NCBI GenBank assembly: GCA_902519955.1
Contig: CABYMF010000010.1
Location: 1 to 43,077 of the forward strand
Length of the DNA: 43,077 nt
From: an uncultured Bacteroidota bacterium
GTDB lineage: Bacteria; Bacteroidota; Bacteroidia; Flavobacteriales; Flavobacteriaceae
Reading direction: 5' to 3'
Below the pieces are notes generated by a model. That model did no database searches and was not told the origin of the DNA. It was given only the letters and a program-made list of their open reading frames with translations. Every line of letters begins with the position of its first letter. Position 1 is the first letter of the stretch. Made by a program: the position numbers and the translations under genes. Shown here one piece after another: positions 1 to 43,077 of this stretch.

Positions 1-1
1 T

Positions 2-631
2 GATTTTAAAAGAGATAAGTTTGATGTTAGTGCTGAAGTAAAATCAATTGAGTATGACCCGAATAGAACAGCTTTTATCTCTTTACTTGAGTACAAAGAT
101 GGAGAAAAGAGATACATAATTGCTCAGAATGGACTTAAAGTTGGACAAACTGTCTTGTCCGGTGAATCAGCTAATCCTGAAATCGGTAATGCGATGCCTG
201 TTAATAACATACCTTTAGGTACTATCATCTCTTGTATTGAATTAAATCCTGGAAAAGGTGCAAGTATATCAAGAAGTGCAGGTTCTTTTGCACAATTAAT
301 GGCAAAAGAAGGTAGGTATGTAACAATAAAACTCCCTTCAGGAGAAACAAGGATGATTTTGAATACTTGTTATGCAACTATTGGCGCTGTTTCTAATTCA
401 GATAACCAGCTTGTATCATCTGGTAAAGCTGGAAGAAAAAGATGGCTTGGTAGAAGACCAAGAACAAGACCAGTTGCTATGAACCCTGTTGATCACCCAA
501 TGGGAGGTGGAGAAGGAAAAGCATCAGGGGGTCATCCAAGATCAAAAAAAGGAATACCTGCTAAAGGTTTTAGGACTAGATCTAAGAAGAAATTATCTTC
601 TAAGTTTATTATAGAAAGAAGAAAAAAATAA
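2..631 (+). CDS. rplB: 50S ribosomal protein L2 (5' end cut by window)
   Basis: L2 binds 23S rRNA domain IV at the peptidyl-transferase centre and helps join the subunits. The reading frame is open from base 2, with no start in the window; 209 residues are present, so about 65 N-terminal residues of the usual ~274 are missing. Visible family motifs are IEYDPNR, the central KPGKG-like [13 protein letters not shown] and the C-terminal [13 protein letters not shown] loop, which holds the His implicated in catalysis. A TTG codon at 155 could look like a start but lies mid-gene. It is the first gene of the S10-spc-alpha block seen here; rpsS follows 6 bases later. Confidence 0.98.
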
Positions 632-637
632 AAAGTA

Positions 638-904
638 ATGTCAAGATCACTAAAAAAAGGACCATACGTACAGTTAAGCCTACTAAAGAAGGTCAATAAA
701 AATATTGAAGATAATAAGAAGGATGTTATTAAGACATGGTCTAGATCATCAATGATAATACCTGATTTTGTAGGACAAACTATCGCTGTTCATAATGGTA
801 AACAATTTATTCCAGTTTACATTACCGAAAATATGGTTGGTCACAAACTTGGAGAATTTTCTCCGACAAGATCATTTAGAGGTCATACTGGTAATAAAAG
901 ATAA
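638..904 (+). CDS. rpsS: 30S ribosomal protein S19
   Basis: S19 sits in the 30S head next to S13 and contacts the A-site tRNA region. The 88-residue product has the standard length, an [11 protein letters not shown] start and the C-terminal signature [18 protein letters not shown]. The gene lies between rplB (6-base gap) and rplV (19-base gap), as in the usual S10 operon order. The sequence before the ATG is A-rich, without a Shine-Dalgarno match. Confidence 0.98.
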
Positions 905-923
905 ATAATATTGATTTAAATAA

Positions 924-1325
924 ATGGGATCAAGAAAAAGAAATAGTGCAGAAAAGATAAAAGAAGCAAATAAGGACTTAGCATTTGCTAAACTTAACAA
1001 TTGCCCTACTTCGCCCAGGAAGATGCGTCTTGTGGCTGATCAAATTAGAGGTGAAGATATATCAAGTGCATTATCAATATTAAAATTTAGCCCTAAAGAG
1101 GCTTCTAGAAGACTTGAAAAACTTTTAGTCTCCGCTATATCAAATTGGCAATCTAAAAATGAAAATGCTAATATTGATATGGCCCAACTTTTTGTCAAAG
1201 AGATTAGAGTTGATGGCGGAAGCATGCTAAAGAGAATTAGGACAGCTCCTCAGGGTAGAGCTCACAGAATTAGAAAGAGATCTAATCATGTTACATTAGT
1301 TCTTTCATCAAAAACAATTACTTAA
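924..1325 (+). CDS. rplV: 50S ribosomal protein L22
   Basis: L22 lines the peptide exit tunnel, and its long beta-hairpin reaches the constriction site where macrolides act. The 133-residue product is slightly longer than E. coli L22 (110) because of a short basic N-terminal extension ([18 protein letters not shown]), a feature I associate with Bacteroidetes versions. The family core begins near residue 20 with [20 protein letters not shown], and the hairpin is seen as [25 protein letters not shown]. The stop codon directly abuts the rpsC start, so the two are probably translationally coupled. Confidence 0.97.
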
Positions 1326-2036
1326 ATGGGACAGAAGACAAATCCAATAGGAAATAGATTAGGTATTATTAGAGGCTGGGACTCTAACTGGTGGGGTGGA
1401 AGAGACTATGGTGACAAGATAGCAGAAGATGATAAAATAAGAAAATATATATACGCTAGACTTTCTCGAGCAAGCGTATCAAGTATTATAATAGAAAGGA
1501 CCCTTAAACTCATTATTATAACCATTACTACAGCCAGACCAGGAATTATAATTGGTAAAGCAGGATCTGAAGTTGATAAGTTAAAGGAGGAGTTAAAAAA
1601 AATTACATCTAAAGACGTTCAGTTAAATATTTATGAAATTAAACGTCCTGAATTAGATGCCTTTTTGGTTGGTAACAGTATAGCAAGACAAATTGAGAAT
1701 AGAATTTCCTTTAGAAGAGCTATTAAAATGGCCATTGCTGCAGCAATGAGAATGAATGCAGAAGGTATTAAAATTCAAATTTCTGGTAGACTCAATGGAG
1801 CTGAAATGGCTAGATCTGAATCTTATAAAGAAGGTAGGATCCCATTGTCTACTTTTAGAGCAGATATTGATTATGCAATTGTTGAAGCTCATACTACTTA
1901 CGGGAGACTTGGAATAAAAGTCTGGATAATGAAAGGAGAGGTTTATGGAAAAAGAGAATTATCTCCTTTAACTGGTATGAAAAAATCATCTAATAATTCT
2001 AAAAAAAATAACAGAAAAAGAGATAGAAAAGATTAA
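1326..2036 (+). CDS. rpsC: 30S ribosomal protein S3
   Basis: S3 lies at the mRNA entry of the 30S head and contributes to helicase activity. The N-terminal [13 protein letters not shown] is characteristic. The type-II KH domain carries the GxxG loop GKAG at residues 77-80, and the C-terminal S3 domain has the [12 protein letters not shown] motif. The 236-residue protein ends in a very basic, low-complexity tail (from about 215). The ATG follows the rplV stop without a gap. An AAAGGAGG string at 1583-1590 lies inside the coding region, which fits a ribosome that ignores such sequences. Confidence 0.98.
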
Positions 2037-2043
2037 ATAGAAT

Positions 2044-2475
2044 ATGTTACAACCAAAGAGGACTAAATATAGAAAAACACAGAAAGGCCGTATGAAAGGT
2101 CTGTCACAACGTGGGCATAGATTATCTAATGGAATGTTTGGTATCAAATCTTTAGAGTCTAAATTCATTACTTCTAGACAAATTGAAGCTGCTAGGATTG
2201 CAGCTACAAGGTATATGAAAAGAGAAGGACAGCTTTGGATAAAGATATTTCCAGATAAACCTATTACAAAAAAGCCTCTTGAAGTAAGAATGGGTAAAGG
2301 TAAAGGTGCTCCTGAGTATTTTGTTGCTGTTGTTAAACCTGGAAGAGTTCTTTTTGAAGTTTCTGGTGTTCCTGTGGCAGTTGCTAAAGAAGCATTAAGA
2401 TTAGCTGCTCAAAAGTTACCAGTAACAACAAAATTTATTATTGCAAGAGATTTTAAAGGATATTATGAAAATTAG
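2044..2475 (+). CDS. rplP: 50S ribosomal protein L16
   Basis: L16 organises the A-site tRNA elbow region of the 50S subunit. It starts [11 protein letters not shown], carries the [12 protein letters not shown] motif and ends in [13 protein letters not shown]-type sequence. Its 143 residues are typical. The last 11 bases overlap the start of rpmC, implying coupled translation. It lies between rpsC and rpmC in the canonical order. Confidence 0.98.
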
Positions 2476-2656
2476 TGAAATTAGAAATATGTCAATTGAC
2501 GAGTTAAATGAGAAATTAACTGATAATACTAAAAAGTTGTCTCAGTTAAAATTTAATAATACTGTTCAAACAATAGAGAATCCTCTTGAAATTAAAAATT
2601 TAAGGAGACAAATTGCTAAGCTTAAAACTATATTAAACGAAAAAAAACAAGATTAA
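2465..2656 (+). CDS. rpmC: 50S ribosomal protein L29
   Basis: L29 is a small two-helix protein at the tunnel exit, close to the SRP and trigger-factor docking site. I take the ATG at 2465, giving 63 residues beginning [15 protein letters not shown] longer frame from 2441 would add eight residues foreign to the family. The chosen start lies inside the end of rplP (11-base overlap). The stop shares one base with the rpsQ start. Confidence 0.95.
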
Positions 2657-2913
2657 TGACAACTAGAAGTTTAAGAAAAGAAAGAATAGGTGTAGTATCA
2701 TCTGATAAAATGGAAAAATCTGTCGTTGTATCAGAGGTTAAGAAAGTTAAGCATCCTGTCTATGGAAAATTTGTATTAAAAACAAAGAAATATGTAGTTC
2801 ATGATGAAAAAAATGAATGTAATGAGGGAGATACTGTAAAGATTATGGAAACAAGACCTATGAGCAAGACAAAGAAGTGGAGAATTGTAGAAATTATAGA
2901 AAGAGCAAAATAA
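2656..2913 (+). CDS. rpsQ: 30S ribosomal protein S17
   Basis: S17 is an early-binding OB-fold protein on 16S rRNA helices 7 and 11. The 85-residue product shows [19 protein letters not shown] and the [13 protein letters not shown] signature near the C-terminus. It overlaps the rpmC stop by one base and precedes rplN by three bases. Confidence 0.97.
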
Positions 2914-2916
2914 AAA

Positions 2917-3285
2917 ATGGTACAAGCAGAGTCAAGACTTAAAGTAGCGGATAACACTGGAGCTAAAGAAGTTCTAACAATTAGAGTATTGGGTGGAACT
3001 AAGAGAAGGTATGCAAGATTAGGTGATAAAATTGTAGTCACTGTTAAGGATGCAACTCCAAATGGAACAGTTAAAAAAGGTCAAGTTTCTCTTGCCGTAG
3101 TTGTCAGAACAAAAAAAGAAGTTAGAAGAAATGATGGCTCTTATATTAGATTTGATGAAAATGCTTGTGTATTACTTCAACAAACTGGTGAAATGAGAGG
3201 AACTAGAGTTTTTGGTCCAGTAGCTAGAGAGTTGAGAGATAAACAGTTTATGAAAATTGTTTCACTAGCACCTGAAGTTTTATAA
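2917..3285 (+). CDS. rplN: 50S ribosomal protein L14
   Basis: L14 forms intersubunit bridges with 16S rRNA and is the docking site of RsfS. The 122-residue length is exact for the family. Recognisable parts are [18 protein letters not shown], the loop [19 protein letters not shown] and the end [19 protein letters not shown]. First gene of the classical spc section, but with only three bases after rpsQ there is no room for its own promoter. Confidence 0.98.
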
Positions 3286-3292
3286 AAAAGAA

Positions 3293-3604
3293 ATGAATAA
3301 AATTAAAATTAAAAAAGGAGATCAAGTACTGGTAGTTGCTGGTGAAAATAAGGGTTCTAAGGGCGCCGTATTAAAGGTGCTTTATAATTCTAATAAAGCA
3401 TTAGTTGAAGGTGTTAATACTGTAAAAAGACACACGAAGCCAAACTCGGAGAATCCAAAAGGTGGTATAATTGAAAAACAATTACCAATAGACATATCTA
3501 ATTTGTCTTTAATGACAAAAGATGGGGAGAAAACAAGAATTGGATTTAAAGATGAAGATGGAAAAAAAGTTCGTATATCAAAAAAATCTAAAGAAATTAT
3601 TTAA
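3293..3604 (+). CDS. rplX: 50S ribosomal protein L24
   Basis: L24 is an assembly initiator that binds the 5' region of 23S rRNA and borders the tunnel exit. A KOW motif is seen at residues 7-30 ([18 protein letters not shown]). The [20 protein letters not shown] segment is typical. It has 103 residues, normal for the family, and is followed two bases later by rplE. Confidence 0.97.
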
Positions 3605-3606
3605 TT

Positions 3607-4155
3607 ATGTCATATTCACCAAGACTTAAGGACGATTATTCTAAAAAGATTATTAAAGATCTTCAAGGAGAGCTTGAATTAAAAAATGTGATGCAAGTCC
3701 CAACCTTAGATAAAATAGTTATCTCAAGAGGAGTTGGTGCTGCTGTAAGTGATAAAAAATTAATTGACCATGCTGTCGAAGAATTAACTTTAATATCAGG
3801 TCAAAAAGCTATTGCTACACTTTCAAAGAAAGATGTTGCTTCTTTTAAGCTAAGAAAGGGAACGCCTATTGGCGCAAAGGTTACACTAAGAGGTGACAGA
3901 ATGTATGAATTTCTAGATAGACTTATAACCATTGCTCTACCAAGAGTTAGAGACTTTCAAGGAATTAAATCTGATGGGTTTGACGGAAGAGGTAACTATA
4001 ATCTTGGAATAAAAGAACAAATTATATTTCCTGAAATCAATATTGATAAAGTAAATAAGATATCAGGTATGGATATTACATTTGTAACAAATACAAACTC
4101 TGATAAAGAGTCAAAAGCATTATTAACTAATCTAGGATTACCCTTTAAAAAATAA
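3607..4155 (+). CDS. rplE: 50S ribosomal protein L5
   Basis: L5 binds 5S rRNA in the central protuberance and touches S13 and P-site tRNA. The 182-residue product contains [16 protein letters not shown], the rRNA-binding [16 protein letters not shown] and the loop [20 protein letters not shown]. It lies within the spc gene order between rplX and rpsN. The start is preceded by a TTTAATT stretch and not by a purine-rich ribosome-binding site. Confidence 0.98.
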
Positions 4156-4159
4156 TATT

Positions 4160-4429
4160 ATGGCAAAAGAATCGATGAAAGCTAGGGAGAGGAAAAGACA
4201 AAGAATTGTTGCAAAATATGCTGCAAAAAGAAAGTCTTTGAAAGAGGCTAAAGACTATGTCGGTCTTCAAAAGCTTCCAAAAAATGCCTCACCAATTAGG
4301 CTTCACAATAGGTGTAAGCTAACAGGAAGACCAAAGGGTTATATTAGACAATTTGGTATATCAAGAGTGATGTTTAGAGAAATGGCAAATAAAGGATTAA
4401 TCCCAGGTGTAACTAAAGCGAGTTGGTAA
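4160..4429 (+). CDS. rpsN: 30S ribosomal protein S14, zinc-free form
   Basis: S14 is located in the 30S head near S3 and S19. At 89 residues this is the longer C-minus form: the two CxxC pairs of the ~61-residue zinc form are absent and a single Cys lies at about residue 52 ([11 protein letters not shown]). The C-terminal signature [25 protein letters not shown] region is clear. The gene sits in the standard place between rplE and rpsH. Confidence 0.97.
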
Positions 4430-4439
4430 ATTAAAGATT

Positions 4440-4841
4440 ATGTATACAGATACTATTGCAGATTATTTAACAAGAGTAAGAAATGCTAGCATGGCTGGAC
4501 ATAAAGTTGTAGATGTTCCAGCATCTAATATTAAAAAGGATATCACAAAGATTCTTTTTGATCAAGGCTATATCTTGAGCTATAAATTTGAAGATACTGA
4601 TAACAAACAGGGTAATATAAAAATAGCTCTTAAGTATGATTCAGTTTCAAAACAACCTGTAATTAAAGAAATTCAAAGAATAAGTAAACCTGGGTTGAGA
4701 AAATATTCAAATTCCCAAGATTTTCCAAGAATTTTGAATGGCTTAGGTATTTCTATAGTTTCAACTTCTAAAGGTGTAATGACTGGAAAGCAAGCTGCTA
4801 GTCAGAATATAGGAGGTGAGTTAATTTGTTATGTTTTTTAA
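4440..4841 (+). CDS. rpsH: 30S ribosomal protein S8
   Basis: S8 is a primary 16S rRNA binder (helix 21), and in E. coli it is the translational repressor of the spc operon. The 133-residue product begins MYTDTIADYLTRVRNAS and contains SKPGLRKYSNSQDFP and the C-terminal GVMTGKQAASQNIGGELICYVF region. Whether it autoregulates here cannot be judged; no S8-binding-like mRNA hairpin was recognised upstream of rplE. Confidence 0.98.
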   Translation: MYTDTIADYLTRVRNASMAGHKVVDVPASNIKKDITKILFDQGYILSYKFEDTDNKQGNIKIALKYDSVSKQPVIKEIQRISKPGLRKYSNSQDFPRILNGLGISIVSTSKGVMTGKQAASQNIGGELICYVF

Positions 4842-4850
4842 ATTAATATT

Positions 4851-5393
4851 ATGTCAAGAATAGGTAACAATCCGATAAGTATTCCAGAAGGAGTTTCTGT
4901 TGAAGTTAATGGTGATATTATTACCGTTAAAGGTCAAAAAGGTGAAATGAATCAAACTTTTGATGGAGTTAGCTTTGATGTTTCAAGCGATACTCTAATT
5001 GTTAAAAGAAATTCGGAATCTAAAGATCACAAATCAAAACATGGACTTTACAGATCACTCGTATCTAATATGGTTACTGGAGTAACAGAAGGATTCACAC
5101 TAGAATTAGAATTAGTAGGTGTTGGTTATAGAGCAACTTCATCTGGTCAAAAGCTAGACCTTGCTTTAGGTTATTCACATACTATCGTAATGAATATAGC
5201 GCCTGAAGTTAAAGTTGAATGTGTTAATGAAAAAGGTTCTAATCCTATAATTAAGCTTAGCTCTTCTGACAAACAACTTGTCGGTCATGTTGCAGCTAAG
5301 ATTAGATCTTTTAGGAGACCAGAACCATACAAAGGAAAAGGAATAAAATTTGTCGGTGAACAAATAAGAAGAAAAGCAGGTAAATCAGCATAA
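4851..5393 (+). CDS. rplF: 50S ribosomal protein L6
   Basis: L6 lies near the sarcin-ricin loop and the L7/L12 stalk base. The 180-residue protein has two related domains. It starts [15 protein letters not shown], and the C-terminal domain has the signature [26 protein letters not shown]. Its stop is one base from the rplR start, so the pair is tightly coupled. Confidence 0.98.
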
Positions 5394-5394
5394 T

Positions 5395-5754
5395 ATGAAA
5401 AATATTAAGACCTTTAGAAGGAATAGGATTAAACAAAGAATAAAGAAAGTTATCTCTGGTACTCCTGAGTACCCTAGGTTATCTATCTTTAGGAGTAATA
5501 AAGAGATATACTGTCAAGTAATTGATGATATAAATGGAAAAACTCTTGTTCAAACATCCTCTAGAGATAAGGCAATTTCTGATCTTAAATTAAAGAGTAA
5601 TATTGAAATTTCCTTTAATGTAGGAAAATCAGTTGCTGAACAAGCTGTAAAAAAAGGTATTGATAAGATCAAATTTGACAGAGGTGGATACCTTTATCAT
5701 GGAAGAGTTAAATCACTTGCCGAAGGTGCAAGAGAAGGTGGACTTAAATTTTAA
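5395..5754 (+). CDS. rplR: 50S ribosomal protein L18
   Basis: L18 binds 5S rRNA with L5 and links it to the 50S subunit. The 119-residue product contains [22 protein letters not shown], the [39 protein letters not shown] region, and a basic N-terminus. Position between rplF and rpsE is standard. Confidence 0.98.
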
Positions 5755-5756
5755 AT

Positions 5757-6281
5757 ATGTATAAGAATTATAAAAATATTGAACTTGTAAAGCCTGCTGG
5801 TTTAGACTTAAAAGATAAGCTTGTTGGTATCCAAAGAGTTACTAAGGTTACAAAGGGTGGTAGAGCTTTTGGTTTTTCTGCTATTGTTGTAGTAGGTGAC
5901 GAAAATGGAGTTGTTGGTCACGGTCTTGGCAAAGCTAAAGAAGTTACAACCGCAATTTCAAAAGCTGTTGAAGATGCAAAGAAAAACTTAGTAAGAATTC
6001 CAATTGAGAATGGTACCCTACCGCATGAACAAAAAGGAAAGTTTGGTGGGTCTAGAGTTTTTATAAAACCAGCGACTCCTGGTACGGGTGTAATTGCTGG
6101 AGGTGCAGTAAGGACTGTATTGGAAGCAGTTGGCGTACAAAATGTACTCTCTAAATCTCAAGGGTCATCTAACCCTCATAATGTTGTTAAGGCTACATTT
6201 GATGCACTTCTTAACTTAAGAAGTCCATTAATGATTTCTCAACAAAGAGGTATTTCTCTTGATAAAGTTTTTAAAGGATGA
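5757..6281 (+). CDS. rpsE: 30S ribosomal protein S5
   Basis: S5 lies at the mRNA entrance and affects decoding accuracy; mutations in its loop near residues 20-35 give spectinomycin resistance in E. coli. The 174-residue product shows the N-terminal double-stranded-RNA-binding fold ([31 protein letters not shown]) and the C-terminal S5 domain ([19 protein letters not shown]). It overlaps rpmD by 4 bases. Confidence 0.98.
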
Positions 6282-6463
6282 GTAAAAAAGTAAGAATTAA
6301 ACAAGTAAGAAGCACAATCAAGAGGCTAGAATCTCAAAAGAGAACTCTTAAAGCTCTTGGCTTAAGAAAAATTGGAATGGAAGTTGAACATGAGTTAACA
6401 TCTTCAATCTCTGGTATGATAGATAAAGTAAGACATCTTGTTGAAATAAATTCTATAAAATAA
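6278..6463 (+). CDS. rpmD: 50S ribosomal protein L30
   Basis: L30 is a small peripheral 50S protein near 5S rRNA. The 61-residue product contains [26 protein letters not shown] and the family segment [11 protein letters not shown]. Its ATG overlaps the rpsE stop by 4 bases (ATGA-type junction), so it is probably translated by re-initiation. Confidence 0.97.
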
Positions 6464-6468
6464 TAATT

Positions 6469-6921
6469 ATGAGTTTAAATAATTTAAAACCTGCAAAAGG
6501 ATCAAATAAGACAAGTGGTAAAAGACTTGGAAGGGGACAAGGTTCTGGAAAGGGTGGTACATCTACCAAAGGACACAAAGGAGCTCAGTCTAGATCTGGT
6601 TATTCTAGAAAAATTGGTTTTGAGGGTGGTCAAATGCCTCTACAAAGAAGAATCCCAAAGTTTGGTTTTAAAAATATTAACAGGGTTGAGTATAACACTA
6701 TAAATGTTGATGATATTCAATATCTCGTTGATAATAAAAAGATTAAAAAGGACCTCACATTAGATAAAATGATTGAATTAAGAATAGCAAAGAAAGGAGA
6801 CCTTGTTAAAGTATTAGGAAGAGGTAAACTAGATGTTCCAGTAAACATAACTGCACATAAGTTTTCTGCATCTGCTGAAAAAATTATTGAAAAGGCTGGA
6901 GGAAAGGTTAATAAAATATAA
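6469..6921 (+). CDS. rplO: 50S ribosomal protein L15
   Basis: L15 is a late-assembly 50S protein with a long, basic, Gly-rich N-terminal extension that penetrates the rRNA core. Seen here: LKPAKGSNKTSGKRLGRGQGSGKGGTSTKGHKG (residues 6-38), then GFEGGQMPLQRRIPKFGF, and the C-terminal globular domain VPVNITAHKFSASAEKIIEKAGG. 150 residues is typical. The final A of its stop is the first base of the secY ATG. Confidence 0.98.
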   Translation: MSLNNLKPAKGSNKTSGKRLGRGQGSGKGGTSTKGHKGAQSRSGYSRKIGFEGGQMPLQRRIPKFGFKNINRVEYNTINVDDIQYLVDNKKIKKDLTLDKMIELRIAKKGDLVKVLGRGKLDVPVNITAHKFSASAEKIIEKAGGKVNKI

Positions 6922-8273
6922 TGAATAAATTAATAGAAGTAATAAAGAGTATCTACAAGATAAAAGAGTTAAGGGTGAGAATCCTTTTTACTCTTATGCT
7001 CTTGCTGGTCTATAGACTTGGTGCACAAGTTGTGCTTCCAGGTGTTGATTCTTTAGCTCTTTCAGATCTTTCTTCACGATCTGATGGAGGAGGTTTATTA
7101 GGTATATTAAACGCATTTACAGGGGGAGCTTTTGCAAATGCATCAATATTTGCTCTTGGAATTATGCCGTACATTTCAGCATCAATTGTTGTTCAGTTGA
7201 TGGGTGTTGCTCTTCCTTATCTTCAAAAACTTCAGAAAGAAGGTGAGAGTGGTAGAAAGAAAATTACACAAATTACAAGATGGTTAACAATATTTATATG
7301 TGTAGTTCAAGCTCCAGCGTATTTATATGGATTAAGTGCGTTAGGGGTTCCCGATAGTGCTTTTATCTTTGGAAGAACTCCAATGTTCATATTTACATCG
7401 ATTATAATTCTTGTAACTGGATGTATTTTTGCAATGTGGTTAGGAGAAAAAATAACAGACAGAGGAATTGGTAATGGGATATCACTCCTTATTACTGTTG
7501 GTATAGTTGCTACTCTTCCTCTATCATTCACTCAAAACTTAATTTCAAGAATATCCGAAAGTAATGGTGGATTAATAATGGTTGTAATTGAATTAGCTGT
7601 TTGGTTGGTTATAATTCTTTTAAGTATTCTTTTAGTAATGGCTGTAAGACAGATTCCAGTTCAATACGCTAGAAGAAACTCTGTTCCAGGAACTCAATCA
7701 TCAGGAATGGCCAAAAGACAATATATACCACTTAAATTAAATGCGTCTGGAGTTATGCCTATAATATTTGCTCAGGCATTGATGTTTGCTCCTGCTACAA
7801 TTGGAAGTGTTTTTGGCACTTCTTCTGTTGGGCAATGGTTACAAGCAAGTTTTTCAGATATATTTGGGCTTTGGTATAATATTTTGTTTGGACTTTTAGT
7901 TGTTATTTTCACATTCTTTTATACAGCTATAACTGTACCAACAAATAAGATGTCTGATGATTTAAAAAGAAGTGGAGGGTTTGTTCCTGGTATTAGGCCT
8001 GGAAATGAAACATCAGAATATTTAGATTCAGTAATGTCAAGTATAACATTTCCAGGATCACTATATTTGGCAGTAATTGCAGTTTTTCCTGCAATTGTAG
8101 TTCAGCTTATTGGAATGCAGCAAGGATGGGCTCTGTTTTTTGGTGGAACATCACTCTTAATTATGGTAGGTGTTGCCATTGACACAATACAACAGGTTAA
8201 TGCATATCTTTTAAATAATCACTATGATGGGCTGATGAAGTCTGGTTCAATGAGAAGTAAACCAACAATATAA
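6921..8273 (+). CDS. secY: Protein translocase subunit SecY
   Basis: SecY is the channel of the SecYEG translocon in the inner membrane. The 450-residue sequence gives ten hydrophobic segments, with the family's plug and gate region near GALASISIFA-like sequence (here [25 protein letters not shown]), the cytosolic loop [20 protein letters not shown], and the C5 loop region [17 protein letters not shown]. It overlaps both neighbours by one base (rplO and infA). The adk and map genes found between secY and infA in many bacteria are absent, which is common in Flavobacteriia. Confidence 0.98.
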
Positions 8274-8488
8274 TGGCTAAACAAAAATCAATAGAGCAAG
8301 AAGGTAAAATAATTGAGGCACTCTCTAATGCAATGTTTAGAGTTGAACTAGAAAATGGTCATGTTGTTACTGCTCATATATCAGGTAAAATGAGATTACA
8401 TTATATCAAACTCTTACCCGGTGATAAAGTAAAGCTTGAAATGAGTCCATATGATTTGACAAAAGCAAGAATAACATTTAGAATGTAA
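8273..8488 (+). CDS. infA: Translation initiation factor IF-1
   Basis: IF-1 binds the ribosomal A site during initiation and assists IF-2 and IF-3. The 71-residue product is a single S1-like OB fold: [17 protein letters not shown], then [23 protein letters not shown], and ending [13 protein letters not shown]. Its ATG overlaps the last base of the secY stop. Adjacent to rpmJ, as expected. Confidence 0.98.
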
Positions 8489-8499
8489 ATTAAATTATA

Positions 8500-8616
8500 A
8501 TGAAAGTAAGAGCATCAATAAAAAAGAGAAGTAGTGAATGTAAAATCGTTAGAAGAAAAGGGCGATTATATGTTATTAATAAAAAAAACCCAAGATTTAA
8601 ACAAAGACAAGGTTAA
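8500..8616 (+). CDS. rpmJ: 50S ribosomal protein L36, zinc-free form
   Basis: A 38-codon gene starting [20 protein letters not shown] and ending NPRFKQRQG, an unmistakable L36. Only one Cys is present (residue 14); the C-x2-C...C-x-H zinc ligands of the zinc form are missing, so this is the zinc-independent type. It fills the gap between infA (11-base spacing) and rpsM (2 bases), exactly where L36 is expected. Confidence 0.96.
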
Positions 8617-8618
8617 TT

Positions 8619-8993
8619 ATGGCAAGAATTTCAGGAGTTGATATACCAAAGGATAAAAGAGGAGCTATAGCTCTGACTTACATATATGGTATTGGTAAAA
8701 GTCTAGCAATGACAATATTAGGAAACGCAAAAGTTGACTATAATAAAAAGGTTTCAGAATGGGATGATAATGATATTGCTAGTGTAAGAGAAGTTGTAGG
8801 AAATCTAACAATTGAAGGTGAATTGAGATCAGAAACTCAATTAAATATCAAAAGGTTAATGGATATTGGAAGTTACAGGGGTATAAGACATAGAACAGGC
8901 CTTCCATTAAGAGGTCAAAGAACAAAAAATAATTCTAGGACAAGAAAAGGAAAAAGAAAAACTGTGGCTAACAAGAAAAAAGCAACTAAGTAA
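8619..8993 (+). CDS. rpsM: 30S ribosomal protein S13
   Basis: S13 in the 30S head forms bridges to L5 and touches P-site tRNA with its basic tail. The 124-residue product shows [15 protein letters not shown], the helix-two-turn-helix [13 protein letters not shown], the signature [22 protein letters not shown] and a Lys-rich C-terminal tail. Start preceded by GGTTAATT, not a Shine-Dalgarno sequence. Confidence 0.98.
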
Positions 8994-8995
8994 TT

Positions 8996-9379
8996 ATGGC
9001 AAAATCGACTAATAAAAAAAGAAAAGTAATTGTTGAATCAAATGGTGAAGCTCATATAAATGCTTCATTTAATAATATCATAATATCAATTACAAATTTA
9101 AAAGGTGAAGTAATCTCATGGTCATCTGCTGGCAAGATGGGGTTTCGCGGTTCAAAAAAGAATACTCCTTTCGCTGCTCAAACAGCTGCTGAAGACTGTG
9201 CAAAAATTGCTTTCGATGCAGGTCTAAGAAGAATTAAAGTCCTCGTGAAAGGACCTGGAAATGGACGAGAATCTGCAATAAGAACACTTCATAATAATGG
9301 GCTTGAAGTTTCAGAAATTATTGATGTTACACCAGTTCCTCATAATGGATGTAGACCACCTAAAAGAAGAAGAGTTTAA
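8996..9379 (+). CDS. rpsK: 30S ribosomal protein S11
   Basis: S11 is part of the 30S platform at the mRNA exit and interacts with S7 and S18. The 127-residue product contains [36 protein letters not shown] and the conserved end [18 protein letters not shown], including the Asn-Gly pair that can form isoaspartate in E. coli S11. Two bases separate it from rpsM. Confidence 0.98.
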
Positions 9380-9394
9380 TTAATTATAATATAA

Positions 9395-10000
9395 ATGGCA
9401 AGATATACAGGACCTAAAACAAAAATTTCAAGAAAGTTTGGAGAACCATTATTTGGAGAAGACAGAACTCTAGAGAAGAAAAATTACCCTCCAGGTCAAC
9501 ATGGTAATAATAAAAGAAGAGCTAAGAAGTCTGAGTATGCTGTTCAACTAATGGAAAAGCAAAAGGCAAAGTATACTTATGGAATACTAGAAAAGCAATT
9601 TAGAAATATATATGATAAAGCCAATAGAGGAAAAGGTATTACAGGAGAGCTGCTCCTTCAGCTTTGTGAATCAAGACTAGATAATGTAGTTTTTAGAATG
9701 GGTATTTCAAAAACTCGAGATGGTGCTCGACAACTAGTATCTCACAAACATGTTGCAGTCAATGGATCTATTGTTAATATACCATCCTACACATTAAGGC
9801 CAGGAGATATAATATCAATAAGAGAAAAATCTAAGTCTTTAAAAACAATTGAAAGTTCTTTATTAGAAAACAACTCTGAATATGAGTGGATAAAGTTTAA
9901 TAAAGAAAGACTAGAAGGTGAATTTGTATCAATTCCTGAGAGAGATCAAATTCCAGAAAATATAAAAGAACAATTAATCGTTGAATTATACTCAAAATAA
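9395..10000 (+). CDS. rpsD: 30S ribosomal protein S4
   Basis: S4 is a primary assembly protein of the 30S body and in E. coli represses the alpha operon. The 201-residue product starts [21 protein letters not shown] and has GYPPGQHG-like [10 protein letters not shown] at 30-39, lacking the Cys cluster of zinc-type S4 proteins. The S4 RNA-binding domain covers about 93-155 ([20 protein letters not shown], then [17 protein letters not shown]). No pseudoknot regulator was recognised. Confidence 0.98.
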
Positions 10001-10005
10001 ATAAT

Positions 10006-10998
10006 ATGTCAATTTTAAACTTCCAAAAACCAGATAAAGTGATCATGATTGATTCTACAGAATCTCATGGTAAATTTGAATTTAGACCTTTAGAACCAGG
10101 ATATGGTTTGACAATAGGGAATGCTCTACGTAGAGTTTTATTATCATCACTTGAAGGTTACGCCTTTACTTCAATAAAAATCGATGGTGTTGACCATGAA
10201 TTTTCAACTATTGAAGGTATTGTTGAAGATGTAACTGAGATAATACTTAATATCAAACAAATAAGATTGAAGAAACAAATTGATGATGTAGATAATGAGA
10301 AGATAAATGTTATAGTGGGCAATCAAAAGACATTAAAAGCTTCAGATCTGCAAAAATTTATTTCAGGTTTCCAAATACTCAACCCGGAACTAGTTATATG
10401 TAGTCTAGAAAAAGATGTTAAGTTATCTATAGAGCTAACAATTGAGAAAGGAAGGGGCTATATTCCAGCTGAAGAAAACAAAAAACAGACTGAATCTCTA
10501 GGTGTAATTTCTATTGACTCAATCTATACACCTATCAAAAACGTTAAATATAATATAGAAAATTTCAGAGTAGAGCAAAAAACTGATTATGAAAAGTTAG
10601 TCTTTGAAATTGTTACAGATGGATCAATTCATCCTAAAGATGCTTTGACAGAGGCTGCAAAAATATTAATTCACCACTTTATGTTATTCTCTGATGAATT
10701 AATAACGTTAGAGGCAGATGAAATTGCTCAATCAGAAACATATGATGAGGAGTCTCTCCATATGAGACAATTATTAAAGACAAAACTAATTGATATGGAC
10801 TTGTCAGTTAGGGCCCTAAACTGTCTAAAAGCCGCTGAGGTTGATACTCTGGGTGACCTTGTTTCATTTAACAAAAATGATCTTATGAAATTTAGAAACT
10901 TTGGTAGGAAATCACTTACTGAATTGGAAGAATTGGTTATACTAAAGGGCCTATCTTTTGGAATGGATCTTGCTAAATATAAATTAGATAAAGATTAA
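10006..10998 (+). CDS. rpoA: RNA polymerase alpha subunit
   Basis: RpoA nucleates core RNA polymerase assembly and its C-terminal domain contacts DNA and activators. The 330-residue product shows the N-terminal dimerisation domain ([26 protein letters not shown] at residues 26-51) and an alpha-CTD at about 255-322 with [20 protein letters not shown] and [14 protein letters not shown]. It lies between rpsD and rplQ as in the alpha operon. Confidence 0.98.
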
Positions 10999-11008
10999 AT
11001 ATTAGAAA

Positions 11009-11431
11009 ATGAGACACGGTAAAAAAGTCATAAAACTAGGTAGAAAGACTGCTCATAGAAAAGCTTTATTAGCAAATATGGCTGTCTCTCTTTTTGAACA
11101 TAAAAGAATTACTACTACTTCAACAAAGGCAAAAGCATTAAAAATATTTGTTGAGCCTTTAATAACAAAGTCTAAGAAAGATAATGTTCATAATAGAAGA
11201 CTATGTTTTAGTAAACTTAGGAATAAGGTTGGTGTAAAAATTTTGTTTGATGAAATATCAAGTAAGGTTGCTGATCGTCCTGGTGGATATACAAGAATTA
11301 TTAAATTAGGCAATAGGATGGGAGATAATGCATCAATGGCTATGATTGAACTGGTTGATTTTAATTTTATATATAATAATGCTTCTTCTACTAAAACTGA
11401 AGTTCCCATTGAAGAAACAACAACCGAATAA
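11009..11431 (+). CDS. rplQ: 50S ribosomal protein L17
   Basis: L17 sits near the tunnel exit of the 50S subunit. The 140-residue product contains [43 protein letters not shown] and [28 protein letters not shown], then an acidic, Thr/Glu-rich tail of about 20 residues ending [11 protein letters not shown], the sort of extension common in Bacteroidetes L17. It is the last ribosomal gene of the block; a hairpin terminator follows 22 bases after its stop. Confidence 0.98.
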
Positions 11432-11453
11432 TACCTTATAAAAAGTAATTAAC

Positions 11454-11488
11454 AAAAGGATATATGTTTTTTCATATATCCTTTTTTT
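11454..11488 (+). terminator. Rho-independent terminator after rplQ
   Basis: A perfect 13-bp inverted repeat (left arm 11454-11466, right arm 11473-11485) with a six-T loop is followed by T's to 11488. Only three of the 13 pairs are G-C, so it may be leaky. It lies 22 bases after the rplQ stop and only 20 bases before the carA ATG. Confidence 0.85.
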
Positions 11489-11508
11489 GTTTAATTTTAT
11501 TCTCCGAA

Positions 11509-12606
11509 ATGTCCAACCAAAAAAGAAAAAAAGGTCTTGTACTATTAGCTGATGGTACGATTTTTTATGGTCGTTCTGCTGGTATTGATGGCACTTCTTA
11601 TGGTGAAATTTGTTTTAATACAGGAGTAACTGGCTATCAAGAAATTTTCACAGATCCTTCATATTTTGGACAGATTATGGTTACTACAACTTCACATATT
11701 GGTAACTATGGAATAAAAATGTCTGAGTCTCAATCTAAAGAGATATTTATTAGTGGTTTAATCTGTAAATCATTTAGCTCAGTTAACTCAAGAACAAATT
11801 CTAAATCATTAAAAGAATGGTTTAAGTCAAAGAATTTAGTTACACTGTGTGATGTGGATACCAGAGCATTAGTCAGATATATAAGAGATAATGGGGCTAT
11901 GAACGCTGCAATCACAACTGAGACTGATATAATTGACACAATCAAAAAAAACCTTGATAAATTCCCAAGGATGGATGGTCTAGAACTCGCCTCAAAGGTT
12001 TCTACAAAAAAACCTTATGAATTTGGTGACAGCAATTCTCAAGCTCGACTAGCTGTGATAGATCTTGGAATTAAAAAAAATATACTTGAAAATTTTTCAA
12101 GAAGAGGGTTATTTATAAAAGTATTTCCCTATGATACTGATATTGAAGAGATGCTAAAGTTTAAACCTAATGGGTTTTTTCTATCAAATGGTCCTGGTGA
12201 TCCAAAACCACTAAAACAGGTAATAAATACCACAAAGAAAATACTTGATAAAAATTACCCCCTTTTTGGTATATGTTTAGGTCATCAAGTAATTGCTCTT
12301 GCAAATGGAATTAAGACTTATAAAATGTTTAACGGGCATAGGGGGATTAATCATCCTGTTCTAAATTTAAATACTGGTAGAGGTGAGATTACTTCACAAA
12401 ATCATGGTTTTGCAGTTGACTATGATACTGCAGTTTCAAATAAATCTGTAAAAATATCACATAAACATCTCAATGATCAGACTATAGCAGGTCTTGAAAT
12501 TAAAGGAAAGGATTGCTTCTCAGTTCAGTATCATCCTGAAGCAGGGCCAGGTCCTAATGATGGAAACTATTTATTTGATCAATTTCTTTCAAAACTTAAT
12601 CAATAA
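11509..12606 (+). CDS. carA: Carbamoyl-phosphate synthase small (glutaminase) subunit
   Basis: CarA hydrolyses glutamine and channels ammonia to CarB for carbamoyl phosphate, which feeds pyrimidine and arginine synthesis. With the start at 11509 the protein has 365 residues. The N-terminal CPSase domain shows [17 protein letters not shown] and [20 protein letters not shown]; the class I amidotransferase domain (from about 180) has the nucleophile Cys256 in FGICLGHQ and His342/Glu344 in YHPEAGPGP. An in-frame ATG at 11464 lies in the terminator hairpin loop and would add 15 hydrophobic residues unlike the family, so I reject it. The stop overlaps the eno ATG by one base. Its partner carB is about 25 kb away in this window. 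Confidence 0.97.
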
Positions 12607-13898
12607 TGACAAAAATTAAGAGTATTGTAGCAAGACAAATTTTTGATTCAAGAGGTAACCCTACAGTTGAGGCTGATGTAATTACTTCAAATGGAGTACT
12701 AGGAAGAGCTGCTGTTCCTTCAGGGGCGTCAACTGGTCAACATGAGGCTGTTGAGTTGAGAGATAATACTAAAGATTTCATGGGTAAATCAGTATTTGAA
12801 GCAATTAAAAATATAAATGGATTAATTTTAAAAAAATTAGAAAATTTATCAGTTTTTGACCAAGAATTAATTGATTCAAAGATGATAGCGCTTGATAGTA
12901 CTCCTAATAAATCAAAATTAGGGGCTAATGCTATTCTCTCCGTTTCATTGGCAGTTGCAAAAGCGGCAGCATTAGAAAAAAAAATATCTCTTTTCAAGTA
13001 TTTAGGTGATAATAACTCAAATATATTACCTGTGCCATTAATGAATATTATTAATGGAGGTAGTCACTCTGATTCTCCTATCTCTTTTCAAGAGTTTATG
13101 ATTGTTCCAATTGGAGCAACCAGTTTTAGTCAGGCCCTACAAATTGGTAATGAAGTTTTTCATAATTTAAAAAAAATTCTAACGTCTAGAGGACTTTCAA
13201 CTGCAGTTGGAGATGAAGGTGGTTTTGCACCTAATTTAAATGGCACAGAAGATGCTATTGATACAATTATTCAAGCAGTCGAAAAAGCTGGATATAAAAT
13301 GACCGATGATGTAATGCTTGCTCTTGATTGTGCTTCTTCAGAGTTCTTCAAAGATGGATATTATGATTACTCAATATTTGAAAGGGGTAATAGTTCCAAA
13401 TTAACATCTGAAGAACAGGTCAATCTTTTAGTTGATCTTTGTGAAAAATATCCTATAATTTCAATTGAAGATGGAATGGATGAAAATGACTGGGACGGTT
13501 GGAAGCTTTTAACAGAGAAAATTGGAGATAAAGTTCAATTGGTAGGTGATGATTTGTTTGTTACTGATAACTCAAGGTTATTAAGGGGAATTAGTGAAAA
13601 AATTGGAAATTCAATTTTAATTAAATTTAATCAAGTTGGATCTTTGACAGAGACTATTTCATGTATTAATCTAGCTTCAGAAAACAATTTTACTTCAGTA
13701 ATATCACATAGATCTGGAGAAACAGAGGACTCAACTATAGCAGATCTTTCTGTTGCCTTTAATACAGGGCAAATAAAGACAGGTTCTATGTCAAGAAGTG
13801 ATAGAATGTCCAAATACAACCAATTAATTAGAATTGAGGAAGAATTAGGTGACTCAGCTAAATTTCTTGGAAAAAACGCTTTTAATTTAAACTTCTAA
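12606..13898 (+). CDS. eno: Enolase
   Basis: Enolase interconverts 2-phosphoglycerate and phosphoenolpyruvate in glycolysis and gluconeogenesis. The 430-residue length is standard. Motifs seen are [12 protein letters not shown] (14-25), [14 protein letters not shown], catalytic Glu204 in GDEGGFAPN, metal ligands Asp241 (ALDCASSEF), Glu288 (SIEDGMDE) and Asp315 (VGDDLFVT), catalytic Lys340 ([11 protein letters not shown]) and [15 protein letters not shown] at 367-381. Co-directional with carA (1-base overlap), probably one transcript. The spacer after it up to gltA is about 66 bases and very AT-rich. Confidence 0.98.
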
Positions 13899-13941
13899 AA
13901 ATTTAAATTTTATTTAATTTTTTTCTTAACTGTAGGTAATT

Positions 13942-13949
13942 TAAATTTG
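13942..13949 (+). promoter_or_regulatory. Possible -7 box of the gltA promoter
   Basis: TAAATTTG matches the Bacteroidetes -7 consensus TAnnTTTG exactly and lies 15 bases before the citrate synthase ATG. No TTG could be found at the expected -33 position, so the call rests on one element in AT-rich DNA. Confidence 0.4.
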
Positions 13950-13964
13950 TAGAAATACCTATAG

Positions 13965-15260
13965 ATGGATAGATCTGCAAAAATTGAATATAATGGTAAA
14001 TCTTATACCTTTCCAATAATAACTGGTACTGAGGATGAAGAAGCAATTGATATAAACAAATTAAGAGCTGAGACAGGTCTAATCACCTATGATCCAGGCT
14101 ATAAGAATACAGGTCATTGTATTAGTAATATAACTTATCTTGATGGTGAAAATGGGATCTTAAGATATAGAGGTTACTCAGTTGATGAATTATGTGAGAA
14201 AAAATCTTTTTTAGATGTAGTTTATCTTCTAATTTTTGGTGATTTACCTACTGAAAATGAGTTAAATAAATTTCAAAATGATATTAGAGAAGAAGCTCTA
14301 GTTGATGAAGACTTAAAAGGTATCTTCAAAAGTTTCCCAAGGTCTGCTCACCCTATGGGCGTATTATCATCGTTAACCTCGGCATTAATTGCATTTAATC
14401 CTCTCAATGAAACGAAGATCTCTATAAATGATAAGAAAGGAACAACTGAAGATGATAAAATGTATGTATCAACAGTAAGGCTTTTATCAAAATTCCCAAT
14501 TATTTCATCATGGACACTTAGAAAAATTAAAGGTCTCCCTCTTAATTATAGTAATAATAAATTATCATACACTGAAAATATTGCATATATGATGTTTGCT
14601 CTTCCTAACAGAGAATATGTCCAAAATGATGTTATAGTTAATGCATTGAATACACTTTTAATACTTCATGCAGATCATGAACAGAATTGTTCAACATCCA
14701 CAGTCAGGATTGTTGGTTCTTCATATGCTGGACTTTATGCATCTATTTCAGCAGGTATAGGCGCGCTTTGGGGAAGACTTCACGGTGGAGCCAATCAAGC
14801 TGTAATTGAAATGTTAGAACTTATTAAAAATGATAATTCAAATATTGATAAGTATATAGATAGGGCTAAAGATAAATCAGATCCATTTAGATTAATGGGA
14901 TTTGGCCACAGAGTATATAAGAACTTTGACCCAAGGGCTAAAATTATAAAAAAAGCAGCTCACCAGGTTCTAAATGATTTAGGAATTGATGACCCTGTTT
15001 TAGATATTGCAAAATCAATAGAGGAAAAAGCATTAAATGATAAATATTTTATTGAAAAAAAACTATATCCTAATGTCGACTTCTATTCTGGGATAATATA
15101 TAGAGCATTGGGAATTCCAACTGATATGTTTACTGTTATGTTTGCACTTGGAAGAATTCCAGGCTGGATTGCACAATGGAAAGAGATGAGAGATTCTAAT
15201 AATCCAATTGGTAGACCTAGACAAATTTATAACGGACCTACTCAAAGGAAAATTTCATAA
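13965..15260 (+). CDS. gltA: Citrate synthase
   Basis: Condenses acetyl-CoA and oxaloacetate into citrate, the entry step of the TCA cycle. The 431-residue protein is of the type II, E. coli-like class, with the N-terminal beta domain (EYNGKSYTFPIITGTED) followed by the helical core. Catalytic residues by motif: His273 (LWGRLHGGANQA), His315 (GFGHRVYKNFDPRA) and Asp372 (YPNVDFYSG). LHADHEQNCSTSTVRIVGSS is at about 235-253. It follows eno after a 66-base gap with a possible promoter, so it may form its own unit with argS, which begins 8 bases after it. Confidence 0.97.
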   Translation: MDRSAKIEYNGKSYTFPIITGTEDEEAIDINKLRAETGLITYDPGYKNTGHCISNITYLDGENGILRYRGYSVDELCEKKSFLDVVYLLIFGDLPTENELNKFQNDIREEALVDEDLKGIFKSFPRSAHPMGVLSSLTSALIAFNPLNETKISINDKKGTTEDDKMYVSTVRLLSKFPIISSWTLRKIKGLPLNYSNNKLSYTENIAYMMFALPNREYVQNDVIVNALNTLLILHADHEQNCSTSTVRIVGSSYAGLYASISAGIGALWGRLHGGANQAVIEMLELIKNDNSNIDKYIDRAKDKSDPFRLMGFGHRVYKNFDPRAKIIKKAAHQVLNDLGIDDPVLDIAKSIEEKALNDKYFIEKKLYPNVDFYSGIIYRALGIPTDMFTVMFALGRIPGWIAQWKEMRDSNNPIGRPRQIYNGPTQRKIS

Positions 15261-15268
15261 TAAATTAA

Positions 15269-17038
15269 ATGGAAATCAAATCAGAGATTTCAAATCTTGC
15301 ATCTAATTTTTTAAATAAAAATTTTAACATTAAAGCTGACTTTATTGAAATTCAAAATACTAAAAAAGACTTTGTGGGTGATATTACAATTGTACTTTTT
15401 CCATATTTAAAAAATATTGATAAAGATAAATCAGATTTTGGTAAAAAATTTGGTGATTATATTAAAAAAAATTCATCCAATATTCATGATTTTAATATAG
15501 CAGGCGGATTTTTAAACCTTACCATTTCTGATAATTATTACACAAATTTTATAAATTCAATTATTGATAATCTAAATTTTGGTAAAACAGAACCTTCTAA
15601 TGAGACATTTATTATTGAATTCTCTTCTCCAAATACAAATAAACCTCTTCACTTAGGCCATATAAGAAACAACCTATTAGGATATTCTATTTCTAAAATT
15701 TTAGAAGCTAATGGTAAAAAAGTTCAAAAAGTTCAAATAATCAATGATCGTGGGATTCATATATGTAAATCTATGATTGCCTGGAAACAATTTGCTAATG
15801 GATCAACCCCAAAATCATTAAATGTTAAAGGAGATAAATTTGTGGGTGATTATTATATAATGTTTGATAAAATTCATAAAGAACAGATGAAAGATTTAAT
15901 TGAATCTGGTATGGATAAAGATTTAGCATCTGAGAGCACTGATATAATGAAATCTGCTAAAGAGGAGCTAACAAAATGGGAGAATAATGATAAAGAAACA
16001 AGAGAAATATGGAAAATGATGAATGACTGGGTATATAATGGTTTTGACAAGACATACAATCTACTTGGTGTTTCGTTTGATAAAAATTATTTTGAAAGTG
16101 ATACCTATCTTTTGGGTAAAGACATAATTTTAGAAGGACTAAAAAATAATGTGTTATACAAAAGAGATGACTCATCAGTATGGATAAATTTAGATAGTGA
16201 TGGTTTTGATGAGAAGCTTTTGTTAAGATCTGATGGTACATCTGTTTATATTACGCAAGATCTAGGTACTGCAGTTCAAAGGATTTCTGATCATTCTAAT
16301 GTAAAGGGTATGATTTACACAGTTGGTAATGAACAAGATTATCATTTTAAAGTATTATTTAAAATATTAAAGAAATTAGGTTATGATTGGGCTGATAATC
16401 TCTATCATTTAAGTTATGGAATGGTAGATCTTCCAACTGGAAAAATGAAAAGTAGAGAAGGGACTGTCGTTGATGCAGACGATTTGATTTATGAACTTAT
16501 TGATACTGTTAAAGAAACAACAAAGAGCCTAGATAAATATCAGTCATCAAATGAATTATTAGATTATGAAGAATATAGAAAGATTGCACTAGCTGCACTT
16601 AAGTATTATATACTAAAAGTTGATCCAAAAAAAAATATTTTATTTAACCCTGAAGAATCAATTGATTTAACAGGTAATACTGGTCCTTTTATTCAATATG
16701 CATATGTTAGAATTAAATCAATTCTTAAAAAGGTTAATAAGGATGCAGGTATTAATATTGAATATAAGTTAAATGAAAAAGAGAAAGAGGTAATTAAGGT
16801 TATTCATGAATTTCCTTCAGTAATTAAAAGTTCATACAAAGAACTCTCACCTGCATTAATCGCTAATTATCTTTATGATTTAGTTAAAAGCTATAACTCT
16901 CTTTATCAAAACCATCATATTCTTAATTCTGAGAGTAAAGACTCAACTTCAATTAGGCTAACTATTTCATCTAAGACTGCTGAGATTATTGAATCCTGTT
17001 GTGATCTCTTAGGTATAGAACTACCAAATAAAATGTAA
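15269..17038 (+). CDS. argS: Arginyl-tRNA synthetase
   Basis: Class I synthetase that charges tRNA-Arg. The 589-residue protein has the N-terminal additional domain, the HIGH-type motif HLGH at 128-131 within SPNTNKPLHLGHIRNN, the KMSKS-equivalent GKMKSREG at 391-398, and the C-terminal DALR anticodon-binding domain after about 470 (NTGPFIQYAYVRIKSIL). Eight bases separate it from gltA. It converges on the proteorhodopsin gene across a shared hairpin terminator. Confidence 0.97.
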   Translation: MEIKSEISNLASNFLNKNFNIKADFIEIQNTKKDFVGDITIVLFPYLKNIDKDKSDFGKKFGDYIKKNSSNIHDFNIAGGFLNLTISDNYYTNFINSIIDNLNFGKTEPSNETFIIEFSSPNTNKPLHLGHIRNNLLGYSISKILEANGKKVQKVQIINDRGIHICKSMIAWKQFANGSTPKSLNVKGDKFVGDYYIMFDKIHKEQMKDLIESGMDKDLASESTDIMKSAKEELTKWENNDKETREIWKMMNDWVYNGFDKTYNLLGVSFDKNYFESDTYLLGKDIILEGLKNNVLYKRDDSSVWINLDSDGFDEKLLLRSDGTSVYITQDLGTAVQRISDHSNVKGMIYTVGNEQDYHFKVLFKILKKLGYDWADNLYHLSYGMVDLPTGKMKSREGTVVDADDLIYELIDTVKETTKSLDKYQSSNELLDYEEYRKIALAALKYYILKVDPKKNILFNPEESIDLTGNTGPFIQYAYVRIKSILKKVNKDAGINIEYKLNEKEKEVIKVIHEFPSVIKSSYKELSPALIANYLYDLVKSYNSLYQNHHILNSESKDSTSIRLTISSKTAEIIESCCDLLGIELPNKM

Positions 17039-17064
17039 AAAAAAGTCACCCGAAGGTGACTTTT
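17037..17064 (-). terminator. Terminator with C(UUCG)G tetraloop, between argS and proteorhodopsin
   Basis: A perfect 10-bp stem (17041-17050 with 17055-17064) closes a four-base loop. Read on the minus strand, the loop is TTCG closed by C-G, the extra-stable UUCG tetraloop, followed by eight T's (17044 down to 17037). This makes a strong terminator for the opsin gene; on the plus strand it has a shorter T-tract and may also end argS transcription. Confidence 0.9.
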
Positions 17065-17082
17065 AAATTATCTGAGTGTAAA

Positions 17083-17799
17083 TTACTTAGAAACTGCAAG
17101 GTTGTAAACAACAAGACCAAAACCGATTTTGTTAATTGCATCACCGACGTTGTAAATAACATCCATTTGACCTGCAAGGCCACTAAAGATACCACTATAC
17201 CATCCATCAGTTCCAGCCATATATCCTATAGGATAAATAGCCCAACCTATTAGTACGAATTTACATAGCATTTTATGAGCACTCTCAACGTTACCACCAG
17301 CTGATTTAGCAAGCTTAGAAGCTCCACCAAACCAAATTTCAGCAACAATTGCAAAATAAGCTATACCAGAAACAAGACCCCATAATTGAGCGTCTAGAGG
17401 TCCAATACCTGCTTCTCCAAAGTAACCAGTTACTAACATTACCGTTGAAAGTAGAATAAGTTTCCATAATAGGCTTTTTGTAGCACCTGATGGCTTTAAA
17501 ATTAGATAAAACTCTACACACATAAGTGGTACAGTTAAGATCCAATCTACATACCTATAGGCAGTAGTAATGTCACCTTCCATAGCAGCATTTCTCATGT
17601 AGTAATAGTGAAGAGCTGCAATACCAGTAATTAAAGCTGATACAAGCATAGAAGTTTTCCACTTATCTGCAACCATATTCATAGCTGAGAAAAAGAACAT
17701 TGTAGATGCTAACATAGCAGCAAATCCAATCCAAAAAGTGAAATCAGTCAAGCTTAAATCAGTGGCTAATACTGGTAAAATACTTAATAAATTTTCCAT
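17083..17799 (-). CDS. Proteorhodopsin, proton-pumping, predicted green-absorbing
   Basis: A seven-helix retinal protein that pumps protons out of the cell in light. The 238-residue sequence has seven hydrophobic segments. Key residues are His64 (helix B, the PR His75 equivalent), Asp85 as proton acceptor, Thr89 and Glu96 as donor (the D-T-E pattern in RYVDWILTVPLMCVE), Asp220 as counter-ion and Lys224 for the Schiff base (DAINKIGFG). The spectral-tuning site (PR residue 105) is Met93, which in flavobacterial PRs goes with green absorption. The gene is alone on its transcript, bounded by a strong terminator, and is divergent from blh across 109 bases. No Na+ (NDQ) or Cl- (NTQ) motif is present, so a proton pump is the clear reading. 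Confidence 0.97.
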   Translation of the reverse strand: MENLLSILPVLATDLSLTDFTFWIGFAAMLASTMFFFSAMNMVADKWKTSMLVSALITGIAALHYYYMRNAAMEGDITTAYRYVDWILTVPLMCVEFYLILKPSGATKSLLWKLILLSTVMLVTGYFGEAGIGPLDAQLWGLVSGIAYFAIVAEIWFGGASKLAKSAGGNVESAHKMLCKFVLIGWAIYPIGYMAGTDGWYSGIFSGLAGQMDVIYNVGDAINKIGFGLVVYNLAVSK

Positions 17800-17908
17800 A
17801 ATTAAATTAATTATTGTTTATAAAAAAGTAAATTAAATAAAATAATGGAGTAAAAAAAGATTATTTGAAAAAAAATCATATCTTATTTTATGAATATTTT
17901 AATAAAAT
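17800..17908. promoter_or_regulatory. Divergent opsin-blh promoter region
   Basis: This 109-base, very AT-rich spacer must hold the promoters of both divergent genes. I found no perfect TAnnTTTG box on either strand. The best minus-strand candidate is TACTTTTT at 17830-17823, 23 bases before the opsin ATG, with one mismatch and no clear -33 TTG. A dyad lies at its right end. Confidence 0.6.
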
Positions 17909-17910
17909 AT
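17894..17910. repeat. 8-bp inverted repeat overlapping the blh start codon
   Basis: ATATTTTA (17894-17901) and TAAAATAT (17903-17910) form a perfect dyad with a one-base spacer; the right arm includes the first two bases of the blh ATG. Such a site could be an operator, but all-AT dyads arise readily by chance here. Confidence 0.45.
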
Positions 17911-18793
17911 GGTAAAAATTATTAAATCAAGAATACTAATTTTTATTATCTCTATAGGTATAAGTTTCTTATTACCAGTAATTTATCAAGATATATTAGG
18001 CTTTATATTAATTCTTTCTATTGGAATAATTCATGGAGCAAATGACCTGTTAATAATTAAAAAATATACTAGAAAAAATAACTTATATAGTCAAATTTCT
18101 TATTTTTTATCGTATTTAGGACTAGTTTTTCTTGGCTTTTTATTCTTTTATCTTTTTCCTTCAATTGCCTTACTATCATTTGTATTGGTCTCAATTTATC
18201 ATTTTGGAGAGCAACATTGGGTGGCGAATATATCAAATACTAACATTGTTAAAATAAAAAAGTTATATCCCATTATTTTACATGGTTTAATATTTTTTGT
18301 AATTGTATTTATGAATAATATAAATATTGTAAATAATGTCTTATTAAGTTTTAATACTATTTCTCTTAATTATTCTTCATTAAGAATTTTACTTATTATA
18401 TTATTCTTACTATATATGATATTTCTACTATCATCTAAGTCAATGAGGGGCTATTTTGTAGGTGAGTTTGTATTCTTTATTTTATTATTCTTTTTAACAC
18501 TAAATTCGAGCTTGATTTATGGTTTTTCTATTTATTTCATTTTTTTTCATAGTCTTTTATCTATTAATGATCAAGTCAAATATATTTATGGTGACGATAG
18601 TTTAGGATTCATCAAAAAGTATTTAATTAGTGCATTACCATATTTTATTCTTTCTATATTGTTTTTAACTGGATTCTATTTTTTTATTGACTTTGAATCT
18701 TTAAACATTATTCCAATTATGTTTACTTTTCTTGCTGCAATTACTTTCCCTCATGTTTTTGTGATTGAAAAAATGTATAGCATTATGAAATAG
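17909..18793 (+). CDS. blh: Beta-carotene 15,15'-dioxygenase, Brp/Blh family
   Basis: Cleaves beta-carotene symmetrically into two retinal molecules, the chromophore for the neighbouring opsin. The 294-residue protein is a multi-pass membrane protein of usual family length. Conserved His residues appear in the family motifs: His42 (GIIHGANDLLI), His98 and His103 (SIYHFGEQHW), His214 (FFHSLLSINDQ) and His282 (TFPHVFVIEKMY); in this family such residues bind iron. It is divergent from the proteorhodopsin and 39 bases before folD. No other carotenoid genes (crtE, B, I, Y) are in the window, so its substrate must come from genes elsewhere. Very AT-rich, Ile/Phe/Leu-rich sequence. Confidence 0.94.
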   Translation: MVKIIKSRILIFIISIGISFLLPVIYQDILGFILILSIGIIHGANDLLIIKKYTRKNNLYSQISYFLSYLGLVFLGFLFFYLFPSIALLSFVLVSIYHFGEQHWVANISNTNIVKIKKLYPIILHGLIFFVIVFMNNINIVNNVLLSFNTISLNYSSLRILLIILFLLYMIFLLSSKSMRGYFVGEFVFFILLFFLTLNSSLIYGFSIYFIFFHSLLSINDQVKYIYGDDSLGFIKKYLISALPYFILSILFLTGFYFFIDFESLNIIPIMFTFLAAITFPHVFVIEKMYSIMK

Positions 18794-18811
18794 TTTTCAC
18801 TATTCAATATG

Positions 18812-18819
18812 TATATTTG
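18812..18819 (+). promoter_or_regulatory. Possible -7 box of the folD promoter
   Basis: TATATTTG matches TAnnTTTG exactly, 13 bases before the folD ATG. The expected -33 TTG is not present, so it is supported by one box and its position only. Confidence 0.45.
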
Positions 18820-18832
18820 AAAAAATTATTCT

Positions 18833-19708
18833 ATGAAACTAATTGATGGAAAAAATATATCGGGAAAAGTTTTAGACGAAATTAAATTATCTGTAGATAA
18901 TAGATTGAAGAATAATTTAAAAATTCCTCACTTAGCAGCAATTTTGGTTGGAAATGATGGTGCTAGTAAAACATATGTAAATAGTAAGATTAAAGCATGT
19001 GAAAGAGTAGGTTTTAAATCGTCACTTTTTAAGTTTGATGATTCAATAAGTGAGATTAAGCTTATATCTCAAGTACAAAATATTAATAATAATGATGATA
19101 TTGACGGATTTATCGTTCAATTACCATTACCTCAACATATAGATCAAGAAAAAATTTTAAATGAGATAAGCCCAGATAAAGATGTTGATGGTTTTCATCC
19201 AAATAATTATGGTAAAATGACACTGGGAATAGATACTTTTTTGCCTGCTACACCAGCAGGTATTATTGAGCTAATCGAAAGATCTGAAATACAAACTGAG
19301 GGTAAAAAATGTCTAGTCATTGGAAGAAGTCAAATAGTAGGAAGACCTATCAGTATTCTTCTAAGTCAAAATAAAAGTTTTGGTAATTCAACAGTTACTG
19401 TCGCACATAGTAGATCAAAAGATCTAAGAAAATTATGTCTTGAATCTGATATAATAATTTCTGCTATTGGTATACCTGAATTTATAAAGGGTGACATGAT
19501 AAAAGATGGCTCATCAATTATAGATGTTGGCATAACTAGAGTAAAAGACAGATCATCACCAAAAGGATATAGAATAACTGGTGATGTAGATTTTAAGAGT
19601 GTATCTTCCAAGGTTGGTTATATTACTCCTGTTCCCGGTGGTGTTGGACCAATGACAATCTCGATGCTACTAAAAAATACATTAAAGGCTTGTGAAATAT
19701 CCGATTAG
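18833..19708 (+). CDS. folD: Methylene-THF dehydrogenase / methenyl-THF cyclohydrolase
   Basis: Bifunctional enzyme of one-carbon metabolism: it oxidises 5,10-methylene-THF with NADP and hydrolyses the product to 10-formyl-THF, needed for purines and formyl-Met. The 291-residue product contains the catalytic YxxxK pair (Tyr48, Lys52 in SKTYVNSKIKAC), the IVQLPLPQHI motif, PDKDVDGFHP (114-123), a Rossmann loop GRSQIVGRP (164-172) and the C-terminal PVPGGVGPMT. It stands downstream of blh but has its own likely promoter. It converges on the next gene with a 4-base overlap, the two stops sharing TTAG. Confidence 0.97.
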   Translation: MKLIDGKNISGKVLDEIKLSVDNRLKNNLKIPHLAAILVGNDGASKTYVNSKIKACERVGFKSSLFKFDDSISEIKLISQVQNINNNDDIDGFIVQLPLPQHIDQEKILNEISPDKDVDGFHPNNYGKMTLGIDTFLPATPAGIIELIERSEIQTEGKKCLVIGRSQIVGRPISILLSQNKSFGNSTVTVAHSRSKDLRKLCLESDIIISAIGIPEFIKGDMIKDGSSIIDVGITRVKDRSSPKGYRITGDVDFKSVSSKVGYITPVPGGVGPMTISMLLKNTLKACEISD

Positions 19709-20577
19709 CTTTCAATCTTATTCATTAGACTATAAATCTTTAAAATCAATAAACCAAAAAGTACGCTAGATACTATTAATAATAAATTGGTTAAGCCAGT
19801 CGAAGAGAAAGATAGTCTTATAAGTATTGTACAAATAATAAAGCCAGTATTTCTCATAATTTGACTATATCTTTCAGTATATAAGAAAGATAAAAGAAGT
19901 ATAAAAACATCTGCGATAATTAAGATTGAGAAGAAAGTATTATAGAATACCTCATTCACATAATAAAATGAAATTGCAAAGTTTGAAGTAAGACCTATAG
20001 TATACCAGTCAAATATTCCAATAGCAAATAGAACGAGCATAACTGGAATAAGTATTACACTTATTATTTTTTTTGAATCTATAAATTTGTCAATATTTTT
20101 AATCGCTTTTTTATTTATAATACTTGATTTTACATAATTGAAAAGGTAAATCAAGAAAAATAGCGTTAGTATACAAATTAAATCATAGATAATCTGAAGG
20201 TTGTCAGGATTACTAAACCAATCGCTTGATTCTAGATCTAACTTAGGAATATCATAAAAAATTCTTCTTATAATAATAAGCGAAATAATCTCGAATTGTT
20301 TTAAAATAGATGTTGTAAAAGACCTGGGTAAGAAAAAGATTAATAAGAAAATTTCGTAATATAAAATTATTGAAAATGGTGTATATATTGCAGAAATGGG
20401 GTTAGTAAGGAATAAACTTTCATCACCTATGTTAATTATTGAATAATTATTAAGTAATACAAGTGATAAATGAAAAATAAACCCAATAGTAGCTGACCAA
20501 ATTGTAAAACCTTCAATTTTTTTTCTGTTTTCTTCAGAAAATATGCCATCAAAAATTTTCGATCCAATTTTAATCAT
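19705..20577 (-). CDS. Polytopic membrane protein of unknown function
   Basis: I do not recognise this 290-residue protein. It has six or seven hydrophobic segments at about 22-42, 61-84, 127-150, 170-190, 212-233 and 245-285 (the last long enough for two). Between segments two and three lies an amphipathic stretch with a double Arg (LIIIRRIFYDIPKL, 100-113), and a short Lys-rich loop is at 150-170. No signal peptide, nucleotide-binding or metal motif was seen. It is the last gene of the minus-strand run namZ, VOC gene and this gene, starting two bases after the VOC stop, so co-expression is very likely. Its stop overlaps that of folD by 4 bases. Confidence 0.85.
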   Translation of the reverse strand: MIKIGSKIFDGIFSEENRKKIEGFTIWSATIGFIFHLSLVLLNNYSIINIGDESLFLTNPISAIYTPFSIILYYEIFLLIFFLPRSFTTSILKQFEIISLIIIRRIFYDIPKLDLESSDWFSNPDNLQIIYDLICILTLFFLIYLFNYVKSSIINKKAIKNIDKFIDSKKIISVILIPVMLVLFAIGIFDWYTIGLTSNFAISFYYVNEVFYNTFFSILIIADVFILLLSFLYTERYSQIMRNTGFIICTILIRLSFSSTGLTNLLLIVSSVLFGLLILKIYSLMNKIES

Positions 20578-20579
20578 AT

Positions 20580-21008
20580 TTAAATTTTAGTTGAGAATAA
20601 CATATTAATATCCTTAAATGATTTAAATTCAAGAGCATTTCCTGAATTATCATAAAAAAACATTGTCTTTTGTTCACCTGGTAGCCCCTCAAATCTGATA
20701 TATGGTTCTATTACAAAATGAATATTATTTGTATTTAACATATTTGCAAATTTATCAAAGTCATCCCAAGGGATAACAACTCCAAAATGGGGAATTGGAA
20801 TAGATTTTCCATCTACCTCATTATGATGAGCTTTCCCCTCATGATTTGGATCAACATGAATAACTAGCTGATGTCCAAAAAAATCATAATCTGCCCACTC
20901 ATCAGATTCTCTGCCTAATTTACACTTGAGTACATTTTCATAAAAGTCTTTTGATTCTGATAAATTCTTTACTGGAATAGCAAGATGAAATGGGGATAAT
21001 TTTGTCAT
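20580..21008 (-). CDS. VOC-fold (glyoxalase/dioxygenase superfamily) protein
   Basis: A 142-residue protein of the vicinal-oxygen-chelate superfamily, with two beta-alpha-beta-beta-beta modules. Likely metal ligands are His8 (SPFHLAIPVKNL), His74 (PIPHFGVVIPWDDF) and Glu127 (SGNALEFKSF). Reactions in this superfamily include glyoxalase, epimerase and ring-cleaving dioxygenase, and the exact one cannot be told. I chose the ATG at 21008: the frame is open upstream to 21095 but that part overlaps namZ and is unlike the family. It starts 7 bases after the namZ stop and ends 2 bases before the membrane-protein gene. Confidence 0.88.
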   Translation of the reverse strand: MTKLSPFHLAIPVKNLSESKDFYENVLKCKLGRESDEWADYDFFGHQLVIHVDPNHEGKAHHNEVDGKSIPIPHFGVVIPWDDFDKFANMLNTNNIHFVIEPYIRFEGLPGEQKTMFFYDNSGNALEFKSFKDINMLFSTKI

Positions 21009-21015
21009 AATTAAT

Positions 21016-22191
21016 TCAATATAATAAATATTTCTTTCTAATTTTTTTAAACTTTTCAAGACCATCATTCCAAGACTCTCTAATTTCAGATTCACTTAGG
21101 CCATTGATTATTTGTTCTTTTAAATTAGAAGTTCCGGATAATTTATTAAAATCACTTCTAAAAAAATTATTTTTATCACTAATCTGATCATAAGATTTAA
21201 TTAACCATTTGAGTTCAATTATTTTATTGGTTTCATATTCCCTTAGATCTTCACCAAAAGATAATTTTCCGTTTAATTTTGGATATTGACTTCCAAAGTT
21301 TGGCAAAGGAGTAAAGCTAAAACCACTTTTAAAGTCAGGATGACCATAAATTTGAAATTGAATTTTAGTTCCTCTCCCAACACTTACTTCAGTCTTTTCA
21401 AGAAAAGCCAAACTTGGATAAAGATATATTGATTGAAGGTTAGGTAGGTTCGGGGAAGGTCTTACAGGGGGATCATATCTCATATTATGAGTATAATTTT
21501 CTATCTTAATTACCTCTAAGTCAGCTCTCAATTTATCACCTAACCATCCTTCTTCATTTATCATTTTTCCATATTCACCTATTGTCATTCCATAAACTAT
21601 AGGAACTGGGTGTAATCCAATAAAACTTGAATTTTCCTTTTCCAAAACAGGCCCATCAATGTAGAATGAATTTGGATTGGGTCTATCTAAAATTATTATT
21701 TTTTTGTTTGATCTAGAGGCAGCTTCCATTGCATAGTGGAGAGTCGATAAATAAGTGTAAAATCTTACCCCAACATCTTGAATATCAAAAATTATTATAT
21801 CAATCCCTTCTAAATCATCATCACTAATTTTTCTTTTCTTTCCATATAAAGAAATTACCTCAATAGATTTATATAACCCATCTTCAATCTTTTCCCCATC
21901 ATCTTTATCTCCAAGAAATCCATGTTCCGGACTAAATATTTTTTCTATTTCAATATTTCTCTTTAAAAGAGTATCTATTAGGTGGACTGACAGTTCCCCG
22001 TTTCTGACAATACTTGTGTTATTGGCAATTACAGCTATTTTTTTATTAACTAGTTTATTGATATAATTATTTAGTCTCTCAGAACCAGGAATAATTTCTT
22101 GAGACTGTACTGAGGGAATAATTAGAGAAACCAGAATAAATAAAAGTGTATTTTTGATTAAAATATCTAGCTTGAACTTGCCTTTTTTCAT
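21016..22191 (-). CDS. namZ: Exo-beta-N-acetylmuramidase NamZ (DUF1343, GH171)
   Basis: NamZ releases terminal N-acetylmuramic acid from peptidoglycan fragments, for cell-wall recycling or scavenging. The 391-residue protein has an N-terminal signal segment (hydrophobic 10-29, cleavage probably after VQS-Q near 30), so it is exported. Family motifs are SPEHGF (87-92), FDIQDVGVRFYTY (135-147), LDRPNPN (168-174) and SVGRGTKIQFQIYG near 270. It heads a three-gene operon. Its 5' end overlaps that of the divergent permease gene by about 20 bases, so both promoters must lie within coding sequence of the opposite gene. The call is firm for the family; the precise activity is inherited from studied members. 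Confidence 0.93.
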   Translation of the reverse strand: MKKGKFKLDILIKNTLLFILVSLIIPSVQSQEIIPGSERLNNYINKLVNKKIAVIANNTSIVRNGELSVHLIDTLLKRNIEIEKIFSPEHGFLGDKDDGEKIEDGLYKSIEVISLYGKKRKISDDDLEGIDIIIFDIQDVGVRFYTYLSTLHYAMEAASRSNKKIIILDRPNPNSFYIDGPVLEKENSSFIGLHPVPIVYGMTIGEYGKMINEEGWLGDKLRADLEVIKIENYTHNMRYDPPVRPSPNLPNLQSIYLYPSLAFLEKTEVSVGRGTKIQFQIYGHPDFKSGFSFTPLPNFGSQYPKLNGKLSFGEDLREYETNKIIELKWLIKSYDQISDKNNFFRSDFNKLSGTSNLKEQIINGLSESEIRESWNDGLEKFKKIRKKYLLY

Positions 22192-23407
22192 ATATAAAAA
22201 GTTAAACTCTAATAATGATAAAAGTAATATATCATCTCGGATTATAAAAATTGCAATAATTTCTGTTTTCCTAGGAGTATTTATTTCTTTATGTTCAATA
22301 TCAATTGGAAAAGGTCTTCAAACTTCAATAAAAGACAAGCTTTATAGTTTAAATCCTGACTTAGTTGTATCAACTTACGAGAATAACCTTAGAGGTGTTG
22401 CATCAGAGAAAATAAATAATCTTGAAAAAGTTGATCTTCAAATAAGGGAACTTTTTCCAGATTTAAATATTGAATATATAATTGAAAAGCCTACATTAAT
22501 TTCAAATAATAATTCCTTTGAATCAATGATATTTAAAGGGGTAAGTGAAGAATACGATATTCAAAAATTAAATAAATTTATTTATAACTCAATGATATCA
22601 GATAAGTTATCTAGTAATGAACTAATGATTTCAAAACTTACAGCAGATAAATTTGGTATTGAGGAAGGGGATGACATAACTCTTTATTTTCAGATTAACA
22701 ATATTCAAAGGATTCCCAATGTGAGATCATATACAATCAAATATATTTTTGATACTGATTTTACGGACTTTGATAATAATTATATTATTGGAAATGCCAA
22801 GTCTCTTCAAAGTATTTTCAAGTGGGGATTTAATGATTATTCAATAATTGAAATATCCACTAGAAATAATTCTAAAATTATGGACATTGAGAGTTCAATC
22901 TCAGAATTAGAATCAATAGAGCGCAATAACCTCTCAGTTAAATCAATAGAATCTAAATACGAGAATATATTTAGTTGGATTTCAATTTTTGATTTCAATA
23001 TTTTAGTAATAACCCTTCTAATGGTAGTTGTTGCTATTATAAGTGTAATTATCTCAATTTTTACATTAATATTTGAGAGAGTTAAAGTTATTGGGATAAT
23101 GACTTCACTTGGTGCTAATGAGGCCACATTAAGGAAGGTTTTTATTTATCAAGGAGTTAATATTATTTTAAAAGGGATGATACCGGCTAATATATCCTTC
23201 TTAATAATAGCGATAATTCAAAATAAACTTGATGTAATTAAGCTAAACCCAGACGATTATTATATTGACTCACTCCCTTTTGTTATCGATCCTACATATA
23301 TATTTTTATTAAATTTTATATTTATTTTAATAACTACATTAGTTTTGTCATTTACCTTTGTCTCAATAACAAAATTCTCGCCTATACTAAATATAAACTC
23401 TCAATGA
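22172..23407 (+). CDS. LolC/LolE-type ABC permease (FtsX family)
   Basis: An integral membrane permease resembling LolE, which with LolD extracts lipoproteins from the inner membrane. One N-terminal TM helix (about 24-46) is followed by a large periplasmic domain, then three TM segments at about 274-303, 325-345 and 372-400, the last part including the FtsX-like sequence ERVKVIGIMTSLGANEATLRKVF. There is no ATG near the 5' end. I favour TTG at 22172, giving 411 residues beginning NLPFFIYKK, which resembles the start of flavobacterial homologues; TTG at 22154 is also possible. It overlaps the cysteine-synthase-like gene by 4 bases. No LolD ATPase is adjacent. Confidence 0.88.
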   Translation: MNLPFFIYKKLNSNNDKSNISSRIIKIAIISVFLGVFISLCSISIGKGLQTSIKDKLYSLNPDLVVSTYENNLRGVASEKINNLEKVDLQIRELFPDLNIEYIIEKPTLISNNNSFESMIFKGVSEEYDIQKLNKFIYNSMISDKLSSNELMISKLTADKFGIEEGDDITLYFQINNIQRIPNVRSYTIKYIFDTDFTDFDNNYIIGNAKSLQSIFKWGFNDYSIIEISTRNNSKIMDIESSISELESIERNNLSVKSIESKYENIFSWISIFDFNILVITLLMVVVAIISVIISIFTLIFERVKVIGIMTSLGANEATLRKVFIYQGVNIILKGMIPANISFLIIAIIQNKLDVIKLNPDDYYIDSLPFVIDPTYIFLLNFIFILITTLVLSFTFVSITKFSPILNINSQ

Positions 23408-24381
23408 AATATTTTAATAATATCTTAGAGACCATCGGTAATACTCCACTAATCAAATTAAATTCAATTACTCAGTCTATTAAATCAGATGTTTTTGTTA
23501 AAGTTGAAAGCTTTAACCCTGGCAACTCAGTAAAAGATAGAATGGCAATTAAAATGATTGAAGATGCTGAAAAAGAAGGAAAATTAAAACCAGGAGGTAC
23601 AATTGTTGAAGGAACTTCAGGAAATACAGGAATGGGGCTTGCTCTTGCCGCAATTGTAAAAGGTTACAAATTAATATGTGTTTCAAATGATAAGCAATCA
23701 AAAGAAAAATTTGATGTGCTTAAAGCAATGGGAGCTAAGGTTGTAGTTTGTCCAACTGATGTTGAGGCGAGTGATCCAAAATCATACTACTCAGTTTCTA
23801 AAAGGATTTCTGAGGAGACTAAAAACTCATGGTATGTTAATCAATATGATAATCCCTCAAATACTATTGCACATTATGAATCAACTGGTCCTGAAATTTG
23901 GGAGCAAACAAATGGTAGAATTGATCATTTTGTTGTTGGAGTTGGAACTGGGGGAACCATATCTGGAGTTGGAAAATTTTTAAAAGAAAAAAAATCCAGT
24001 GTAAAAATTTGGGGAATTGATACTTATGGATCTGTTTTCAAGAAATATCATGAAACTGGAGTGTTTGATGAAAAAGAAATTTATCCATACTCAACTGAGG
24101 GTATTGGAGAAGATATTCTGCCTGAAAATGTCAACTTTAGTGTAATTGATCATTTTGAAAAAGTAACTGATAAAGATGCAGCTATTTATACAAGAAAATT
24201 AGCTAAAGAGGAAGGAATTTTTGCTGGTAATTCTTGTGGAGCAGCAATAGCTGGTTTATTACAGTTAAAAGAAAATTTTAAAAAAAATGAAGTTGTTGTT
24301 GCTCTACTTCATGACTCTGGTAGTAGGTATATAGGAAAAATCTATAATGATGACTGGATGAAAGACAAAGGATTTATTTAA
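23404..24381 (+). CDS. PLP-dependent cysteine synthase / cystathionine beta-synthase-like enzyme
   Basis: A fold-type II PLP enzyme that makes cysteine from O-acetylserine and sulfide, or cystathionine from serine and homocysteine. The 325-residue product has the PLP Lys44 in PGNSVKDRMA, the substrate loop TSGNTG (71-76), the phosphate loop GTGGT (181-185) and FAGNSCGAAIAG near 275. The ending GSRYIGKIYNDDWMKDKG resembles the catalytic core of cystathionine beta-synthase; no CBS regulatory domains follow. Its ATG overlaps the permease stop by 4 bases (ATGA), indicating translational coupling. I cannot choose between the two activities. Confidence 0.92.
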   Translation: MKYFNNILETIGNTPLIKLNSITQSIKSDVFVKVESFNPGNSVKDRMAIKMIEDAEKEGKLKPGGTIVEGTSGNTGMGLALAAIVKGYKLICVSNDKQSKEKFDVLKAMGAKVVVCPTDVEASDPKSYYSVSKRISEETKNSWYVNQYDNPSNTIAHYESTGPEIWEQTNGRIDHFVVGVGTGGTISGVGKFLKEKKSSVKIWGIDTYGSVFKKYHETGVFDEKEIYPYSTEGIGEDILPENVNFSVIDHFEKVTDKDAAIYTRKLAKEEGIFAGNSCGAAIAGLLQLKENFKKNEVVVALLHDSGSRYIGKIYNDDWMKDKGFI

Positions 24382-24403
24382 ATTGAGTATTTAAAGACTT
24401 GTT

Positions 24404-26089
24404 ATGAAAAAATTATTTTTTGCATTAGTTATATTTTCTTCATTTAATTTAATTAGCCAAGATAGGATTACAGGTGAAATGTTCTCAACAAGATCAGAGG
24501 TTATCTCCCAGAATGGTATGGTTGCTACCAGTCACCCTCTTGCAAGTCAAATTGGAGTAGATATTTTGCAAAATGGAGGAAATGCTATAGATGCTGCTAT
24601 TGCAGCAAATGCTGCTTTAGGCTTAATGGAACCAACAGGAAATGGTATTGGTGGTGATTTATTTGCAATTGTTTGGATAGAAAATGAGAAAAAATTATAT
24701 GGTTTAAACGCGAGTGGAAGATCTCCTGAAGATCTTTCTCTCGAATATTTTAAAGAAAATGATTTTAAAAGTATACCAGCATATGGTCCACTTCCAGTCA
24801 GTGTTCCTGGTTGCGTTGATGGCTGGTTTGAGCTTCATGAAAAATTTGGAAAAATTAAAATGAAAGATATTCTTAGCCCCACTATTAAATATGCTGAGGA
24901 TGGTTTTCCAGTTTCTGAATTAGTATCATATTATATGAAAAATGCTTCAAATAATTTTAAAGAATATCCAAATTTTAAAGAAACTTATTATATAAATGAA
25001 TCAACTCCAAAAAAGGGTCAAATATTCAAAAATCCAGATCTTGCAAATACATTAAGAGTAATTGCAAAAAAAGGAAAAAAAGGTTTTTATGAAGGTGAAG
25101 TTGCAAACTCAATCGCAAATTTTATTAAAGATCAAGGAGGCTTTCTTTCTCATGATGATCTTAAAAATCATAAATCTGAATGGATAGATCCTGTATCGAC
25201 CAATTATCGTGGATATGATGTTTGGGAGCTACCACCAAATGGTCAGGGTATTGCAGCTCTTCAAATATTAAATTTATTGGAAGCTTATGATATTAAATCT
25301 ATGGGCTTTGGTTCTGCTGAGTATATACATCACTTTGTTGAAGCAAAAAAAATTGCCTTCGCTGACAGAGCAAAATATTATGCAGATATGGATTTTAATA
25401 AAATCCCAGTTGAGTATCTTATCTCAAAAGAGTATGCTGATATAAGAAGAAAAGAGATAAGTTCAGAGAATGCTGCAAAAAGTGCTCTTCCTGGATATAT
25501 AGAAAATGGGGATACTATATATCTGACTACAGCTGATAGTGATGGAAATATGGTTTCTTTAATTCAAAGTAATTACAGGGGGATGGGCTCTGGAATGGTT
25601 CCTACAGGGCTAGGGTTTATGCTCCAAGATAGGGGAGAGCTTTTCTCCTTAGATCAAAATCATTTCAATGTATATGCTCCTAAAAAAAGACCTTTTCATA
25701 CAATTATACCTGCATTTATTACTAAAGATGGAAAACCATTTGTAAGTTTTGGTTTGATGGGAGGAGCTATGCAGCCTCAAGGTCATGCGCAAATAGTAAT
25801 AAATATTGTTGACTTTGACATGAATCTTCAGGAAGCTGGTGATGCTCCTAGAATAAGGCATCAATCTGACCAGCAACCAACAGGTGGAAATATGACTGAT
25901 GGAGGTGAATTAGCTTTAGAGAGTGGATTTGATTATAAACAAGTTCGTGAATTGATGAAAAAAGGTCATAAAATTATATATGATCTAGGTTCATTTGGAG
26001 GGTACCAAGCCATTATGATTGATTATATAAATAAAGTTTATTATGGAGCCTCAGAGTCACGTAAAGATGGAAATGCAATTGGATATTAG
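24404..26089 (+). CDS. Exported gamma-glutamyltransferase-family hydrolase (YwrD-like)
   Basis: An Ntn-hydrolase of the gamma-glutamyltransferase family, which cleaves gamma-glutamyl bonds such as in glutathione in the periplasm. The 561-residue precursor starts with a signal peptide (MKKLFFALVIFSSFNLIS, cut near residue 19). The large chain has GGNAIDAAIAANAALGLMEP and GIGGDLFAIVW; self-cleavage would free Thr371 in GDTIYLTTADSDGN as the nucleophile. The small chain carries QSNYRGMGSGMVP, KRPFHTIIPAF and GLMGGAMQPQGH. These sequences resemble the Bacillus YwrD branch more than E. coli Ggt. It follows the cysteine-synthase-like gene by 22 bases, which would suit use of released cysteine. Confidence 0.93.
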   Translation: MKKLFFALVIFSSFNLISQDRITGEMFSTRSEVISQNGMVATSHPLASQIGVDILQNGGNAIDAAIAANAALGLMEPTGNGIGGDLFAIVWIENEKKLYGLNASGRSPEDLSLEYFKENDFKSIPAYGPLPVSVPGCVDGWFELHEKFGKIKMKDILSPTIKYAEDGFPVSELVSYYMKNASNNFKEYPNFKETYYINESTPKKGQIFKNPDLANTLRVIAKKGKKGFYEGEVANSIANFIKDQGGFLSHDDLKNHKSEWIDPVSTNYRGYDVWELPPNGQGIAALQILNLLEAYDIKSMGFGSAEYIHHFVEAKKIAFADRAKYYADMDFNKIPVEYLISKEYADIRRKEISSENAAKSALPGYIENGDTIYLTTADSDGNMVSLIQSNYRGMGSGMVPTGLGFMLQDRGELFSLDQNHFNVYAPKKRPFHTIIPAFITKDGKPFVSFGLMGGAMQPQGHAQIVINIVDFDMNLQEAGDAPRIRHQSDQQPTGGNMTDGGELALESGFDYKQVRELMKKGHKIIYDLGSFGGYQAIMIDYINKVYYGASESRKDGNAIGY

Positions 26090-26094
26090 AATTT

Positions 26095-27885
26095 TTAAAA
26101 ACAGTATTTATTTTCTGAAATAATTTTATCAGCAATCTTGGTTTTCAATTCAAATACATTAGGATTTTTTCTATACTTAAGCCTGTTTGTAATAGAGCTG
26201 AGTATCTTATCCTGACTTTCTGTATCAACAATACTATTAACAACATCAGTAGACTTCTTTAAAACTATTTGACATGCCTCATATATGTACAATTTAGTCA
26301 TGTTTATTTGATCATATTGATCTTCATGTGAAGTTCTATTAATATTTTTAATTGTCCTTTTTAGAGTCGATTCCGACAAATAGGCTTCAATAGCAAGATC
26401 AGATAAGCTTAAGAGTACTTGTTGATTTTTATCAATCTCAGGACCATATTTTTCAAAAGCCTTTCCTAGAAGTAAAAGAAATATTTTCTTGATATTTTCA
26501 ACTAAAATAATCTCATCCTCAAAGTCGTCACATTTTTCATCTATCGATAGAGGTTCTTTGTTTAGAATATTTTGATATGGAGTCATAATATCAAGATTCC
26601 CTTTCATGGCTTTTTTTAACAACATGCCTATAATGAGCATTCTATTTATTTCATTCGTTCCCTCGTATATTCGTCCAATTCTAGCATCTCTCCATGCACT
26701 TTCTATTGGTGCATCTGCAGAGAACCCCATTCCACCAAAGATTTGAATACCTTCATCAGCACATATTTGCATATCTTCTGAAATTGCAACTTTTAAAATT
26801 GAGCATTCTAGAGCAAATTCCTCAACTCCTTTTAATTCAGATTCTTGTTTGCTAAGTCCTGTTGATTCATATTCGTCAATCTTAGATTGAACATCATTTG
26901 CAGCTCTATAACATGCCGATTCACCAGCATAACATGAAGTTGCCATTGAGGCTAATTTTTCTTTTATTGCTCCAAAATTAGAGATCGGTTGTTTAAATTG
27001 TATTCTATTATTAGCATAATCGGTAGAAATTGAAATTGATCTTCTTTGTCCATCAAGATTACCCGCCCCAAGTTTTATCCTTCCAACATTAAGTGCATTC
27101 ATTGCAATTTTAAATCCTCCATTTCTTTCACCTAAAAGATTTTCTACGGGAACTTTTGTCTCTGTGAAAAATACTTGTCTAGTGGATGAGGAGTGAATAC
27201 CGAGTTTTTTTTCTTCATCACCTAATTCAATTCCATTTTTAGGATCATTTGGTACAATAAATGCAGTAATATTTTTGTCATCTTCAATCCTAGCAAATAC
27301 AATAAAAATATCAGCAAACCCAGCATTGGAAATCCACATTTTTTGACCTGAAATATTGTAATGTGATCCGTCATCACTTAACACAGCTTTTGTTTTTCCT
27401 GAGTTTGCATCAGATCCTGCAGTTGGTTCAGTTAAACAATATGAGCCAAACCATTCTCCCGAAGCAAGTTTAGGTAAATACTTCTGCTTCTGATCTTCAT
27501 TACCAAATAAATAAATAGGCAATATAGCAATACCGGTATGAGCGCCATATGCTGTAGCGACAGAACCTGAAGTTCCAGACACATAGTCAACTGCTAACAT
27601 TGTTGATGTAAAATCCATTCCCATGCCGCCATATTTCTCTTCAAGGGAAACACCAAGCAGTCCTAATTCCCCAATTTTCTTCATTGCCTGTAAAGTGAGA
27701 TCATAATTTTTTTCTTCATATTTCATCTTATCAGGCCATATTTCTCTGTCCATAAAATCAATTATGGTTTCCTTCATCATCAATTGCTCCTGCGAAAAAT
27801 CTTCAGGTGTAAAAATTTCATTTGATAGAGATTCCTTAAGAAGAAATTCTCCTCCTTTAAGTTTAGTTTTATTCTTTGTTGACAT
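26095..27885 (-). CDS. Acyl-CoA dehydrogenase, VLCAD/ACAD9-like long form
   Basis: A flavoenzyme that introduces the trans-2 double bond in acyl-CoA during beta-oxidation. The 596-residue protein has an N-terminal extension (KLKGGEFLLKES, 8-19), the acyl-CoA dehydrogenase core (LGVSLEEKYGGMGMD; CLTEPTAGSDANSG at 150-163; WISNAGFADIF) and catalytic Glu408 in RIYEGTNEINRM. A further C-terminal helical domain of about 170 residues is like that of VLCAD and ACAD9. The thiolase and hydroxyacyl-CoA dehydrogenase genes that often accompany it are not adjacent. A good candidate promoter lies upstream in the 159-base spacer. It converges on the gamma-glutamyltransferase gene with only five bases between stops. 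Confidence 0.95.
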   Translation of the reverse strand: MSTKNKTKLKGGEFLLKESLSNEIFTPEDFSQEQLMMKETIIDFMDREIWPDKMKYEEKNYDLTLQAMKKIGELGLLGVSLEEKYGGMGMDFTSTMLAVDYVSGTSGSVATAYGAHTGIAILPIYLFGNEDQKQKYLPKLASGEWFGSYCLTEPTAGSDANSGKTKAVLSDDGSHYNISGQKMWISNAGFADIFIVFARIEDDKNITAFIVPNDPKNGIELGDEEKKLGIHSSSTRQVFFTETKVPVENLLGERNGGFKIAMNALNVGRIKLGAGNLDGQRRSISISTDYANNRIQFKQPISNFGAIKEKLASMATSCYAGESACYRAANDVQSKIDEYESTGLSKQESELKGVEEFALECSILKVAISEDMQICADEGIQIFGGMGFSADAPIESAWRDARIGRIYEGTNEINRMLIIGMLLKKAMKGNLDIMTPYQNILNKEPLSIDEKCDDFEDEIILVENIKKIFLLLLGKAFEKYGPEIDKNQQVLLSLSDLAIEAYLSESTLKRTIKNINRTSHEDQYDQINMTKLYIYEACQIVLKKSTDVVNSIVDTESQDKILSSITNRLKYRKNPNVFELKTKIADKIISENKYCF

Positions 27886-27966
27886 ATTTTTATTTTAAAA
27901 AAATAAATTTCGTTTTTTTAATAATTAGACTTTTTAAATACCTGAAATATTTACAATACTCAAATC

Positions 27967-27997
27967 CAAATTTATTTAACAAATAAATGATTAACAA
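27967..27997 (-). promoter_or_regulatory. Candidate Bacteroidetes-type promoter of the acyl-CoA dehydrogenase gene
   Basis: On the minus strand, TAAATTTG (27974 down to 27967) fits the -7 box TAnnTTTG exactly, and TTG (27997 down to 27995) lies 20 bases upstream, at the proper -33 spacing. It is about 80 bases before the start codon. This is the best two-box match I found in the window. The rest of the 27886-28044 spacer is plain AT-rich DNA. Confidence 0.55.
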
Positions 27998-28044
27998 TTA
28001 TTTATAAATTAAATTTCACTAATTTCAGTTATCTAAAATTTAAT

Positions 28045-31000
28045 TTATTTATTCTTATTTATTAGCCAATCATAGCTATTATTAAAAACTTTTATCCATG
28101 GTGAATATTTATCATTTCTTTCTTCAGGATAAAAAGCCCAATTATGAGGATGAATTGATCTTTCAATGTGAGGCATCATTACAAGATGTCTTCCATCATC
28201 TGATACCATCATTGCTGTATTGAATTTAGACCCATTGGGATTTGCTGGATAAGAATCATATGAGTATTTAGCTGCTATGGAATATCTATCTTCTGAATAT
28301 GGTAAATCAAATTTACCTTCTCCATGAGCAGACCAGACTCCTAATCTTGACCCTTCGAGACCATTTAACATTATCGAAGGAGATGGAACTATATCTACAG
28401 TTGAAAATATACATTCAAATTTATTTGAATCATTATGTTTCATCTTGGGCTTATTTGAATGATCTTTGTTGATTAATCCAAGTTCTATGAATAATTGACA
28501 GCCATTACAAACTCCTAATGAAATTGTATCTTCTCTTTCAAAAAAGCTTGTAATTGCATTTTTTGCTTGAGGATTATGAATAAACGATCCTGCCCATCCC
28601 TTTGCTGAACCAAGGACATCTGAATTTGAGAAACCACCAACCGCAACAAGGAGTTGGACATCCTTGAGATCTTCTCTTCCAGATATAATATCTGTCATAT
28701 GAATATCTTTAACATTAAATCCAGCTAGAGACATCATATAAGCCATCTCTCTTTCAGAATTACTTCCTTTTTCTCTAATTACTGCTGCATTAATCTCATT
28801 CTTTTTAATATCAGGATTTACATTTAATTTAAGTTCTTTTGGAAATATAAAATTAAGTGGTTGTTGTTTATAATTTTCAAACCTTTCAACCCCTTTATTA
28901 TTTTTTGTCTGAATTTTATCAAAATCTCTAGATGTGCTGAACCAAACATCTCGATATTTATCAATGTTAAAAGAAAAATCACTTTCGAAGTTTTTAATAT
29001 TTAGTAACCCATCTTTGTTTATTCTTCCAATCTTAAAACAACTAACACCTAATCTAGAAAAGTCATTGTTTAGATCTGATTCAGATTGTATTATAAGTCC
29101 AGCGTTTTCAGAGAAAAATAATTTAACAGTGTCACTGCATCCAATTTCAGTTAGATCAATGTCCATTCCGATTTTATCAGAAGAAAAGCATAATTCAAGT
29201 AAAGTTGTAACCATTCCTCCAGATGATATATCATGACCAGACTTTATTTTATTGGCTCTTATTAAATCCTGAACTAAATCAAATGCATCTTTAAATTTTT
29301 TTGAATCATTAATTGTTGGGGCATTAGTTCCAATTTTATTTTGTGTTTGCGCAAAAGATGATCCTCCAAGCTTTAATTCATCAAAAGACATATCAATATA
29401 ATAGATATCACCAATATTTTTATTCAGAACAGGTTTAACAACTTTTCTTACATCTTCACAATGACCTGAGGCAGATATTATAACAGTACCTGGAGATTTG
29501 ACTTTTATACTATCATATTTCTGGACCATTGATAATGAATCTTTACCAGTTGGAATGTTAATGCCAAGTTCAATGGCAAATCTTGAGCATGCACTTACAG
29601 CATCATATAGTCTAGAATCTTCTCCTTCGTTTCCACATGGCCACATCCAATTTGCTGATAATGATATAGACTTAATTCCATCTACAAGAGGAGCCCAAAT
29701 AATATTGGTTAAGGATTCTCCTATTGAATTAATACTCCCAATTGATGGATTAATGAGTCCTGTGATAGGGGAGTGACCAATTGATGTTGCAACTCCATTA
29801 TAATTGTCATAATCCAAGGATACTACACCACAATTTGATAAAGGCAACTGAATTTCACCAACAGTTTGTTGTTGAGCTATTCTTCCAGTTACACATCTGT
29901 CAACTTTATTTGTTAACCAGTCCTTACATGCTACTGATTCCAGTGACAAAACACCTTCAACATAATCATAAATATTTTCAGCGTAATAACTTATTTCGGA
30001 ATATTCGGTAATTTTTGTTGTATCAGAAATAATTTTTTTTGGAGCATCTCCAAATAAACTATCAATTTTAAGATCTATTGTTTCAATATTATTTTTTCTA
30101 TCAAACACCTTAAATTTATTATCACCAGTAACCTTTCCAACTCTGTAGATTGGTGCTCTTTCTCTTTCTGCAATATTCTTAACTATTTCATAATCTTCTT
30201 CTCTAATAATAATCCCTATTCTTTCTTGAGATTCATTCCCTATTAATTCTTTATATGACAGAGAAGGATCACCGATAGGTAAGGAATCTAAGTATATTTC
30301 TCCACCTGTGTCCTCAACTAATTCTGAAAAACAATTTAAGTGACCACCTGCTCCATGATCGTGAATAGATACAATCGGATTCTCGTCCATTTCAAATAAT
30401 GATCTAATTGTATTTGTAACTCTTTTCTGCATTTCTGGATTTGATCTTTGCACAGCGTTCAGCTCTATTGAGTTATCATAACTTCCGGTATCAGTTGACG
30501 AAACTGATGCTCCACCCATACCAATTCTGTAGTTATCACCTCCAAGAAGAACAATTATATCACCTTTTTTAGGTTTTCCTTTCATTGATTGACTAAGCTC
30601 ACCATATCCAACTCCACCAGCAAGCATTATCACTTTATCATATGAGTGGATCTCATCTCCTTCTTTGTGTTCAAACGTAAATAATGATCCAACTATTAGA
30701 GGTTGTCCAAAGCAGTTTCCAAAATCAGAAGCACCGTTGGATGCCTTAATTAAAATATCTGAGGGTGTTTGATACTTCCAATTTCTTTTTTTAATATTTT
30801 TTTCCCAAATCTTTTTGTTATTTAATCTTGAGTAAGGAGTCATATAAACAGCAGACCCAATCAATGGTAATGAGCCAGTACCTCCTGCAGCTCTGTCTCT
30901 TATTTCGCCTCCAGAACCAGTAGCCGCTCCATTGTATGGCTCAACAGTTGTTGGAAAATTATGAGTCTCAGCTTTTAAGGAGATTATACTTTCGATTTCT

Positions 31001-31701
31001 TTCTTTATGAAATAACTTGACTTATCAGCTTTTCTTGGCTGAAATTGAGTTATCCTAGGCCCATTTATAAATGCAACATTATCAGAATATGCTGAAACAA
31101 TAAAATTCTTATTTTTTTTGGAGGTTAATTTAATTAAGTCAAATAAACTCTCATTTTTCTCCTCACCATCAATAATAAATTTCCCATTAAATATTTTATG
31201 TCTACAGTGTTCGGAATTGACTTGAGAAAATCCATATACCTCTGAGTCTGATAACTTTCTTCCAAGTTTTTTTGATAAATCTTCTAAATACGAAATTTCA
31301 AAATCATCTAGAGCTAGTCCTTGTTCATCATTATACTCAGAAATATTTTTTATAAACTGTATTTTGTCAGAAACTGTATTATTATAAAATATATGTTGAT
31401 TAAGATTCTCATACTTCTGATTAATCATCTTATCAAATTTCTCAGATATTTCATGGTTAATAAAAACCTCAATACGATTAATATCTTTAATACCCATGTT
31501 TCTTGTAATCTCAACAGCATTAGTGCTCCATGGAGTAATCATAGAGGATTTAGGACCAATAAATTTTTCTGATATTTCTTTTAACTCTATAAAGTCTGAT
31601 TCAAGAACCCAGGAAAGTTTTTTTATATCTTCAAATGATAATTCTTCTGAAACCTTAACTACAAAAACTTTTAATTTTGGATCACCAAAAAATAATATCA
31701 T
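28045..31701 (-). CDS. purL: Phosphoribosylformylglycinamidine synthase, large single-chain form
   Basis: Fourth step of purine synthesis: converts FGAR and glutamine to FGAM with ATP. The 1218-residue protein is the fused type, comparable to the ~1295-residue E. coli enzyme. The linker and synthetase halves show GFSQVNSEHCRHKIFNG (180-196), KAETHNFPTTVEPYNGAATGSGGEIRD near 245-270, and HDHGAGGHLNCFSELVED. The C-terminal class I amidotransferase domain carries Cys1065 in LGVCNGCQL, HGEGKFDLP and MPHIERSIHPHNW. It is downstream of the ABC exporter (37-base gap) and may share its transcript. FolD, CarA, CarB and PurB in the same window also serve nucleotide synthesis. Confidence 0.98.
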   Translation of the reverse strand: MILFFGDPKLKVFVVKVSEELSFEDIKKLSWVLESDFIELKEISEKFIGPKSSMITPWSTNAVEITRNMGIKDINRIEVFINHEISEKFDKMINQKYENLNQHIFYNNTVSDKIQFIKNISEYNDEQGLALDDFEISYLEDLSKKLGRKLSDSEVYGFSQVNSEHCRHKIFNGKFIIDGEEKNESLFDLIKLTSKKNKNFIVSAYSDNVAFINGPRITQFQPRKADKSSYFIKKEIESIISLKAETHNFPTTVEPYNGAATGSGGEIRDRAAGGTGSLPLIGSAVYMTPYSRLNNKKIWEKNIKKRNWKYQTPSDILIKASNGASDFGNCFGQPLIVGSLFTFEHKEGDEIHSYDKVIMLAGGVGYGELSQSMKGKPKKGDIIVLLGGDNYRIGMGGASVSSTDTGSYDNSIELNAVQRSNPEMQKRVTNTIRSLFEMDENPIVSIHDHGAGGHLNCFSELVEDTGGEIYLDSLPIGDPSLSYKELIGNESQERIGIIIREEDYEIVKNIAERERAPIYRVGKVTGDNKFKVFDRKNNIETIDLKIDSLFGDAPKKIISDTTKITEYSEISYYAENIYDYVEGVLSLESVACKDWLTNKVDRCVTGRIAQQQTVGEIQLPLSNCGVVSLDYDNYNGVATSIGHSPITGLINPSIGSINSIGESLTNIIWAPLVDGIKSISLSANWMWPCGNEGEDSRLYDAVSACSRFAIELGINIPTGKDSLSMVQKYDSIKVKSPGTVIISASGHCEDVRKVVKPVLNKNIGDIYYIDMSFDELKLGGSSFAQTQNKIGTNAPTINDSKKFKDAFDLVQDLIRANKIKSGHDISSGGMVTTLLELCFSSDKIGMDIDLTEIGCSDTVKLFFSENAGLIIQSESDLNNDFSRLGVSCFKIGRINKDGLLNIKNFESDFSFNIDKYRDVWFSTSRDFDKIQTKNNKGVERFENYKQQPLNFIFPKELKLNVNPDIKKNEINAAVIREKGSNSEREMAYMMSLAGFNVKDIHMTDIISGREDLKDVQLLVAVGGFSNSDVLGSAKGWAGSFIHNPQAKNAITSFFEREDTISLGVCNGCQLFIELGLINKDHSNKPKMKHNDSNKFECIFSTVDIVPSPSIMLNGLEGSRLGVWSAHGEGKFDLPYSEDRYSIAAKYSYDSYPANPNGSKFNTAMMVSDDGRHLVMMPHIERSIHPHNWAFYPEERNDKYSPWIKVFNNSYDWLINKNK

Positions 31702-31738
31702 TACAGAATATTAAGCTGTAAATTTAATTGATTTAGAT

Positions 31739-33556
31739 TTAGATTTGTAGCTCATTCATATTTTTATATAAAGAATTTGAGTTGATAAGTTCATCATGGG
31801 TACCTTGCGCAACTATCCTACCTTTATCAATAAGAATAATTTTATCACACTTCTTAATTGTTGAAAACTTATGGGCAATAATTAGTGAGGTTTTACCATA
31901 CATAAGTTTATCTATTGCATCCTGAATTTTCTTTTCTGATTCGCTGTCTAATGATGAAGTGGCTTCATCTAAAATTAATATAGATGGGCTTTTTAGCATT
32001 GCCCTAGCAATTGTAAGTCTTTGTTTCTGTCCACCAGATAGTTTATTACCATAATCTCCAATTACAGTATCATAACCATTTAATTGGTCTTTAATAAAAT
32101 CATGTGCATTCGCTTCTTTGGCAGCATTAATAATATCTTCTTTCTCTGATTCTAAATTTCCAATTTTAATATTATTAAATATAGTATCATTAAATAGAAT
32201 TGATTCTTGAGTTACAATTGATATGTTCTTATATAATGACTCTCTTTTTATATCAGTTATGTTAATTCCATCAATTATGATATTCCCAGAATTTGCATTA
32301 AAGAAACCATTAAGAAGATTTGCTATTGTTGTTTTACCACTACCTGATGATCCAACTAAAGCAATACTTTCACCCTTATTTATAGTAAAGCTTAACTTGT
32401 CTATAATTTTAGATTCACCATAACTGAATTCCAAATCGTTAAAGCTTATCTTATCTTTAAACTCGTTCATATTAATACTTCTTCCTTGATCATTTATTTC
32501 TTTACTGTATTCAATAATTTCAAAAACCCTTTCAGCTGCAGCATTACCCTTTTTTATACTGTAAAAAGATTTACTTAGATTTTTAGCAGGAGTCAATATG
32601 TTGTAGGCTAATCCCATAAAAACTATGAAAGTTGTCCCAGAAATTGATGCGTTGATAAGTACCATTTTTCCACCAAACCATAATAGAACTCCAATAACTA
32701 ATATACCCATAAACTCACTAAAAGGGCCAGCTAGATTTTTTCTATTTACTACTTTATTAGAATACCTAAACAGTAAATTATTTATTTTGTCAAATTTTTT
32801 CAAAAAGAAAGATTCTGATATAAATGACTTTATAACTTTTTGACCACTTATTGTCTCATCTATTATTGAGAGAAAGTTGCTTTGTTGTAGTTGTACCTCT
32901 TTAGAATCTTTTCTTAATTTTTTTCCAATTATTGATATAACAAACCCAGAAATAGGAATAAATAATATTACAAAGAATGTTAGAGAAGGACTTATGGTAA
33001 ACATTACAATAAGTGTAAATAAGATAGTTAATGGTTCTCTAACCATCAATTCTAATATTGACAAATATGATGTTTGAATTTCAAGTATATCAGCAGTAAT
33101 TCTTGACATCAAGTCACCTTTTTTCTTATTAAGAAAATATGAAATTGGCATCAGTAAAACTTTTGAGTAAAGATTTTCTCTTAATTTTTTTAATAGACCA
33201 TTCTTTACAAATGTAATGTTGTAGAGCGCTAGATAATTAAAAATATTTTTCATAAGAAAAAAGAAAATAACAATGCTTACAACTGTAATAAGTGTTGATG
33301 AAATATCTGTTTCTAATTGTTTTGAAATATAATAATTGAAATAATTCTCTGCATATTCTCTAATATCGCTTATACCTGAATACTCTGGTTCGATATAAAC
33401 TTTTTTTGTTTGCTTAAAGAGTACATCAAGCATAGGAATGAAAGAAACAAATGCTAAGGCACTAAAAATTGCATAAAGAATATTGAAAATAATATTAAGT
33501 ACTGCAAAGTATGAGTAATCAAGGCCATATTTAAGTACTCTTGTAAAATAATTCAT
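31739..33556 (-). CDS. MsbA-type ABC exporter (fused membrane and ATPase domains)
   Basis: A half-transporter of the lipid A/peptide/drug exporter class, acting as a homodimer in the inner membrane. The 605-residue protein has six TM segments in the first 330 residues and an ATPase domain from about 368: Walker A GSSGSGKT (402-409), Q-loop near 450 (VTQES), signature LSGGQ (506-510), Walker B ILILDE (526-531) and switch His in IAHKFST. The stop of the upstream GT2 gene abuts its start with no spare base, and with DUF4199 they form one operon. Lipopolysaccharide or lipid flipping is plausible given the glycosyltransferase, but the substrate is not visible in the sequence. Confidence 0.93.
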   Translation of the reverse strand: MNYFTRVLKYGLDYSYFAVLNIIFNILYAIFSALAFVSFIPMLDVLFKQTKKVYIEPEYSGISDIREYAENYFNYYISKQLETDISSTLITVVSIVIFFFLMKNIFNYLALYNITFVKNGLLKKLRENLYSKVLLMPISYFLNKKKGDLMSRITADILEIQTSYLSILELMVREPLTILFTLIVMFTISPSLTFFVILFIPISGFVISIIGKKLRKDSKEVQLQQSNFLSIIDETISGQKVIKSFISESFFLKKFDKINNLLFRYSNKVVNRKNLAGPFSEFMGILVIGVLLWFGGKMVLINASISGTTFIVFMGLAYNILTPAKNLSKSFYSIKKGNAAAERVFEIIEYSKEINDQGRSINMNEFKDKISFNDLEFSYGESKIIDKLSFTINKGESIALVGSSGSGKTTIANLLNGFFNANSGNIIIDGINITDIKRESLYKNISIVTQESILFNDTIFNNIKIGNLESEKEDIINAAKEANAHDFIKDQLNGYDTVIGDYGNKLSGGQKQRLTIARAMLKSPSILILDEATSSLDSESEKKIQDAIDKLMYGKTSLIIAHKFSTIKKCDKIILIDKGRIVAQGTHDELINSNSLYKNMNELQI

Positions 33557-34501
33557 TTAAAAAGTTTTATTTTTTATTGAATACTTGTCTTGATTTAGAT
33601 TGAACTTTAGGATTAATTCAGCTATAAACCCTGCAATAAAAAATTGTGCACCTAAAATCATTGTTGTTAAGGCAACATAGAATTCAGGTCTAGTTGTGAT
33701 CAGTCTAGAACTGGTGTCTATAAATAATTTGTTATAACCAAGATATAATGTAAACAAAATACCTATAACAATCATTATTGTGCCAATTAAACCAAAAAAA
33801 TGCATTGGTCTTCTTCCAAATTTATTTGTAAACCATAAGGTTGTTATATCTAAAAACCCTCTAATAAACCTCTCATTTCCAAATTTACTTGTTCCATACT
33901 TTCTGGGCTGATGTTTAACTATGTGTTCCCCGATTTTATTGAACCCATCATTTTTTGCAAGGATAGGAATAAATCTATGCATGTCAGCATATAAATCAAT
34001 CGATTTAATTACTTCTCTTTTATAAACCTTTATTCCACAATTAAAATCATGAAGTTTTATACCTGAAAAAACCCTTGCAACCATATTGAAAAATAAGGAT
34101 GGAATTTTTTTTAAAAAATATGAATCATATCTTTTCTTTTTCCAACCTGAAATCATATCGAGATTATTATTGATTAGTTTATCAATCATAACAGGAATTT
34201 CCTCAGGTGAATCTTGAAGATCAGCATCAAGAGTTGCAACATACTTACCTTCACACTCATCAAATCCAACTCTTAATGCTTGAGATTTTCCATAATTTCT
34301 ATTAAATGAGATACCCTTAACATTGTTGTCTCTATTTGCAATTTCCTCAATAATTTTCCATGATCTATCATAGCTACCATCGTCAATATAAATTATCTCA
34401 TAAGAAAAGCGATTATCAATAAAAGATCTATTAATCCATTCGTTGAGTTCTTCTAAAGACTCAGATTCATTATAGAGTGGTATTACAATTGAAACATCCA
34501 T
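33557..34501 (-). CDS. GT2 glycosyltransferase, polyprenyl-phosphate sugar type
   Basis: A 314-residue family 2 glycosyltransferase like DPM1/GtrB, which moves a sugar from a nucleotide donor to a polyprenyl phosphate at the inner membrane. The N-terminal GT-A domain shows MDVSIVIPLYNE, YIDDGSYD (38-45) and the metal-binding DADLQD at 92-97. Two TM helices follow at about 234-256 and 276-302, typical of the GtrB group. It is the middle gene of a minus-strand operon between DUF4199 (7-base gap) and the ABC exporter. The sugar cannot be predicted. Confidence 0.93.
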   Translation of the reverse strand: MDVSIVIPLYNESESLEELNEWINRSFIDNRFSYEIIYIDDGSYDRSWKIIEEIANRDNNVKGISFNRNYGKSQALRVGFDECEGKYVATLDADLQDSPEEIPVMIDKLINNNLDMISGWKKKRYDSYFLKKIPSLFFNMVARVFSGIKLHDFNCGIKVYKREVIKSIDLYADMHRFIPILAKNDGFNKIGEHIVKHQPRKYGTSKFGNERFIRGFLDITTLWFTNKFGRRPMHFFGLIGTIMIVIGILFTLYLGYNKLFIDTSSRLITTRPEFYVALTTMILGAQFFIAGFIAELILKFNLNQDKYSIKNKTF

Positions 34502-34508
34502 AGGCTAT

Positions 34509-35033
34509 TTAAGCTGGCCTATTTTTTTTGACTGCTAATCCTGTTAATAATGATATAAGTCCACCAAAAAATAATGACACAGCCATTCCAATTGACGAGG
34601 AAATAAGTGGATTTGCAAAGAATTCAAATGCACCTTCCATAGCCTCTACTATTTCATCCCCAATCTCGGGATTCTGTTGAATTGCTTGCTCTATAGCATA
34701 ATCCATAGCCTTAGTCATAGTATCTGGGTCTAAAACATATCCTTGAAATATTCCGTATGCAATACCAATTGCTGATCCAAGGGCAGTAATTCCAATACCT
34801 ACTTTCATTCCTTCACCTAAATTTATAAAACCATCATTCATCTTTTTGAAAGCTAATTGCCCAAAAACAATAGATCCAGCCATAATCAATAACCCTGTCC
34901 ATTGTTGAATTGAAGAATTTTGATAATGCATATCCATTAAAAATAGCATTAGTGTGAATGCGATAGTGAGTCCACCCATAATTAAACCATAGTTTAATAC
35001 TGTAGACTTAATAGTTCCCTCAGATTTTAACAT
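34509..35033 (-). CDS. DUF4199 membrane protein
   Basis: A 174-residue membrane protein of DUF4199, a family widespread in Bacteroidetes with no known function. Hydrophobic segments lie at about 15-32, 43-60, 76-97 and 142-167. The loop between the third and fourth is acidic and helical (TMTKAMDYAIEQAIQQNPEIGDEIVEAMEG). It is the first gene of the operon with the GT2 glycosyltransferase and ABC exporter, and is divergent from rpmE across a 90-base spacer. Confidence 0.9.
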   Translation of the reverse strand: MLKSEGTIKSTVLNYGLIMGGLTIAFTLMLFLMDMHYQNSSIQQWTGLLIMAGSIVFGQLAFKKMNDGFINLGEGMKVGIGITALGSAIGIAYGIFQGYVLDPDTMTKAMDYAIEQAIQQNPEIGDEIVEAMEGAFEFFANPLISSSIGMAVSLFFGGLISLLTGLAVKKNRPA

Positions 35034-35100
35034 TTTGTTTTTATTAAATTGTTCAAGTAAAATTAAGCAATTATAATGATAGGATATATGAAAAAAATTT

Positions 35101-35108
35101 TAAATTTG
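35101..35108 (+). promoter_or_regulatory. Possible -7 box of the L31 (rpmE) promoter
   Basis: TAAATTTG, followed by CACTC, exactly matches TAnnTTTG and lies 15 bases before the rpmE ATG in the spacer divergent from the DUF4199 gene. No convincing TTG was seen about 20 bases upstream. Confidence 0.5.
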
Positions 35109-35123
35109 CACTCACTTTAAACT

Positions 35124-35459
35124 ATGAAGAGTAATACACATCCTGAAAACTATAGACTTGTTGCATTTAAAGATATGTCAAATAATGACGTATTTATTAC
35201 AAAGTCTACAGTTGAAACAAAGGAAACTATGAAAGTAGATGGTGTAGAATATCCTCTTTTTAAGCTTGAAATATCAAGAACCTCTCATCCATATTACACT
35301 GGTAAATCTAAACTTGTAGATACCGCAGGTAGAGTTGATAAGTTTAGAAATAAATATGCTAACTTCAATCAAGCACCTGCTGCTGATGAGGCACCTACTG
35401 CTGATGAGGCACCTGCTGCTGATGAGGCACCTGCTGCTGAAGATTCTGATCCCTCATAG
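35124..35459 (+). CDS. rpmE: 50S ribosomal protein L31, type B, with repetitive acidic tail
   Basis: L31 bridges the subunit heads. This is the zinc-free type [25 protein letters not shown], then [38 protein letters not shown], with no Cys at all. The body is about 80 residues. A further ~30-residue tail, rich in Ala, Pro, Asp and Glu, is built on tandem APAADE-type units and ends AAEDSDPS. The tail is acidic, unusual for a ribosomal protein, and probably disordered. It has its own likely promoter. The gene for MtaB follows 15 bases after its stop. Confidence 0.96.
35373..35441 (+). repeat. 18-bp tandem repeat in the rpmE 3' end
   Basis: Three complete 18-base units (35373-35390, 35391-35408, 35409-35426) and a partial fourth of 15 bases, unit sequence GCACCTGCTGCTGATGAG with one variant base in the second copy (ACT for GCT). 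They encode Ala-Pro-Ala-Ala-Asp-Glu in frame, so copy number can change without a frameshift. Confidence 0.95.
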
Positions 35460-35474
35460 ATAATATTTAAAGTT

Positions 35475-36803
35475 TTGTCCTCTAGCCTAGTATCGTCAGA
35501 AGTAAAAAGAAATATTTCTACAATTGCATTTCATACACTTGGATGTAAATTAAATTTTTCTGAGTCCTCATACATTTCAAAATCTCTTCAGGAAAATGAT
35601 TATAATATTGTCAATTTTAACGAATTTGCTGATGCATACATTATAAACACTTGCTCGGTTACTGATAATGCTGATAAAAAATTTAAATATTTTGTTAAGC
35701 AAGCTCAAAAAATTAATCCAGATGCCTTTATTGCAGCCATTGGATGTTATGCTCAATTAAAACCTAAAGAGCTCTTGTCATTAGATGGTGTTGATTTAGT
35801 TCTAGGTGCAGCAGACAAATTCAATCTTCTAGAATATTTAAAAAATATAGATAGCGATTATTCAAATAAAGTTCATTCATGTAACATTAATGAAGTAAAC
35901 TTTTTTAAAGAAAGTTATTCTTTAAATCATCGAACTAGGGCATTTTTAAAAGTTCAAGATGGATGTGACTATAAGTGCAGTTTTTGTACTATTCCACTAG
36001 CAAGAGGTAAGTCAAGAAGTAATTCCATATCAAATGTCATAGAAAATGTCTATAAAATTGCAAGTCAAAATATTAAAGAGATTGTCTTGACTGGAATTAA
36101 TCTTGGGGATTTTGGAAAAACTGAAAATACAGAATTAAACTATAATTTTTTTGATTTAATAAAAAAGTTAGATAGTCTTGATCTAGACATAAGATTTAGA
36201 GTATCTTCAATTGAACCAAATTTGCTTAGCGATGAGATTATAAATTTTATTTCTTCAAGTAAAAAATTTGTTCATCATTTCCATATTCCACTTCAAAGTG
36301 GAAGTGATCGTATTCTCAGATTAATGAGAAGAAGATATGACACTGAATTATATAGAAGCAGAATTGAAAAAATAAATAAGCTAATGCCCGATGCATGCAT
36401 TGGCGTTGATATTATCGTGGGCTTCCCAGGAGAAGATGATGATCTATTTCTTGAGAGTATGACTTTCTTGGAGAATCTAAACGTCTCTTATCTTCATGTA
36501 TTTACATATTCTGAGAGAGATAATACTTATGCAATTTCTTTGCCTGATTCTGTTGATGCTAATGTTAGAGCAAAAAGAAGTAAATTGTTGAGGCTTTTAT
36601 CAAGTAGGAAGAAAGCAACTTTCTATGAACGAAATATCGGTTCTATTCAAGATGTATTATTTGAGTCAGAAGAAAAAGATGGCTTTATTGAAGGCTTTTC
36701 ATCAAATTATGTTAGGTATAGAAGACCATGGCATCCAAATCTAATTGGAAAAATTGTTAAGTCAATGTTCATTGATATTGACTCTGAAGGGTTTGCAATA
36801 TAG
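35475..36803 (+). CDS. mtaB: tRNA t6A37 methylthiotransferase MtaB
   Basis: A radical SAM enzyme that adds a methylthio group to t6A at position 37 of tRNAs reading ANN codons. The 442-residue product has the N-terminal UPF0004 domain with Cys24 (HTLGCKLNFSES), Cys60 and Cys91 for the auxiliary Fe-S cluster, the radical SAM motif Cys164-x3-Cys168-x2-Cys171 (DGCDYKCSFC), and a C-terminal TRAM-like part. The LGCKLNFSES motif separates MtaB from MiaB and RimO. No ATG or GTG is near; TTG at 35475, 15 bases after the rpmE stop, is the best start. Probably co-transcribed with rpmE. Its stop lies 9 bases from that of the convergent GNAT-like gene. Confidence 0.94.
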   Translation: MSSSLVSSEVKRNISTIAFHTLGCKLNFSESSYISKSLQENDYNIVNFNEFADAYIINTCSVTDNADKKFKYFVKQAQKINPDAFIAAIGCYAQLKPKELLSLDGVDLVLGAADKFNLLEYLKNIDSDYSNKVHSCNINEVNFFKESYSLNHRTRAFLKVQDGCDYKCSFCTIPLARGKSRSNSISNVIENVYKIASQNIKEIVLTGINLGDFGKTENTELNYNFFDLIKKLDSLDLDIRFRVSSIEPNLLSDEIINFISSSKKFVHHFHIPLQSGSDRILRLMRRRYDTELYRSRIEKINKLMPDACIGVDIIVGFPGEDDDLFLESMTFLENLNVSYLHVFTYSERDNTYAISLPDSVDANVRAKRSKLLRLLSSRKKATFYERNIGSIQDVLFESEEKDGFIEGFSSNYVRYRRPWHPNLIGKIVKSMFIDIDSEGFAI

Positions 36804-36812
36804 ATTTAATTA

Positions 36813-37106
36813 TCAAAGCTTTATTCCAACTGGAAGAAGGTGCTTGAAAGCTTTATTTTTTCTAACAAAACCTGCAATTCTTGGCGAAGTTGGAACAACT
36901 CTAAGATTTTTGCTTTCGATAAACTCAAGTACTTTAATTATAAAATTTTCTTCAAAAGATTTATCGCTTACAGTGTCAGGGATGTAAATTTTTGTTAGAA
37001 AAATTTTTCTTTCTTGTTCAGCATATTCTATTCTTGCTAATGAGTCTGAAATCTTGACTTCAAATTGTCTTAAAAACTCATTATTTTCTAATATTATTTC
37101 GCTCAT
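36813..37106 (-). CDS. Small GNAT-like protein (YidJ/NATD1-like fold)
   Basis: A 97-residue protein resembling the small N-acetyltransferase family that includes YidJ and NATD1. The aligned parts are LARIEYAEQERKIFLTKIYIP (strand pair), the helix ENFIIKVLEFIES, and NLRVVPTSPRIAGFVRKNKAF, which matches the family's VxPxCPF...YIxxNP region. The Gly-rich acetyl-CoA loop (RGxG) is replaced by SDKSFEEN, so whether it binds CoA is doubtful. It is 61 bases downstream of the TPR-like gene on the same strand and convergent with mtaB. Confidence 0.75.
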   Translation of the reverse strand: MSEIILENNEFLRQFEVKISDSLARIEYAEQERKIFLTKIYIPDTVSDKSFEENFIIKVLEFIESKNLRVVPTSPRIAGFVRKNKAFKHLLPVGIKL

Positions 37107-37167
37107 AAATAAAAAAGCTGGACAGCAAAGATAAAAAAAAATCTATTTACGATAAAAAAACTTGATA

Positions 37168-37683
37168 TTAAATTCTTTTCATCTGTTCTTGCATCAGCTT
37201 TATCTGAGCAGTTAAGATATTGTGCTTATCATAATCCTTTGCTTCAGTCAAAAATGCTTGAGCTTCCCTTTTCCTTCTTTTCTGCATCATAATTCCAGCA
37301 AGACTCAATTTTGCCATTGCAATATCATGATTCATACTTAATCCAAGCTTTAATGATTCACGAAAATGCTTTTCAGCTATTGTTAGGTTTTTCTGTGACT
37401 GAATTAAACCGTGAAGGTAATAGAAGAAGCCTTGTTGCTTTCTAATTAATGCAGACTTTGGATTTTTAATTAATTTCAATATTTTCTCTGTTCTTTCAAA
37501 ATTTTGTTTTCTTAAACTTAAAAATGCAAATATTAAAACTTCATTTTTAAAATATAATATTACAAGTAAAATGGAAAGAATAATTAAAAATATTCCGTTA
37601 CCTATAAAAGTCTCAGTAATTTGATATATTCCATATGCAAGAATGAATATTGAAGCGATTAACTTTATAATTTTTGGTATCAT
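37168..37683 (-). CDS. Membrane-anchored protein with TPR-like helices
   Basis: A 171-residue protein with two hydrophobic helices at the N-terminus (about 5-22 and 28-46), then a helical region with TPR-like pattern: AFLSLRKQNFERTEKILKLI, GFFYYLHGLIQSQKNLTIAEKHFRESLKLG and AMAKLSLAGIMMQKRRKREAQAFLTEAK. Such proteins are common in Flavobacteriia, but I know of no function. It is divergent from rpmH across an 85-base spacer. Confidence 0.8.
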   Translation of the reverse strand: MIPKIIKLIASIFILAYGIYQITETFIGNGIFLIILSILLVILYFKNEVLIFAFLSLRKQNFERTEKILKLIKNPKSALIRKQQGFFYYLHGLIQSQKNLTIAEKHFRESLKLGLSMNHDIAMAKLSLAGIMMQKRRKREAQAFLTEAKDYDKHNILTAQIKLMQEQMKRI

Positions 37684-37691
37684 ATTTATTG

Positions 37692-37699
37692 CAAATTTA
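37692..37699 (-). promoter_or_regulatory. Possible -7 box of the TPR-like gene
   Basis: On the minus strand TAAATTTG (37699 down to 37692) matches TAnnTTTG exactly and is only 8 bases before the ATG, so the transcript would have almost no leader. No -33 TTG is evident. Confidence 0.35.
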
Positions 37700-37739
37700 C
37701 AATTTAAAAATATTTATATGAAGTTGAATAAAAAGATAT

Positions 37740-37747
37740 TATATTTG
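37740..37747 (+). promoter_or_regulatory. Possible -7 box of the rpmH promoter
   Basis: TATATTTG matches TAnnTTTG exactly, 21 bases before the TTG start of rpmH. A TTG is present at 37724-37726 but the gap of 13 bases is shorter than the usual 17-23. Confidence 0.5.
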
Positions 37748-37768
37748 CCACCGATTAAATAGGTAATT

Positions 37769-37927
37769 TTGAAAAGAACGTTTCAACCATCAAAAAGAAA
37801 AAGAAGAAATACACATGGGTTCATGGACAGGATGTCTACTCCTAACGGTCGAAGAGTTCTTGCTAATAGAAGGGCAAAAGGAAGAAAAAAACTATCTATT
37901 TCAGACGAACCTCGTCACAAAAAGTAA
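37769..37927 (+). CDS. rpmH: 50S ribosomal protein L34
   Basis: A 52-residue L34: [17 protein letters not shown], then [23 protein letters not shown] and DEPRHKK at the end. The gene starts with TTG at 37769; an in-frame stop lies two codons upstream and no ATG is available, while the residues after the TTG align exactly with the usual MKRTFQPS start. In many bacteria rpmH is followed by rnpA near the origin; here it is followed by a terminator and carB. Confidence 0.95.
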
Positions 37928-37949
37928 TTTTTAATAACTTTTTATTGAT

Positions 37950-37976
37950 GGTGCTTTTAAGGCACCTTTTTTTTTT
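37950..37976 (+). terminator. Rho-independent terminator after rpmH
   Basis: GGTGC (37950-37954) pairs with GCACC (37962-37966), extended by a T-G and a T-A pair to a 7-bp stem, followed by ten T's (37967-37976). It lies 22 bases after the rpmH stop and 18 bases before the carB ATG. Confidence 0.88.
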
Positions 37977-37994
37977 ATATTTTAGTTTAATTAT

Positions 37995-40847
37995 ATGCCT
38001 AAAGATAAAAATATTAAATCAATTCTTATAATTGGTTCAGGGCCAATAATAATTGGTCAAGCCTGTGAGTTTGATTATTCTGGATCACAAGCTCTTAGAT
38101 CCCTTCAAGAAGATGGAATAAAGACTATATTGATTAATTCTAATCCTGCTACTATTATGACTGATCCTTCAATGGCGGATCATGTATATCTTAAACCTCT
38201 TACTACTAAATCTATTATTGAAATACTTGAAATTCATAATGATATTGACGCAGTTTTACCAACTATGGGTGGACAAACTGCATTAAACCTATGTATTGAG
38301 GCTCAGGAAAAAGAAGTTTGGTCTAGATTTAATGTAAAAATAATTGGAGTTGATATTGATGCTATTGAAATTACTGAGGATAGAGAAAAATTTAGAACTC
38401 TACTTAATGAAATAAATATTCCTGTAGCCCCTGCTGAAAGTGCATCATCCTTTTTAAAGGGAAAGGAGATAGCTCAACGATTTGGTTTTCCACTTGTAAT
38501 CAGACCTTCTTTTACTTTGGGTGGAACAGGTGCATCAATTGTCTTTGAAGAAGATAAATTTAATGATTTATTAACCAGGGGTCTTGAATCATCTCCAATT
38601 CATGAGGTACTAATTGATAAAGCCTTAATGGGTTGGAAAGAATATGAATTAGAATTGCTTAGAGACAAGAATAACAATATTGTAATAATTTGTACAATTG
38701 AGAATATGGACCCAATGGGTATTCATACTGGAGATTCAATTACAGTTGCTCCTGCTATGACTCTTTCTGATACAACTTATCAGAGAATGAGAGATATGGC
38801 TATTAAAATGATGAAAAGTATTGGAGATTTTGCAGGTGGTTGTAATGTTCAGTTTGCTGTAAGCCCTGATGAGAATGAGGATATAATTGCAATAGAAATT
38901 AATCCTAGGGTTTCAAGATCATCTGCTCTTGCTTCAAAGGCATCAGGTTATCCAATTGCAAAAATTGCAGCTAAATTAGCTCTTGGATATACTTTGGTTG
39001 AACTTAATAATCAAATAACTATATCTACTTCAGCACTCTTTGAGCCAACGCTTGACTATGTTATAGTAAAAATCCCAAGATGGAATTTTGATAAATTTGA
39101 AGGGTCTGATAGGACTTTAGGTCTACAAATGAAGGCAGTTGGCGAGGTTATGGGTATAGGTAGGTCTTTCCAAGAAGCACTACATAAGGCAACACAATCA
39201 TTAGAAATCAAAAGAAATGGATTAGGTGCAGATGGAAAAGGGTATAAAGACTACAATATTATTATCAATAAGCTAACCAATGCAAGTTGGGATAGAGTAT
39301 TTGTAATTTATGATGCAATACAGGCTGGTATTTCTTTAGAGAGAATATTTGAAATCACCAAAATTGATATTTGGTTTTTAAAGCAATATGAAGAATTATA
39401 TCAACTAGAAAAAGAAATATCTAAATTAAATATTGACAATATAGAATATGATATTCTTCTCGAAGCCAAACAAAAAGGCTTTGCAGATAGACAAATTGCT
39501 TACATGTTAAATTGTTTAGAAAGTCAGGTTTATAAAAAGAGAGATGAATTAAGCATTAATAGAGTATACAAATTAGTTGATACTTGTTCAGCTGAATTTC
39601 CAGCACAAACCCCATATTATTATTCAACTTTTGAGGAAAAAATAATGACAACTGGTAATAAAGAATTTTCTGAGAACGAAAGTATTGTTTCAATTAAGAA
39701 AAAAATTGTTGTTTTGGGTTCTGGGCCTAATCGTATTGGCCAAGGTATCGAATTTGACTATTGCTGTGTTCATGGAGTATTAGCGGCAAGTGAGTGTGGT
39801 TATGAAACTATAATGATAAATTGTAATCCTGAGACTGTATCAACTGATTTTGATATCTCTGACAAACTTTATTTTGAACCAGTTTTTTGGGAACACATTT
39901 ATGACATTATAATTCATGAAAATCCAGTTGGAGTTATTGTCCAACTTGGTGGACAAACTGCTTTAAAACTTGCTGAAAAACTAGACAGATATAACATTAA
40001 AATAATTGGCACTGAGTTCAAATCTCTTGACCTTGCTGAAGACAGGGGAAATTTCTCTAATCTTTTAAAGAAAAATAAAATTCCATATCCTGATTTTGGT
40101 GTAGCTACTAGTGCAAAAGAAGCAGTTAAACTATCCTCTAAATTAAAATTTCCAATTTTAGTAAGACCCTCATATGTACTTGGTGGCCAGGGGATGAAAA
40201 TTGTAATAAATAATGAAGAACTTGAAGAACATGTAGTAGACCTTCTATCTAAAATACCCAATAATAAACTCTTATTGGATCATTATTTAGATGGAGCTAT
40301 TGAGGCTGAGGCTGATGCAATTTGTGATGGTGAAGATGTATACATAATTGGAATCATGGAGCATATTGAGCCATGTGGTATTCACTCTGGTGATTCAAAT
40401 GCTACATTACCCGTATTTAATTTAGGTGAATTCACAGTTAAACAAATTAAAGACCACACAAAAAAAATTGCTTTAGCTCTTAATACAATTGGATTAATAA
40501 ATATTCAATTTGCAATTAAGGATGATAAGGTATTCATAATAGAGGCTAACCCAAGAGCATCAAGAACAGTTCCTTTTATTTCAAAGGCTTATAAAGAGCC
40601 ATATGTAAATTATGCAACAAAAGTCATGCTAGGTGAAAAGAAAATTAAAGACTTTGAGTTTAAGCCAAGGCTAGAAGGATATGCAATTAAACAACCAGTT
40701 TTCTCTTTCAATAAGTTCCCCAATGTCAATAAACAACTTGGTCCTGAAATGAAAAGCACTGGAGAGAGCATACTCTTTATAAATGATTTAAATGATGATT
40801 CATTCTTTGAGCTCTATTCTAGAAGAAAAATGTACCTAACTAAATAA
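37995..40847 (+). CDS. carB: Carbamoyl-phosphate synthase large subunit, lacking the MGS domain
   Basis: CarB makes carbamoyl phosphate from bicarbonate, two ATP and the ammonia supplied by CarA. Both ATP-grasp halves are present: the first with GSGPIIIGQACEFDYSG, RPSFTLGGTGAS and EINPRVSRSSALASKASGYP; the second, from about 570, with GSGPNRIGQGIEFDYCCVH, RPSYVLGGQGM and EANPRASRTVPFISKA. The protein ends at residue 950 (GPEMKSTGESILFINDL region just before the end), whereas E. coli CarB has 1073. The missing part is the C-terminal methylglyoxal-synthase-like domain that binds UMP, IMP and ornithine. The stop is adjacent to that of the convergent S41 protease gene, and it starts 18 bases after the rpmH terminator. 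Confidence 0.96.
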   Translation: MPKDKNIKSILIIGSGPIIIGQACEFDYSGSQALRSLQEDGIKTILINSNPATIMTDPSMADHVYLKPLTTKSIIEILEIHNDIDAVLPTMGGQTALNLCIEAQEKEVWSRFNVKIIGVDIDAIEITEDREKFRTLLNEINIPVAPAESASSFLKGKEIAQRFGFPLVIRPSFTLGGTGASIVFEEDKFNDLLTRGLESSPIHEVLIDKALMGWKEYELELLRDKNNNIVIICTIENMDPMGIHTGDSITVAPAMTLSDTTYQRMRDMAIKMMKSIGDFAGGCNVQFAVSPDENEDIIAIEINPRVSRSSALASKASGYPIAKIAAKLALGYTLVELNNQITISTSALFEPTLDYVIVKIPRWNFDKFEGSDRTLGLQMKAVGEVMGIGRSFQEALHKATQSLEIKRNGLGADGKGYKDYNIIINKLTNASWDRVFVIYDAIQAGISLERIFEITKIDIWFLKQYEELYQLEKEISKLNIDNIEYDILLEAKQKGFADRQIAYMLNCLESQVYKKRDELSINRVYKLVDTCSAEFPAQTPYYYSTFEEKIMTTGNKEFSENESIVSIKKKIVVLGSGPNRIGQGIEFDYCCVHGVLAASECGYETIMINCNPETVSTDFDISDKLYFEPVFWEHIYDIIIHENPVGVIVQLGGQTALKLAEKLDRYNIKIIGTEFKSLDLAEDRGNFSNLLKKNKIPYPDFGVATSAKEAVKLSSKLKFPILVRPSYVLGGQGMKIVINNEELEEHVVDLLSKIPNNKLLLDHYLDGAIEAEADAICDGEDVYIIGIMEHIEPCGIHSGDSNATLPVFNLGEFTVKQIKDHTKKIALALNTIGLINIQFAIKDDKVFIIEANPRASRTVPFISKAYKEPYVNYATKVMLGEKKIKDFEFKPRLEGYAIKQPVFSFNKFPNVNKQLGPEMKSTGESILFINDLNDDSFFELYSRRKMYLTK

Positions 40848-42305
40848 TTATTTAATTATTATATCATCCATAATAATCTTTTCTTTTAATTCATCTTTAG
40901 GAGTAGAAATCTCCTTAAATAAGTAATTATTTTCAATAGAGATTTCATTTTCTGAGATCTGATCAATTGCAATCTTTAAAAGAGGTTCATTTATGTCACC
41001 TAAAATACCGGGATTTAATAATGATTCTTTCACAAATATATCAGGTTCGAGTCCATCTGGAAAATCTGTATAACCTGCAACATTCCCAATTTTAAGAACG
41101 ATTGGCTGCATTGCATACATGTGATTTGGATTTTTATCTCTTGAATCATTTATGTAATCATATACAGTAATTGAACCTTGATTCTTACCAACTGTATGGT
41201 CACCAATATGAATTACGTCAATGTATGGATCAAGACCATTGATCAATAGCTCACTTGCAGATGCTGTTCTAGAAGAGGTAAGAATAAACACTCTATTAAG
41301 ATTAAGTGAAAATATTGACTGATTATTATCTAGTTTGTTTGTAAATCTATTTAATAAAGATTCGGGACTATTTTCATTCCAATAATCCATTAATTTGGGG
41401 TTCCATCTTTCTTTGGCAAAAACTTGATTATTAAATTGACCAGTTATCATCGATGCTAAGTTTATGGATGTAGATATTCTTCCTCCAGGATTGTATCTTA
41501 AATCTATAACTAGATCATTAATACCACTAGATAAAAAATTAGAAAAAGTATCATTTAGCTCAGAATTGTAATCTTTTCCTTCTGATTCAACAAGACCTAA
41601 GAATTGGTTATACATTAGGTATCCTATTTTCTGCCCTCCATTCTCAATAACTTTTGATATGTAAATTGGATTTTTTACTAATCTAGACCTAACAAGTTGC
41701 ATACTTTCTTGCTCGGAAGTAATAACAGCACACTGATTAGTTTGATCATAGCTAAGTCTTGAAAATTTAATTGTGTAAGAGGTACTGTCATTATAGAGTA
41801 AGTCTCTGTAATTAGCTCTAGTAAGCCTTGTACCATTAATATGGCTAAATAGCATACCTCTCCTAACTCCCTTAGATTCAGCATCGGAATTTTTTTGAAC
41901 ATATCTAACAAATCCAAAGATGTTTTGATCATTACACTCAACGTATAAACCAAATTCCATTCCATCTGAAATATCTATCCCTTGGAGCATATTCTCAAGC
42001 TCAATGTAATCATCAACTATCCAGCTGAAATTGTCATCTGGATGAAGAAGTGAATTAAAAAATGTTTCAGGATTAGGATTTTGACTCAAAAAATAGGCAT
42101 AATCTGATTCGTTATCTTTTTTGCTATCAGATAAGTTTACAACCTCTTCTTGCCAATAATAATATTGATTTAGTCCACCCCAAATAAAGTCAATGATTTC
42201 CAGGTCTGTTTCTATTCTGATAATATTTGGATCTTCATCATCAGATTTATTACAACTACTTAATAAAAGTATAGAAGTTAATAGATAGTACTTAATTTTT
42301 TTCAT
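40848..42305 (-). CDS. S41-family C-terminal-processing-like protease, lipoprotein
   Basis: A 485-residue serine protease of family S41. The N-terminus is a lipoprotein signal with lipobox LSSC, Cys18 being the lipidation site, followed by an acidic stretch SDDEDP, suggesting an envelope location. A PDZ-like domain covers about 108-185 (VRRGMLFSHINGTRL). The catalytic domain has DLRYNPGG (268-275), nucleophile Ser349 in SRTASASELL and general-base Lys374 in VGKNQGS, the 25-residue spacing found in E. coli Prc. It follows purB on the minus strand by 15 bases and ends flush against carB. Substrate unknown. Confidence 0.93.
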   Translation of the reverse strand: MKKIKYYLLTSILLLSSCNKSDDEDPNIIRIETDLEIIDFIWGGLNQYYYWQEEVVNLSDSKKDNESDYAYFLSQNPNPETFFNSLLHPDDNFSWIVDDYIELENMLQGIDISDGMEFGLYVECNDQNIFGFVRYVQKNSDAESKGVRRGMLFSHINGTRLTRANYRDLLYNDSTSYTIKFSRLSYDQTNQCAVITSEQESMQLVRSRLVKNPIYISKVIENGGQKIGYLMYNQFLGLVESEGKDYNSELNDTFSNFLSSGINDLVIDLRYNPGGRISTSINLASMITGQFNNQVFAKERWNPKLMDYWNENSPESLLNRFTNKLDNNQSIFSLNLNRVFILTSSRTASASELLINGLDPYIDVIHIGDHTVGKNQGSITVYDYINDSRDKNPNHMYAMQPIVLKIGNVAGYTDFPDGLEPDIFVKESLLNPGILGDINEPLLKIAIDQISENEISIENNYLFKEISTPKDELKEKIIMDDIIIK

Positions 42306-42320
42306 TCAAACAAATTAAAA

Positions 42321-43077
42321 TTATATACCAGTGTAGTTATAAGGAGAGATTTGTTTTAACTCTTTTTTAATAGTATCATTAACTTCAAGGTTATCAATGA
42401 AACTGTGCAATGATTTCTTATCAATTTTTTGGCTGTTTCTGGTCAGTTCTTTCATGATTTCATATGGATTACTATACCCCTCTCTTCTTAAAATAGTTTG
42501 GATAGCTTCAGAAACAACAATCCAATTCTCCTCAATGTCTTTGTTTATTTTATTTTCATTTACATATATTTTATTTAGACCTTTAAGTATAGATTCAAAA
42601 GATATTAAGGAATGTCCAAAAGGAACTCCAATATTTCTCAAAACAGTACTATCGCTAAGATCTCTTTGTAATCTTGATTTTGGTAATTTATTTGATAGAA
42701 AATCAAATAGTGAGTTAGCTAAACCAATGTTTCCCTCGGAGTTTTCGAAGTCAATCGGATTTACTTTGTGAGGCATTGCAGATGAACCAACTTCACCTTT
42801 AATTATTTTCTGTTTAAAATAATCATGAGATATATACGTCCATATATCAATACACATATCTAATAAAATATTATTTATTCTCCTGCAATTGTCACATAAA
42901 GCAGCAAATGAATCATAATGTTCAATTTGAGTTGTTGGAAATGAGTAATTTAAATTTAATTTATTCTCAATAAAATTTTGACTAAATTCTTTCCAATCAA
43001 TATTTGGGTATGCTACATGATGAGCATTAAAATTTCCAACTGCACCTGCAAACTTTGCAGAGTTTGGTATACCCTTT
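42321..43077 (-). CDS. purB: Adenylosuccinate lyase (5' end cut by window)
   Basis: Cleaves SAICAR to AICAR and adenylosuccinate to AMP in purine synthesis. The frame is open from the right edge (first full codon at 43076) with about 251 residues present, roughly the C-terminal half of a ~450-residue protein. Seen: KFAGAVGNFNAHHVAYPNIDW, TTQIEHYDSFAALCDNCRRIN, the superfamily signature GSSAMPHKVNPIDFENSEGN with the catalytic Ser loop, and LQRDLSDSTVLRNIGVPFGH. An internal Met at 42857 is not the start, because the conserved sequence continues upstream. It precedes the S41 protease gene on the same strand. Confidence 0.97.
   Translation of the reverse strand, partial: KGIPNSAKFAGAVGNFNAHHVAYPNIDWKEFSQNFIENKLNLNYSFPTTQIEHYDSFAALCDNCRRINNILLDMCIDIWTYISHDYFKQKIIKGEVGSSAMPHKVNPIDFENSEGNIGLANSLFDFLSNKLPKSRLQRDLSDSTVLRNIGVPFGHSLISFESILKGLNKIYVNENKINKDIEENWIVVSEAIQTILRREGYSNPYEIMKELTRNSQKIDKKSLHSFIDNLEVNDTIKKELKQISPYNYTGI

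Follow-up and report, generated by a model that had tools for sequence, protein, structure and literature searches.

Proteorhodopsin (PR) is among the commonest energy devices of the sunlit sea, little is known of the genes that matter besides those for the opsin and for retinal synthesis, and the benefits of light differ between strains. The locus described here raises the question of which genes make up such a system, as an earlier note on the sequence had read a divergent pair of PR and blh genes as a complete retinal-plus-opsin module. The window, that is, the whole 43,077-nucleotide stretch analysed (contig CABYMF010000010.1 of assembly GCA_902519955.1), comes from a 1.04 Mb assembly of 39 contigs that is 78.7% complete. 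Its genome was assigned to the streamlined genus MED-G11 (NS5_A, Candidatus Marisimplicoccus), an equation of names made in the accessible sections of Priest et al., 2022 (PMC9122927), where a green-light PR is described as a unifying feature across the NS5 genera. By sequence, the pair would indeed supply a light-driven H+ pump and a retinal synthase; the word complete may be wrong, since a third gene, here named TM290, follows rhodopsin.

The opsin gene (17083..17799, minus strand; 238 aa) encodes a predicted green-type DTE proton pump. The protein matched PF01036 (Bac_rhodopsin) with an E value of 6.4e-41 and 140.7 bits against a cut-off of 24.6, and its closest solved relatives are the proteorhodopsins 9jov and 9jou. 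Alignment placed residues D85, T89, M93, E96, H64 and K224 at what we take to be D97, T101, L105, E108, H75 and K231 of green PR in standard numbering, and thus the Asp acceptor, the Thr and the Glu donor of the DTE set (D85, T89, E96) and the Schiff-base Lys (K224) are all present. The Met at the position-105 site was found in 109 of 110 aligned opsins; green-type PR is presumably marked by Leu or Met, not Gln, at this position. These residues suggest that PR is a light-driven outward proton pump. G141 was Gly in 110 of 110 opsins and may correspond to the fenestration site, which was placed by counting along an alignment lacking an XR row; in the accessible text of PMC12308411, this site in carotenoid-antenna rhodopsins is Gly156 (XR) or Gly153 (Kin4B8). 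A phage origin of PR was considered and rejected, as the protein had no match among 50,697 phage records at an E value of 1e-5.

The partner gene, blh (17909..18793, plus strand; 294 aa), encodes a putative beta-carotene 15,15'-dioxygenase (Brp/Blh), matching PF15461 (E value of 4.7e-34) and TIGR03753 (144.7 bits, cut-off 95.25). The key His residues, whose loss the earlier note had named as grounds for abandoning the reading, were retained: H42, D46, H98 and H214 in 87 of 87 aligned rows, and H282 in 86, the remaining row having a gap. Blh is thus predicted to form retinal by cleaving beta-carotene. A Pfam scan of 18 window ORFs, a subset of all ORFs, recognised no carotenoid gene, and crtB (PF00494) was not found in the window's own 78.7% complete assembly; crtB was found in 19 of 25 genus genomes. 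The substrate pathway therefore lies elsewhere, as the earlier note had held in stating that blh is not linked to its substrate supply. In one genus genome (G022, contig C4; L152:6270-7549), crtB is directly followed by a fatty-acid-hydroxylase-family gene, which we take to be crtZ-like, suggesting that the genus may make hydroxylated carotenoids, a possible antenna. As a separate observation, G049 has a blh match (C1:356001-356687; L056) at a great distance from its PR gene; the match falls within an open frame of 649 codons that may encode a fusion protein.

The coordinates confirmed exactly that PR and blh stand head to head, 109 nt apart. The housekeeping flanks were borne out by Pfam: argS (15269..17038, plus strand; PF00750/PF05746) is convergent with PR, and folD (18833..19708, plus strand; PF02882/PF00763) lies between blh and TM290 (19705..20577, minus strand). 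An 18-genome alignment and an inverted-repeat scan revealed a terminator-like hairpin (17041..17064, minus strand) between the convergent argS and PR genes. No mobile-element family scored above cut-off among the 18 window ORFs scanned, in keeping with the earlier claim that the locus bears no such trace. The comparison of neighbourhoods that the same note had called for recovered argS-PR-blh-folD in 18 of 18 genus genomes with a full-length PR match, the window's own included (L001-L018), and the order argS, PR, blh, folD, TM290, glyoxalase, namZ is recurrent in the genus. The glyoxalase ORF listed for the window (20580-21095) has a GTG start and overlaps namZ (21016-22191); its true start is probably an ATG near 21008. 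In G017 (C1:33147-34917), argS was read in two frames with a stop inside a long contig, perhaps a frameshift error.

The layout was then counted at 109 rhodopsin loci, 67 from the family and 42 from outside it. The family loci came from 51 of the 52 rhodopsin carriers of the family sample (without the truncated G137), 15 of the order sample and the second rhodopsin of G197, the second rhodopsins of G209 and G230 being left out; the outside loci came from 41 of 60 carriers, with 19 left out. PR and blh were divergent at 65 of the 67 family loci, indicating that head-to-head is the family layout. The 42 loci from other Flavobacteriales families comprised 17 with PR then blh, four with blh then PR, three divergent, one convergent, and 17 without blh in the short flank. 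Several other lineages (L172 among them) carry an extra gene, presumably ffh, between blh and folD at the same site, and in L166 the site is without PR and blh, the rhodopsin lying elsewhere in that genome. The PR–blh module at this locus is thus ordinary for its family. The accessible text of Kumagai et al., 2018 (PMC5932025) likewise reports that the rhodopsin gene commonly lies next to blh, and describes loss of both in place in Polaribacter.

The spacer between the two genes (17800..17908) is conserved in length (107–109 nt) and sequence across the 18 genus genomes, with a mean identity of 89%, against 77% for the blh–folD spacer and 64–76% for third positions of conserved codons. This constraint and the divergent layout at nearly all family loci are what one light-responsive operator co-regulating both genes would lead one to expect; the earlier note had suggested that a single regulator could control the two. 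However, the argS–PR spacer is equally conserved (89%), and identity within the PR/blh spacer is higher towards PR (93%) than towards blh (83%). Sigma-70-like sites, a pattern that differs from the Bacteroidota-type promoter, were in no excess (17 found vs. 14.9 expected), and the inverted repeats in the spacer were AT-rich and unremarkable, with no clear shared motif. Moreover, the PR–blh distance, taken between match ends, varies from 71 to 270 nt across the family, the genes are tandem or separate at most loci of other families, and blh expression is described as weak in Dokdonia PRO95 in the accessible part of PMC3587595. The conservation pattern fits constrained leader, promoter and terminator sequence. 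Constraint on the spacer was therefore upheld; a shared regulator was not borne out, and we consider it unlikely.

Decay at this site pointed beyond the pair. Among the 25 genus genomes, 18 carry a full-length PR, and PR is cut by contig ends in G011 and G014; G007, G020 and G023 are uninformative because they are without argS as well as PR. In G006 and G024, argS and folD match at full length and there is no intact PR or blh. In G024 (contig C77; L089:4788-5240, 6156-6260), an in-frame 60-codon PR remnant joins the first and last helix, a short fragment of the blh start reads Asn in place of His-42, and TM290 survives as its two ends, so the deletions kept the ends of genes. In G006 (contig C15; L090:4130-4640), decayed fragments of both ends of PR and of blh were found. 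TM290 was not detectable in G006, about 36 bases separating the folD and glyoxalase matches where it would be expected. As the breakpoints differ between the two genomes, at least some of the deletions were separate. The joint loss of PR, blh and TM290 drew attention to the third gene. Neither crtB nor photolyase, each present in 19 of 25 genus genomes, was found in G006 or G024 (both 82% complete); this carries little weight because the genomes are incomplete, the PR-positive assembly of the window also being without crtB, and the PR-positive G001, G002 and G010 without photolyase. Both genomes look like lineages that left the light, and a match of either to the MED-G11 species with a peak near 300 m reported in the accessible sections of PMC9122927 would fit.

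The distribution of TM290 was then compared with that of rhodopsin, a match with an E value below 1e-70 being scored as strong. Among 60 relatives, three genomes outside the genus had TM290 (G028, G033 and G056), each of them with a rhodopsin; the sole further match was a weak one, at 31%, in the rhodopsin-less G027. In the family sample of 249 genomes, 34 had a strong TM290 match and all 34 had rhodopsin, 18 had rhodopsin only and 197 had neither (Fisher 4.5e-29); strong TM290 was thus present in 0 of 197 rhodopsin-less genomes. This count leaves out G090 (below the Pfam cut-off and scored rhodopsin-less) and keeps the truncated G137. The 34 carriers span 28 genera, and the probability that 28 of 202 genera drawn at random all fall within the 46 rhodopsin genera is 1.7e-22, with the reservation that genera are not independent. 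Over both samples, 38 of 38 distinct TM290-carrying genomes of the family have rhodopsin. Twelve of the 34 carriers have genomes of 2.7–4.2 Mb, indicating that streamlining alone is no explanation; these include G158 (stops inside) and G221 (a frame break), in which TM290 is broken despite the presence of rhodopsin.

The same tendency was seen more widely. In the order sample of 393 genomes, 48 of 54 TM290 carriers had rhodopsin, a count that does not score G090, G478 and G549 (below cut-off) as rhodopsin carriers or G157, G235 and G414 (weak or partial) as TM290 carriers. The six carriers without rhodopsin all lie outside the family, are 85–95% complete and consist of 20–340 contigs; it is possible that true TM290 carriers without rhodopsin exist. 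The best 80 of 519 confirmed TM290 matches gave 69 loci outside the genus, of which 14 had PR in the flank, five were left out of the rhodopsin test and 50 were tested further, 44 lying in genomes with rhodopsin (two of these matches being short fragments) and six in genomes without; this set partly overlaps the family and order samples. The sampled genomes are related and all these counts were made without a species tree.

The co-occurrence is one-way: in the family sample, 18 of the 52 genomes with rhodopsin have no TM290, indicating that PR does not need it. In the 34 family genomes with both, TM290 lay within 10 kb of PR in nine, on the same contig at 72 kb to 1.4 Mb in seven and on another contig in 18, one rhodopsin being used for the distance in genomes with two. 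When TM290 presence was mapped on a 110-opsin tree, the label required 28 changes, at least 14 of them forced by well-supported branches, suggesting that the gene was often lost or gained among rhodopsin carriers; label counts of this kind are inflated by genes missing from incomplete genomes. The count of 28 scored the second rhodopsin of G197 (wrongly) and G414 (partial TM290) as minus; a recount without these two rows and the partial opsin of G450 gave 27, with 16 changes within the 66 rows of the family. In addition, seven opsin sites were compared between TM290 carriers and non-carriers and showed no difference, the deviating letters belonging to the second rhodopsin of G197 and one gapped row.

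In two other lineages, the three genes form runs. In an uncultured Marinoscillum (Reichenbachiellaceae, outside Flavobacteriales; L225:8280-10855), PR, blh and TM290 lie on one strand with gaps of 63 and 47 nt, and in G355 the three genes share a strand over about 3.5 kb, two small ORFs separating blh from TM290. Robiginitalea myxolifaciens DSM 21019 also has TM290 (L231) and rhodopsins (G344). TM290 loci away from PR stood in several unrelated settings, among which no recurrent light gene was recognised. In G033, TM290 adjoins a FAD amine-oxidoreductase-family protein, presumably RetSat-like.

The TM290 protein belongs to no named family among those searched. The window protein had no match in Pfam, none in NCBIfam up to an E value of 0.1 or in PADLOC up to 1, and an insignificant best hit in PHROGs (E value of 0.037). 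The best Pfam match among 59 homologues, used out of 81 sequences (the window protein and the best 80 of 519 confirmed matches), was TMEM260-like at an E value of 0.0014 in three members, and no solved sequence relative was found up to an E value of 10. An AlphaFold2 model (pLDDT 83.1, pTM 0.81) showed a short N-terminal helix and eight long helices of membrane type; a fold search gave a best Foldseek E value of 0.14 and a best Z score of 7.8 (Ost-alpha), within noise for helical proteins. Residues E75, K93, E96, R104, K169, D223, R242 and R254 are invariant in both the rhodopsin-associated clade and a distant clade, and H36, Y65, Y74, W191 and N243 are conserved only in the former. The conservation of charges within the predicted helices suggests that TM290 may be a conduit or transporter.

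The distant clade came from seven rhodopsin-less genomes of the family sample, whose proteins are about 26% identical to TM290; a quick tree, which carried long-branch warnings, set them apart with full SH-aLRT support. Their neighbours were viewed by Pfam scan in three of the seven and as ORFs in the rest. One relative stands behind ureF-ureG-ureD (urease accessory; L333:1652-5095), one between hypA and a hypB-like gene (hydrogenase accessory; L335:3393-5317), and one near a hydantoinase gene, which we take to be hydantoinase B, adjoining a permease; no telling neighbour was recognised for the other four.

Based on these results, we favour the reading, with a probability of roughly 0.6, that flavobacteria have long had a phototrophy site at this locus and that TM290 is most likely a rhodopsin-dependent accessory membrane protein. 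The main rival is ecological: TM290 may be a general gene of sunlit surface waters, retained under light, UV or oligotrophy, where the same waters keep PR too and the two proteins do no joint work. The genomes that lost PR, blh and TM290 are also without crtB and photolyase, incomplete as they are, and TM290 often lies apart from PR, with only nine of 34 within 10 kb. Photolyase-like genes are moreover described as following PR in flavobacteria in the accessible parts of PMC2668756 and PMC5932025, and the link of TM290 may be to light in general. Such a gene would not be expected to keep so strict a company, however, as 34 of 34 and 38 of 38 carriers in the family with rhodopsin, across 28 genera in the first sample and in 12 genomes of 2.7–4.2 Mb, nor to recur in PR–blh–TM290 runs in two other lineages, and we regard the ecological explanation as improbable, if the most serious of the alternatives.

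A second possibility is that the TM290 family supplies metal to, or otherwise serves, metalloenzyme accessory systems, and is present here for Blh rather than for PR. Blh needs iron, and the urease and hydrogenase settings of two distant relatives are both nickel-enzyme accessory clusters. Yet only two of the seven relatives were seen in such clusters, the neighbours being viewed by Pfam scan for three of the seven and as ORFs for the rest; the shared core is charged and offers no His/Cys metal site, and H36 is replaced in seven of seven distant relatives, so this explanation is considerably less probable than the ecological one. That TM290 is a chance passenger of the argS–folD locus could account for its place in MED-G11, two genes away from blh, and for its proximity to the PR and blh genes of several relatives. 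The distribution disfavours this strongly, as rhodopsin is still present in the seven of 34 family genomes with TM290 72 kb to 1.4 Mb from PR, and a passenger origin is hardly credible.

Under the accessory-protein reading, PR would bind retinal and export protons in the light, and Blh would split beta-carotene, supplied by genes elsewhere in the genome, to yield two retinals. TM290, encoded two genes from blh, would be an accessory membrane protein useful only to cells with rhodopsin, at best guess a transporter or ion conduit by which the membrane is better able to cope with, or to use, the light-driven proton flux. More tentatively, at a little under even odds, TM290 would represent a new eight-helix family whose rhodopsin clade serves rhodopsin phototrophy in Bacteroidota as a third component, dedicated to it yet dispensable, its sister clade serving other systems. 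A common role of the family in handling protons, ions or the membrane potential, alongside auxiliary systems that move protons, would fit the settings of both clades.

Several known systems resemble this one in part. The flavobacterial PR–blh pair, often adjacent and lost in place in Polaribacter, is described in the accessible parts of PMC5932025, PMC3587595 and PMC2668756; the site here differs in its order, argS-PR-blh-folD-TM290, and in its clade, the streamlined MED-G11. No TM290-like gene is named as PR-linked in those parts, and one may already stand in the supplementary tables of Kumagai et al. (2018), whose accessible text gives 43 PR-enriched groups and many groups of unknown function among 129 biased ones. 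A figure legend in PMC3587595 lists a 'membrane protein' without a gene name close to PR in Dokdonia PRO95. TM290 is not among the three genes reported by Woyke et al. in the accessible text of PMC2668756, which had to be present in all six PR genomes. Flotillin-associated rhodopsin (PMC10308929) likewise ties a rhodopsin to one non-rhodopsin gene in streamlined genomes, whereas TM290 falls in no named family and the rhodopsin here is an ordinary PR. The photolyase-like flavoproteins also track PR outside retinal synthesis, going by the accessible parts of PMC2668756 and PMC5932025; unlike them, TM290 encodes a membrane protein, and 18 of 52 rhodopsin carriers do not have it.

The remnants in G006 and G024 provide a natural record of a streamlined marine lineage giving up its light pump. 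The PR–blh pair itself is already known and ordinary, and TM290 is the new element, a testable candidate for a further component of rhodopsin phototrophy. Present in 34 of the 52 rhodopsin carriers of the family sample, it could be one hidden variable behind the varying benefit of light.
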